Of a stretch of DNA of 64,000 nt, positions 1-64,000 are shown one piece after another; positions within the stretch are counted from its first letter, which is position 1, and every line of letters begins with the position of its first letter. Source of the stretch: Pseudomicrostroma phylloplanum (lineage: Eukaryota > Basidiomycota > Exobasidiomycetes > Microstromatales); assembly GCA_039545275.1 (NCBI GenBank), contig BCHS01000018.1, positions 362,771 to 426,770 on the forward strand, written 5' to 3'. Both the position numbers and the translations under genes were made by a program. The notes under the pieces were generated by a model, which did not search any database, had not been told where the DNA came from, and saw nothing but the letters and a program-made list of their open reading frames with translations.

Positions 1-3000
1 TGGAGTCGCAATACTCTACCTACTCGCCACACGATATATTCGCATCGACGTCAAAGGTGGACCTCTCGCAGCTGCCAGCCCAGCTCTCACCACCCTCGCA
101 GTCCGACCTCAGGCACCATGTCCTCTCTCACCCTCTCCTGTCCACTCGTCTGCCATCATCATCCGCATTGGCAGCTCAGATAGAGGCATTGAAGAGCCAG
201 CTGAACAATGATAGGGCAAAGCTGGAAGCAGCCAGAGACACAGCACGGCAAGAGCTCCTGACCACCAGCCAGGGCTTGGCAAGGATCAGGCAATCGCTTG
301 ATATCCTCCCTGCAGAGATAGAAGACGTAGGTGATGCCATCGACAGCATATCAAGATCATTGGGAGAGACGGAAGCTTCTAAAGGCGGTGAGCAATCACT
401 GCGGGCGACGCTCAAGAAGCACGAGGAAGCCATCACTTCCTTCCGTTCTGCTAGAGACTACTTTGCTATCCTCGGCAAAGCACAGCAGCTATGGGAGGCA
501 GCTCTGTCCGGTTCACCCTCATCCGCGCCTTCTACCTCTTCAAAGATCGCTGGCGATCCTCAATTGGACGCTCTTGCTGAGCTCGCCCACATCTGTCAAT
601 TCGCCGCTTCGCTCAGCCTCCCACAATCGCAGAGCCAGACGTCTCAACTACGCTTCTTGCCCTTCTTACAATCGAAACTGCAAGAAACCTATTCGACTCT
701 GTTGGGTCGCAGATCGAAAGTGTTGAGAGACGCTCTCGCCAAAGCAGAATGGCCACCGCTCAGTGCTGAACAGGCCCAGGCACAGGGCAAGATGGTCAGG
801 ACACCAGAAAGCATACTCGACAGCGCCGAGGTGCGAGCCGCCTGGACTGCTTTGGCTTCCCTACAAATCGTCGGAGGATCCTTGAACTTGGCGCCTCTGC
901 CGACCTGTCTTCAAATGCGGCAGCAGGGATCCACGGAAGAGAATGGCCCACAACAAGAGGGTACAAAGTCTTCCGCGGCGTTGCCCTCTCCTGGCGAGCA
1001 GTTGTACGTCCCACTCCTGGCAGCTTCCCTCCTGGTCGAGCCATACCTTCTTCGTTTCCGGTACCACTTCGACTCTTCGCGGTCCACGAATCGTCTTGAC
1101 AAGCCAGAGTGGTACCTTGACCACATGCTTGCCCTCATCAAATCTCTCCTTCCCCTGTTCGCTGCGTCACCTACGCACGGAGCGGCAGTGAGGTTGAGCG
1201 GAGCAGCACTTCGACGGTATGGCAAGAACGCTACCTATCCCGAGGCTGATCTGGTCCATGTCTTGCTCGCCCCACTCAAGAGCAAGGTGGAAGCTTCCGT
1301 CCCCCTCTTGTTGGCTCAGGGCGAGAGCACAAGCATCTTCACCCACACAATCTCCGCATTGACAACCTTCGACGCTGATCTGCAAGAGCTGATGGTTGAC
1401 AGCGGCCTTTCAGACCTCAAGCCAATCCGGATGGCAGAGGACATACTCACCAAAGAGGAGTGGTTCACCTCGTGGGTCCAAGGCGAGAAGATCAATGCAG
1501 AAGAGGCGCTCGATTCGTTCCTGGAAGACGGTGATGCATGGACAATATCGACTTCTGACTCCCTAGAGACTTCTGGTGACGGCAGCTCTGAGCCAACCAA
1601 GGCGGACGCTACCTCCTCGAGAGAGTCAAAATCGACCTTGTCTTCGCGCTCCCTCGTCCTGCTACTGCAGTCCCTCACCAACACGTATACCCCCTTGCCG
1701 TTGCTTTCTCATCGGCTGCAGTTCCTTGCGCTGATCCAACTCCCACTGCTACGATCGTATGCTCAACGTCTGACACGCTCTCTCGAGGCCTTCGAGTCCC
1801 TCTCATCAGCCTTCGCTCGAGCCATACCGGGAGGTATCGAGCACACTTCCTCTGGAGCTCTAGTGAATACCGAGACGGACATGGTCCGGGGTCTGCGCGG
1901 GCTCAATCGGCTGCTCAAGGCGTACCTTAGTGCGCTGTACATCAGGGAGGAGGTAGGCAAGTGGAAAGAGTCGAGCTTCTTCCTCGAGATGAGCGAGGGT
2001 GTCCTGAGCAGTGAGACGGGGATGAAGCTGCTGCTCGGTAAGAGAGAGGAGGCGGAGTGGAGCGAGCTCGATGGAGAGTCTCTGGGCGGGCTGATCCGCA
2101 AGGGGCTTCGAGGAAGCAGCAATGCCAACAGACAGGACCGCTCTACTGCGAAGCCTGCGTTGGCTGGCTCGAGCGTTTGGGATGAGGTGATCGAGAGGTA
2201 CGAGGAGATCATGGAGCGCGCTAGTACGGGTATGAAGAAGCTAGTGGTGGCAGAAGTTGCTGAGAATCTGAAGGGCTATGCACACATGTGAGTCAAGTGA
2301 GCCTCTGATGTAGGCGCAGAAGCTCGTTCGCTTATCAGAATTCCACTCTCCTTTCTACAGGCCGTGGCTCGATACTACATCCCCCCTAGACGACCAAGGA
2401 GACGACTCTACGTCCATCCCTACGCCTCTCCTCCTGCCTGCTTTGACTACTCTACACAGTCATCTCTCGCACCTGCTCAACAATCTGCCGACTACGAGGT
2501 GCATCTCGGTCTATAGGGCAATAGCTAGCGAGCTCTCGTCGCACATCGTACAGAGGGTCGTCATAGCTGGTGAGTCGGACCTATCCCCTAAAGACAGACT
2601 TCAACGAGCGCAAAACTCACACTCCCCCCCCCCCCCCCTTCCCCTGCACGCTCCCTCTCCTCACAGGCGGCTCCAAGCGCTTCTCTCTCTCCGGAGCACA
2701 TCGCTTCCTCCTCGACTATGAGGAAGGCTGGCTCTCCGTCCTCTCGCAGCTGCAGCGTCAGGCGACGGCTTCGGGTCCTGCATCGACGAGACTTCGGGTC
2801 GAGTTGACGGGCCTGGGGTACACGCCGGCTGCTCCTTGGAGACAATTGAGGGACGTGGCCGTTCTTCTTTCTCTTCCCACCGAGGCACGCGTGGGCGCCG
2901 CTTTCAGCTCTGATGCGGGCGCACAAGATAAGACGGTCCAGCGCTGGGGCGACTGGACCCTCCCTCGAGCCGTGACGGTCCTCTTCGAGGAAAACGCACT

Positions 3001-3118
3001 AAGGGGCCGCGTTGGAGAGGAGAAGCTCCGTCGGGAATTGAGGCTCGCGAGCTGGGATGAGGTAGGCCGGGAGAGATTGCGCGCTGTGCTTAGGCGGAGG
3101 ACAGATTGTACGAGGTAG
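1..3118 (+). CDS. RINT1/Tip20-family vesicle tethering protein, 5' partial
   Basis: RINT1/Tip20 proteins are subunits of the Dsl1/NRZ tethering complex that captures Golgi-derived COPI vesicles at the ER. Three exons are visible: <1-2287, 2361-2569 and 2667-3118, joined by GTGAGT...CAG introns with phases that fit. The frame is open to the left edge with no ATG, so the start lies outside the window; about 981 residues are present. Family hallmarks are an N-terminal coiled coil (heptad-like stretch near nt 170-450) and the conserved block around nt 1050-1150 reading RFRYHFDSSRSTNRLDKPEW, the typical RINT1 signature. The second intron contains a 15-17 nt poly-C run at about 2624-2638. Recognition is from the family signature; the Dsl1-complex role is inferred from homologues. 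Confidence 0.85.
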
Positions 3119-3410
3119 ACTAGCGCCAGCGCGGTACCGTTGCTTTTGCGAAATACACCTTGTACGTTGCTCCGGCTTCGAATAACGTCCGTGCGGCAGC
3201 CCACCTCCACACACGCTCGCCTCTCGGGTCGGCAAGCACCGGCTGAAAGGCCGAATTCCCGCCGAGGGCCGCTCCGCTATTCCCCTTCCCCTTCCCGCAA
3301 TCAGCAACTCACAAACGCTCACAGTACCAGTCTGGAATACTCAAGTGACTCCCCACGATCCTTCTCACCACCTCCTTGTAGCTACATCTCCCCCCTCTCC
3401 AACCTCCGCC

Positions 3411-4666
3411 ATGCCTCCCCTCTCGCTACGCACCCCCCTTCACTCTCTCCTCCCCAAACTCCGGCACCCCATAATCCTCGCGCCAATGGCAAACGCCTCT
3501 GGTGGTCTCCTCGCCTCTCGCGTCTCCAACGCAGGGGGGTTCGGCTTCCTGGGTGCAGGGTACTACACTCCCTCGAAACTCCAAGAGGAACTCAGCCACG
3601 TGCACGAAGTCTTGGGTGTACCGGGGAGGGGAAGTGCAAATCGCCTCGAGGTTGGAGTAGGGTTCCTCGCGTGGAGATTGAGCGCGCTGAATGGCGGGCC
3701 GGCACCTAGTCTTGGTGCCTCCGACTTAGATCCGGCGAGCGAAGCCCTAAAGCTGATCGATGTCGCCCTGAAGGCCAAGCCTCGGGCAGTATGGCTTGCG
3801 TTTGGCCAACCGGACGAGCTGGTGGGGTGGGCAAAAGTGCTAAGGGAGAGAGAGGCGGCACTGCATGGTGGTGGTAGGGCAAAGTGGGGAAAGGAACTGA
3901 AGCTTTTCGTTGGTGTGGGGAATACGAAGGAGGCAAAGTGGGCCACGGAGGAGATGGGGGCTGATGTACTTGTGGTGCAGGGTGAGTGAGGGCGTGGTGG
4001 CATGGCACAAGGTGAATGGCTAACCAAAACGGCATGCTCACTCCTTGCCCCTCGTCTCCAGGCATCGAATCCGGCGGGCACTCCCTCAGCACTTCTCCTC
4101 CCCTTTCCTCTCTCCTCCCGCTCGTCAACTCCCTCCTACCAAGCTGGTCCCCCTCCTCCCCCTCCGGCTCCTCCCCCCTCCTCCTAGGCGCCGGCGGCCT
4201 CCACTCAGGCAGCACTCTCCTCTCCACCCTCTCCCTCGGAGCGGCCGGAGCCGTCTTCGGCACCCGTTTCCTCTTCACTCACGAAGCCGCCTACAGTAAA
4301 AAACAAAAGGAGATGTTGGTGAAGGCAAAAGAAGGGACGACGGTTAGGACGCGAGCGTTTGATGAGGCGAGGGGAACGTTGGGTTGGCCTGATGGAGTGG
4401 ATGGGAGGGGGATCCTCAACGACACTGTCAAGGATTTTGATGCAGATAAAGGGAGTGCGGAGCAGAGGAGAGAGAGGTACAAGGAGGCAGAGGCGCAGGG
4501 TGATACGAGTAGGATTGTCACTTGGGCGGGGAGTGGAGTGGGTAATGTGGATGAGGTGGTGGGGGCGGAGCAGGTCGTGCAGCGTATTGCGAAGGAAGCG
4601 GGAGAGGCGGCAGAGAGGCTGCGGGGGTTCATGAGCTCAGAGGGAGAGGCAGGAGCCGGGCAGTAG
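3411..4666 (+). CDS. Nitronate monooxygenase-like (2-nitropropane dioxygenase family) FMN enzyme
   Basis: The family oxidises alkyl nitronates using FMN in a TIM barrel. Exons are 3411-3981 and 4062-4666, with an 80-nt intron (GTGAGT...CAG) splitting the Gly codon of the hallmark VVQGIESGGH, which corresponds to the family's QGxEAGGH flavin-phosphate motif. The N-terminus carries the usual PIILAPMANASGG barrel start (class I enzymes have PIxxAPMxGG), followed by SNAGGFGFLGAGY. The FMN-contacting GAAGAVFGTRFLFT segment follows in exon 2. An upstream in-frame ATG-like extension to 3345 exists, but the ATG at 3411 gives the family-typical N-terminus. About 391 residues. Substrate unknown; many fungal members have no proven nitronate activity. 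Confidence 0.85.
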
Positions 4667-4851
4667 ATCTTCCCTTGGAAGCTCCGACGGACCGCAGTGT
4701 GCATATGAATACCACCGATTTGAGGGGAAACGTGTAATTAGACGATGTGTTGGAAGTAAAAGGTTCGAATGGTACATGTGAGGCAGCGCTTGGTAGAATC
4801 TTTAGTCTCCTCGTCATTTCTATCTGAATCTCTTGAACAATGACCGGTGTC

Positions 4852-6507
4852 TCAGGACCTCCCGCCTCTTGTACTGCCCGCAGATGCAGACGCAGGCGAG
4901 CTGACGCGACTAGGCCCTCTACTGTGGCTGCTAGCCCTAGTACTGCTACCAGCTGCTGCGTCGCGCTCTGTAAAGGAGGCTGCATCCGAAGGAGGGTAGG
5001 CGTGCTGCCCTGCTTCGCCCCCAGTTCCACTTGGGGAATTGGTCCGACTCATAGGAGCAGAACGCAGCCTTGGTTTCGAAGGCTCCTCGTCGAAACCCAA
5101 GTGTTGCCGTTGCAATTGCGGGACTTGGGGAGAAGGCACGTCTGTCCTGCCCTGGTCCCGCCTCTTGTTGCCCTCTTCTCCATCGTCCTCGTCGTCCTCG
5201 TCATCTTCTTCATCCTCACTCAGCCCATCCACAAGGTGAGAATGACTGTCATCGTCATCCCCCACCTGATAGGGCGAGTCTCCGCCGCCGCCGGGGTGGT
5301 TGCTACTACTCCAGCCCCAAGCCGGGATGCCAGAGGAATTGGCGCTTTGCGTCCCCTCGTCCTCCCCTTGCCCATTGCGAGTCGCAGAGTACTTTGACTT
5401 GACTGGATCGTGACGCAGGAATGAGTCTACCAGCCAGAACTGAAGAGCGAAAGCGGATAGTCGCCAGGTGGTCAGCCAGCCAGCCAGCCGGCCAGTCTAC
5501 CACGTCGCAAGTGCTGCCTCTATGGCTTTTGACTCACCTGCAGGGTGTTCATCGCGAGTGGGAATAGACACATGACGAAGAGAACTTGAATATTCTTGGC
5601 TTCGCCAAAGAGGCTGAGTATCCACCTTCCCAGTGCGAAGAGGAAAGGGAACAGCACGAAGAGTATCGTGACGATGACCTTCATCACCCTACGCGAGGTG
5701 GGCAAGGCAACAGCCATTGTCAGCTTCGGGACATGCGCACGTTTTGTGAGAGGAGGCCAGTGATACTCACAGTAATGCGAAGAAGTACATTCCCAGCTGC
5801 CTGAACCAGTAGGCCACCTTTGGTCTCCCGCCCTTCTTCGTTCTGCCAGCCCGCTTCGGCGACCGGTCGGTATACCGACCAGACACGAAACCCTTGAAGC
5901 CCCAGACATCTGTGAGGATGTGTGTGGTGAGTCTCAGCGTGAGATAGATGATGAAGACGCCCAGGGTGGTGTCGATGAGAATGTTAAGAAAGTAGAGAGA
6001 GCAAGGGTTTTCCTGCCCTACGTGGGCGACCAGGGTGGAGAGGGCGACGTTGAGTATATGCACAAAGAGCTGGCCCAGCATCTGCTTGGTGATGTCAAGG
6101 ATCCTAAAGGCGTGGTCAGCGGAGAGGAGTATGTTGAAGGGATGGATCAGCGAATGAATCTATGCGGAGGGGCGATGATCTGGGTCAGCTCCTCACCAGA
6201 TCTTCCAAGGCCTTCTGGGCTTCTCCCTTTGCCGCTTCCAGACAAGGGTGCCCATGACCATGATTCCCATGAGCCCCTGGACGATCAAGGCAACTGCGGG
6301 GGGAGAGAGCGGAAGGTCAGATGGCAGGTCAGATTACAAGCGACATAGGGATACAGCGTTGAGCAGCGTTCACTTACAGGGTCCCAGCAGCCTACAATTG
6401 CCATTGTCAACGTCTGGGTGATCGATGACTGGCGAAGGGAGTGCTGTTGGTGATGGGAGGGAAGAGGCAGATGCGATGCTACTTGACAGGGTGGCGATTG
6501 GATCCAT
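4852..6507 (-). CDS. STIMATE/YPL162C-family multi-pass membrane protein
   Basis: This family includes human STIMATE (TMEM110), an ER protein that supports STIM1 calcium signalling, and yeast vacuolar protein YPL162C. Five exons on the minus strand: 6507-6378, 6293-6197, 6103-5771, 5688-5538, 5439-4852; all phases agree and give 432 residues. The ATG at 6507 was chosen because it runs straight into NGNCRLLGP, the start of the family core, followed by FALIVQGLMG, WKRQREKPRRPWKIW, ILDITKQMLGQLFVHILN, DPCSLYFLN-like PCSLYFLNILIDTT and QFWLVDSFLRH. Four to five hydrophobic segments are visible. The tail of about 190 residues is hydrophilic with an Asp/Glu block (around nt 5170-5260) and looks disordered. 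A role in calcium or membrane-contact biology is inferred from homologues only. Confidence 0.82.
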
Positions 6508-7258
6508 CTCGACTCGGAGGCTGGAGCGCCACAGTCCCCGGTGATTGACTGTGGAAGGTGCAGGAGATGAGCAGCTGCGGCTTGTATGCTGACGGTACCA
6601 GGGTCGTTTGCCGCGACGATGTTCAGACGTCGAGTCTTGCTGCGAGTGCCAAGAGGAGCTGAGGCCATTGCGGGGTGGCCACCGGGGTTAATCGCCTGGC
6701 CTAAGCGGGCGGGCCAAGATGCAGCCCGCGTCTCCTGTCTTCCGTTCCGACATTGATAGTCCAGTCCAGGGTCGTCTGTCCCCACTGCGCGCTGCAGCTC
6801 GGCCCCTCGATGGACGACGACGGACGCACGGCTGATCCAGGCGAGGCGAGGCGAGAGTGAAGCAGCAGCAGTAGAGAAGCATCGCCTACCTCGTCATCCT
6901 CATCCTCGTATCCTCACAAAGGCGGAAGGGAAAGTCGTGGTCTTACCGTCCTCATCCTGATCTCCTAGCACTCGTCACCAAGTCACCTCTGACCTCAAGG
7001 CCACATTCTCCTATACCGTCCATACTCCAGTCTCTCACAGTCATAGCCCGCACCGCACGGCCCGACTCGGACAAGGATTCACGCTTGTCAGCCTTGTCAG
7101 CAACATCCGTCAGTCAAAGGCGCAACGAGCATAGATATCACATCGACCAGATCGAGGCTCGCAGGATAACATTGCTCGTAGCTGAACAGGTATCGCTTGT
7201 ATTCATCCCAATCTTGAGTGGCGCTTGTCATCTTCCCTAGAGATCTGGGAAGCGTATC
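6508..7258. promoter_or_regulatory. Divergent intergenic region between STIMATE-like gene and large disordered-protein gene
   Basis: This 750-bp stretch separates two head-to-head starts (6507 minus, 7259 plus) and must hold both promoters and 5' leaders. A minus-strand open frame covering 6508-6668 is better read as leader than coding, because the conserved STIMATE core uses another frame. No clear TATA box or RNA gene was seen. Confidence 0.5.
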
Positions 7259-10200
7259 ATGAGTACCGCCTCCCCTGATGGAGCACCACAATCCGCAAAT
7301 GACGGACCGGAGGTCGCCTCCGTGGCAAGGGATAGCGAACAAAGTTCTCTGAATGCTAGTCTACAGAAGGAGGACGTCTCAGGGGCAGCAAGCGAAACGA
7401 CGGCGCCAGCAGCAGCAGCAGTGGTAGGAGCAGAAGAGCTGCAAGGTGGACAGGACGCATCGCATGCTACATCGGAAGGTGAGACTCTCACAGCCGCCGG
7501 GATAGACAGTCTGTCCGATATCTCCGGTATCGTCGCAAGCGATCAGTCCATCCCAGCTCCGATGTCTACCGCTACTGGGCCGGATGGTCAAACTATGGTG
7601 GCGCATTCGGACGCTGCTCCAGCCCCACCAGCTCCAGACGTCCAGCTGCAAGAGAGCTCCGAAGCTCAGCCTTCAACGTCCGCTGTGCAAGGAGCGGTGA
7701 CAGAAGTCGAAGTGCTCGACGGCAATGCCGACTCTGTCAGTTCAGAGGCAACATCGCGGCTTGGAGCAGCATCTCCAATTCCTACCTCGACTACTACCGC
7801 CGCGGTGCAGTCCGCTCCTTTGGCCCCGATACCCCAAAAGAAGTTCACATCCTTGAATGTCAACAAGATTTTCTTAGAGAAGGCCAGTCCTACGCCGTCG
7901 CATAACGTAGCTACTGTTTCTCTTGCTGCCCCAAAGGCCTTGCCGAATGGCGGGCTGGGCCAAAGTAGTGAGTGCATTGAGGACCTTCTCACTAATCAGC
8001 TCCACTGCATCTCCTGACTTTATCCCAATCTCACTGTCTCTACTGTAGACCGATTCGCATCGAGCTCTTCGGCTGCTTCAAGACTGACATCTGCAAAGCT
8101 ATCAGCTGCTGGCAAGCCTGCGCAGCCAAGCTGGGCGTCGACTGCTCCTGTCAGCGCTACATCCCCTGGTCCTGGCGCTGCGTCCGCTGCATCTCCCTCA
8201 CTCGGTCAAGGCGTATCTGCTGCGTCTCCCTCCGGTACAGCAGCAGGAGCAGGTGGCGGCAGCGTTGCTTCCGGAGTGACCCCTCGGCTGAGCACGTCCC
8301 TCAGCTCTTCCGCGACCAACCGCTCATCCTCGCCTCGATTGACCCTCTCCGGGACTGAATCTGGTAATGCGAACGCAACCAATCGTGGGAGCCCGAGTCT
8401 GCGGAATGCAACGCTCGGCTCGCTCAACCGCTCTGGTAGTCCAGCAACTTCGACAGGATCAGGCAGCGGAGGTTCAACATTGGCGCCATGGGCGAACCTC
8501 AAAGCGGGAACCGCTTCTTCATCAACCTCCAAGTCTTTAGGCTCTAGCAGGTCGCCCTATGCTAACCCAGACTTTCCGACCGCTGCAGAGGCGGCGGCCG
8601 TCAAGAAGGCACAGGAAGAGAAGGAGAAAGCAGAGGCCGCAGAAGCTGCCGCAAGGCACGAGCAACACTTGCGCAGTCTCGATCGCTTTCGTGGTCAGGC
8701 CTTGGGAAGCGGCAAGCACTGGGACGAGATGGAAGACGAGGATGGAGGCTTCCTCGATGAGGTCGTTCAATTCGCGGACGGTACTCAATACAAGGTTCAG
8801 GCTTCGAAGAAGGAGAGTGAAGGGATTGCTGACGGAAATTTGGCAGCGTCCCAGCAGACTGGATCACCAGTCACAAAAGAGGAGCGCTTCAAAGACGTCG
8901 ATCACGATCGCAGCTGGCCCTTGCGTGGCGGTCCCACCTCCAATCAGACGGGATCCCAAGGTCCTGCCACTGTATCTGCTACAGCACCACCACAGCCCTT
9001 GGCAAGACGTACCACTACCCGCGAGACACTGGACATCACTTCGGGTGCAGCATCCATCTCTTTAGATGCTCAACATTCATACGACCCTCGTGGTGGTGTA
9101 GGCGGCTCCAGGACAGATCGTGGATGGGGTCCCAGAGGTGGAAGAGGCGACAGAGACGAGGCGGCTTACGGTAGTGGTGCCAGCAGGGGCGCCAAAGCAG
9201 CTCCCGACTCAACAACGTCCGCTGTTCGTGCGTGGGGTCCGTTGGCTGTACGTCAGCAGTCGCTCAATCCTGAAGCCGCCCGTGCGCAAGCGGCGGCAGC
9301 TGCAGCTCCAGCGGCTCCTCCAGCGGCCACATCACCAGTGCCAGCTCTTGCTGCGCTAGCTACCCAACCCCGCTCTCCTGTGGTACCTCCTGCTGTGACC
9401 AGCCCGATTCTGGCTAGGAGAGAGCCTCAGGCAGACAGTACGTCGACGAAAGTTGCAACACCGCACGTCAGCCACGCTGGAAGAGCACTACCTCCCCATC
9501 TTGCGTTGCGTCAAGGCCAAATGCAATCGCAGCAGCCCCAGCCGCCCGCTGGAGTGCTTCAGGCCAATCGCTCCAGCTCTGCTGTTGTAGACGAACAGAA
9601 ATCTCCGCAGACCAAAGCTCCTGAATCGAGACCTCCACAGCAGCAATCGACATCTGCTCCCCCTTGGCAGACACAAGCCACCGCTGGCCGCCCACCTGCA
9701 CTATCCGAAAATTCACCTGCAGCTAGCTCTTCGGCGGTACATGCAGTCGACTCCACAGCAGATGACCGAGGCGAGATGCTCTCTGCTGCAGAGCGGGCGC
9801 GAAGGCGCCGGCAAGAAGAGGAGGATCAAAGAGCAGCTCAGAGAGAGCGGGCCAAGCAGAAGGCTCTCGCCATCGAAGAAAAGATGCGTAAAGAGGCAGA
9901 GCAAAAAGCAGCGGAAGCCGAGCAAAAGCGGCTACAAGAACAAGCGGAGCGAGAGCGGCAACGGGCGAAACTGCAAGAGGAGGAGGACAAGAAGCGGGCT
10001 GAAGCGGAGCGCAAGCAAAGGCTGGAAGCGGAACAAGCTGCAGCAGTGGCCAAGAGGGCCGATAGCATCTGGCGACCAAGGGACAATCGCTCAACGGAGA
10101 CTGCTGCGTCGGTGCCGTTGGCCAATGGCCGAGCCTTGCATCATGGCCAGGAGACGCAGCCGCAACAGCATCCCTCCCAGACGTCGCCGATTCTTTCGCC

Positions 10201-13054
10201 TAGCGAAGGGGCCACGTCGTGGCGCAGACAAGCTCCGGCAACACAGGTAGCTCCACCACTGCAAAGGGGACAGTCGCGACAGCAGGAGCCTTCGTCTCCC
10301 ACGACTGCCGTCACATCGCCTCAACGACTACTGCTCAAGCGACCTTCGGCGTCAGCTGCTTCCTCAGCAGAGGGTATGGCTAATCTGGACGATGTCATTG
10401 GCAGGATCCGGGGTGCAATGCAGCAGCAACAAGAGCAACATCCTCGCATCCAATCGCAAGGGAGCTCTGTGGCGGCCGATAACGTCTCTGCGCAGGTAGC
10501 CGCGCTCGTTTCACCACCGGCTGCCAAGGCTGTGCCTACCACGCCGTCGATCGTTCGGCCTCCGCATCTCCTTGTGAATCAAGAGCGCATTGCAGCTGCA
10601 GCCGCTGCTACTGCCAGGAGCCAGCAAGGACCAGTGGTGCCGTCCGAGCAGAAGCACAGCAGGCAAGCTGGGCCCAGACCGGTCCAGAATGACGGAGCGC
10701 GTCCTCTACCTGCGGGTTCACACGCTGACAGACAACCCAGTAGGCCATCTGCCCCGCCTAAAGCTGTGACAGCCGAGCCGTTCGTCACCAAGACTGAGCC
10801 TCCTGTAGAACAAGCGCCAGTCTGGAACAAGTTCAAGGTCTCGTTGAAGCCTTCCACAGCAGCCACCAAGAAGAGCACTGCACACCTCAGCAATGCTCAG
10901 TTCAAGGCCGAAAAGGCCCGGAGAAGCTTGTTCGCGCAAACGGAGCCGGCCGCCCCTGCTATCCTCACTTGGGAGCCAGCTATTCCTGGCCTCTCGATCA
11001 GGACGTTGAGCCGCGACGATCAGTTCTTCCCGAGAAAGTACAGAAAGGGCACAGTCATTACCGGAGTAGTCCTGCCTTCGAAGCGGCTGCCTGCCGCTCC
11101 CCTCGCGACACTGTCTGTGCCTCGTCACGCTGGCAGTCGAGAGAGCGCTGCTGCCAGTGAGATTTCTGTTACAAGCGGTGCAGCAAAGATCCCTGTAGCC
11201 GTGAAGTTACCCGGCTCTGCCAAGGCTATACCTGCAGGGGCCAGCCCTGTTGTTCCACCAATCACTTCGTCTGCGCCGATGATCCCAACAGAGCCGGCCT
11301 CTATGCGCGCCAAGAACATGGCTAGCACTGCCATTGGCTCTGGCCTCGCACAGGATGGATTTGCCAGCCATAAGACCAGTCAAGCCATAGGCAGTCAAGG
11401 TCCCCGGTCTTTCGAGTATCTCTCTTCTTCGACACATCCCGCATTGGATGTTGGAAGCTCTATGCTCTCGGCATCTCCTAACAACAGAAGCGCTTCGCAG
11501 CGTGGACGTGGCTCAGGGGAGGGTGTGGCTTTCGCTCAGAGTCTCGGAGGCGGGTGGAACGCAAGTGCTTTGCTTGCAGGTGATGGCGTCGGTGGTGCCA
11601 GATCAGCTGGCAGCGTATCGCCGGTCAGCTTCATGGTTCACAGCGAGCTCGACAGCTCGACGGGCAAGCCCTACTCAGCAAACCCGACTGCCGCTTCTGG
11701 GCTTTCCGATGCTCTGCCTTCTTCAGACGGCTTCTTGAGCTCAGCAACCACAAAGTCTCTGACTTCCGGAGCTCCAAGTGCAACGGCCCCGGCTTTCCAT
11801 TCCTCAAAGCCATCCATCTCGCACCTGTCATCTGCCTCGACCCCTCATACGACGACACACACTCCTCTGCTACCTCCCGCCAGCGGTCTAGGTTCGGCAA
11901 CGTGGGGTCAAGGTCCTCTCACGTTCCTCGAGGCCACACCCAATTCCCGAGGCACCTCGCTCCACGCAAGTACTGCCAGCGGCGATCAAGGAAGGATCAA
12001 GGACATGTGGGCTCGTTCTGATGGCTACGAGTATGGCTATGGACCTAGCGCTGGAGCTGCGGGCAACGCGGGTCTGAGCATCGGGGCTGGTGGAGCCACA
12101 CACAACTCGCTCAGAGACATTGCTGATGACTTCCTGCCATCTACGCTGAGAATGTCATTGAACGACTTCAGCGATGGAGCTGCGACGACTACCCCTGGAG
12201 GTGGCGGATCTGCCTCTGCGCCTAGTGCTTCGCCTAATCTGATGAGGTCACCTGCTCACAACCGCTTCGGCGCACAGCAGCAGCAGCGTGGCCTTCCTGC
12301 CCATCTGCAGCAGCACGAAGGAGGCTCTCACCAACAGTATGGCGCGGGCTCCTATCTGGACTCCTCCTCGGCGGGTCACGGAGGTGGCTACCAATCGAGA
12401 GGCAGAGGTGGTCACCAGTCTGCTTTCCAGTACGGACATCAGCCGGGAGCCGTCTTTAGCACCTCACTAGGTCCAGTAGAGACGGCCAGCTCTTCCGCTG
12501 CACTGGGAACCAGCAGCTTTGACCCTACCGTCGATGCCTTTACCTCTTCGTCGACAAAGACGCCCTATGGCTCCTGGGCCGCGCCCACCTCTTCGGCCAG
12601 CACGCCCACGGGTGGGTGTGGTGCCTATGAAGGGTACGTGAACTCGAACACCAGCAACGCGTTCGGGCGGGGCGGGCCATACCGATCCTACCAACCACAG
12701 GCGACGAGCACCAACAGTGCTTCTTCCTTTGGAGGTGCAGCCTCGACTAGGGGTGGTGGTGGAGTGTCGGGACAAGGCATGGGACACAGCCATGCTCATG
12801 CTCAAGCCTCACCTTTTGCCAGCCGAGGACCCGCGCCTCACATGCTTCTCCAGCAGCAACAGCAGCGGCAGCAGCAGCAAGGAGAGGAAAGCGCTCATGC
12901 CTACGGCGGCGGCGGTAGAGTCGGCTACGGGGGACGAGGAGGAGCCACGGGAGGCGCCGGCAATGGCAATGGCAGTGGCAGCGGTAGCGGCAATGCTGGC
13001 AGTAGTGGTACTGGCGCTTCGGGCCACGTCGACTCGACTGCCGCGCTTTGGTAG
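7259..13054 (+). CDS. Very large, mostly disordered protein of unknown function (about 1904 aa)
   Basis: I do not recognise a named family. Exons are 7259-7967 and 8049-13054; the 81-nt intron has GTGAGT and TAG ends and restores the frame. The protein is dominated by Ser/Ala/Thr/Gln/Gly-rich low complexity, but has short islands that look conserved: KKFTSLNVNKIFLEK (about residue 200), HWDEMEDEDGGFLDEVVQF followed by ADGTQYKV (about 459), ERFKDVDHDRSWP (about 515), a charged Glu/Arg/Lys/Ala coiled-coil block (about 813-907), and an island with FKVSLKPSTAATKKS through TWEPAIPGLSIRTLSRDDQF (about 1165-1230). The last 400 residues are Gly-, Gln- and Ser-rich with RGG-like pieces, as in RNA-granule proteins. 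A scaffold or RNA-associated role is only a guess. Confidence 0.8.
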
Positions 13055-13626
13055 TGAGCGCTGAGCTGTGAGCGGCGAGCGATGAGCAGTTCGTCAGGAA
13101 CTTAGGAAGCGGATCGGTGTGAGAGACCTGCGCACGGATACACAGGCGGGCAGGCGAGCAAGGGAGAGGAGGCATCTGTCGATAGACCGGGGCGACAAGT
13201 CGTGCGGCAAGTCGTGCGGCGGAGGAGGGCCTTACCAGGTGGATCATCGCACCTGCACCTGCACTTGCACTTGCACCTCTTACCCCTTCTGCAATTCTCG
13301 CTGTCTGTCCTACAGCTCTTCCTTCACCAGCCCATTTGAATTTGATCTTCCACTTTCGACTTCTGACCTTCGGCCTTTCGACCCTGTGACCCCCTTCCCA
13401 TCGTGGCAAATACTCAAGAGAGGGTATTCGAAGAAAGGTAGAAAGGCATGGACATTACATGCGCGCTATTATATGCCGGTCCAGGCGACAAGGAGAAGAA
13501 GAACGACATTTGCAGGTTGGACAGCTTGCTGAGCCTAGGCTCGAGCTAGGATCCAATCGATTGCGTAGTTGATCGACTGGGCGAAAGGGAGCAGAGGTGA
13601 GGATTAACTCGGTCAGATGAAAAGCA
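13055..13626. other. Gene-free stretch between convergent genes
   Basis: Downstream of the disordered-protein gene and of the lipase gene, which converge here. It holds 3' untranslated sequence and an imperfect hexanucleotide repeat, five copies of GCACYT at 13249-13278. No conserved coding exon was recognised. Confidence 0.5.
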
Positions 13627-14721
13627 TCACTGCTTCTTCTTCTTCCACGTCCATGCACTCACCTCTTTTGGAATCCCATCAATATCAAGCATGAGGGAAT
13701 GCGCTGCTCCCGGGTACCCCTTCCACTCGACATCCTTTGCTCCTCCCTCCTTGAGCAGCTCCACAAGCTTCTTACTCCCTTCAGGACTCGTAATCTGATC
13801 CGCCTCTCCATGCAACGCAAGCAGCGGCACCTCATTCGCCATGAAATGCCTGTAGCCATCCGTGAGTATCTTCGGCCCCCCCTCGAGTGGACCAGCAATA
13901 CTCTGCACCCGCGTCCAGGTATCCACATACGGATCTTCCTCGAGGCGCTTCTGCTCCACCGGGTCACGGGTGATCTCCTTTACTTTTAGCCCAGCGTCGT
14001 ACTTCACGCTTGGCCAGACGCGGAGGACGAGTTTGAGGAGGGTGACGAGGAGAGAGGGAGGAGGGACGGTTAGGGTTATCCACGGTGACCAGAGGACGAC
14101 ACCGCCTGTTACGAGGGAGGAGACGCCGGCGAGGTGCTTGCCTTCCGGTGAGTCGGGGGAGCGGGTGAAGAGGGCCGCGGTGATCCCGCCGCCCTATCAA
14201 GGAGAGGCAGAGTAAGTAGGCAATGGGGAAAGAAGAAAGTCAGAAGCAGCCCAAGCCGATGCTGAGCCGCTGCCTCGCCCAGCCCCACTCACCATGCTAT
14301 GTCCCATAACGAACATCTTCACCTTTCCCTCTCCATACTTCTCCCCAACCCACCTACTCTGCTCCTCAATCACACTCCTAACATCCCTAAACTGTCTCGC
14401 CCAATCCGTATCCGTATAATTCTTCTTAAACCCACCCTTCCCTTCAGCAGCAGTCTTCCCAAACCCCCTCTGATCAAAAGTGATCACCTCGATTCCTCTC
14501 GCGGCGAAGAGGGTGAGCATGCGCGCATAGGGGCCCATGTGGTCTACGAATCCGTGCATGTACACTACGGTTGCGCGGGTGGACACGGAGGATGGGGGGT
14601 GGTATCGGGTGTAGTGGAGGGGGAGAGAGTCGAAGGCGGGGAGGGTGCCGGTGGTGGTTGTGCCGGCTTGGGAGGAGGGGACGGGGTAGTCGAGTGCGGC
14701 GGGGGTGGTGGAGGTGGACAT
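13627..14721 (-). CDS. Monoacylglycerol lipase (alpha/beta hydrolase, Yju3/MGLL type)
   Basis: Enzymes of this type release glycerol and a fatty acid from monoacylglycerols at lipid droplets or membranes. Two exons, 14721-14293 and 14193-13627, give 331 residues; the 99-nt intron interrupts the nucleophile elbow, so that the joined motif is GHSMGGG. Other hallmarks are VVYMHGFVDHMGPYARM (oxyanion strand and HGxxxHxxRY-like block), ITFDQRGFGKT, the acid motif LHGEADQIT and the catalytic His in GAAHSLMLD. The start at 14721 gives a hydrophilic N-terminus of about 40 residues before the fold. No signal peptide. Some members act on ethyl esters or xenobiotics instead, so substrate is inferred. 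Confidence 0.87.
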
Positions 14722-15248
14722 GCTGGGCGAGTCGTCCTGAAGAAGCGAGACTAGGTCTGGTATAATGTGAGAGAGTGGTATCCTCTGGTATCCTCTGATG
14801 GTATGGTGTGGTATGGTACGATGTGATGCTCTAGCAATGGAGCAGCGAGGGGTACCGATCCGGGCCGGGGGTCGTGCACACTTGGGTGTTCGTGTGCCTG
14901 CATGAAAGCTCCGCTCCGCTCCGCCCAGCCGGGCACGCTCACGGCCACATCGGATCGGAAGACGCAGCTCAACGCAACGCAACGCAACGCAGCTCTACAG
15001 ACAGACACAAACATACGTACAACTCACGCCCCTCACGCCGCTTGGCTCGTGAGCTAGGGTGATCATCCGCACATCTTGCAAGAATTCACCAGGGCATGGC
15101 CTTGCTTTATATTTGGCGCTCGACGCAGCCCCTCTTACCGCATCGCTTCTAGATCGAGGCAATGTGACACACACACATACACACAGAGACTTTCTCGGAT
15201 TGGCCCGTCCGCCTGTCTGCCTGGCCTGCCCTTGAGACTCCATCCCCT
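14722..15248. other. Intergenic stretch upstream of the lipase and downstream of succinyl-CoA ligase
   Basis: Contains the lipase promoter (minus strand). Simple repeats are a run of CAACG pentamers near 14969-14990 and a CA/CACATA microsatellite at about 15168-15186. A GGTAT-rich stretch lies near 14770-14815. No coding exon recognised. Confidence 0.5.
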
Positions 15249-16265
15249 CTAAGCGAGACCAGCCTCCTCCATGGCCTTCTTCATCAGTGCACCAATCTGC
15301 GCGGGCGACCTAGCCACCTTTACTCCCGCCTTTTCCAGCGCTTTAATCTTGTCCTCTCCTCCACCCTTTCCACCAGAGATGACTGCTCCAGCGTGTCCCA
15401 TGACTTTACCCTTGGGGGCGGTCAGTCCGGCAATGAATCCCACTACGGGCTTGGGCTTGGCGCGAGAGGCATTGTGCTTGAGGAGGTACTCGGCTGCCTG
15501 CTCCTCCATGTCTCCTCCGATCTCACCAATGACCACCAGACCCTCCGAAGCGTCGTCTTCCAGCAGCAGCTTCACCAGGTCCAGCGTGGTGGAGCCGGGG
15601 AAGGGGTCACCACCGATTCCCACGCAGATGGACTGGCCCAGACCCACGTTGGTAGTCTGTGCCACGGCCTCGTAGGTGAGTGTTCCTGAACGAGAGACGA
15701 TTCCGATCTTACCCGGTGTGTGGATATGACCTGGCATGATTCCAATCTTGCAGCCCTTTGGGTTGATCACACCGGGGCAGTTGGGTCCTACCAGACGAGA
15801 CTTGCTCTGTGCTCGTAGGGCGTGGGCTACGCGGATCTCATCTGCCTGGGGGATCCCTTCGGTGATGGCGACGATGAGAGGTACCTCGGCCTCGATGGCC
15901 TCGATGATGGCGTCGGCTGCGGCGGGTGGGGGCACATAGATGACGCTAGCGTGCGGGTTCGTCTCCTTCATTGCCTCTCTCACGCTACCGAACACGGGCT
16001 TGCCCAGGTGCGTCTGACCGGCCTTCTTGGGGGATACACCACCAACGAGGTTGGTGCCATAGGCAATGGACTGTTCGCAGTGGAAGGTGGCTGTTCCACC
16101 TGTGAAACCTTGACAGATGACCTTTGAGTCGGCCTTGATCATGAGGTTCTTGAGGGTGTCTTCGTACGAGGAGCGCAAGGCAGTGGTGGAAAAGGATGCT
16201 GCGCCGGCGGACGACGAGGTGCGCGGGAGGGTACGCAGCGCAGAGAGGGTCTGACGAGCGAACAT
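15249..16265 (-). CDS. LSC1: Succinyl-CoA ligase alpha subunit, mitochondrial
   Basis: The alpha subunit binds CoA and carries the phospho-histidine of succinyl-CoA ligase, which makes ATP or GTP from succinyl-CoA in the TCA cycle. One uninterrupted frame of 338 residues. The first about 30 residues are Arg/Ser/Ala-rich without acids ([19 protein letters not shown]), a typical matrix presequence. Then the CoA-binding Rossmann fold ([29 protein letters not shown]), the GPNCPG motif, [19 protein letters not shown] and the active-site His in [15 protein letters not shown]. Length matches the family. It lies head-to-head with the Efm4 gene. Confidence 0.95.
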
Positions 16266-16577
16266 GGTGGGTGGTCGAGAGGGGGTTGGGAGAGCGAGAT
16301 GCAGCTAGGGACGTTGATATGCGGACAAAGGTGGGATAGGAAGGATGGACCGTCCAGTCGAGTAGAGATGATCGCAGTCCCGCCTGGCTCCGCGTCGCTG
16401 CTGGGCGTGTGTGTGTGTGTGCCCGGGCGGGGCAGCCGGGGGAGACGGAGGGCTTCACCGCGCAACGCCTCACCCGTGCGCCACATTCACGGAAAGGGAA
16501 GAAAGAAAGTCAGCCTGCACTGTTCACCCGCTTCTTCCGGGGAAGGGGGAAGATACCATACGCACAAGGCAGTCACC
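16266..16577. promoter_or_regulatory. Short divergent promoter between LSC1 and EFM4-like genes
   Basis: 312 bp separate the two start codons (16265 minus, 16578 plus). A GT microsatellite lies at about 16405-16421. Polypurine and GC-rich stretches are present, but no clear TATA box. Confidence 0.5.
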
Positions 16578-17760
16578 ATGACAGCACCAGCAACGGCAGA
16601 GGCACAACAAGACTCCAGCAGCACAGAGCTGCCAAGCTCAAAGCTCGGAACACAAGAGTACTGGGACTCGGTGTACCAGTGAGTGCGCACAGGCAGGACT
16701 TCGCAGCTAGTCACCTAACACTCACACACACACTCCTCCTTCTGTTGCTGTTGCGCAGGCGCGAAGTGTCCAACTTCGCCTCAGACGGGGATCGCGGTGA
16801 AGTCTGGTTCGGACAGGAAGCAGCCAAATTCATGCTCGAGTATCTGCGCTCCCACTACTCTGCCTCCTCTTCGTCGTCCTCGTCTCCAACAATACTTGAT
16901 GTAGGAACGGGAAATGGGCATCTTCTGTTTAGTCTTTGCGGGGTCAAGGACGAAGAGGACGAGAGTGATGAGAGTGAGGAAGATGACGACGAAGACGCCG
17001 ACCAAGCAAGCGGATCGAGCCTCTCGCGCAAGCAGCTCATCACCTCTCCAGACCACATGTGCGGCTGCGACTATTCTGCCGCCAGCGTACAGCTCTGCAG
17101 GGATATTGCCGCTTCGGTGCAGGAGAGCACACAAGCAGACGTAGGCAAGATACATTGGGAGGAGTGTGATGTGCTCCAGGAGGGGGACGTGGAGCGACTC
17201 AGGATGATGGCACAGCGGATACGAGGGGGGGAGACCGCGGAGATTGGTTGGGATATTGTCCTGGATAAGGGGACGGTGAGTTGAACGGTGACAAGCAGAG
17301 GGCCACATGAACGAAGAGTGGATGCTGACTCCTTGGCTCACCTTGGCCAATCCTTCTCTGCCCCTTCATCCGTACGTGCTAGCTCGACGCCGTAAGTCCC
17401 CCCTAAACGCAACATCTCCTCCCTACCCTCCTCACCCGCTCACACCACTCATCCTCTCCTGCTCTTCTCTCCCCTCAGATCGCCCTGGCCTCCAGCACGC
17501 CCAACACAAGCGCAACCCCACTCAACACCTACCTCCTCGCCCTCGCCCGCCTCGCAGCACCAGGCGGACTCTTCCTCATCACCTCGTGCAACTTTACCGC
17601 CGAGGAGCTCATTGCTAAACTCACGCAGCCAACGCAGCCAAAAGGGGATCCGGCGGCGTTTGAGCATCTAGAGACACTACCGGCGAAGCGACAATTCATG
17701 TTTGGTGGGAAGAGCGGGAGCACGACGGTCTGCGTTGCTTTTAGGAGACGGAGGGACTAA
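16578..17760 (+). CDS. Efm4/See1-type eEF1A lysine methyltransferase
   Basis: Efm4 methylates a lysine of translation elongation factor eEF1A in yeast. Four exons: 16578-16678, 16759-17275, a 9-nt microexon 17383-17391, and 17479-17760; phases fit and give 302 residues. Family marks are QEYWDSVYQREVSNF across the first junction, EVWFGQEAAKFMLEYL, SAM motif I ILDVGTGNGHLLFSL, DYSAASVQLCRDIA and the motif DIVLDKGT-LDA-IALASS, where LDA comes entirely from the microexon. An acidic Glu/Asp insert (nt 16945-17005) follows motif I and is longer than usual. Function is inferred from the METTL10/Efm4 family; target lysine not provable here. Confidence 0.85.
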
Positions 17761-17947
17761 GCTGCAGCTCTCTTGCTTCTTGTTTCTCAAGAGACCGTGG
17801 TAGAATGTGATGTGGGTAGTAATAGCATTGCATAGAGTCAAGTACGACAGTGGTGCTAGTTGCGGTCCGGCAAGACCTGATGGCAAGGGTGATAGTTCCG
17901 GTGCTCTCCCACGACTTGGTCCCTCCTTCCCTCTTCATCTTCCTCTT

Positions 17948-20900
17948 TCATTCCGACTTCTTCAGCTCCTCCTGAAGATCTCCAATCTTGTGCTCCGTGT
18001 TCCCCAACTTGCTCTGTTCCGCCTCGAGCTTCTTCGCCAGACTATCCACCCTAGCCGCCACTCCCCTTCCCCCAATCTTACTCAACTCCACGAGCATCTG
18101 CAACTCCTTCTCCAATTCACGAATCGCAGCGTCACTCTTTGCCATGGAGCTCTTCGCGTCTAGCAGCTCCTGTGTAAGGCGGAAGGTCCGATCGGAGTGG
18201 ACGAGGTCTTTCATCGCCTCGAGGAGCACGGGGCGACCAGCGCGGATCAGGCTAGGTCGTCCGTCCTTGTGTCGCACGCTGATCAGTTCAGCCTCCTCCA
18301 TCGCGCGCAACTTGCCCTCGTCGCCCTTGAATGCGCCCGAGTCAGAGTGGAGCATCCAGTGGTACGGCACTGATCCGTCCTCGGACAAGGCGAGCAGACG
18401 GATAACGCTCCATGCCGTTCCCCGCGACCAGGGGAGCTGTGAAGACGTGGAGGAGGTTTCGGAGGACTCGTCGCCGAAGAAGGACTTGCGCAACTCGACG
18501 GTCGTGCGTGTGATCAGCTCAGAGACGGCCGCGGGGACAGTCTGCCCCATGACGACCTTTTGCAGGAGGTTCTCCAGATCGGTCAGACGGCCGCCTAGCT
18601 TGTCTACCCATTGGGCATCCTCCTCAGGCAGGACTTCGCCCGAGGCAGGGACAGCGGCTTGCAATTGCGCAGCGGTCGTGGATGGTGCGCTGCCGAATAG
18701 ACCGCTCAGGGAGGAGGAAAGACTCTCCTCCATCGATGGGTCGGGAGCGTCGTTGGAGAGAGTTGTCTGCGCCTCTGCAAACCGCGCATCGAGACCCCTC
18801 GCTTCACTCAAGCGGGTCCTGACGAACTCCCTCGCCTTGCTCTTCTCCGCATCGGCCAAGACTACATTGTTGGCAGGCCTGGAATCCGGCAGGGCTCGGC
18901 CAATCTCCTTTGACATTGCCACTGGATTGTCCGAGACGAAGATGACGTGTGCCAGATCTGCAGACACGAGCTGGGAAGACCAGTCGACGAGGATCGAGTA
19001 GAGCAGGGGGGAGCGGAGAGACTTGAGGTGGAAATTGTCGATGATGATAATGGGCGACTCGAGGGAGATTCCGTCGTCCTGACCCGTCTTCTTGGGTGCA
19101 GGACGAGCTCGCTTGCCCGCTCTGTCGGTCGGCAACTTGCTCCACTTGCGCCTCGTGTCTGCAGCGAGAGGACCATCGTCGCCCTTTTCTTGGCCCAGCA
19201 AGTTGAGCTTCTCCTCCGAGTCTGAGCTCGTCAAGAGCTCGCTATCCTCTTGTTGTGACGCATTGGCAGAGACCGACCCGGCACTGGGCTTTGCGCTCGT
19301 ACCATTGGCGGGCGATGCCGAAGGAGCGCCACTCGACCTCAGCGCTTTCCTCTCCCGCTCTACCCTCTTCTCTTCCTTGCGCTTGATGTTCTCCAAAGCG
19401 GCTTTCGTCACTGCCAGAATCTGGCTCAGCTGTTCTTCCGTAGGTCGAGAGAAGCCGGCTTTGCTGCCGATGAGACCCACCGAGGCCAGATCGATCATCG
19501 AGTTGAGCGAGTTGAGCCAACCAAAGACGGGCCAGTAGCCAGTCTCGCTAGCCAATGCTGCGATGATGGCAGTGTCAAGCTTCCCAGCCCCGTCCTTGTT
19601 GCTGTCGCCGATGTTCAAAGCTGGACCTGGTCCAGAGCTGCCGACACTGCGAGCAATCTCGGCGCAGTCGATGCGCAACACCTTCACGCCCTTTGGTATT
19701 GCCTCCTCGAGGAGGTCGTGCTTGCCGCTACCTCTGGGCCCAGAGATGGTGATGAACGTCTCTGGGCTCTCCCTCAGCCAGCCCTGGATGTCCTCCTTTG
19801 CAGCCCTCCTCTCGAACCAGTCTACTTGGCTCTTGCCCTCGTCTTTGCCGTTGCCCTCTCGGAGGAGATCAACGGTGTTCGCCTTGAGCCAACTGTACAA
19901 GCGGTAGTTGTTGAGGTCGAAAGTACGGCTCAGCTTAGACTCGATGAAGAAGCCGCGTAGAGGATCCCAGACGGCGTACGAGAGACCACCCAGCATGAAG
20001 GCAAGAATGGGGAAGACGATCCGAGGATGGTTGGACATCCAGTCCCAGGCCTTCTTTGCTCGCTCACTGTCCTTGTAATTGATGATCAGGCGAGGTCCTT
20101 CCCGTACTTGGACACCATGGGCACAATTGCGGGCAGAGGTGGCTGATCTCATACGCGAGAAGAGGACGAACGCTTCATTAGCTTTTTTGTCGATGGAGAC
20201 GATGCGACCATAGGGCCGTAGGATGCCCCACAGAGCCTCTTCGGAAAGATCACCGCCGACGAGAGTGATTTTCAACGTCGAGGACGGAAATCGGTTCAAG
20301 TCTTCCAGCCAGGGCTGGAAGCATCGTGGAGAAGGGTGTAGGGATGGTCAGCTGAGGTCTGATAGGAGCTCTAGGTCCGGGGTCCACTTACCTTTCCCTT
20401 GACTACGTGCACACTTGGGATCGTGCCCCAGCTCAGAAGTAGAGCCTGATTGGGATTGTAAGCTCTCTTCAGTCCCTTCTTCACCGCGGTCTCGATATCG
20501 AACAGGGCCGGATCCGGAGTGTCTGCAGGCGTGGCAGGCAGTGGTGCTCCTCTCGGGGTATATGTAAAGGAAAGGAATCCGCCCCCGTCCTTGAGCCTGG
20601 CCTCTGCTCCAATGACCTCAAAGTCATGTCCAATGAGGTCCTTATCGGGCAGACTGTTCCTCAGCTTCTCCTTGAGAGAGTCGTGGTTTGTGGCGACGAA
20701 CCAGTGCCTGATGTCCCAGAAGCCGAGCCGGATGGGGAAAAGAGAGTCGAAGTAGAGGTAGCCGATCTGGCCTGGTCGAGCGGCAGTGGATTCTGGGGTG
20801 AGGTGTTCCGACTCTTCTGGCGTGAGTGTTGCGCCAGGTATGTCTGCTGTGCTTAGAGAACGGCGGCGGATAGCATTGTTGGTGCTGGTAGGAGGGAAGG

Positions 20901-21054
20901 CCTTGGGTATTGGACGAGTGGTTGTATGCTGTCGATGGTGGATGCTGCTGCTGCGTGGAGTGGCCTGCCGTCTTGCTGCGCTCAGTGCAGGCGTGGCTGC
21001 CGTGCGTTGAGACAGGGCGATACCACCACTGCGCCTCAGCATGAGATACGCCAT
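17948..21054 (-). CDS. YME2: Yme2/RNA12 mitochondrial inner-membrane protein
   Basis: Yme2 is an inner mitochondrial membrane protein that affects nucleoid organisation and escape of mtDNA. Two exons, 21054-20392 and 20314-17948 (77-nt intron), give 1009 residues. The N-terminal Arg/Ser-rich segment looks like a matrix presequence. Then the conserved LYFDSLFPIRLGFWDIRHW block, PWLEDLNRFPSSTLKITLVGG leading an RRM fold (about 225-305), a membrane segment (about 320-337), and an ATPase-like domain with Walker A GPRGSGKHD (about 413-420). A low-complexity Ser/Ala/Lys insert (nt about 19100-19370) interrupts the C-terminal domain. The last about 60 residues form a coiled coil. Slightly longer than yeast Yme2 because of the insert. 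Confidence 0.92.
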
Positions 21055-21324
21055 GGTCAAGGGGGGGGGTTGCGGCGAGGGATGGGAGACCTGACGAGGC
21101 TCAGAAGGGAAGGAAGGCTACTCACTCTCCTCCATCCGCTTCCTCGCCATCGTCGTCATATTTCCCACGCCGATGCTCGCGTGGCAGTGCACGGACACCC
21201 CGCCTCAGAACGCAGGAACAATGTGACTCGCCTAGGGGCAATCTTCCTACGCACCGCGGCCTGAGCTCCTTGCCATCGTGGATATACAGTGATATCAGCG
21301 ATACTTCTGGTGCCCTCCTTCGTC

Positions 21325-22164
21325 ATGTCCACCATGCAGCCCAAGGTGTACCTCATCAGCGGTGCCTCGCGCGGCATCGGCTATGCTCTCATCGAGAAGG
21401 TCTCCCAGCGTCCCAACACCGTCGTCTACGCAGCTGCTCGCGATCCGGCAAATGCAGTCGCCCTGAACAAGCTAGCCGAGTCGCGGTCAGGAGCTATCAA
21501 GGTGGTAAAGCTGGCTGCGGGCTCCGAGGAAGATGCAAAGGCCATCATGGAGCAAGTCCGAGCCGCTGAAGGCCATCTGGATGTAGTCTTGGCAGTATCC
21601 GGCGTGGCTCTGTGGCAGCACTATGCGCCGGTCAAGGACTGCACAAATGAGTCGATCATGGAGCACTTCAACACCAATCTCATCGGCACTGTATCTCTCT
21701 ACCGCAACGCCTACCCTCTTCTCAAGGCCGCGCCCAGGGGAGCCGTCTTCATGCCCATGAGCTCCACCATGGCCTCCATCACAAAGGCGGGCGAGTATGC
21801 CTTTCCCTTGTGTGGACTGTCGATGAGCAAGGCAAGCATCAACATGCTCGTGCGCAACATCCACCTCGAGTCAGAGGAAGAAGGGTTCATCGTCTTTCCC
21901 ATGGATCCAGGATGGGTGAGTGGACCATCAAGTGAGAGATGGCAAATGATGAAAGACGCGGCAGCTCACTCATCACCTCGCTTTCCCCCTCTACAGACTC
22001 AAACGGACAACGGCAACGGCAATGCCAAGGCTTGTGGGATGACCGAGGCCCCCACCAAGCTGGAAGATACCATTGCTGGCGTCCTGAAGGTCCTGGACGC
22101 TGCCAAGCGTGAAACACATGGTGGAGTGTTCCTCAATTACCGCGGCGAGGTATTGCCATGGTAG
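21325..22164 (+). CDS. Short-chain dehydrogenase/reductase with atypical active site
   Basis: Classical-SDR fold of 252 residues. Exons are 21325-21915 and 21997-22164. The 81-nt intron has a length divisible by three and no in-frame stop, so an unspliced reading also stays open (279 residues); splicing is favoured by the GTGAGT and CTACAG ends and because it joins DPGW directly to TQTDNG, as in the family's PGWVxTDMG. The cofactor motif SGASRGIG is intact and the Ser of MPMSSTMAS aligns with the catalytic Ser. The usual Tyr-x-x-x-Lys reads LSMSK, with Leu in place of Tyr. Nearest type is the fungal NOR1-like/YKL071W SDR group. It precedes the ALDH7 gene on the same strand. Confidence 0.82.
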   Translation: MSTMQPKVYLISGASRGIGYALIEKVSQRPNTVVYAAARDPANAVALNKLAESRSGAIKVVKLAAGSEEDAKAIMEQVRAAEGHLDVVLAVSGVALWQHYAPVKDCTNESIMEHFNTNLIGTVSLYRNAYPLLKAAPRGAVFMPMSSTMASITKAGEYAFPLCGLSMSKASINMLVRNIHLESEEEGFIVFPMDPGWVSGPSSERWQMMKDAAAHSSPRFPPLQTQTDNGNGNAKACGMTEAPTKLEDTIAGVLKVLDAAKRETHGGVFLNYRGEVLPW

Positions 22165-22472
22165 CCAGGCCCTCGCCCCATCGGTACTATCGGGGGAGAT
22201 CTCCCTCTCGAGGATGGGGCTGGGCCGGGTCCCTGTCTGTCTGTCCATGTTGCGCCCGCTTTCCGTGTCGCGCCTCCGCGTCCCGGCGACGGCCCGTTCC
22301 CGTCAGCTGGCCCGTCCGTCCGGGGGATCGCCGAAAGGGGGAGGAATTGCGCATGGCACGGAGCCACTGGGCAGCGGTCGTACCTGGTGCCTTATAACAC
22401 TTTGCTCAGAACATTGACTAGATCCCCGGTTGTGTTATCTCTTCAGTACTCTCTATACAATCATCCCACACC

Positions 22473-24289
22473 ATGTCACTCACCCAAGTCAAGACCATGT
22501 CGGCATCCTCGTCGTCATCCAGCTCCACACTCGCGCGCGAACAGGTCATCTTCGATGAGCTTGACCTCCCATTGAAGGCAGGGTCTACTGCCGATGTTCC
22601 GGGAATCTTTGACGGAGAGTGGAAGAAGGGTGAGGCAAATCATACATTGAAGAGCTATGATCCGTCCACTGGCAGGCTCATGGCTACCGTCCAAGGTGTG
22701 AGTGTCGTGAGGCAGATCTGAAGCAGTGTCGACAGCCTCTGAGGCACCTTTGACTAACGGCCGCTTCCCGTTCCCACCCTACCCTCCAGGCTTCTGCCGC
22801 TCAAGTCAGCTTCGCTCTCGGAGCGGCTCAAACAGCCTTCAAGGAGTTTCGCAAATTACCAGCACCCGCCCGAGGAGAGGTCCTGAAAGACATCGCCGAC
22901 GCCTTCACCGCAAAGAAGGACGCACTGGGCGGTCTGGTCTCCCTCGAGATGGGCAAGATTCTGACCGAGGGTCGCGGTGAGGTTCAGGAAGTCATCGATC
23001 TAGCCGCTGTCGCTGTAGGTCTCTCAAGGACAATGGCCGGCTCTTACCTCCCGTCCGAGCGTGCCGGTCACGTTCTCATGGAGAAGCCCAACCCATTGGG
23101 CGTCGTGGGCGTGGTGACGGCCTTCAACTTCCCCGTTGCCGTACACGGCTGGAACTTCTGTCTGTCCTTTGTGTGCGGTAATGCTACCGTGTGGAAACCT
23201 GCTCCTTCTACTCCACTCACTGCAATCGCCACTACCAAGCTGATTGCTGCTGTGCTCAAGAAGCACAACCTCCCTACAGCACTCGCTACCCTCATCGCCG
23301 GAGACGTCGAGACGAGCAAAGCCCTCTGCGAGGACGAACGCGTCCCTCTGATCTCGTTCACAGGCTCAGAAACCGTCGGAAGGCTCGTAGCACAAACTGT
23401 CGCCAAGAAGCTGGGCAAGTGCATCCTGGAGCTAGGCGGCAACAACGCCGTGACTATCCTCTCGGACGCCAACCTCGACCTGGCCATCCCAGGCGTGGTG
23501 TTCGCCGCCGTAGGCACTAACGGGCAGAGGTGCACTTCCTCCAGGCGTGTATACGTGCACCGCGATATTGCCGACAAGTTCTTGCGGCGCCTCGTTGGTG
23601 CGTATGAGCAGATTGCCAGTAAAGGCCTCATCGGCAGTGCTGTGCACGACGCCAAAGCCCTCGCTGGCCCGCTGCACTCCCCAGCCGCCGTGGCAAAGCA
23701 CAAGGAGACACTACAGGCCATCAAGTGCCGCGGCGGCAAAATTCTGTTCGGTGAGGAGACTTCTGTGCAGGCCCTGCCTGCCCATCTCGCGGGAGGCAAC
23801 TGGGTGCAGCCCGCTATTGTTCTGCACTCCAATGCGAGCGATGAAGCCTTTGCCGAGGAGGTCTTCTGCCCCATCCTCAACGTCTACATCATCTCCTCCC
23901 TCGACGAGGCCATCGCACTCAACAATGGTGTGCGACAGGGACTCAGCTCGGCCCTCTTCACGAACGACCATGTCAGTATTGGCAAGTGGCTCTCGGCAGA
24001 GGGGAGCGATACGGGTATTGTCAATGTCAATGCGGGAACGAGCGGGGCGGAGGTCGGCGCTGGGTTTGGGGGTGAGTACGACGAGGCGAAGAGCGGTGAT
24101 CTGACTGCATGAGAACTCAACAAAGACCGTCAATCTTACCACGCCCTTGCCATCGCAGGCAACAAAGCTACTGGATGGGGAAGGGAGTGTGGAGGCACCG
24201 CCTGGCACGCCTACTGCAGCTGGTCCACCTCCGTCGTCAACTACTCCAGGGAGCTGCCATTGGCGCAGGGCGTAAAGTTCCACTTGTAG
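22473..24289 (+). CDS. ALDH7-family semialdehyde dehydrogenase (alpha-aminoadipic semialdehyde type)
   Basis: ALDH7 enzymes oxidise alpha-aminoadipic semialdehyde (in equilibrium with piperideine-6-carboxylate) to aminoadipate in lysine breakdown. Exons 22473-22697, 22790-24071 and 24159-24289 give 545 residues. The ALDH fold shows VTAFNFPVAVHGWN, SFTGSETVGR, the general-base Glu in LELGGNNA and the nucleophile Cys in GQRCTSSRR. The last exon reads NKATGWGREC and ends INYS-like VVNYSRELPLAQGVKF, the C-terminus characteristic of ALDH7 rather than other ALDHs. A second ATG at 22500 could also serve as start. It lies tail-to-tail, 162 bp away, with a Zn2Cys6 regulator. A close alternative is another ALDH of broad specificity. 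Confidence 0.87.
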
Positions 24290-24451
24290 GAAGGCTACTG
24301 CCAGTGCCCCATCGCACTGAAAGCCATCTCATCACGTCCTGAGTCTCTTGTAGACCATCCGTCCGTTGTACAGCTTCGACTACAATACATTCATTCTTAT
24401 CAGGAGAGGAAATACTACATCATACATGATATTCTTGTCTCGCGCCATCCT

Positions 24452-27077
24452 TCAGATCCAGAGATCTCCCCGACCATCGCCTACAGTGCCCGCAAGGTCG
24501 CCCAGCCCATCAGGGCCAAAGGCATTGTCCTGCCAAGGCACGTCGCCTCCGTCAATGGGGTGCAGGAACCAGTCGAGGAAGGAAAAGTCATTCTCTGGAT
24601 TCGCTGCCGTGGTCGCGGGTGCAAAGGCATTCGTCGCGCTCCCGCTAGCAGTAGCCGGCAGAGGCAAAGAGGCGCGCGAAGGGGTTGCTGCTGATCGATC
24701 CGCGACGACTGCTGGGAGAGGCGAAAAGGAGGTGAGCGTCTCGCTTGCTCTGCCAGCGGGCGCCTCTGCTAGGGCAGCCGACGAGGCGAGGAGCGACAGC
24801 GAGCTCGTCACGTCGTTTACGTTGAATGGCGACTGGGCGTTTCCTGCCACTGGCGCGGCGGCCCTTGCTGCGTTGTTCGACGTCTCTGGGCGAGCGGCAG
24901 CGCCCGCTGCAAAGAGACTGTTGAGGACGGCATAGGCAGCAGCATCGAATGCGTCTCGCACCTTGTTGCTGTTGCCTTGTTCGCCTGTGCCGTCGTCCTG
25001 TACGATGCTCAGGACCTCCAGTAGACTGGCACACGACTGGACGTGCATAGTGATGTCTACCAGCGAGACGCCGGTGGGTATGGACAACATGTGCAGGGAC
25101 TTGAGGCTGTTGAGGAAACTCAGACCTGCCATGAAGACATGATGCGTTGCTAGCCACGGAAAGTTGACGCGGAACGTGCGCCAGTTGAGCTTGTAGAGCC
25201 GAATAGTCTGCGCTGAAGAGTCGAGCGCTTCCAGGAGCGCCGAAACCCCAGGCACCGGAATGCGTGGCGATGGTCTGAACATCAGGGTTTTGGTGATGTG
25301 AAAGTTGAGTTCAGTCCACTGAGCCGTTACGAAAGGTGTTGCGACATTGTACTGCTTCCTCCAATTTTCGAGCTTATTAAGCCTAGAGCGTAGCCACTCG
25401 CCGATTGCGGGCTGATCCGATCGCTCCGGATTCGAGACGTCATCAAAGGCGTACAGGTAGTGATATATCTCGCTCTGAAGCCTCCGCAAGCCCACATGGT
25501 TCACAAAGGAGAAGTGTGGCTTCAGAGGAGATGGCGATTCACGACCTGTGGTTGGCATGGTAGGCGGCTGAATGCGGCAAGTCACGAGAGGATGTCAGTC
25601 TGAGCGTGTCTCCATATGCGCTCCGATCGGATGCTCACCCTAGTAGAGATCCACGCATCACTGATTGCAGTTGGTCTGGCGAGGGCAACGGCGAGGCTAA
25701 CATCTAGACAGTATGCTGTCCAGAAGAGCCTGCGGCCCATCGTCGATGAAGCGAGCGAGTCACTGATACCTTCTCTGTTCAGACTAAGCGCTGCCGCAAG
25801 ACGCAGCGATTGACCGCTGAGCTCCCATGCGTTGCCATGTTCCGGGAAGAGGAGAACGAATTGCAGTTGCAGAAGGATGATTTGAAGTTTGGGCAGGTCC
25901 GTTCCTTTCATGGCAGCGGGTACGTATACTTGAGCTGCACGCCAGTGAGCCTGACCTGCCCGGGCTAGTTCTGAGGAGCGATGCTGCACCCTAGCAAGAG
26001 TCGCAAAGGCAAGGCCGATGACCAGGTGGACCTGGCACTTCTCGAAGGAGTGAAGCGATGCGCCGTTCCTCTCTCTGCTGCTATTGCTGCGCATGCGCTC
26101 GACCAGGTCGATGATGACGGCGTCTTCGAACACAGGGAGCGCATCGTTGAGGAAGCTGATGTACCTACGCGCCAGGCGGCCGACGAGTGCAGGATCGTAC
26201 GAGGGCAGATGGGTCCTTTGGCTGGGATTCAGCTCGGACAAGTGGGCCACAGCGTCCTTGCGAAGCTCTGCCAGGCCTCGAAGCTCTACAGAGAGATCAC
26301 GATCGTAGGGCAGCGCGTCGGCAGCAATGATGTTGGTGGGACTGAGCGTTGAGAAGCCTTCGTTGTTGGTCCTGTTGGCAGTGCTATATCTCCCTCGCTT
26401 GGGTGTAGGCGGAATCTCATCACCGGGAGGCGAGGAGGAAGACTCGCGGCGTCTACGTCTCGGGAAGTCTGCCGATCCCACTCGTCGCTCCAAAGCGTCG
26501 GCTGAGGATGAGGTAGAGCTGCGATTGATGTTGCCAGACATGTCTGGAAATTGCGATCCTGCTCGACTTCTGGTCTCTGTGAGCTCAGCCTCGAGCTTTT
26601 GCACGCGTTGCTGAAGCTCATATACCAGGCTAGGAGCAATGCAAGAAGACGCGATGATCAATATTGGCCGCGCACCCATACTTGACACTGCTGTTCAGCA
26701 ATGAAGCTGATGCTCACCCTCGAGGTACAGATGGGAGCTGATCTCTCCCTACGCATTCAGCCCCTGCTTTGCCACACGGGCTACATTGTGGTAGTCCAGC
26801 ATCGCACTGGTCAGACCACAGAAAGAACCATGGTCAGCAGCCCGTCTCGCAGCCTCTTTCGCAGCAGAGGCCCGCTATGTGGATCCTGCAGGGTCCGACT
26901 GCCCCTGCGCTGCGTACTCACCTTGATCTTCCTCTGCTTGCAACGATCACATGCTGGTAGCTTCGGCTTCGGCGCTGGCGGCGACGCAGACGATGCTCCA
27001 GCGAGAGTTTCCCGTCGAGAGCTCTCCGCCTCGCTGGTGCTCTGATCTGGTCGTGCTGCCTGACGGAAATTGTCCAT
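24452..27077 (-). CDS. Zn2Cys6 fungal-specific transcription factor
   Basis: Binuclear zinc-cluster regulators bind CGG-type half-sites. Four exons: 27077-26922, 26806-26718, 26629-25639, 25567-24452, about 783 residues. The first junction falls inside the zinc cluster: exon 1 ends CDRCKQRKIK and exon 2 begins CDAGLPQCSPCGKAGAEC, together giving the exact C-x2-C-x6-C-x6-C-x2-C-x6-C pattern. A short coiled coil (VYELQQRVQKLEAELTET) follows, then the fungal-specific regulatory domain with the AGQAHWRAAQVYVPA and LSLNREGISDSLASSTMGRRLFWTAYCLD block. Divergent from the DUF1338/HglS gene and convergent with ALDH7, so both may be its targets; that is inference from layout. Confidence 0.9.
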
Positions 27078-27332
27078 GGACGGATGGCAACGGATGGTAA
27101 TGCTTCAAGGGCGAGATGCAAGGTGTGGTTGCAACGGAAGACGGCCCGTCGCCGTCCGAGGACGGGCGCGGAGACGGCGATTCTCCGCCGCGGGCCATCC
27201 CTCCACGCCGGAAAGGGCCCCTGTCCGATTTACTTATCAGCCGGCCCTGATGGCGCATAGTGCAGTCGAGATAATGGCTATACACACGTTCCCGTCTCGA
27301 ATTGACGACGATACGGAACCATATCAACAAAG
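27078..27332. promoter_or_regulatory. Divergent promoter of the Zn2Cys6 regulator and the DUF1338/HglS gene, with CGG dyads
   Basis: 255 bp lie between the two start codons. Two short perfect inverted repeats sit close together: GACGG-C-CCGTC (27140-27150) and CCGTC-CGAG-GACGG (27152-27165). The second also reads as CCG-N8-CGG, an everted zinc-cluster half-site pair. GATA-like sites occur in the same region (CTTATCAG near 27233, GAGATAATG near 27268). Binding by the adjacent regulator is inferred. Confidence 0.45.
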
Positions 27333-28989
27333 ATGGCAGTCACAGCCTCTCCATTGCCATCGTCCGTAGGATGCGATTCGTATTCTGCCGATGCTGGCGC
27401 AAGCTACGTGTCTCCGGACACGCTCCGTACACGTTTCTCGACGGCGCTGTCTACAATGTACAGAAATGAGGTCCCACTGTACGGCGATCTTATCAATTTG
27501 GTGACCGATGTCAACCACGATGTTCTCTCAGCATGTTTAACAGCAGGTCGAATTAAGCCAGTCGCTGACGAAGATCTTATGCGGCTCACACTCGAGAGAC
27601 ACGGCGCCATACGAGTCGGCACAGCGGCTGAATTTGCAGTATTGGCCAAGATCTTTGTGCTGCTAGGTATGAGTCCAGTCGGCTTCTACGATCTGTCAGA
27701 TTGTGGTCTGCCAATTCAAGCCACCGCTTTCAGACCCATCGTAGAGGGCGCCCTGCAACGCAACCCTTTCCGAGTCTTCACATCGCTACTGCAGCTGGAC
27801 CTGATACCCGACGCTCAGTCTCGCGAGCTGGCCCAGTCGATCTTGCAGAAGAGAAACATCTGTCCCGATGCTTTGAAGCAGCTTCTGGAACGAGTCTTCT
27901 CGGGTGTACAAGAGGGCAAAAGGCCACTTTTGACCGAGCAGGATGCTGCTGCCTTCATTCCGCTCGCCATCGATGTCTTCAGGTGGCACAGCAATACTAC
28001 TGTGTCGCAAGTAGACTACGAGGCTCTGAGAGAAGTCCATCCCCTCATCGCGGATATCTGCTGCTTCTCTGGCCCTCATATCAACCACTTGACACCGAGG
28101 ACTTTGGACATCGATGCGGTTCAACAGGGGATGAATGCCAGAGGGTGAGCATCGATCAGCATCGCTGCAGCGCTTTGGAAATGGAACAAAACCTGACAAC
28201 AACGGCCCACTGTACCTCTCCCACAGCATCGACGCCAAAGAGATCATAGAAGGTCCTCCGCGACGGTTGAACAATATCCTGCTGCGACAGACGTCATTCA
28301 AGGCTTTGGAAGAGGCCGTGTACTTCCTCGACCCATCGGCAGACGGTGGACGCACTCTCGGCCACCATACCGCCCGCTTTGGCGAGATCGAGTCGCGAGG
28401 AGCGGCACTGACCCGGAAAGGGCTGAGACTGTACCAGAGCCTCATGAGCAGCTTCAACGACTCGGAGCAAGAAGCTGCTAAATTCGCCTCGACCTACCAG
28501 GAGCGACTGGAGGTTGCATTTAGCAGCTTCCCAGATGATCTTGCTGCAATGCGAGAGCATGGACTAGCTTACTTTACCTATTCTCTACACAACCGTGACT
28601 ATTCAGAGGCGGCGGCAACACGAAGTGCAACGTGGTCCAGCTATTCTTCAGCCCCTTTGTTGGGAGAAGCTCTTGCACAGCACCGATTAGTCCTCCGCTA
28701 TGCGCCGATCACGTACGAAGACTTTCTACCGCAGAGCGCCGCCGGCATCTTCAGCTCGAACCTGGCCTCGTCTGCAAAAGAGAGCAACACCTCGAGCCGA
28801 TCCGCTTCGCCTGCCGCCAGTGAAGGCAGAGACGACAAGAAGAAGGCGTTCGAGGGGCAGATTGGACTCAGGATCGGCGACTATTTTGATTTGTACGAAG
28901 AAGCGCAGAGGCAGAGCGTCAAGGCTGTGGCAGATAAGCTGAGCATACCTTTCGAGGAAGTGCATCTGGCATTGGTCGGTCGAGAGTAA
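27333..28989 (+). CDS. DUF1338 / HglS-type 2-oxoadipate dioxygenase-decarboxylase
   Basis: The characterised bacterial member HglS turns 2-oxoadipate into 2-hydroxyglutarate with O2 and Fe(II) in lysine catabolism. Exons 27333-28144 and 28227-28989 give 524 residues; the intron sits inside a Gly codon of NARG-IDAKEIIEGPP. Family marks are LERHGAIRVGTAAE (first metal His, and an Arg four residues later as in HglS), HINHLTPRTLDIDAV (second metal His), IEGPPRRLNNILLRQTSFKALEE and FGEIESRGAAL with the third metal ligand Glu. The C-terminal about 100 residues include a Ser-rich linker. Shares a divergent promoter with a zinc-cluster regulator. Substrate is assigned by family; some DUF1338 proteins are untested. 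Confidence 0.85.
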
Positions 28990-29346
28990 AGGTCGAGAAG
29001 TAAGGCTCGTCCGGACCTGTGTACATAATTTAGTGTCTTGCGGCCACGATGTCAATGTTGTGAAGGTTGCGTGGCCTCTGGCGGGAATGGAGCGGACTGC
29101 ACGAAGATCTGGGATCAAGAAGTGGCCGGCGGGGTCTGAAATCCCTCGTTTTAAAATTCCCTTCCCGTCTATTTCGCACTCCGCTCTCCGTCGAGGTGGA
29201 GGAAGGGTGAATGACCATTGCTGCACAGACCCGCCGGCTGACCTGACTATGTCGTCCATCTTCTTCTCGCCTGACCAGACCACTGTACCCATTCATTGAC
29301 TCGACACTAGGACAAGTATACAAAAGCTCATTGGCATACACTCACA
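28990..29346. other. Intergenic stretch upstream of an SDR gene
   Basis: Holds the end of the DUF1338 transcript and the promoter of the next gene. A TATA-like GTATACAAAAG occurs about 30 bp before the ATG at 29347. Otherwise nothing recognised. Confidence 0.45.
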
Positions 29347-30657
29347 ATGGTGATGCTCAGTACGGTCACAAAGGCCAATGAATCGGTGGACTGTACCGGA
29401 CAGAGGGCCGTCGTAGCAGGCGCAACCCAGGGAATTGGTGAGACCGAATGCTGCAGACCCGGCGAAGTGGACAGCTGTTCAGGCTACTGAATCTGCCCGA
29501 GACTGACTCTGCCTTCGCTTTCCAACTACTCTGTGCCCAAATCAGGCGCTGGAGTGGCTCTTCGATTTGCATTGGCAGGCGCCTCCGTATGGATCGTGGG
29601 ACGAAGCGAAGAAAGAGCAAACGGAGTCCTGGAGAAGCTCAGAATGGCAAGCGCTGAAGCCCACCGTAGAAAGTCGGCATCTGGCAAGAGTCAGGCGCAA
29701 GACGATCACACGTTCTTCCAAGCAGATCTGAGCAAGACCGAGGAGGTGCAAAGGGTTGCAGGAGCCATTGCTGACAAGGCGGGAGAGGGAGGCGTGGACT
29801 GGCTGGTCATGACGCAGGGTGAGCAACCTTTCGGCATCGATGCGTACTGAACAACGCAATGTGATTGACTTATTCGGCTTCTCCTCCCTTGACTTAGGTG
29901 GACCGCCCACTGGAGTGCTCAAGCCCAAAGCATCGCCCGCTTCTCCCGAAGGTGGCTTCGCAGTCGGCGTCTTCTCGCGCTTCGGCCTCGCATACATCCT
30001 TACCCAGCGCAAGGTGATCACAAAGGGCATCTGCAACGTATCGGCACCGGCTCAGGGAGGCAAGAAGCCACTGGACGTCGATGACCTGGATTTGACAAAG
30101 GCAAACGCGAGGGGAGACCTGTTTGGAGGGTGGCTCAGCATCCCAACTCAGGGTATGATTGGCAGCAGTGTCTTGGACTCGGTCACACAGGTCAGTCGAG
30201 CCCATCGAAGTGCAGCTGCTTCAAGCTGGCTACTGACAGTCTTGATGTTTCTTCGTTGGCCTTGACTTTCTTCCCTGATGCGAACGTTGCATCCTTCCCC
30301 CTACTACAGACACTGGCCGAACGCAACCCAAACCTCGTGGTTTCGCATCTGTTCCCAGGCATCAACGGGACCGATGCCGTCGCAAATCAAGGCTTCCCAT
30401 CCATCCTCGCCTGGGGCAACAAGCTAGCCACTTCCTTGGGTCTGCTCTACAAGCCAGAGCCAGGCTCGTACCCAGAGGTGCCCTTCTATCTACACGCAAA
30501 CCCAGAGGCGAGCTCGAGAGTCCGCAAGGGCGAAGCAAACCTTTTCGGCCCCACATTGAAGAGGTATGAGCCAATGAGCTCCAATGTTCAAGACCCAGCA
30601 GTCAGGGCAAAGGTGTGGAAGAAGCTCGAAAGCTACCTCGAGGCGGCAGGCTCGTGA
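29347..30657 (+). CDS. Atypical short-chain dehydrogenase/reductase-like protein
   Basis: Rossmann-fold SDR of 334 residues from four exons: 29347-29437, 29546-29818, 29898-30190, 30310-30657. The cofactor motif is spliced together as VAGATQGIGAGVALRFALAGA, followed by VWIVGRSEERA. The next family-like marks are FFQADLSKTEEV, DWLVMTQGGPPTG and, after the last junction, SHLFPGINGTD. The YxxxK active site is not found where expected; several fungal SDR relatives of this length also lack it, so activity is uncertain. It follows the DUF1338 gene on the same strand and ends tail-to-tail with the repeat-peptide precursor. Substrate unknown. Confidence 0.75.
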
Positions 30658-30886
30658 TGTTCGGGCAGGCTGCCATCGAGACTCAGTCGCCATGCACGCA
30701 GTCGCGCACCAAACACTCATGTCACTCAGGATCAGATTGGAAAATTCATATTGGCTCATTGGGACATGTGTATCGGCAGAGTGTCTGGTTGATCACCCGC
30801 ACAGGTATCGCGGCAACAGCATGGACCGGGGAAGCAGCCCAAATGCCTCGGAGCCAACATAGGCTCGCCATTCGTCATGCAGATCC

Positions 30887-31315
30887 TTATTCAGTGGCAC
30901 GTCGGCCATTGGAGTGAGGAGGATAAGGGTCCTCGTATTCATCTCGTCGACCGTGGCCGAGGCGAGGAGGAGGAGGAGGGGGAGAAGATGGGAACTCCCC
31001 AGTGTCCCCGTCTCGCTTGCCGTGGTTGTGGCGGGGAGGAGGGGAAGGAGGGAACTCCCCAGTGTCGCCGTCTCGTTTGCCGTGGTTGTGGCGGGGAGGA
31101 GGGGAAGGAGGAAACTCTCCAGTGTCGCCATCTCGCTTGCCATGGTTGTGGCGGGGAGGAGGAGAAGGAGGGAACTCTCCAGTGTCGCCGTCTCGGAGCT
31201 GCAGGCCTCCTTTGGCTACCGCAAGACCTCCAATAGGACTAGAGCTGACCAGTTGAGCACATGCTGGAGCAAGGAGAACGATGAGCAGAGTTTTCCACAG
31301 TGCCGGAAGCTGCAT
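30887..31315 (-). CDS. Secreted tandem-repeat peptide precursor with dibasic (Kex2-type) sites
   Basis: A single-exon protein of 142 residues that I do not recognise as a named family. A hydrophobic signal peptide (MQLPALWKTLLIVLLAPACA, predicted cut near residue 20) is followed by a short spacer to residue 41. Then come three identical 20-residue units, DGDTGEFPPSPPPRHNHGKR (42-101), a variant unit of 23 residues ending GHGRR (102-124) and a last unit DEYEDPYPPHSNGRR (125-139). Every unit begins with Asp and ends Gly followed by KR or RR. Such layout is typical of Kex2-processed repeat precursors in fungi (pheromones, repellents, ustiloxin-like RiPPs). It faces away from the FabG-like gene and converges on the SDR. 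No Cys in the units. Function unknown. Confidence 0.75.
   Translation of the reverse strand: MQLPALWKTLLIVLLAPACAQLVSSSPIGGLAVAKGGLQLRDGDTGEFPPSPPPRHNHGKRDGDTGEFPPSPPPRHNHGKRDGDTGEFPPSPPPRHNHGKRDGDTGEFPSSPPPPPPRLGHGRRDEYEDPYPPHSNGRRATE
30944..31192 (-). repeat. 60-bp tandem repeats coding the precursor units
   Basis: Three 60-bp units (31192-31133, 31132-31073, 31072-31013) and a diverged 69-bp unit (31012-30944). Among the three 60-mers, six positions vary (for example C/T in the 8-bp start and G/A at the 32nd base of the printed line) and all are synonymous on the minus strand. Confidence 0.9.
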
Positions 31316-32293
31316 GGTTGGGTGGAGGTGTCGGTGGTGGAGATGTGCGGCTGCTGAATGGAGTGGGAAGAGATTGGTGGAGCGAGTGACTGCTGAACGT
31401 TCTCTCGAAGACGACCTTTTTGTAGGGCGCAGAAGGTCGCCATGGTCTCAGCTGGTTTCTTACTTGGACGGGCCGAGGGTTTCAGGAACGCTATACCCAT
31501 ACCCCTGATTGGTGAGTAGGAGGCGCCCACTCATGCCCTGCAGCTGGCAACACTTGAGGGTCCCTCGCGGATGCTAATGAGCTCCCCAGCCTCGGTCTTC
31601 AGCGTCCTCATCATCCGGAACCCTGGTGCCGCAATCACAGGTACGAGTCAAGCTGGTGGAGTGTTTGCCCCCATACCAAGGGCGACTGGGCCACGAGAGG
31701 GCCCTGTAGGCGCTGCGACCTTCGGCAGGAAGGACCCGGCTAGGCACAGTTCCTTCTGGCCCACGCCTATGCTGTTGCTCCGTGGAAGGCTCCGGAGAGG
31801 GTCCCTCTTGGCGCTGGCATGAGGCTCAGGCTGTGCCAGAAGACATTTACAACCAGCCCAGGTAGCCTCTGGGTTGCGGTTGCTTTGATCGCGGAGCACA
31901 GCCCCGTTCGGCTGCGACCATGATTCGTTCGGAGCGGAGCCTTGGCGGTGATAGCTTGATCTCTTCTCGTTCTCCTATACTTGATGCAAACCAAAGAGTG
32001 CAAGTGAGAGGACGTTTGCTTGTCCTATGGGTCACTTGGCTACGGACTGGGGATGCAATTGTTTTACCAGTTGCTCGAGCGGCACTCTTGATATCGACGT
32101 TGAGTATGTGCTCGATTCCGCTCCGTTCCGGCACGCACGAGCCGGCTTGCGCTCACCTCACCGGCAATCGAGGAGCCGGCAAAGGCGGGGGCAGAGGCAA
32201 GCGAGGGTCTACCCCGCATTCCCAAACCGAGGCCGAGCCGGGTCTTCCGTTTCTCACCCCTCTCGTCTATCCCTATCCCACACCTTCTGGTAC
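31316..32293. other. Divergent intergenic region, 978 bp
   Basis: Separates the peptide precursor (start 31315, minus) from the FabG-like SDR (start 32294, plus) and carries both promoters. Short open frames occur on both strands, but none shows a domain, a conserved motif or convincing splice sites. The sequence just before 32294 is pyrimidine-rich, as in many fungal leaders. Confidence 0.45.
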
Positions 32294-33629
32294 ATGCTCA
32301 TCGCTCGTACCGTCTTCGCAACTCTGCAACAACTGAGAATAGCAGCGAAAGCATCTTCCTTGCGGTCCCTTTCCCTGACTCCCACGCCCCTTCTCAGCCG
32401 CGCTACTCATACCTCCCCTCCTCTTCTTTCGTCTTCTCCCACCATGGCTTCGCGACTTGCGCAATTGGCTTCTCACATCACCGGCCATCCCGGAACAGGA
32501 GGTCCTATCCCTGCTCCGCTGACGGGCAACCTCCTTCAGGATCAGGTCTGCCTCATTACCGGATCCGGCCAAGGTATCGGTCGCTCCTGCGCCCTCCTTT
32601 TTGCTGCTCACGGCGCCAAGGTTGTCATCAGCGACCTCGACGGGGCCAAGGCTGACTCTGTTCGCAAGGAGATTGAAGATGCCGGAGGCAAGGACACCGC
32701 CATCACTGTAGCTGGTAATGTCATGGAGGACGGCTTTGCTGAGAGACTTGTCAAGGCAGCCGTAGACAAGTGGGGAAAGATCAACGTCATCGTCAACAAT
32801 GCTGGCTTCACAAAGTGAGTGAATGGTGGGCTAGTGCAAGAGACGCAAGGGCTATCCTGTCTGACATCGCACTGCCTGCCTTCCTTCGGCTCATGCAGCG
32901 ACAAGATGCTGCACAACCTTGACGATGCTACCTTCCGACAGATGCTCGAATGCCACACCGTAGCTCCATTCAGGATCATCCGTGCTGCTGCGCCCTACCT
33001 CAGGATCAAGGAGGAGTCAAAGAGGGAGAACAGGAGCATCATCAACGTAAGTCTCCCAGTTTCGAAGCCTCGTGGGGCTGCAGACAGCTTTCTCTTACCA
33101 CTTGTTCACCGCTGTCCTCTCCTCCCCTCGATACGCAGATCTCCTCCACCTCGGGTACTCATGGCAACGTTGGGCAGATCAATTATTCGGCAGCCAAAGC
33201 CGCTGTGGTCGGGATGACCAAGACCATTGCCAAGGAGTGGGGTCCATTTGGCGTTCGGGCCAATGTCGTCGTGAGTTATAGCGCAATGCAAGCCGACTGA
33301 CTAGAATTATAATGCTGAGCCTGCATGCCTCTCTCTCCCCTCTCGATGCTCAGGCATTCGGTTGGATTGATACACGTCTCACACGAGCGAAGGAGTCCGG
33401 AGAGACGATCGTCATCGACGGAAAGTCTGTGCCGCTTGGTATCCCAGGCCGACCTGCTGCGCCCAGCGGAAGCGGTGACAAGCCCTCCGTCAATGCTACT
33501 GCCGACATCCCTCTGGGTCGACCGGGAAGAACAGAGGAGGCTGCTTCCTCGGTGCTGTTTATGGCCAGCGGCTTGGCTGGCTACGTCAGCGGACAGGTTT
33601 TGGAGGTCACTGGAGGCAGGGGTATCTAA
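32294..33629 (+). CDS. FabG-like SDR (3-oxoacyl reductase type), probably mitochondrial
   Basis: Classical SDR of 358 residues from four exons: 32294-32814, 32899-33046, 33139-33270, 33354-33629. Motifs are ITGSGQGIGRSCA (cofactor), NNAGFTNDKM across the first junction, the catalytic Ser at ISSTSG, the YSAAK Tyr-Lys pair and the C-terminal ASGLAGYVSGQVLEVTGG, all close to FabG or HSD17B8. The first about 50 residues (MLIARTVFATLQQLRIAAKA) form an Arg/Lys-rich amphipathic, Ser/Thr-rich presequence, suggesting mitochondrial import. A second ATG at about 32443 would remove it. An insert of about 35 residues follows VPLGIPGRP. Possible role in mitochondrial fatty-acid synthesis; substrate not determined. 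Confidence 0.85.
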
Positions 33630-34161
33630 GCACAGCGGTGAGACGCTTGTTTGCGGGTGCGAGGCTCACATGTAATCTCAGCTCCGAAGTGTAAGATATG
33701 AGAAATCGATTGATAGCATCGTAAGCTTGCGCAAACGTACGCAGGAGAACCGTCTACTGAAGTACGCTAAGTGTGCTCGGCAGCATCGACTCTGAGGGCA
33801 ATTGCCTTCACCACTTGCTCTGCTTGTCACATCAAAGGGCGCAGGTGCAGTTTGCTCTCAGTGACGTGACACGCGGAGCGGCATCATCTGACGCGTTGCT
33901 GTGTCGCAACGAAGCATTGCTTTTCAGTCAAACATATAAGAGACAACGTCCACAATCCTGATTGGCTTTTCTTCCTGTCTTGGCACCCACCTCGTCGTCC
34001 GCATCGCTCCTCTTGCTAGTCCGCACCGCACTCCTTCCTCGTCGGCCCGGTGCCGTCGTCAACACTTTAGCTTTTCTCGCTACTGGTAGCGTGGTCTGAT
34101 TTCACTGGCTGATCTCAGCGTCATTACTTTCTGGCAGTAGATCTGCTTTCCAATCTTCGCG
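33630..34161. promoter_or_regulatory. Intergenic region with TATA box upstream of the 34162 gene
   Basis: A TATA box, ATATAAG, lies at 33934-33940, about 225 bp before the ATG at 34162. The sequence between is pyrimidine-rich, as in fungal leaders. Nothing else recognised. Confidence 0.5.
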
Positions 34162-35922
34162 ATGCGACCCTTTCCTGTCTCACCGAGGTCCTCAGGCCTC
34201 CCTCTTCGCTCGGACTGTGCTCCAGTCGCACGTACCATGCAAGCTACGAGCAATCGTCGTCAAAGACCTACCTCGCTCAACCTGTCTGCTGCACACAGCA
34301 AGAGGGTCTCGCGAAGCTTCGACAAATTCCTCCTACCAACCGATCTGCCTCGGGCAGCTATGCCTGCCATCAAGCCCAATGCTGGCAAGAAGTGGGTGGA
34401 CGGTCTGCTGAAGGTAAAGGACTTTGGGCTCGAAGGGGAGAGACTGGTCACAAGAGCCTCTTCTATGACAAGAGTCTCTTCTATGCCCTCTGAAGAGCAT
34501 CCAGAGCATACAAGAGCCTCCTCCGAAAGACCAATGAGTCTCGACCTAAGTCGACTGAGTACGACTTCTCGCGACTCAGTTGACAGTGGCAGACAGACTT
34601 CAAGGAGGGTTCCACCACCACTCCGCGTTAGCGCCCGTCAGCCTTCTATCGATGAAATCGCATCGATACGTCCCAGCTCGGTAGTGATGACTGGAGTCAC
34701 GTCTCTGGGAACTTCCATCAACAGAGCACTGCGTGCCCCACGACCTTCTATGGACCTCATCTGGACGAGCAAACCGACTGCTGAGCCCTCCGGAGGGTCA
34801 CCGATGGCATCGAAGCTGCATTATCCCACGGAAGAATGGGTACCAGTCCGCTTGCTGATGAATACCGAGCTGGAGGAGCCAGGTCTTCAAGCAACAGGCA
34901 GCGCGCCAGTCCCGGCAGAGCTTCCTCAGGCACCATGCGCAATCAGCACTGAGATCTTTCAGGTTTCTCCCAGAGACATCGGTCTAGTGTCGGCCGAAGA
35001 CGCTCGAGGGGTCTCGCCTTCAGCAAGCTCAGAGGGGTCGGTGTACTCCCGCCCTTCCGCCCTCCCTGCGCTACAGTCTGGCTTGTGGGGTCCCAACCGC
35101 ACCTCTCGAATGTCGAAGGGCGGTCTGCTCTCGGCACTTCCCGCTGGCGTTGGGCCCAATGTCAGGTCCGCCAGACCTATTGTGACCTTGACGCCCTTCC
35201 TCGAAGGCACCCCGGTCATAAGCGCCAATCCACCAGAGTCGCTGGGTGCCTGTCAGATCGGTAGTGGCGGGACGCTGTCCAGCGATGGGGCATCGTCTGG
35301 AGCTTTGTCTGGGCTACCCCGATCCGTGGGAGAATCGAGTGGGGAAGGCGTGACCACAGCTGCACTACAAGAGAGCAAGGATTCGCTCATGAAGCACGAG
35401 AGTCCTTTAGAGCAGCAGGGGGCTTCGCTTTCTGAGCCGTCATCGCTACCCCGGCCTCCCGAACAGGCAGCATACCACCCTTTCAGCCACTATTCTCTTC
35501 GAACAGTGGCCAGGTCGACTCTGCCAGAAAAGGTGCCCATACCGTATTCTGTGCCCAGCGGTGCCTCGGCTGAAGCAGTGAGCCAGGACATCGAGATCGA
35601 TGCAGGGCAGCCATGGGCCTGGTCATGTTCGCATCCTATCTCCCCCTCCACTTCAGCAAGACCAAAGTCGACTGTCAAGCGCCCGAACACTTTTGAGCCA
35701 CCCCCTACTTACTCTCGAAGGCGCGCTTCCGTCTTTGAAGGTCATCATGCACAAGCTCAGCAGGGCGCTCGAACCCTTCTCGCTGTTCAACGACCATGCA
35801 CGGATCCCAAGACTCTCGTGGGTGGCCTGCTTGGCCCTCGTGGGCGACGACTGAGCATCGTGCTGCCCCCTGTTGCGACCATCAGTAAAAAGACACTGGC
35901 TGTCCAGGTGGTCGGCAATTGA
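34162..35922 (+). CDS. Ser/Pro-rich protein of unknown function (586 aa)
   Basis: I do not recognise it. One open frame without introns, preceded by a TATA box. The only island that looks folded or conserved is near residues 50-90 (RVSRSFDKFLLPTDLPRAAM, then KPNAGKKWVDGLLKVKDFGL). The rest is Ser-, Pro- and Arg-rich with repeated SxR and TRASS/TRVSS phrases and a possible duplicated motif near residues 95-120. No signal peptide or membrane segment. Codon usage and the length of the open frame support a real gene. Likely a disordered, possibly phosphorylated regulatory protein; this is inference. Confidence 0.65.
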   Translation: MRPFPVSPRSSGLPLRSDCAPVARTMQATSNRRQRPTSLNLSAAHSKRVSRSFDKFLLPTDLPRAAMPAIKPNAGKKWVDGLLKVKDFGLEGERLVTRASSMTRVSSMPSEEHPEHTRASSERPMSLDLSRLSTTSRDSVDSGRQTSRRVPPPLRVSARQPSIDEIASIRPSSVVMTGVTSLGTSINRALRAPRPSMDLIWTSKPTAEPSGGSPMASKLHYPTEEWVPVRLLMNTELEEPGLQATGSAPVPAELPQAPCAISTEIFQVSPRDIGLVSAEDARGVSPSASSEGSVYSRPSALPALQSGLWGPNRTSRMSKGGLLSALPAGVGPNVRSARPIVTLTPFLEGTPVISANPPESLGACQIGSGGTLSSDGASSGALSGLPRSVGESSGEGVTTAALQESKDSLMKHESPLEQQGASLSEPSSLPRPPEQAAYHPFSHYSLRTVARSTLPEKVPIPYSVPSGASAEAVSQDIEIDAGQPWAWSCSHPISPSTSARPKSTVKRPNTFEPPPTYSRRRASVFEGHHAQAQQGARTLLAVQRPCTDPKTLVGGLLGPRGRRLSIVLPPVATISKKTLAVQVVGN

Positions 35923-36451
35923 CTGTGAGGCGGGCGATTGACGCGAAGGTTCTCGGCGGCGGAGTGACTGATGGCAAGAGAGGATGACCCTGTCGAAGCC
36001 GTCGAGTGTTGCATGGCTCACCAGGACCTCTATGCTTGTGCTCATCTATCTCCGTGGGTAGTCAGTCAAGCAAGCAAGGAAGCCCACCAAAGGATTCAAT
36101 CAACCACGTTCGCGTCATCTGCGCCAGAGCGGTCCTTTGCGGCCGTGCATCTCCGGACGCGCTTCCGCTTCCGAACCTTGCGTGTGGCGTGATCCGCGGC
36201 TTTCATGGTCCTGCCTGTCCTGCGCCACGCGACGGCTACCACCCAGGACCCATCAGTGCGTCCTCGCCCGAGGTGTGCAGTAGGCCGTGCACCTTGGCCG
36301 GCCATGCAAAGCACTGTCAGTGTCGGCGCCAGTGCTCAAGATCTTGTGGCGGATGGGAACGTCAGTCGATGTGCTAACCAGGGCGGCTGGAGGATGCGCA
36401 GCAGGAGCGGCTCAGCAAGCCGGTGGGTCGGCTAAGGTCTCGGTAGACGAG
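35923..36451. other. Gene-free stretch left of the retrotransposon
   Basis: 529 bp between the Ser-rich gene and the target-site duplication of the copia element. Short open frames on both strands lack recognisable features. It joins with the sequence right of 41275 as the ancestral upstream region of ERG5. Confidence 0.45.
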
Positions 36452-36456
36452 GTCTG

Positions 36457-36608
36457 TATTCAGACTCAGAGCGAGAAGGTGTGTATGTGTCAAATTGTGG
36501 TGGTGGTAACAGTGGTTATTGGTACAGGATTTGTAAGCAGGATGAAAAGAATGAGTAGTGGGTGGAGTCGCTGCTCGGATCCGAGGTCATTCGGATCCGA
36601 ATCCAACA
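36457..36608 (-). repeat. 3' LTR of the copia element (152 bp)
   Basis: Direct copy of 41119-41270. On the element strand it begins TGTTGGATTCGG and ends CTGAATA, so termini are TG...TA rather than TG...CA. Two copies of the palindrome TCGGATCCGA lie near its 5' end. Confidence 0.93.
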
Positions 36609-36620
36609 GGCCCCCTCGAC
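36609..36620 (-). promoter_or_regulatory. Polypurine tract of the copia element
   Basis: Immediately inside the 3' LTR, the element strand reads CGAGGGGGCC before TGTTGG. The G-rich purine run is in the position expected for the plus-strand primer. Confidence 0.6.
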
Positions 36621-36629
36621 GACTGCCCA

Positions 36630-39600
36630 CTACTTCTGCGTGAGCGACAACAGGGGAATGAGACGGGACTGGATGTGGTTACCGCAGGGCTTGGTAAAGA
36701 GATCTGCCGGATTCATGGAGGTGGGAACGTGCTTGACCTCGATGGTGTTAGTCTGGACCAGGTCACGGAGGAAGAAGTACCTTGTATCGATGTGTTTTAA
36801 TCGCCAGTGTTGAGTGGGGTCCTTGGCGACCTGAATGCAACCCATGCTGTCGGTGAACACGGTGGGCTTGGGGTGGTAACCGAGCTCTCGTAGTAGGTTT
36901 CTCAGGAATAGGACTTCTCGTGCAGCTTCTGATCCTGCAACTAACTCTGCCTCAACGGCTGAGAGCGATACGCACTTTTGAACTTGAGTTTTCCAAGTGA
37001 CCGGGCAGCCAAAGACGAAGGCTACTGAGCCTGAGGTGCTTTTGCGTTTGGAGTGTGGATCGCTTGACCAGTTAGCATCGGTGTAAGCAACAATACCATC
37101 GTCCAGTTGTGGACAGTATATGATGACCCAATCGATAGTCTTGGCCAAATATTTGATCACTCGTAGGGCAGCGTCGAGGTGGATTTGTGAACATGATGAC
37201 ATGTGTCTCTGCAGTATGCCTACTGCGAAAGATATGTCGGGCCTCGAGTTATTGGCTACCCAGGTGAGCTTTCCGACGGCTCTTCGGTATACCTTCTGAA
37301 CGTCCTTGTCTAGATCTGTGTGTGGTGGCGTGACCTGCATTGGCGTCTTGGCATGGCCACCTTCTGGTGTGAACTCCTTGATGATTGCGCTTATGTACCC
37401 GTGTTGACTCATGTTGAGTGTACCAGCTGTGCGGTCGTACTCGATGTTGATACCGCAAAACGACGTGATGTGACCTTTGTCTTCTAACTTGAATCTCTTT
37501 AGGAGAGCAGCCTTAGCGAGCTCCAAGTCCGGTAGGGAGTTGGATGCCCACAGGCAATCATCAACATAACATGCTACGACGATGCGGCGCTCGCTTGGTC
37601 CTTTCATGTAGATGCATGGTGCTGCAGAGAGTGGGATAAAGCCTTCTTGTCTGAGAGCCGTGTCCAGTTGCTGATTCCACAACCTTCCGCTCTGCTTAAG
37701 GCCGTAAAGTCCCTTCTCGATCTTGTAGACCTTGCCATCTGTCTGTGCGCCGGCAGGAGGCTTCATGTAGATGTCGTGCGATAGTTCACCGTTGAGATAA
37801 GCCTGAGTGAAATCAGTTGTGTGAACGTGCCATCGTTCGGCGACAGCGATGGCGAGAACACTTCTGAGAGCGGTGTAGGGTGTGACCGGCGCAAAGGTTT
37901 CTTCGAAATCTATCCCTTCTTGTTGGGTGAAACCCCTTGCGACCAGTCTCGCTTTGTACTTTAGTGGCGTACCGTCTGGTGAGGTCTTGATCTTGAGAAC
38001 CAGCTTTGAGTCTACCAATCGTTTTCCAGGTGGAGGGTCCACCAGCGTCCAGGTTCCCATGGCTTCGAGCCCTTCAATCTCTCTTCTGATGGCCTCGTGC
38101 CATAGGGGAGCGTTGGGTCCCTTCAGAGCTTGCTGTACCGTTGGTGAATTGGGGTCGTGGGCTTGAGCAAGGCTGACCCATTCTTGGGTGACTTCTTGTG
38201 AGAGCTCGTCATCCTCCTCGTCGTACGTGGTGATCTGCTCTTCATTGTCGAAGGTAATGTCTCCTTCATGTTCTAGATCTTGTTGAAGCTCGCTGTGATA
38301 GTGTTCAATTGCCTCTCGGTCGCGTTCGGCAATAATGTCGATGACAGAGTAGGTCAAGTCAACGACGTCTTCTCCTTTGTCGGCGAATAGGACCCGGTTG
38401 TCCACTAAGTCTCGCCAATTGGCTACATCTCGTCGATGACGCCACTCTTTATCATCGTAGAACTTTGCGCTGTTAGACCAGAACGTTGACGGGCTGGCGT
38501 GCGGAGAGTAGAACTTCATCCCTTTGTGCTCCATCGAGATACCGAGAAAGATGGCTGGGATCCCTCGTGGTCCGCCCTTTCCTCCTACCCTTTTCTTCTC
38601 AGGGACGAAACATGTAGCGAGGCATGCGAAAGGGTGCAAGAGTCTAGCTAGTCTTGGGGCATCCGTTCGATCCCAGAAGACCTGGTAAGGGATGGTGCCA
38701 CCATCCCTGACGGTGAGGTTGTGTGTGAACGTGACGTATTCGAGAGCTTCTGGCCAAAGGCTGTAGGGAGCGTTCTTACCGATGAGGGCTGCTTGCATTC
38801 GTTCTCGTAGCGTGCGTATCATCCTTTCTGCCTTCCCGTTCCCGCGGGAGTCATAAGGCATCGTCAGTTCCCAGATGATCCCCATTCTTGCCTTCCAGTC
38901 GAGGATCGCATTGCTCTTGAAGACCATGTCGTTGTCGGATCTGATGATCTGAACCGTCGAATTAGTCTGTCGTTCAGCCAGGGTGACGAATTCCGTTAGC
39001 GCCTGAGCTGCGTGGCCTTTGTTCTTGAGTGGGGTGACGTTGACGTATGACGAGTAATCATCGACTATAACTAGAGCGTATTGATATGCTGAATGGCCGG
39101 CGAACTGTGACAAGATGTCTATGTGAAGCCTGTGTAGAGGGCGTGGGGACTTTTCGTAGGACGTGTGTCTGGGCAGTCTTGCCTTGGTCAACTTGCTCAT
39201 TGCGCATGGTTCGCAGTCACAGGTGGCGGAGTGACCCTCGATCGCCTCTGGCATCAATGCCTGCAATGTCTTTCTTTCTTGCGCTGGACCGGGATGTCCT
39301 AGGGCTTCGTGAACTGTGTTGGAGTCGGTGGCCACCATGATCTCTTCCTTGACCTCGTCGTGGGTGCTGCTGGTCGCGGCAAAGTGCAGCCTGGACTCTT
39401 CTGTCGGTCGTGTGAACGTGATACCTCCTCCTTGGGGAAGGTTGAAGACGGTCTTTCGGCCTTGTAGCCAATGTACATCGGTGCCGTCGTCGACGAGTCT
39501 TCCTTCTGAAACGAGATTGCCATTTGCTTGTGGCACGTAAAGTACCTTGTTGAGTGTGATTTCCGATTTGTCGATGGTGAGGTCGACCTTTCCCGTAGCC

Positions 39601-39755
39601 TTGTAGTCTAGTATCTGATCCCCCAATGTGGAGACGCGTCCGGTAGCTTTCTTGGTATCATACATGATGTCTGAGTGACTGGTAACGTGCTTCGATGCTC
39701 CTGAGTCTAAGGTCCATATCAATTCTTTGTTTGTACAGTGGTTGGCGACCTCCAA
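36630..39755 (-). CDS. Copia pol: protease, integrase, reverse transcriptase, RNase H
   Basis: An intact frame of about 1041 codons. Protease active site DSGA is at residues 17-20. The integrase has a zinc domain (HEALGHPG ... CDCEPC, about 149-184) and the catalytic Asp213, Asp274, Glu310. Reverse transcriptase shows TDFTQAYLNGEL and the YVDD box at about 730-733. RNase H residues lie at YTDANW (about 893), SAVEAEL (about 936) and TDSMG (about 969). The printed start at 39755 is a TTG; the frame is in fact the continuation of gag after one UAG and five sense codons, so pol is probably made by readthrough or the UAG is a mutation. Confidence 0.93.
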   Translation of the reverse strand: MEVANHCTNKELIWTLDSGASKHVTSHSDIMYDTKKATGRVSTLGDQILDYKATGKVDLTIDKSEITLNKVLYVPQANGNLVSEGRLVDDGTDVHWLQGRKTVFNLPQGGGITFTRPTEESRLHFAATSSTHDEVKEEIMVATDSNTVHEALGHPGPAQERKTLQALMPEAIEGHSATCDCEPCAMSKLTKARLPRHTSYEKSPRPLHRLHIDILSQFAGHSAYQYALVIVDDYSSYVNVTPLKNKGHAAQALTEFVTLAERQTNSTVQIIRSDNDMVFKSNAILDWKARMGIIWELTMPYDSRGNGKAERMIRTLRERMQAALIGKNAPYSLWPEALEYVTFTHNLTVRDGGTIPYQVFWDRTDAPRLARLLHPFACLATCFVPEKKRVGGKGGPRGIPAIFLGISMEHKGMKFYSPHASPSTFWSNSAKFYDDKEWRHRRDVANWRDLVDNRVLFADKGEDVVDLTYSVIDIIAERDREAIEHYHSELQQDLEHEGDITFDNEEQITTYDEEDDELSQEVTQEWVSLAQAHDPNSPTVQQALKGPNAPLWHEAIRREIEGLEAMGTWTLVDPPPGKRLVDSKLVLKIKTSPDGTPLKYKARLVARGFTQQEGIDFEETFAPVTPYTALRSVLAIAVAERWHVHTTDFTQAYLNGELSHDIYMKPPAGAQTDGKVYKIEKGLYGLKQSGRLWNQQLDTALRQEGFIPLSAAPCIYMKGPSERRIVVACYVDDCLWASNSLPDLELAKAALLKRFKLEDKGHITSFCGINIEYDRTAGTLNMSQHGYISAIIKEFTPEGGHAKTPMQVTPPHTDLDKDVQKVYRRAVGKLTWVANNSRPDISFAVGILQRHMSSCSQIHLDAALRVIKYLAKTIDWVIIYCPQLDDGIVAYTDANWSSDPHSKRKSTSGSVAFVFGCPVTWKTQVQKCVSLSAVEAELVAGSEAAREVLFLRNLLRELGYHPKPTVFTDSMGCIQVAKDPTQHWRLKHIDTRYFFLRDLVQTNTIEVKHVPTSMNPADLFTKPCGNHIQSRLIPLLSLTQK

Positions 39756-39770
39756 TGGTCGCCCTATTTC

Positions 39771-40973
39771 CTAATTGCTTTCAGCGGTAGCTAGATCGTT
39801 TGCAGAGTCGTTGGTCGAGGCCGCTGCCTCCTTGTTGTTGTCCTTTGCGTTCTTGTCCTTCTTAGGATAGGGACAGTTCTTAGCAATGTGTCCGGTGCGG
39901 TCGCAGTTGTAGCACTTGGCGGGCTCATCTGGTCGTTTGGGGTCTCGTCGTCCTACCAGATACGCTTCCTGCTTAGTGAGGGGAGCAGATGACTTAGCTT
40001 CCGACTGCTTGCCCGTTGTCTTGTCTGATGTTGCCAGCGCCGCGTTGCGGGGTCCTCTGCCGGGTGGCTCGTGCCTAGTTCGGTACTGCCTTCTGAGAAG
40101 TGCTGCGCATACAGCGTCCCAGTTCATCATTTCGCCCGTGCTTTCGAGTGTCTCCCAAACGTCGCCGTAGACCTGAGTGTACATGGTAGCTGAGGCCAAC
40201 GCGGTGGTCTGCTGGTTGGGGTCGATGTTAATGTTGACGTTGGCTGCTCTCGTTACGAGCTCGTTAATCTCAGAGATGAGCTTGTCTACGTCGTTGTTGT
40301 GTAGCCTAAGTCGTGAGAGCTCCAAAAGTACCGTGCTTGCGACGATGGTCTCACTCTTCGTGAGGGAGTCGTGCATGTGATCAAACAAGTCCTTGCCGCT
40401 GGTCCACTTCTTTCGATTGATAACGTGTTTGATGTTGTTGCTAGACTCTTTGTCGGACACAAAGCGAAGAGCGGCTACCAGCTTTCGGTCGAGTACTGGG
40501 TCGTATTCCGCGTGGTCTTCGTCTACGTCTCCGAACAACATGTCCTTTACTGCAGGCATGCCGTCCCAGACGTTTTCGAAGTCCAAGATCCAGGAATGCC
40601 AGTTCTTGGTGTTCAACTTGTAGAGGCGATCGAGTGCCTTCCTTACTGCTTTGGGCCAGTCGTTGCCATCCTCTACAGGAGCAGATGCTGGCGCAGATGC
40701 CGGAGCAGGAGCAGGTGCAGTGACTGTGATCGGTGCCACGGGAGGGAGTACTGGGGCAGCAGCAGCTCTGACTGCCGCTGAGACGAATCCTCGCTTCTCG
40801 TTGGCGTCGTGTTGTACCTTGGCGAGTTCCATTAGCTGAGGGTTGGTCATACCGGCTGGCTTCTGAGCCAAGAGAGCGTTGTAAACGTCTAGGATCGTCA
40901 GAAGCGTGGTAACATCGGGAGCTTCGACCGGAACGTCTTGGGAGTTGTCAGCATCAACCTGTTGTTCAGACAT
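39771..40973 (-). CDS. Copia gag with CCHC zinc knuckle
   Basis: 400 residues. The middle matches the UBN2/retrotran_gag type (KALDRLYKLNTKNWHSWILD, then LRLHNNDVDKLISEINELV). A single zinc knuckle, CYNCDRTGHIAKNC, is near the C-terminus, flanked by basic residues. An Ala/Pro repeat occurs near residues 65-95. It ends with UAG at 39773-39771, followed in the same frame by pol. Confidence 0.92.
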   Translation of the reverse strand: MSEQQVDADNSQDVPVEAPDVTTLLTILDVYNALLAQKPAGMTNPQLMELAKVQHDANEKRGFVSAAVRAAAAPVLPPVAPITVTAPAPAPASAPASAPVEDGNDWPKAVRKALDRLYKLNTKNWHSWILDFENVWDGMPAVKDMLFGDVDEDHAEYDPVLDRKLVAALRFVSDKESSNNIKHVINRKKWTSGKDLFDHMHDSLTKSETIVASTVLLELSRLRLHNNDVDKLISEINELVTRAANVNINIDPNQQTTALASATMYTQVYGDVWETLESTGEMMNWDAVCAALLRRQYRTRHEPPGRGPRNAALATSDKTTGKQSEAKSSAPLTKQEAYLVGRRDPKRPDEPAKCYNCDRTGHIAKNCPYPKKDKNAKDNNKEAAASTNDSANDLATAESN

Positions 40974-41106
40974 CTTGGAAGGTCGTGTACTGAGTGATGT
41001 GGGAACGTGAACTGAGCGTGGCCGTGGTAGCGTTGGAACGTAACGTGGTGACGTGGAGCGGGTTGTCGGTGGTACCGAAGGGTTGAGATCGGGTTCTGTT
41101 CCCTCT

Positions 41107-41118
41107 TGACTCTTAATC
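41107..41118 (-). promoter_or_regulatory. Primer-binding site matching the tRNA-Lys(CUU) anticodon arm
   Basis: The 12 nt directly inside the 5' LTR read TGACTCTTAATC on the plus strand. As I recall it, this equals the anticodon stem-loop of eukaryotic tRNA-Lys(CUU) (CTT anticodon within CTCTTAA). Priming by an internal tRNA half is known for copia with tRNA-iMet; use of tRNA-Lys is inferred. Confidence 0.65.
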
Positions 41119-41270
41119 TATTCAGACTCAGAGCGAGAAGGTGTGTATGTGTCAAATTGTGGTGGTGGTAACAGTGGTTATTGGTACAGGATTTGTAAGC
41201 AGGATGAAAAGAATGAGTAGTGGGTGGAGTCGCTGCTCGGATCCGAGGTCATTCGGATCCGAATCCAACA
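41119..41270 (-). repeat. 5' LTR of the copia element (152 bp)
   Basis: Appears identical to 36457-36608. It would carry the element's promoter, reading away from ERG5. Its outer edge is the target duplication GTCTG (41271-41275). Confidence 0.93.
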
Positions 41271-41275
41271 GTCTG

Positions 41276-41936
41276 GCTGCTAATTCCGTCGCTGCGTGGT
41301 GAAAGTGTGGGTGTGCCAGGGTGCCTTGAAGTTTCTCCCCCCTCTGGCCTTGGCCGTCCTTGGCCAAGGCGGCGGAGATGCAACTCCGTCTTTGGCTTCG
41401 ATTTGACTTCTAATCTTCCGCTCTGCAGTCCCTACGCCGCTCCTGCGCCTGCCTGCCGCCTCCCCTCGCCTCCCACCCGGGCGGGCCCTTCCCTTTTTTT
41501 GCCGCCGTGGGGTTTCCCTCTTCGCATCAGCAGCTCCTTACCATATCCATNCTTCCTGCCNCCCNCCCCCCGCCGCTGAGCCTTCTTGTCCCTTCGTCGA
41601 CTCTCCTCCTCTCCAATCCATTGATCCCTCTTTGCATCATCCCCAGGTCGCCGTCCCTCTCCTTGACGAGACCAACTTCAAGGCCTCACATAGCAGTCCT
41701 TGGGCCACCCTCGATTCCGTTGCGCCCGGCTCCTTCCGCTTTCTCTGATACGCGTCCGCGTCGTCTTCCCCGCCGCCTCCTCGCGTTGCGGTGATTGATA
41801 CGGCGGCATTTCATCGTCTGTTTGGACATTCCCGCGATCAGCCAAGCTCTGAATTGGACTGCAGACCTTTGTCAATACCGCGCCCTCGTCGCGTCCTCAG
41901 ATATCCCATTTCGGCATTCTACTGTCTTTACCTCTA
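41276..41936. promoter_or_regulatory. ERG5 upstream region with ambiguous bases
   Basis: 661 bp between the retrotransposon and the ERG5 ATG. Much of it is C/T-rich on the plus strand, as in strongly transcribed fungal leaders. Three N bases (41551, 41561, 41565) fall in a CCNCCC run and probably reflect a sequencing problem. A poly-T run lies at about 41495-41501. No other gene seen. Confidence 0.5.
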
Positions 41937-43952
41937 ATGGCCTCGGTACTCAAGTCTTTCCAGGTCAACGCGGCCTCTGAGTCAACCGCTACCCTGCGGT
42001 CCGCCTTCTTGGGCTCGAATGCGTCTAGAGCGGGTGCCTCGGTATCAGGGGGCCCTTTCAGCATTCTCGATTCCCCCTCGATATGGAGCAAAATCTCGCC
42101 TTATCTGTCTTACCTCTCTCTGCCTTCTCTCAAGGACGCTTCGGCGACTAGAACCCTCTTCACCATCTTGGCCATCATCGCTACCGTGCTGGCGCTTGAG
42201 CAGGTGACATATCGCAAAAAGAAGGGGGGTCTCCCAGGTCCAAAGTGGACCATTCCCATCATTGGCAAATTTGCAGATTCGCTGCATCCCTCGTTGGAGA
42301 AGTATCAGGCAGGCTGGAACTCTGGGCCTCTGAGCGTCGCCAGCGTATTCAACATGTGAGTATCTCGGCGCTGGAAGCGAGGGCGTGGCGTTTCCGTGCT
42401 TCTGCCCTGCGCCTCTCCCCGTGGGAAGATCAAGGCAGCCTCGACCATAGGCCCAAGCGCACCTGGCCCGAGCGGCGTTGCTCCGTGTGGTACCTTTCCC
42501 ATGCTCACTCCTTCTCTGCTTCCGCCATACTGCCAGCTTCATCGTCGTAGCCTCGTCTACCGAACATACCCGAAAGATTCTCAACTCGCCCACGTACACA
42601 GAGCCATGTCTGGTTGCCTCCGCCAAGAAGGTATTGCTTCACGACAATTGGTACGTACACAGCCAACTCCTCCGAGAAGCATTCGGCCGTCTATAGACAC
42701 TGACCGGTTAGTCTCTTCTCATACGCATTGCTCTCATTACAGGGTCTTTCTCAATGGCAAGGCCCACGTTGATTTCCGCAAGGGCCTCAACACTCTCTTC
42801 ACCCGCAAAGCTCTTGCCACTTATCTGAGCATTCAGGAGTCTATTTACAAGCAGCATTTCCGCAAGTGGATGTCAGACTCCGAAGATGGATCGTTTCGAC
42901 CCTATCAGATGCCTTTCCGAGACCTCAACATGGACACATCGTTGCGGGTCTTCTGTGGCGACTACATTCCTGAGCATGGTGCCAAGGAGGTCTCGGACAA
43001 CTACTGGCTCATCACTGTGGCGCTCGAGCTGGTCAATTTCCCCTTCGCTTTCCCTGGTACCAAGGTATACAAGGCTATACAGGCTAGGAAGCTCGCAATG
43101 AAGTGGTTCGAGCTCACTGCACGGGAGAGCAAGAAGCGCATGGCTGAAGGTGGTCAAGTGAACTGCTTGACAGATGCTTGGGTCAAAGCTATGCTTGATG
43201 CTAGGGAGGAAACCTCGAATGGTGTGTCGGAGCTCACGAGCGAGCAGCGCCGTCTCCTGGTCCGTGACTTCTCTGATCGCGAGATCGCCATGGTCTTGAT
43301 GAGCTTCCTCTTTGCAAGTCAGGACGCCATGTCCTCTGCAGTAGTGTATCTCTTCCAGCACATGGCTGACCGACCCGACATCCTCCAGAAGGTGAGGGAA
43401 GAGCAGTATGCACTTCGAGGAGACGACCTAGACGCGCCTGTCACATTGGATCAAGTCGATCGTATGGAGTACGCCCGTGTCGTCGTCAAGGAGTCTCTGC
43501 GGATGAAGCCGCCGGTTATCATGGTGCCGTACATGGCCAACCGTGATTTCCCAATCGACGAGAAGTATACGGTGCCCAAAGGATCGATGGTCATTCCCTC
43601 GTTCTGGAATGCTTTGCACGATGCAGAGATCTACCACAAGCCGGACGAGTTCATTCCTGAGCGATGGCTCGATCCTGAATCTTCGGCCAATAAGGGTGTC
43701 AAGAATTGGCTGGTGTTTGGTTCGGGACCCCACAATTGCATCGGACAACAGTATGCTCTCATGCATCTTACAGCAGTGCTTGGCGCTGCTAGCATCGGAA
43801 TGAATTGGGAGCACGAAGTCACTCCGCTGAGCGAGGAGGTTGAGGTCATTGCCACCATCTTCCCCAAGGATGGTGCCAGGATGAAGTTTACGGAGAGGCG
43901 GAGACCTCAGGCAGGTGTCAGTCCCAAGGAGGCGGCAGCAGCTCAGCTATAA
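41937..43952 (+). CDS. ERG5: Cytochrome P450 CYP61, sterol C-22 desaturase
   Basis: Erg5 introduces the C-22 double bond late in ergosterol synthesis, at the ER. Exons 41937-42355, 42537-42650 and 42743-43952 give 580 residues. The N-terminus is extended (about 75 residues of Ser/Ala-rich sequence) before a membrane anchor (LFTILAIIATVLALEQ) and the proline hinge GGLPGPKWTIPIIG. CYP61 marks are PTYTEPCLVASAKKVL, the I-helix FLFASQDAMSSAV, the ExxR in VVVKESLRMKPP, the PERW motif and the heme loop FGSGPHNCIGQQY. The I-helix ASQDA and heme GPHxC are typical of CYP61 rather than CYP51. The promoter now adjoins a retrotransposon. Confidence 0.93.
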
Positions 43953-44390
43953 CAGAGTCTCGCTGGTTAGAGGCGGCTTCGAGCTTCTTAGCCAGGCATG
44001 TGCGTCCGATGCGCTGTCAGGCCTTGCCTCGTTGTCGCGCCATCACTCACGTTTCACTGTAATGGATTGTTGTTTTCATATCCTTTCCCGCACGGTCCTC
44101 TTGCCTATGTCAGACTGCCTATAGCGAGAGGGTAGAGTCAAATGTCTCACTAGAGTTACTCTGTTTGCCTCCCACTAGACACTACTCGGCATAATGCAGC
44201 GATGGTCTTGCCACTTTGCCCTGCTGACCCGATCCCCTTCACCCTGCTGCTCCTTCATCGGAGACGTGTGCGACGCGGCTATGCCCCATCGAGGCCAGCA
44301 TACCCAATGAGCTGACGTCCGCCCACCCCGCGGCGATCAGCAATGCAAAGATCTACGATCATTGACAGCTGACTTCACAGGCACATCAAT

Positions 44391-44457
44391 GGCGGCACAT
44401 TGACCAAGCTGAGACGACGTTGTGGTGGCGGCACATTGACCAAGCTGAGACGACGTT
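44391..44457. repeat. Exact 31-bp direct repeat, two copies
   Basis: GGCGGCACATTGACCAAGCT continues for 11 more shared bases; the copies begin at 44391 and 44427 with a 5-bp spacer (36-bp period). Confidence 0.9.
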
Positions 44458-44460
44458 CGT

Positions 44461-44694
44461 GCTGCTACCACAACAGCACAATCCGGTGAATCTGGCGTCT
44501 CGTATCACAATGCTGGTCTCCAGGCTACCTTTCGGAACGTGCCATATGCAGCTCAAGAGGACTTACTCTCCACGTCTTGCCTCGAAGACAAGCTGGGCTA
44601 CTCGTCTCTCGTGGTCGTGTGGGAACCTCATAGCCACGGTTCTCTCGGTCAACAAAGCCTCACTGGCAACAGACAGGTAAGAAGCCATCATCCG
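44461..44694 (+). pseudogene. Possible relic of a type-B carboxylesterase N-terminus
   Basis: In one frame the sequence reads SGESGVSYHNAGLQATFRNV followed by PYAA, resembling the start of type-B carboxylesterases (GxFxGIPYA). There is no ATG in frame after the upstream stop and the frame loses similarity after about 40 residues, so if real it is a fragment. Resemblance is short and could be chance. Confidence 0.25.
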
Positions 44695-44795
44695 ACGGAC
44701 GGCGCATAATCAGACCTTCGCTTCGGAGTATTTCTGACGTCTCGAATCTTATATGTCATATTGGAATCTATTTGACAGGCTGAGCACGCGATTCA

Positions 44796-46340
44796 CTACC
44801 TTTGTGGCGGGCCAGCAGGACCGCCGGGCCGACCGGGTCCACCAGGTCCGCCAGGTCCGCCAGGTCCCCAGTAACCTCCGTGACCACCGGTGAAATCAGT
44901 GGTACACTGAGGCTGAGCAAAGTCCTCCTTGGTGCCCATTGGCCAAATTGGCAATTTGCAGATCTCATGAGCTTGACAGCCTCGACACTGCTTCCAGGTC
45001 GTCCAAGAAAGGTAGCTTTTCAGCTCAGTAGCAGTATCGAATGCCTTCTGAGCGTCTCCATCGTCGATGGCGTCCCAAGCAGTCCAGATACTTGAGCACA
45101 TCTTGTGGACGACCTGACGCACAGCTTGCGCAGCTACTGACTTGGTTGCCGACGAGGAGGATGTACTGTCTGGCCAGAACTGATGGACACATCTGCCGAC
45201 CTCTGCGTCCCTGTTCCTGTTTGCGAAGTCTATGTAAGGCCGGCGCATCATCTTGAGTTGTTCTTTGAACGACTTCTTTTCGCCAACGAGCGTGAATAGA
45301 TACTCGAGACGGTTGGACCATCTAGCTACGTACATGTCCACTACTGCTTGCCAGTCGATGGCGTCGGTTTCGGGAGTCTTGCCACTGAGAGCCAATGATT
45401 GTAGCAGATCTCTTGTGATCTGGATTTGCTCAGAGTCGGCGTACATGCGCGGTCTACCTTCCTCGTCGATGTAGGTAGCATTTGGGAGAGCAAACATAGT
45501 GATGAAGCTGTCATAGTCGAGAGTCACCCTTCCCCCTCCAATGCCATGGTAGCGCGACGCGACGGCCTCGTAGTAGGCGTAGTGATCGAATTCACCGGGA
45601 GCTTCGACTTGCTTGATGTCGATGACGTCGAGGACCTCAGCAAAGGAGCAAAGGATGATTTCGAATCCTCCCTCCATCCGCAGAATGCCATCGATGGTTC
45701 CTGCCCAGCTCTCCTGAGCAACCCGACACAGGTCCTCAGCCCTCTCAAATTCTCCGTCCCCAGGCATGGGATCAGCTGTCGCCTTTTTGCGAATGACGAG
45801 GTCTTGAGTGTCCAGGGTGCCAAAGTCAGATTTGGCAGCCGACTGACCATCCAGATATAGGAGGCGCAATGGACGACGGGTCTTGTAGGTATGCAGAAAG
45901 CCATGGCCTGACCGGGCAACGCTGCTGAGAGTCGAGCTGCTGAAGGGGATCTGTTCTTGCTGTTCACGAATCGACGGAGGCAGCCCGCGTCCTGGTCCGC
46001 CCCCAGGTCCGCCCCCAGGGAATCTCCCGAGACCCATCGAGGCGAACAGGAGCGCATGTTCCGCCTCGAAAGCAAGCCATTCGGTGCCATTGATCCGGTA
46101 CTCGTGGGACGTGCCGTGGTAGAACTCTGTATCTTGCGGAACAGAGGCAATATAGAACCCCAAGCCGTTGTGATTCAGGGAGGAACCAAACTGTCGCATG
46201 GAGCTATGGATGGCATTGAAGATGTCATTGGCGTAGGTGAGGGGGTCCAACGAGGGGGCCTTCAAGGCAGGGGCGGGGATCGAAGCAGCTCTGGCTGCGC
46301 AAAGTGCAAATGCAAGGACAAAGGCAGTGACTTGTCTCAT
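44796..46340 (-). CDS. Secreted conserved fungal protein with collagen-like tail (514 aa)
   Basis: Single exon. A signal peptide (MRQVTAFVLAFALCAARA, cut near residue 19) leads a protein of a widespread uncharacterised fungal family, recognisable by FYHGTSHEYRINGTEWLAFEAEHALLF, RPLRLLYLDGQSAAKSDFGT and DGILRMEGGFEIILCSF. Gly/Pro insert GRFPGGGPGGGPGRG sits near residue 110. Cys-rich end WKQCRGCQAHEICK is followed by a collagen-like Gly-Pro-Gly tail. Likely extracellular or cell-wall associated. Molecular function unknown; no catalytic motif I can name. It is the last well-formed gene before the gene desert. Confidence 0.8.
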   Translation of the reverse strand: MRQVTAFVLAFALCAARAASIPAPALKAPSLDPLTYANDIFNAIHSSMRQFGSSLNHNGLGFYIASVPQDTEFYHGTSHEYRINGTEWLAFEAEHALLFASMGLGRFPGGGPGGGPGRGLPPSIREQQEQIPFSSSTLSSVARSGHGFLHTYKTRRPLRLLYLDGQSAAKSDFGTLDTQDLVIRKKATADPMPGDGEFERAEDLCRVAQESWAGTIDGILRMEGGFEIILCSFAEVLDVIDIKQVEAPGEFDHYAYYEAVASRYHGIGGGRVTLDYDSFITMFALPNATYIDEEGRPRMYADSEQIQITRDLLQSLALSGKTPETDAIDWQAVVDMYVARWSNRLEYLFTLVGEKKSFKEQLKMMRRPYIDFANRNRDAEVGRCVHQFWPDSTSSSSATKSVAAQAVRQVVHKMCSSIWTAWDAIDDGDAQKAFDTATELKSYLSWTTWKQCRGCQAHEICKLPIWPMGTKEDFAQPQCTTDFTGGHGGYWGPGGPGGPGGPGRPGGPAGPPQR

Positions 46341-47999
46341 CAGGCCTGACCTGTTACCGATATCCTGTGCACTGAGTCAATTTGGGAAGTTGATGGAGGT
46401 GTAGGATGCTCGTGGGGTGGAAGACAAGCACCGCTTGCTGTACGGAAGGGGTGGTCGGAGGGAAAGGAGTACCGCGATGGCCACTGGGGTCTGGCATATA
46501 GGCCAGCCCCCTTCATGGCTTCGATAGGCTGCGTATCCGCTGCCTCGATAAGACGAGCGTCGGCCAATGCGGTGCTCATCAGATAAAAGGTCCGGCAAGG
46601 GCGGAGCAAGTTCTATTGTGCCGAGCGCGGCCGTGCATCGGCCGACTGGCGGAGCTCGCAAGCCACTCGGCAGTAAGCGAGGCGCCTGCAGTACGCACGC
46701 GGGAACCCTACATTTCTTACCCTGTTACCTTGCTCTCTGATGGTTCAGTCCGCCTTCCGATCAAGACTGTGTGTGTGGGAATACCGTCTCTTCGATAGCG
46801 CAAACCATTGGCGAAGATCCTCACAATGCGCGTCACAGAAACTGTGGAGAGATGGACGATCTCGCGAAGGAGCTCAGCGGCCGTCGAGCAAGCCCTTTCT
46901 CGCCTGCGGACTCAAGGCCGGAGAGCATTGGAGAGGGAAGTTATCTCGCCGTTGAACCGCATCTGTGCCGCTACACTTCTACTAGTGGCATGTTCGGTAC
47001 TCCCACTGGATGTGAACCTACCGGCAAAAGTATCACACCGCCTTTCCTTTGGAGGGCAATGAGACGTTTCAGAGCATCCTTTCAGTGCAAGGCACAACAG
47101 TGCATAGTGGGTGAGGTGTCGTCGATGGGGCGGGCGAAACAACAAAGAGAAATGGTGACATGGATATAAGAACTCTTGAACGTGTCTCCTAAGGCTCGCT
47201 TGATAGTACCCTCACTGCGCTTCTGGGATGTTCATATGGGCTGCATAGCCCCTGATGTGCTTGATGCAGCATTGCTGGTAATGGAAGCGCAGGAGGTCCC
47301 TGTTTGGGGTGTCGAAACCAGCGCGGAACCTGTCTGGACGGAGTATTCTGCCGTGGTACCGGCCGTAGTCCCCCTTGGCCTTGAAAACATGGATGACAAG
47401 ATTCTCCCCCTGCCAGTACGCATTGGTGTGATCAGACTTACAGACAGTAGCATCTGTTACGAAGCTTTCCAGACAGACTCACAACCGGGTGGAAGGCAAT
47501 ACCTCCTGGGTCGAACTCAGAGTGTATATCCTTCCTGAGGAGTAGGCCGTATGCCGTTTGGAAGAGGTTGGCATTCCTTCGAGGAAGCCCGAGCACCTCT
47601 ACGTAGTACTGTCAGGTGTAAGGCAGCGTGGCGAGGGAAGCGATTTGTTCGAGAACAGGCAACTACCGCATCCCCGATTTACCTCAGGGCGCGAGACGGG
47701 TAGAATGTGTGCAGCCATGCAAGACTCGAAATCTATATCGGTGACCAAGCAAAATGCATCCCTGACCATCAATCTTTTGAAGAATTGCGACTGAATTTGC
47801 GCGACAGGTTTTTCTATCAGCGACGCAGGCACCTGTCCTGTCTGATCGACCGGACCTTACCTGGTTTACAGTTGAGCGTGAGGAGTGCCTCATAGTGCTA
47901 TTGTCGCCCACATCTGCGGGAGCCCGGAACTTGTCCTTGAATCGAGGGCCTCGAACGGGCGTCAGACCTGCGTCTGTGATGGTGAGAGAAGCACTTGAG

Positions 48000-48353
48000 T
48001 CAGGGTCTCGCAGCATTGATGATCATGCCGTGATCAAGCAGACTCTCCAGCACCCGTCCCTTCCGATCTACATCGCTCGCCCACATGATGGACTCACCGT
48101 CTGACCTTACAACGAGAGTCTCAGCTATAACAGGGTCTGCTCCAGTCTTGGCCGTACCATCGAGCGTGGTCAGGTTGACGTCTCCCGTAGAGCACATGCT
48201 AAGGACTTCGTAAATGTAATCCCATGTTGCCACTTGATCTCGGGTCAGGAAGGCAATGGGGAAGGCGAGCAGTATATCGCCAGAACCATCTTGCAGAATG
48301 AGACTGCCTCCAGGCCACCAGTGAGCGGCTGGGGTGTAGATCTGGTTCTGCAT
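48000..48353 (-). pseudogene. Possible orphan exon or gene remnant (117 codons)
   Basis: Frame reads MQNQIYTPAAHWWPGGSLIL and continues with a regular alternation of hydrophobic and polar residues (LLAFPIAFLTRDQVATWDYI). It looks more protein-like than neighbouring frames, but there is no signal peptide, domain or supporting splice structure. An in-frame stop lies 14 codons before the ATG. Treat as tentative. Confidence 0.25.
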
Positions 48354-48625
48354 ATACGCGTGTGGTCCAGGTCTTGAAGGCAGGGGTCAAGTATAAGGCG
48401 TTTGGGGACGTTGCTCGAGAGTCACCCGCGCGTTGGAGAATTCTTGCCGCCTAGCATTGCCAGGATGCACAAGAAAGAGCCAGAGTCACAATAGCACGCT
48501 ACCAAGCCGTCTAGATTTACGATGATGTGAAGTGCCCGCATGTCAGAGCACGCAGCCCACCAGAGGTTGGCATACAAGCCCCCCTGACCCAATCACAGCA
48601 ACAGAGAAGTAGACTTGCATGTCAT

Positions 48626-48655
48626 GGTGCTTCGCGGTGCTTCGCGGTGCTTCGC
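48626..48655. repeat. 10-bp tandem repeat GGTGCTTCGC x3 with adjacent hairpin
   Basis: Three perfect copies followed by a diverged one (GGTGCCTCAC). The sequence to about 48692 can fold back (GCGGTGCCT against AGGCACCCCGC). Confidence 0.8.
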
Positions 48656-50898
48656 GGTGCCTCACGATGCCTTACGGCAAGGCACCCCGCAAAGCGCAAT
48701 TTCCGCTCGCGCCCATCGCGACGGAAACAGATTTGGTATGCTGAGCCTACCTGATGCTAGAGCGACCTCTTTGCCTCTACTAAGCAGGTTGACTATGGGT
48801 TGAGGATAGCGCTACGAGAAGGATTGCAGCAAGCGCTGTAGCGTTGACACATCATCTGATTTCCGTCACGTCGTTTCACCGGATCCCGTGAGACAGCTAG
48901 TCCTCCACGCCAGCTCAGACAGGTCGACACCCTCGCCTTTTTGCCGCGGCGACACTGCTTCCTGCAGTCCTCCATGTCAGTATTTTCACTTCGTGGTGCC
49001 ATGACGTGCGATGTCCTACCATTTCATCAAAAGCTTCAGAGAAGCACTGCTGAGCGTCTGCGTGTTGAGAACCTTGCTGTTGATGTGTTCCCAAGTCGAC
49101 CTGAATCGTCCGTTCCTTATGCGACTAGCTTTTCCAAAGCAGTCTCCCAGATGTCGTCCCTTGCGCCAGCGGATCTGCGGCTGCACGAATGTGCGGATGC
49201 GATGTAGTGATAAGACCCCACAGAATGAGAAATCTACGACGCAGAGCTGCTAGGTACCTATAGATGATAGCACTCTGTTCGCTGTAAGATATCAGGAGGT
49301 CCGATACATCTCGGGCTGAGATCAAAACCTTCGTCTCACTCATTCGCAATGCCGGTTTGAGCTAGGGCTCCTTATGTCCTTTTGCTGTCACCGTGCCACT
49401 GATTCACGTCTCTGCCATTGCTGACCACCAGCGAGGTAAAACACCACCGAGAGTCTTCGGAGTAGGACCCTGCTTGTTGACGAGCCTTCTAGTCTCCTCC
49501 ACTTGCGTTGCTTTACAATTCGATGAGATCAGGCCAGAGGTGAGTGCGCACCATCTGAAATCATGTCATCCGTGTCCTTGGACGAGTTGAGCATTAGCTC
49601 ATCATGATCACGGCTTCAACAGTGAGCGCTCCGCACAGACCTTCGAGATCGTGTGGAGGGTCATGACGCTACCTCGAAACATCGGCTCACAGAGTCATGT
49701 AAGTTCGAGCCTTTGTCTTACTTCCCTTTGCCGGGCCTCTTCGGGGACTATCGTCGTCACTGACCGCCCATCACCTAGTCTCGTGGCCGTATACTGATAT
49801 CACGTGTCTTGACATCTCGTGCTTGCGGGTGTCATCACACTCGTGATCATCCTCATCTCCCAAGCCATCGCTGGAGAATATTCTATTGTTTCGCTTGCGC
49901 TTGCGAAAGTTCGGCAGTCGAGGGCCCCATCTGAGGTCTACCCAGGCTCGATAGCTCCTGACGCAATATGACGGTAACCGCCGTCCCCATGGAGATATTT
50001 GGGGGCGCCAACGCTCCGGGATACGGCGCTCTCGAACAGCTGCTTGGCACGAGACATGTTCAAGAATCCTCATGGCACCCTTGGGTATACATGAGTTCCC
50101 TTGCTGCGAGAAGTGCTTGCCAGCGACACAACGTCACACAGCGTCACTCAACGTCACATGGTCAAGCACGACACTGCCGCGGGGGTAGAAGTACTTTTAC
50201 CAGGACCTCGTCTGACAGAAAGAATAGTCAGCCTGTCTTCGGTGGCCAGCCTTCCGATCGCGTCTATATTCTGGATCATTGGCTTCTGTCATCCTGATCT
50301 GTAATTGGTCACCTTTGGTCGGGATGGCATACAAATGACCCGGTAGGCTAAGGTCCGATGGGAGCAGATCGCACTCTGTGAGGTGGAAGCGACGAGTCAG
50401 GCAAGAGTGAGCAGAGTGTGAGAACCGAGGCCCGATGACTCATTCCGTCCAGGGACGAGCTGGCATAGACTGTCCCCGTGCGGTCAATCTGAACACTCGC
50501 GGGTGAGCCTTCTACCGGGTTCTCGCAAAAGTTGCACAAATAGCGACGATGCTCAAATGGCCGCTCACTTCGAGCTGCCCCACCGCGAGCGGATAGCTCC
50601 TCGAACGATCTTTGCTATGGACGCGATGAATGTGAGCAGCGGACAATACTTCCCGGCTAGCGATGCCAATAAGCCACAGGAGCTCTCCAGTGACTCGCTG
50701 CCACACTACCATGCCATATGAACTCTCCGACACGGGATGCGCTGAGATGACTGCACGTCAACGAGCCCCTTCCTCTCACACTCCCACAGTGGCAGATAGC
50801 CGCTGAGAATTCGTACGCGCGCAGGAATGAGCGCACAGACAGTGTCAGGGTCCCTCATGGAAGCCTTCGAGACTGCAGTGCCAACAGGCTATCAAGTA

Positions 50899-51150
50899 CT
50901 CCTTTCGTCACTCAATTCCACCCAAACGCGCGTCAATCTAGCCGCTGTGCTCAGATTCTAGCCAGTGCAAAATTTTTTTGGCAGCATGCATGTTCAAAAA
51001 TAGCGGCATGACACTGCTCTAGTGCCTGAGGTTGTCTAAAGTGTGGCTTGAGTTCAGACTCAGATTGCCAAAGTGCGAGGCAAGCTGCCAGACTTCAAAT
51101 AAGCCTGCCAATCTCACCTGCATTTGGCTAGAATTGAGTGACGAAAGGAG
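50899..51150 (+). mobile_element. MITE copy 1 (252 bp), TA-flanked, mariner/Stowaway-like ends
   Basis: Left end CTCCTTTCGTCACTCAATT and right end AATTGAGTGACGAAAGGAG are perfect inverted repeats, each flanked by TA (50897-50898, 51151-51152). No coding capacity. TA duplication and CTCCxT-like ends are typical of Tc1/mariner-derived MITEs. Internal sequence is homologous, inverted, to 52659-52911. Confidence 0.85.
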
Positions 51151-51950
51151 TATAACGGAAAGCAACAGAAGCCTTAGCGGTAAAAGGATTTGCTTTTTCC
51201 GCAGGCTTACTCTAAAGTCCTGGAGTGAGATACTTTGTCGAAATTGCCGGTCTCATTCATTCCCGTACGAAGTCTTCTCCAAGACTATCTATCAATGACA
51301 CTGGTTGCGCCCGCTGATGCGCGGTTGTTTGCAGAGCGGACGAAGCGTGTACTTCGACAAGTTGTGAAAGAAAGGGCACCAGCCAGAGACTGAACAGAAT
51401 CATTCTTGACAGCACTCAGCTTGCCAAGATTCGCTCCGCAAGGATATACAGTACAGTAGCGAAGAGAAGAGGAGAGTGCGGTGTAATCCCGAGCTGATGC
51501 TGCCAGACTGAAGACGAGACTGTCGTACCAACGAAGCAAGCCTTGGCTACAATTCAACAAGAGTCCGCGTGCCATTGCGGTCAGACGCATGCAAAGCAGC
51601 ATTGTGCTTGCGTTCGACTTCGCAAGTTGAGCTCCGTGTCAGAGCTTGGACTGTTCAAAGGTCTGCGAAAGCGAACTTACTGTACAGTACAATGATACTG
51701 TACTGTACATTATGAGATTAGCAATGCTGACTTACAGGTGGGAAGGAACTCTTGGTGCATGGCTTCATGCCGGACAAGTATAGTCTTAGAAGCAGTACTG
51801 TATGAATTTCACAGACTCTACTTACAAAACTGTATTGCCATTTTACTCATCCCTCGACTCATCACTCAATGCTAGCCAGCTGCAACCGACTTTGATCGAG
51901 TGTGTCCGGACCTACAGTAGCAGGCGCAACGAAAGTCTTGGTAAATTGTA

Positions 51951-52005
51951 CTCCTTTCGTCACTCAATTCTAGCCATGCAGACAGATTTTAGCCGCTGAG
52001 CTTGA
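51951..52005 (+). mobile_element. MITE fragment (left end only)
   Basis: Begins CTCCTTTCGTCACTCAATT after TA, continues with TAGCC and AGCCGCTGAG as in the full copies, then diverges. No matching right end was found, so it is truncated or decayed. Confidence 0.65.
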
Positions 52006-52658
52006 AATCTGTCCGGGGCTAAAATTTTGAGCCGCTGAGTTAGCAAAGTAGCCAAGTGGCGTTTCAATTTTAGAACTAAGTAGCCAAATCAGACGCGCGT
52101 ATGCCACAATTTGTTACGAAGGTTGACGTTGCTCATGCCATACGATGTGGGAAGTTTGAGCGCTGTGACTTCAAAGTGGACATCATGACAGCGCCAATGG
52201 GTCAACAGAGCTCTGCAAAGCAGTGGGATCGCTGTTATGGCTTTAATACTTGCTGTCAGAGTCTCTAGCGGGCGTGGAAGCATCGTGTAAACGTCGCATC
52301 GGATCTCTGGAGATGCCAGCTGCGATCCAACGCTGTATTCCTCGAAACCAGCTGTCTGCTGCCTGGTGATGTTTTGAAGCCTCTCATTCAGGATCTCGCT
52401 GGTTGTGGTCTGATTCTGGACCTCTGCTGTACCTTGCCAATATAGTGTTTGACAGCATTCACTCGCTAATGTTGCAAAATCACGCACTGTTTGCGAACAT
52501 CACACTTGTGATTGCAAAGATGAGTACAGTGAAATTGCGCAACTCCCTCTGACAATGGTCTGGTCCCGAGAAAGGGAAGTCGAGCCGTGCGTTTTCGCGC
52601 CACACGCTTGCGTTTGTTTTACCTCTCACATGTCATTTGCGGCTGTGGTTCTACTGTA

Positions 52659-52911
52659 CTCCTTTTGTCACTCAATTTTAGCCAAATGCAAGTCAAATTA
52701 GCTGTGTGGCAAAAGGTCTGGCAGCCTGCTCCAGAACCTGGCGGTCTGAGTACGACCTCAAGCCACAAAATAGCCGAGCTCAGGCACTAAGACAGTGTTG
52801 TGCGGCCAAAACTGTACATGGATACTGCCAAGATATTTTTTCTCCTGGCTGGAATTTATGCACAGCGGCTGATCTGACGCGCATTTGGCTAGGATTGAGT
52901 GACAGAAGGAG
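52659..52911 (-). mobile_element. MITE copy 2 (253 bp), inverted relative to copy 1
   Basis: Left end CTCCTTTTGTCACTCAATT, right end ATTGAGTGACAGAAGGAG, flanked by TA (52657-52658, 52912-52913). Its reverse complement aligns along its length with copy 1 (shared AGCCGCTGTGC, CAGCCAG, GTGCCTGAG, TGTGGCTTGAG). Older looking, with several substitutions in the terminal repeats. Confidence 0.82.
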
Positions 52912-52913
52912 TA

Positions 52914-55661
52914 GCATACCGTAACATGATCACTGCTGTACGCACACTGTGCACCTTTATACGTTTGGAGTGCTGCTAGTTGTGCCAAACATTGCTCCGC
53001 AGAGTCATACGTCTGTGAAAAAGTTACGCGGTTGCTTGCACAAATCACCCACGAGCAGTGCAAGCAACAGGTGCAACCCGATGACACGGGAGATCATGAC
53101 AAAGCCCTTCTAATACTTTCGTGAACATGCTCCTGGCTTCACTCTACCGTAGACAAAAGAGACTGATTTCAGCACCCAGACACAAAGCTGGGCAGTCTGT
53201 GTAAAGGTTATGGCGTCGTCGATTGTACGTTCGGTCGTAGTGAGAGCAACCCTGGAGTGAGCTTTGGGTACAATTCGTCGTCGTGAATCAAACAGCAAAC
53301 AGAGTGGCTGGAGGACGAGGGATCGGACAGATACCCGGAGAGCAAAGGAGATGGGAGACCATCAGTACTTTCTGCAGTACTGTAAGGTCATTGGGCTTAC
53401 TGGTAGAGGCTGATGGTCGCCGAGTACCGGGACACGCCGTCAAACCACTCCTTGAAGCTCAATGCACCACGCACAAGCGCGCAAGGCGCGCACGCGGGCA
53501 GGCAGGCATTGAACGGCGGTTCTGTTACAGTCTGCGCGCTCTGGCAATCTGAAATGACAATTTAGCGTCGTACCGGCACTGTTGCAGTCACATGGGGCCA
53601 AAGTTGCAGTTGCAGCCTGCCAAAAGACTCTTTGGCCTACTGGACCTTTGCGCACTCCGCCAAACTTGCCGCAATTGGCTACAACAGAGGAACAAGATGA
53701 GTGCTGTACAACATTCTTTGCGCCCTGCGCTCTCAGTACAGTGGCCGTGACCGTTGCCAGCCTCAGCAACAATTTGGGCCCTTCCTTTGCAGTATGCAGG
53801 TCGTCTCAAGCGATGCAAAACATTCAGAGAGTGTCGAGGGATCTTGCTTGGACAAGAGTTCTGGGTACTTTATGTTGCTGCACCCTCTGAGACAGTGTGC
53901 TGAATGCGCTCTCTTTCGGCTCCGAGGCTTAGCCACGCAACCGGTCATTACAGTATCCTCACTGTAGTCCGATCTCACCTCTGCTCCCTGGTCAATTCCT
54001 ACACTCGCAGCCTGCACCGACAGCTGGCTGCTCTCACAAGCTGACTATGCCACTGTACAAGAGACCATTTCTTGACAATGAAGCAGACCCCAGTGAGCGG
54101 CTTGCTCTGCAGCAGCCAGCGCGAAAGAGCTGAACGCATCTCAATACGTGACTGCTCCGGGGTCCCACGAAGCGGCAATTGGGGTGGGGGTGTTTGTGCC
54201 TTCGTGCGAAGGTCCGTTCTGGGGTGTGATACTGTACTGTATGCACAGAAGCGTGGGCCGCAGGGAAGAACGAACTTGGCGACCACACACTGGCAGCTTC
54301 CTTACAGGCCCGACATCGCATCGCTGTGCCCCTTGTGTCAACTGTACAGTCGCTTCGATGCCTATAGGCCATCATGGAAAGCACGCTGATTTTCATCGCA
54401 TACTGCAATATCCGGAGGCCTACAGTACGTGTCATGAGAGTCGCTCCGGCTTGATGTGACAGGTGCATTTGGGTGATGATACCGGCCGGCACGATTCCAG
54501 TGACCGAAGCTCTGTGGCATCAGACTTTCAACCTTGCTACTGTATGTCTCTACCGTACGTGGTCTATCGTAGAGAACAGTATAGCAAGGTGACTCGCTGT
54601 TGAACGCGTCCCGAGCTACAGTATTGGCCATTGACCGAGTGGTCATACAAAGCGGAAGTCCGTGTCCAGCAGCTTGGCTCATACCGAGGCCAGATTCTGT
54701 AAATGTACAGCAAAGGGGCCAAACATCATGGCGGTGACTGGGTCCTGTTGTCACACGCTGTAGAAAGTGTCTGCTTTGCTCGAGTGCAACAGTTCATCAA
54801 CCTCGGGCTTACGGAGCGATTGTCGGAACGGTACTGTATCATGGCACTGCCCAGTAAGTAACCGAAGAAGTAGCCGAAGTCACATGCCGCACTGAAGTAG
54901 CCGGCTACCTTCGACGTGAGCTCTGTCCCTCGCTTCCACACCATGGCGCACTCTTCGGCGTGACATACAACTGAGGCGTTGGAAGTCCAGGCGCGATCCG
55001 GCTCCTCCTTTTCAGACTTCTTGAAGTTCCAGTGCATCCTTTGCCCGGCCCGGTGAGCCGTCCCATGGCTTTCGAGTCTTTCACCTCGGCCCAGAGGTCG
55101 TTGCCTGAGACAACAGCGGCAATATCCGTGCGGAATGTTCAGCATGACCTGTCACTGTATCATCGATAGGACAAGCGAGAGCAGCACCGATGACAGTTGA
55201 CAAGAGTTCGGTCGACTTTTCGTGCCGTCGGGTTTTCCACAAGCCGCCCAAGTGCTCGAGCCACGCTTCGTGCTTGTTTGTTCGTCTGTACTCATACGGC
55301 GGGGAAAATCGCCATGCTTGTGCGAATGGAGCGCTATACTTGTGCTGTCGAATGAGAGCAGACGTCACATGGCTCACGTTTCACAAGATAACAGAAGTGT
55401 GCAGATCACAAAATTTTGCCGATATCGGGCTGTCGTCTCCAATATGTGCCTCCTTGTTTGCCGGCTATCGGGAAGAGATCTCTGCCGAGGTCAGTCGACG
55501 CGTCGGCTACTTCTCCGGCACACCAGCAATGCCGAAGCGGGTTTTCGGGCATTTGCCTTGCTCGTAGGTGCAACGAGATTCATCTACAAAAGCAGTCAAT
55601 GTCGAGAGCCGGCCCGTCACGGTCTCATTTCCTTCTTCCGCTATCTTTTCTACTTGATATA
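52914..55661. other. Gene-poor segment, right half of the desert
   Basis: About 2.7 kb before the ABC transporter start. Many short open frames but no recognised domain, exon chain or RNA gene. The left two-thirds carry the heptamer cluster. The last about 400 bp serve as transporter promoter. Confidence 0.5.
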
Positions 55662-57957
55662 ATGACCGAAGCTCAAATCACGCGGGATCTCGAGGCAGGA
55701 CCTACGCCGTCACCGGGTAAGCTCGCTTGGGAGGACATCAAGTACACTGTCAAAGATCGTAAGACCAAACAGCAGGCCGACTTACTCGACCGGGTGTCCG
55801 GCCAATGCTTGGTCGGTCAAATGCTTGCTAGTGAGTCCTCAGGGGGACATGGCTACCCGGACTCGCTCACTCATGGCATGCACTCATGTCTTCCACGCAG
55901 TCCTAGGGCCTTCAGGAGCAGGCAAGTCTACGCTGCTAGACTGTCTGGCCGGACGGAAGAGGTTTGACAGCGGAAAGTTGTCTTGGCAAGGGGATGAAGT
56001 AAGTCAGAAGGACCTTGCATGTCGCAGCAGCTACGTTGAGCAAGACGACGCTCTTTTGGGGTCGCTCACGGTAGAGGAGACATTCTGGTACTCGACGCGC
56101 CTGAGGTGAGTACTGACAGGTGCCGCGCTGAAACTGTCCGGAGACTGAGGCCAAAGGTGTCCTGTTTGCTTGCAGCTTCCCAAACTACTCAGCAGCACAG
56201 GTCAAAGAGAGAGTGGACGACATCCTCACGGGGTTGGGTCTTCTTCAAGTCGGCAAAAATCGTATTGGCACACCAATTCAGCGAGGCATCTCGGGTGGGC
56301 AGAAAAGACGAGTCACCATCGGGACCAGTCTGGTAACTCTTCCTGCTATTCTTTTTCTGGATGAGCCGACGTCCGGCCTCGACAGTGCCACTTCCTACGA
56401 GGTCATGTCTGCAATCCGAGTACTCTCGTCGAAGCATTCCATCACAGTCATTGCCACGATTCATTCACCTTCTTGGGAAACTTTCGCCCTTTTTGACAAC
56501 ACTCTACTCCTAGCCAAGGGGCAGATGGCCTACTACGGCTCTGTACATAGTGTCACTGCATGGTTCTCTGGCCTCGGATTTCCACCGGCGGCACATTCAA
56601 ATCCAGCCGACCATATGATGAAATTAGTGTCTTCGGATTTTGACCACGTCGAAGCAGGAGCAGGATGGACGCTCGCAAAGTGCCTGGATGCATGGGCTTT
56701 GCACAGACCCAAATCGTGGACTGAGCAGCTCAGCGATGCCGTGAACGTCAAAGAAGGTTCGTCGGCTCCGTCGAGCCTGATGCGCTCCGCCACAGAGGGC
56801 CGCTGGAGTGGCTTCATCTACAAGACTTGGTATCTGATTCAAAGGAACAGTGAGTGAATCGTGGTGTGATTACAGATGGTCGATAAGAAGGAGGAGCTCA
56901 CTATTTTGTCCCGATAGTCATCAATTACAATCGTAACCTACTGGCCTACGGGGTACGGTTCGGGATGTACCTTGGAATGGGCGTTCTCGTTGCGACCGTG
57001 TGGGTCAATCTGCCCCAAGAAGACTCGAGGATAAATGACCGCCTCAGTGTGCACTTCTTCAGTGTGGCTTTCCTCGGTTTTATGAGCGTGGCTGGAATTC
57101 CGAGCTTCCTCGAGGAGCGCTCGGTCCTGCTGAGAGAGAAACGTAATGGACTATATGGGGCACTGCCCTTCGTAGTATCGAACACTGCAGTCAACATACG
57201 TGAGTGCGCCTTGGCCACCGAGACCCATCGACGCAGCTCAATCTTTGCATGCTCACCTTCCGCTCCATCATCGCTTCGCCTCGTCAACTTCAGCGTATCT
57301 CTTCCTTTGTTCACTGATCTATGCAGTGATTGTATACTGGTCTGTCGGCTTACGTGCTGGTCCTGTTCCCTTTTTCAAGTTCCTCGCATACCTCTTTGTG
57401 GGCGTGTATGCTGCCGAGACCCAGTCTCTCCTCATCGCTGCTATCATACCTATCTTTGTAGCAGCCCTGGCAGTTGCTGCATTCGTCAATGGCTTCTGGA
57501 TGGCGGTTCAAGGTGAGATCTTGCTGAGAGGATGAGAAGGAGATTCTTGCCAACTAACGCGTTCACTCGTCCTTCAGGGTATTTCATGCGCAATCTGCCC
57601 GCTTTCTGGCACAGCTGGGCTCACTGGATCGATTATCAGACGTACGCTTTCCAGCTACTGGTGAAGAACGACTTTACTGGCCTGGTGTTTGGCTGCCAAT
57701 TCGTCAACGAGGTGTGCAGCTGCACTTTTGCGCAGCCTGACGCTGGATCCTGCGCAGTCACTGGGTCGGCGGTAGTGGCGGAATTAGGCTATTCGGGTTC
57801 CAACGATGTCTTGTACACCTTTCTGATGTGAGTTTTACATACTTCCCGCTATGCACCGTTTGCCGCTGCTGACTGGCACCGCCTCCCATCCTCTAGTGTC
57901 ATCATCATCACGGTCTATCGAGCTGCATTCTGGGCTGCTTTGGCCCTAACTAAGTGA
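55662..57957 (+). CDS. ABCG-family half-transporter
   Basis: ATP-driven membrane exporter of the White/ABCG type. Seven exons: 55662-55830, 55901-56105, 56176-56849, 56918-57199, 57294-57512, 57578-57827, 57897-57957; phases agree throughout and give 619 residues, normal for a half-transporter. The ATPase half has Walker A LGPSGAGKST, YVEQDDALLGSLTVEET (Q-loop region), signature ISGGQKRR, Walker B ILFLDEPTSGLDS and the H-loop IHSP. The C-terminal half has about six membrane segments with the ABCG block NTAVNIPYLFL and a Cys-rich external loop (CSCTFAQPDAGSC). It must dimerise. Substrate unknown; it is followed on the same strand by a Zn2Cys6 regulator, suggesting linked control. Confidence 0.9.
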
Positions 57958-58495
57958 TTCACCGAGTGGCCTGTGAGCTGCTGGATGCCTTTCCACGTCG
58001 CTACTTGCTCGGCTCAGGCAGGACAATGAATGCTGCTGCATCTTGTTCTGACGGGGTGTATTGAGGGGCCGAGCTCACCCGGCCAGCTGATAGAGGAAAG
58101 TAGACTGTTCGTCTCGCCTGATCCGTGGTGATTCTGGTTGACAGACTTTATGTACCATCTGTCAATCGAATGCTGTCTTCCTGAAGAACAGAGACTCCGC
58201 TTGAGCCTTGTATTGTAAGAGGTACTGCTCCCCTATGCTGACCGAGCCAGCCGCAGGGGCGAAGGCACGGCCCCTACGTTGAGACTGTCACCTCAGGCTG
58301 AGTCTAACTTTTCGCGGCCGCCTCACCGCCACGCGAGTGGGCTCGGCCCGGCGACTGGGGCGGACCGACGCGAAAGTAGCCGACGCTGTTCCGTTCCCGC
58401 GTTGGACTACGTGGCTTGCCACTGCATCGGATCTGCGCTCAGTGCCGATCTTACCTTCCACATTGCGCCAACTTCCTCCGTCCTCAGTGCAGTCT
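57958..58495. other. Intergenic region between ABCG transporter and zinc-cluster regulator
   Basis: 538 bp holding the transporter 3' end and the regulator promoter. The regulator frame is open upstream to 58337, but its zinc-cluster start fits the ATG at 58496. Nothing else recognised. Confidence 0.45.
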
Positions 58496-60774
58496 ATGAG
58501 CGGGATCAAGAGGCCCCGCAATGCCCTTGCCTGTCTAGCTTGCCGCAATGCCAAGGTTCGATGCGATGGGACGTCGAGCCCTGGGCCCTCCGCCATGACT
58601 ACATCAGAGTCTTGCACCAGATGCATTGGCCTGGCGCTTGCATGTGTCTGGATGCCGTCGCAGCGGAACGGACGCCCGAAGAAAGCGAGGGCTGACACGG
58701 CATCGGACTTGCCTGGCGGTACAATCCAACTCAACGCGGCAACTGTTCACAGCCCTGTTCGAGCGAGCGCTTCAGGCGACACAGACACAGATCGAACTGC
58801 CCCTGCTGATGGGGAGTTCGAAGACTACGTTTGGCCAGACTGGTTCCATAACGTAGGGCCTGAGTCCTTGCTCGCCAGTCCTTTCGAGCAGTCCACAGAC
58901 GCGCTGCACATGTTTCCAATGCTTGATGATACTCCTTCACAGCTAGACCAATGCGGCGGCCCGCCGTTGCCGCTACCCGATGCTACAGGAGCGCAGGGAA
59001 CGCAGACCACCCCTTGCAACCCGGGAAGTGCACCAGGAAACTCAGGACACCTTCCGATCTCACCATCGACCACGCCTTCCGAAGCTGCATCCCTATATTC
59101 GGATGACTGGACCTCACTAAGGCGCCGAATTCAGGGCATCACATCCTCGCCCTCGACGACACAATCGGAGGTCTCCACTCGTCCACTCTATGAGGTCGAT
59201 CGCTGCGATCAAGCAGGACTGCAACAATTCTTTGCCACTTTTGCCCTCTCCATACCAGTCCTTGGTGATCGAACGACGTTCCTGGCTATCGTTGAGCCTC
59301 TGCAGTTTTCCCATGCAGTCAAGGCAGCGACCTGCATCGGTGACTGTACCGCAGAAGGAGCAAGAGGAGCTTCTTCTCGAGAGCGAATCAGTAAACTGTG
59401 CGCGGCTCTATCAACGGTACCGGCTGTGACCCAAACGAGCGAAGCCGCTGCTCTTGTTACCCTCGATCTTTTACTGGCTCATCTGCTGATGGCACTGGTC
59501 CTCTATGCTTCTGATGACTGCAAAGGAGCCTCTGTTCAGCTCGACAAGGCCATCGACCTGGCCGAACGTCACGGCTTGAATGACATAGATCGACAAAGTC
59601 AAGCACCAAACACCATGCTGTTCTCTCTGCTGACTTCGGATGCCCGAGAGCTTGGAAGGGCAGCATGGTGGGAGCTTCGCGTCACTGACGTCATGATGTC
59701 CGCTACGACGAGCGGACAGATTCCGCGACGACTAGCCAACAGTCAGCGGTCGAGACAGGAGCCTCGCTTCCCAGCTCGACAGACCACGACATCGTGGCTC
59801 AATCAGGTCTACTCTCTGCGCATCCAAGCTGCTCTGCTGATGGACGACTGCGTCAAGGATGTAGATTCGCCCCATTCCTCGGGGGCCACCATAGACCGTG
59901 TCATGGTACTGGACGGGACATTGGTGAATCTCATAGCCAGGGCTCAAAGCGCCTGGGTCAAATGCGCGCGCATCCTTCCGTACGGCAAAGGGAGCTACCT
60001 TACTACTCAGGCAATCTGTCTCTTCGACACGGCTGTCCTTTTGAACGCGTAAGCATGGGCCATTGAGATGGTTTCACAACCTCATTTACATATCTGACCG
60101 ATTGATTCTGTCTCCCTCTCGTTCAACACATCAGCTGTCGCATCCAGCTACACCGAAAGACTTGGTTTCCTGACATCACATTTGGGTTGGCTTCCTGTAG
60201 CTTTGAAGCGCAAGTATCACGGCAAGGAACGTCCTGCTTTTCAGAAGTTTCAGCGTCAAAGGCAACTTTCAGCCGTCAAGCAAGCGTGGCCGCCATACTT
60301 GAGGTAAGCTCTTGGCTCACGACAAGTACCACTTCCCACTGACCATGCTACCTGTGTCCCGTCCAGGCCGCTCGTAACATCTCCCGGCTCCTCCGAATGG
60401 AGCTCGATCGACCATTTCAAGAAGCAAGCCAAGTCGGTTTGTTCGAGTCTGGTCGGAAGGCCCTCGAGGTCCGCAATGAGAGTCCGGCCTTAGACTCCAT
60501 GCTGAGCGTGCAGCACTGGCCCTACATCGGCTGCTGTGCAATGGTCGCGTCTTATGCGGGGCTCATCGCAGTCGTCGCAAACGACTTACCAGGTCATCAA
60601 CAACCGGATACAGAGCTATCTTTGAGACGTCTGAGGATAGCAGAAATTGCAAGCCATATCGATATAGCCCAAAGCTCACTAGGCGGTCTGGCGGAAGCAT
60701 GGCCACTGGTGAAATCTTTTCAGCAGGAGATCACGCGTTGTAGAGAGGCGCTGCAAGCTCTGAGCAGCGATTGA
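58496..60774 (+). CDS. Zn2Cys6 transcription factor next to the ABCG transporter
   Basis: Three exons, 58496-60048, 60135-60303 and 60367-60774, give 709 residues. The zinc cluster lies at the extreme N-terminus: ACLACRNAKVRCDG, a spacer of about 15 residues, then SCTRCIGLALACVW, followed by a basic PSQRNGRPKKAR linker. A long Ser/Pro-rich linker precedes the regulatory domain (CDQAGLQQFFATFALSIPVL, LDKAIDLAERHGLNDI, ARELGRAAWWELRVTDVMM). The ATG at 58496 is favoured over the in-frame one at 58337 because it starts MSGIKRPRNALACLAC, the usual short lead to the cluster. Neighbouring the transporter, it may control efflux genes; inference. Confidence 0.87.
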
Positions 60775-60954
60775 TATTGTCTGTTTGCTACTACCGTGCA
60801 GCCATCAGGATCTGAAGCTCCTTCCCAGGGGTCAGTTGCTTTTTGCTGCCACGGATGCAGCTGCTGAGCCGGACTTGCGGCACAATTTACCCTTGAAAAG
60901 ATCCTTTGCGGCGGACAATATCGCTCCTCTGCCATAGAGGCGTTAAAGAATTGC

Positions 60955-61408
60955 ACGTTACGATGCCGATACTTGGTACAACGTCGCCGGTTCCTCCGGT
61001 GACACAAACGAGTGGGCTACAGAGGCGTACAACAACATGGGTGACAACGAAGACGCCATCTATGCCGGATTCACGGATCCTGACAACAACGAGCACGTTG
61101 CCCTGGCTCGTGTTCAGCCGGCGACTGACGGCGACTACACGAATTTGGACCTGTCCGCTTGCGGTAATACCTATCGCAGACGATGGACAGAGGTTCTCAT
61201 GCGAAGATCCATCGTGAACCCTCGATCTACCAAGGTGACTTGCCCCCTTACTTGCCTGCAGGAGGGCGACAACGTCGACCGGTGCGAGGCGGAAGGCGGC
61301 TCCTGTGCCCCTGACTCGAGCGGCATCAGATGTTCTTTCACCTTGAACGGCGCTGCAGCTACCGAGTGCGATGGTGTACAGTGCACCGCTAGCCGTGGTC
61401 CGTGCTGA
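60955..61408 (+). pseudogene. 5'-truncated Cys-rich secreted-type protein
   Basis: An open frame reads ADTWYNVAGSSGDTNEWATE, then YNNMGDNEDAIYAGF and ends in a Cys-rich domain with ten cysteines (TCPLTCLQEG ... RCEAEGGSC ... CSFTL ... CDGVQC ... GPC). The disulphide-like pattern suggests an extracellular protein, but no signal peptide can be found: a stop (TAA) lies just upstream at about 60948 and no acceptor or first exon is convincing. The first ATG in frame, 61037, is inside the domain. I read it as the 3' part of a broken gene; a short 5' exon missed by me is the alternative. Confidence 0.4.
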
Positions 61409-62206
61409 GCAAGGAGTCAGCAACAAGCAACAGCCGAAGGGCAGGCATCGGCTTTCCCTGAATCAGATTCGAGGAGGGCAGTCCACGGGATGCCAGGAAC
61501 GAGCTGAATGGTGCTCGTGGGACGGCGTCTAAGACGAACATGTGGTCGTTTGTGATGCCCGCACAGATTGGCGGTGAAGAAATTGAATTTGATCTTGGCC
61601 GGTTGAACTTTGTGCAGCGTGAGGGGGCGGAGGAACCTTGTCTTCGGTTCTTGCAAATTGACTCATCCGGCAGGCACCCAGAAAGCAACTTGCGGCCGAA
61701 CAATTCCGGAGATATTCATATCGTCGTGCGAAGCCTAAAGGCTCATGCAGCGGAACAATCCCTGAGGTCGTCACCGGGGCAAGTAGAAGCGTGCCTCGGA
61801 TCCCGCATGATCCCGTGTCTGCCTCGCTAAAGCCATGCAAGCGAGCTCGGTCACCTCGGCACCTCCCGCGCTCCGCCTTTTTCCGCTCGCCTGCGCCGTG
61901 GGAACCGCTCGCGGCGGTCAAGCGTTCCCTGGCACCCAGCTGACCTGCTCGCCGGGCGAGCCAATCAGCGCCGGCGTCGAGCGCAGCTGAGACGGAGCCT
62001 ATATAGAAGGTGAAGAGCGCTTTCCGATGTGGCTGGGCAAAGACCCGCCCGCACTATCACGCAAATCCTCCTGCTCTCTCTCACTGCCTTCCTCGACGAC
62101 TTGTGACCATCAACATTGCCATCACCACAATCATCTTGATCAGATCGGGATCTACGCCTGCCACTTGCCATCTGTCACACAAGCACGTCACCAACGCGAA
62201 TTGCCC
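61409..62206. other. Stretch with one weak open frame and a TATA box
   Basis: Holds an open frame at 61540-61830 (MWSFVMPAQIGGEEIEFDLG start) of 96 codons with no recognised domain, open upstream without ATG to about 61459. A TATA box TATATAG lies at 62000-62006, about 200 bp before the next ATG. Confidence 0.4.
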
Positions 62207-62551
62207 ATGAGCAGGATGCGCGGCAACCCCAACGACAAGCTCCTCGAAAGTGGACTGCTGGACAACCGCGATCAAGAGGAGATCGCCAGAGTCTTTGCGC
62301 GCACCGATAGCAGACTCTGCGAGCGGGACTTGCTGGACCTACTATCCTTGCAACAGGTCCAAGCAATGGTGCGTGAGGGTGTGCCATCATCTACCCCAGA
62401 CTTCAGGCTCTCGGTCAGCACCCTGTGGTCATACTGGCCCGCTCGTAGCGCAATGGTCCTGAGCGGCTTCTGTGGCTGCGCGGTAGGGGCAATCGTCTCG
62501 TTCGCTGTCCTCGTACCCATCCTCTACACAGACCGCCAATGCAGCCATTGA
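62207..62551 (+). CDS. Small tail-anchored-type membrane protein, unknown (114 aa)
   Basis: I do not recognise it. The start MSRMRGNPNDKLLESGLLDN follows a TATA box by about 200 bp. The N-terminal two-thirds is polar and partly helical (DQEEIARVFARTDSRLCERD, LLDLLSLQQVQAM). A single hydrophobic segment, AMVLSGFCGCAVGAIVSFAV then LVPILY, lies close to the C-terminus, as in tail-anchored proteins. No introns. An orphan accessory gene is likely. Confidence 0.5.
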   Translation: MSRMRGNPNDKLLESGLLDNRDQEEIARVFARTDSRLCERDLLDLLSLQQVQAMVREGVPSSTPDFRLSVSTLWSYWPARSAMVLSGFCGCAVGAIVSFAVLVPILYTDRQCSH

Positions 62552-63291
62552 GATGAGGCTGCGTCGATGATACCCGGCGTGCCAGAGCCACCAAGGCAGG
62601 TCAATTATGGTCGCTCAGATGATGAATCTAGTAAGGAGCTTCGATGAGCGGGTGTGACATGACGTGGGCAAGGAAGGGGTCGAGTGAAGTGCGAGGGATG
62701 CGAGCCAAGGGATGAAAGCCAACAGTCTGCGTGAGATTTGAGCCCTATATCGAGTGTTCATATATCATGCAGCCTCCCCCCTTGAGCTTTTCTCTTGTGC
62801 GCTTGTCTGAGGTACAGTCACTTCTTGCAATAGAAGCTGTCAAAGAACTATCCTAGTCTCCATCAATCGTGGACAGTATGATCGAAGCCGACGTACAGCA
62901 TTGCATGGCTAGGTTGCTCAGTCCCGCCTTGCCCCATGATTGCTGCGCCCGTCACTGCCCGTGCGCAGAGTGATGGGCGTTGACCGACCAACAGGGGAAA
63001 GCAATGGTCCGAGCGGGGTCACGCGGAAGCCAATGTGGGAATTTCGCATCACGGGACCAAGGTGTCGATGGGCTCCCGGCAGAGGCGGGAAAGTATGGAG
63101 ACCGGCAAGACAAACGAGAGCCACTGGAGCAGTGTAGATGATTGACTTCCAGGTCCGATGCTGGAAGGAAGCCCCGAGAGCAACCGCTTGACTTTGGCAG
63201 AGATCAGGCGGTTGGCAAATTATATATACCGAGCATTATCTCCCTTCCCATTCGAGTGCGTTCGCGTTTCACCCCACATCCCTTCACACTG
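62552..63291. promoter_or_regulatory. Intergenic region with TATA box
   Basis: 740 bp without a recognised gene. A TATATATA box at 63221-63228 lies about 65 bp before the ATG at 63292. Another AT-rich stretch is near 62750-62770. Confidence 0.45.
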
Positions 63292-63657
63292 ATGGAAGAC
63301 ATCGAGAAGGTTGATCACATCGACGCCTTCGAGGACAACTTCAAGAATACCATCTTCTGGCCGACCGAGGGAAGCACCTACGAGGAAGCCAAAACAGCGC
63401 TGGAATCATTGCAAAGCCGCTCAGCCGGACAACTCGTCACCATTGGTCTCATCACCGATAGGGACCAGGAAGTAACCGACAGAGAGGGCATCAGACAACA
63501 AAAGATCACAGGCCTCCTTCACATATTCGGGAACAAGATTCTACCTGCCGTGCTGGAGCCACACATCTGGGAGGCGATAGTAACCCTCGATCAAGCTGGG
63601 AGACACCCTGGATTCTACGCCCTCGAAGCCCATTGTCACTGGTTATGTATCTTGTGA
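63292..63657 (+). CDS. Small acidic protein of unknown function (121 aa)
   Basis: Start MEDIEKVDHIDAFEDNFKNT sits about 65 bp after a strong TATA box. The sequence is globular looking (QLVTIGLITDRDQEVTDREG, ITGLLHIFGNKILPAVLEPH) with no signal peptide, membrane segment or known motif. Its last 13 nt overlap the next frame. The 3' end could be altered by an intron I cannot define. Confidence 0.45.
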   Translation: MEDIEKVDHIDAFEDNFKNTIFWPTEGSTYEEAKTALESLQSRSAGQLVTIGLITDRDQEVTDREGIRQQKITGLLHIFGNKILPAVLEPHIWEAIVTLDQAGRHPGFYALEAHCHWLCIL

Positions 63658-63935
63658 CCGTCACGCTCATGGCACTCATCGGCGTGAGCTTGGCCGCCAA
63701 AGTACGCCATGGACAAACATTCGACACCGCAGCTGACGCTGAAAATACGCCCGTACCTGACGATGCAGTTAGACTGATTGGCCGATCCGAAGCTGATTGT
63801 GAAGGCGAGAGCTGGCATGTGTACGACATGCCCGCTTCGAAGACCAACTCCTACTGGATACCTAATTTCGTTGCAGGGCACACACAAAGACCTCAAGCAG
63901 ACAATTATATAGGTGTCACCGTCCTGTATGAGTAA
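63645..63935 (+). CDS. Small secreted protein candidate, possibly 3' incomplete (96 aa)
   Basis: Starts MYLVTVTLMALIGVSLAAKV, a good signal peptide with a predicted cut after SLAA; mature part about 78 residues with one Cys and no known motif. It overlaps the end of the preceding frame by 13 nt, so one of the two may be mis-modelled. The terminal GAGTAAGG contains a possible splice donor (GTAAGG), so the gene may continue beyond the window. Confidence 0.4.
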   Translation: MYLVTVTLMALIGVSLAAKVRHGQTFDTAADAENTPVPDDAVRLIGRSEADCEGESWHVYDMPASKTNSYWIPNFVAGHTQRPQADNYIGVTVLYE

Positions 63936-64000
63936 GGGAAAGCGTACACCGGTTCATTTTTTGTATGCCCACATCACAACCCAGCCAGGGCTGGTTATTA

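Follow-up and report, generated by a model that had tools for sequence, protein, structure and literature searches.

A putative Kex2-processed repeat peptide precursor in Pseudomicrostroma phylloplanum with a relative in Microstroma glucosiphilum

What does a fungus make from a short open reading frame that begins like a secreted protein and then repeats itself, each repeat closing on Gly-Lys-Arg or Gly-Arg-Arg? Such a frame lies in the window, by which is meant the whole 64-kb stretch of Pseudomicrostroma phylloplanum DNA analyzed here. The preferred reading, which is given a probability of about 0.82, is that the frame is a gene for a Kex2-processed repeat protein (KEP), that is, a precursor from which a kexin would cut short peptides; that probability covers the precursor and its processing and does not extend to the role of the peptides. 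Several other readings of the same layout have been considered, among them surface-active repellents, cyclic peptides, amidated hormones, wall proteins and mimics of plant hormones, and these are weighed below against the composition of the repeats, the content of the genome and the only relative that was found.

The gene occupies 30887..31315 on the minus strand as one open frame of 142 aa, with its ATG at 31315 and its stop at 30887-30889; the earlier note had given this protein without a strand, and one plus-strand frame translated across 30887-31315 yields a different protein. The start is placed as in the relative from Microstroma glucosiphilum, BCV69DRAFT_301193. The N-terminus, MQLPALWKTLLIVLLAPACA, is a hydrophobic leader, reaching a Kyte-Doolittle mean of 2.75 in its best 11-residue stretch and containing an A-x-A site, and residues 1-20 (31256..31315) form a probable signal peptide, likely cut between ACA and QLVSS by the -3,-1 rule as applied by eye. 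The signal peptide proposed earlier therefore stands as a signal-peptide-like leader, with a similar leader in the homologue. It is followed by a pro-region, QLVSSSPIGGLAVAKGGLQLR (residues 21-41; 31193..31255, minus strand), which ends on a single Arg in the motif LQLR (LQIR in BCV69DRAFT_301193).

Five units follow on the same strand. Unit 1 is the 20-mer DGDTGEFPPSPPPRHNHGKR (residues 42-61; 31133..31192), and unit 2 (residues 62-81; 31073..31132) and unit 3 (residues 82-101; 31013..31072) encode the same peptide with different silent bases. Unit 4 is the 23-mer DGDTGEFPSSPPPPPPRLGHGRR (residues 102-124; 30944..31012) and unit 5 the 15-mer DEYEDPYPPHSNGRR (residues 125-139; 30899..30943), after which the precursor ends with ATE and the stop. 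Translation thus reproduces the three identical units, the 23-residue variant and the 15-residue unit that had been described, all five beginning with Asp and ending in GKR (three) or GRR (two). The claim of five processing units is correct as to their number and needs qualification as to their processing, since the single Arg of LQLR precedes unit 1, which leaves four of the five flanked by dibasic pairs on both sides. Unit 1 may consequently retain the pro-region unless another protease cuts there.

The array is not a product of chance. It is the top tandem repeat of the window, with a score of 358 against 70 for the next, and among the window's 208 ATG-initiated open reading frames of at least 60 aa it is the only one with at least three KR- or RR-bounded fragments that have their last eight residues in common. 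Furthermore, the three 60-base units differ in six columns, all of them third codon positions, and all 12 pairwise differences are silent, a pattern with a chance of about 0.00065 if changes are random and two thirds of them are transitions. One antisense frame is likewise silent at 12 of 12 differences, so the silent changes alone do not fix the strand; the reading frame is settled, on sequence comparison, by BCV69DRAFT_301193. The homologue and the silent-only changes among the repeats together led to rejection of the idea that the frame is not a gene. The gene looks real, and the original observation of a repeat precursor is confirmed.

Single-sequence and two-sequence profile searches of 5.8 billion proteins, the profile search scoring the 7983 candidates with the most words in common, found one relative only. 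This is BCV69DRAFT_301193, a hypothetical protein of M. glucosiphilum (Exobasidiomycetes, Microstromatales), which aligns with 92% of the query at 63% identity. The search for homologues in related fungi that the earlier note had proposed as a check was answered by a protein of similar leader and layout. The first 41 residues of the two proteins are identical at 31 positions, and both contain the same DGDTGEF units. They differ in that BCV69DRAFT_301193 is 185 aa long, is divided into seven fragments of which only some are common to the window precursor, lacks an RHN unit and terminates in HP with no basic pair. It also contains, at residues 133-167, a third core type, QTYEDPWSHAP...HPHGRR, in which YEDP followed by Tyr or Trp is common to the 15-mer and the initial Gln could become pyroglutamate.

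Units 4 and 5 recur in BCV69DRAFT_301193 with every residue intact (23 of 23 and 15 of 15, or 38 of 38), in swapped order. The chance of such identity is 7.5e-7 at 0.69 per site and 2e-4 at 0.80, figures that take the sites as independent, use one neighboring gene as the baseline and concern two exact units that were picked afterwards. Because two cores are exact between two species and the changes among the repeats are silent only, these sequences suggest that the peptides themselves, and not the spacing of the sites alone, are under selection. In addition, the array has been rearranged around these two cores without altering them, which indicates that the function would reside in the peptides.

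Other searches returned no further relatives. The organism's own genome (17.08 Mb, 20 contigs), searched with the precursor and with BCV69DRAFT_301193, contained only the window's copy; the precursor matched no Pfam family and no solved structure; and 83 and 36 pattern matches in the viral and prokaryote collections included none that was confirmed as a relative. The locus tag BCV69DRAFT_301193 appears in none of the seven papers searched for it.

The surroundings of the gene also bear on its relationship to the M. glucosiphilum locus. At 34162-35919 on the plus strand lies a gene for a 586-residue protein with no Pfam family, for which three relatives were found among 7990 scored candidates, one from M. 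glucosiphilum (69%) and two labeled jgi (86%) and lgn (68% over 79%). The M. glucosiphilum protein is identical at 403 of 587 positions and, like BCV69DRAFT_301193, is listed on a contig of 467586 bases, and this common listing suggests that the window locus and the M. glucosiphilum locus are shared. The Pfam scan of neighbors covered 17 of 57 open reading frames of at least 150 aa. A Copia-type retroelement (36630-40973, minus strand) is separated from the KEP gene by about 5 kb; its open reading frame contains RVT_2, an integrase core and Pol_BBD and is preceded by a zinc-knuckle frame. A 2-oxoadipate dioxygenase/decarboxylase (HGLS) gene is present at 27333-28986 on the plus strand in two open reading frames, probably split by an intron. 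Finally, a 514-residue open reading frame with no Pfam match (44799-46340, minus strand) contains GC-rich tandem repeats at two places, one close to the C-terminal end (44808-44871) and the other close to the start (45994-46019), possibly encoding Gly/Pro runs.

The genome encodes enzymes of the families that KEP processing would call for. A kexin is represented by PF00082 (S8) and PF01483 (P domain) in one open frame, there are 13 stretches matching the S10 carboxypeptidases, the family of Kex1, and DPPIV_N has one match. In the proposed pathway, the leader would direct the precursor into the secretory pathway, the kexin would cleave behind each KR or RR pair, and the basic residues would then be removed by a Kex1-like S10 carboxypeptidase. 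The predicted exported products are linear peptides, namely DGDTGEFPPSPPPRHNHG (an 18-mer, in two or three copies), DGDTGEFPSSPPPPPPRLGHG (a 21-mer) and DEYEDPYPPHSNG (a 13-mer), all hydrophilic and bearing His and Pro, with GRAVY values of -1.82, -1.27 and -2.25, respectively. Their calculated average masses, in the same order, are 1914.0, 2114.2 and 1519.5. The C-terminal Gly would be kept as a free Gly and not converted to an amide. The proposal of a Kex2-processed repeat precursor is thus upheld in its repeat layout, its homologue and the kexin of the genome, and the release of the peptides is predicted.

These features place the gene in a class that is already large. According to the KEP survey, 1345 of 1461 strains encode 7878 KEPs, basidiomycetes having a mean of 5.30 per strain, and most KEP types are confined to a single genus (PMC7329392). 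The KEP pipeline is described as looking for repeats separated by KR or RR with at least four fragments of at least two residues (PMC6339444), and the window precursor has six fragments after residue 41, three of them identical, together with the hydrophobic leader core and A-x-A site noted above and a kexin in the same genome. It is therefore like the described KEPs in its leader, its KR- or RR-bounded repeats and its accompanying kexin; it differs in that the searches reached BCV69DRAFT_301193 alone, and the comparison with the surveys is one of class description, not of KEP type (PMC6339444; PMC7329392). Accordingly, the word "new" applied to it in the earlier note suits this sequence family and not its kind, which belongs to a known class of fungal peptide precursors (PMC7329392). 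As far as these searches show, with the KEP surveys compared by description, the family is new only as a member of the KEP class.

Experimental evidence on such peptides comes from mushrooms. Mass spectrometry of Coprinopsis cinerea and three edible mushrooms is reported to have shown KEP peptides that are linear and little modified, from a class described as common and of largely unknown function (PMC9769878). These peptides resemble the predicted ones in coming from a basidiomycete and in being short and linear, and DDDPEGPPAPSW is likewise acidic at its start and Pro-bearing; they differ in that several of those detected begin with pyroglutamate, and the likeness is one of description and not of alignment (PMC9769878). 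In pure culture none of six kep knockouts is reported to have shown a phenotype, which the authors read as pointing to a role in relation to the biotic environment (PMC9769878). Extending that judgment to the present peptides, it is possible, at somewhat short of even odds, that they serve as a lineage-specific signal or effector, acting outside the cell in encounters with the plant or with other microbes.

Among the rival readings, one is that the protein is never cut, being a secreted or wall protein rich in proline whose basic pairs act as spacers only. Proline-rich repeats with charged linkers are indeed common in wall proteins, but dibasic pairs end all five units and two units are exactly conserved with their ends included, so this reading is improbable. 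A little less probable again is a surface-active repellent of the Rep1 type that coats aerial hyphae, an idea raised by the subphylum that the fungus has in common with Ustilago maydis and by the same precursor logic, a Kex2-cut repeat precursor within the Ustilaginomycotina (PMC7329392; PMC6339444). Rep1 peptides are, however, given as 37 residues long and as forming surface-active fibrils in a title cited by PMC6339444, whereas the window cores are 13-21 residues long and strongly hydrophilic (GRAVY -1.27 to -2.25, values for the three window cores alone), and the repellent reading named in the earlier note is set aside as improbable.

A ustiloxin-type cyclic peptide (a dikaritin) formed by UstYa oxidases, which had also been suggested, would likewise start from a repeat precursor with a leader; the 15-mer does contain Tyr, and a P450 lies about 11 kb from the KEP gene. 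Tyr is missing from the main core, though, and UstYa-type neighbors are reported at only 103 of 1680 basidiomycete KEP genes (PMC7329392). In addition, PF11807 (DUF3328, UstYa) found no match in the genome, a weak absence given that the control genomes were unmatched as well. This reading is highly improbable and the suggestion finds no support here. Least credible of all is the animal-style arrangement to which the earlier note had likened the units, in which Kex2 and Kex1 would leave a C-terminal Gly for conversion to an amide by PHM/PAL. Gly does precede KR or RR at all five sites of the window precursor, but in BCV69DRAFT_301193 it does so at four of six (the exceptions being LARR and HPRR), so that Gly is not invariant before the dibasic sites once the relative is included. 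PAM is reported as missing throughout fungi (PMC6529398), and the PHM gene that the earlier note proposed to look for was not detected, PF01082 and PF03712 being unmatched in the genome and, which makes the absence weak, in 14 control genomes as well. An alpha-pheromone-like KEP was considered separately and rejected, since the XA or XP dipeptides of STE13 are absent and the units start with DG or DE, although a DPPIV_N gene is present.

The last rival concerns the sequence of the repeated core itself. The PPSPPPRHN of the three-fold unit recalls two plant hormones, IDA (PIPPSAPSKRHN; PMC6971993), whose Arg-His-Asn end is read by the co-receptor SERK1, and RGF (DY...PPRHN), some members of which end in PPRHN (PMC11534595). 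In both cases the likeness lies in a Pro-rich stretch before Arg-His-Asn. Compared with its shuffles, the core of units 1-3 scores high against IDA (p 0.001) and against RGF (p 0.004); for the whole panel p is 0.003, and the joint p over three units and four families is 0.006. The true p is weaker because the hormone families were chosen after the motif had been seen. As to the PIP-like Pro-rich dodecamer of IDA/IDL peptides, the 20-mer core alone gave a low shuffle p (0.001), and the likeness is tentative. Of 1508 Pro-rich 18-mers from the other frames of the window, none attains the core's IDA score and a fraction of 0.002 attains its RGF score, and when the 14747 20-mers of the window were scored against the standard IDA peptide, the six that did at least as well as this core all lay in the KEP gene. 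The 15-mer shows a weak likeness to RGF (p 0.024; panel p 0.08). For these tests, the IDA panel kept nine of 14 variants, the five ending in CN or SS being dropped; the RGF panel held 15 sequences, with GLV8 and SlRGF2 left out; the PSY panel held five (the subset in one passage) and the CIF/TWS1 panel five; and there was no CLE, CEP, PEP or PSK set. From the seven fragments of BCV69DRAFT_301193, standard-IDA scoring took four types and the shuffle test three. Both sets left out SDKTPLWDLARRR, and the 23-mer and 15-mer entered a single time, as units of the window precursor.

The motif nevertheless fits neither hormone at its ends. IDA/IDL peptides are described as ending in a free Asn after Arg-His, and HAESA is reported not to have bound IDA with extra residues past Asn (PMC4848090), whereas the unit here reads RHNHG-KR. 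RGF/GLV peptides begin with Asp-Tyr and end in Asn, whereas Tyr is absent from the 20-mer; EY and PPHSN do occur in the 15-mer, yet Gly stands before RR at its end. Moreover, RHN is absent from BCV69DRAFT_301193 and from unit 4, and unit 4 and three BCV69DRAFT_301193 units gave panel p values of 0.25 to 0.63. As to fungi, IDA-like genes are reported in two species (PMC8618561), and RGF genes were reportedly sought in U. maydis and other microbes and not found (PMC8708909). Mimicry of IDA or RGF is therefore very improbable, as is the fuller proposal that one precursor, cut by Kex2, yields in several copies a peptide imitating these hormones through Arg-His-Asn, which would be a hormone mimic encoded in tandem and processed within the fungus itself. 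Microstroma is plant-associated, and in a leaf the extra His-Gly might be lost, or it might leave the peptide acting as a competitor and not as an activator. Should this weak resemblance prove true, it would matter much more than a further KEP family.

The reading as a KEP gene remains the preferred one. If confirmed, it would give the Microstromatales a two-species peptide family in which two cores are identical in both species, with defined masses for peptidomics and one small gene for genetics. A KEP whose cores are fixed within a remodeled array would thus offer a tractable case.
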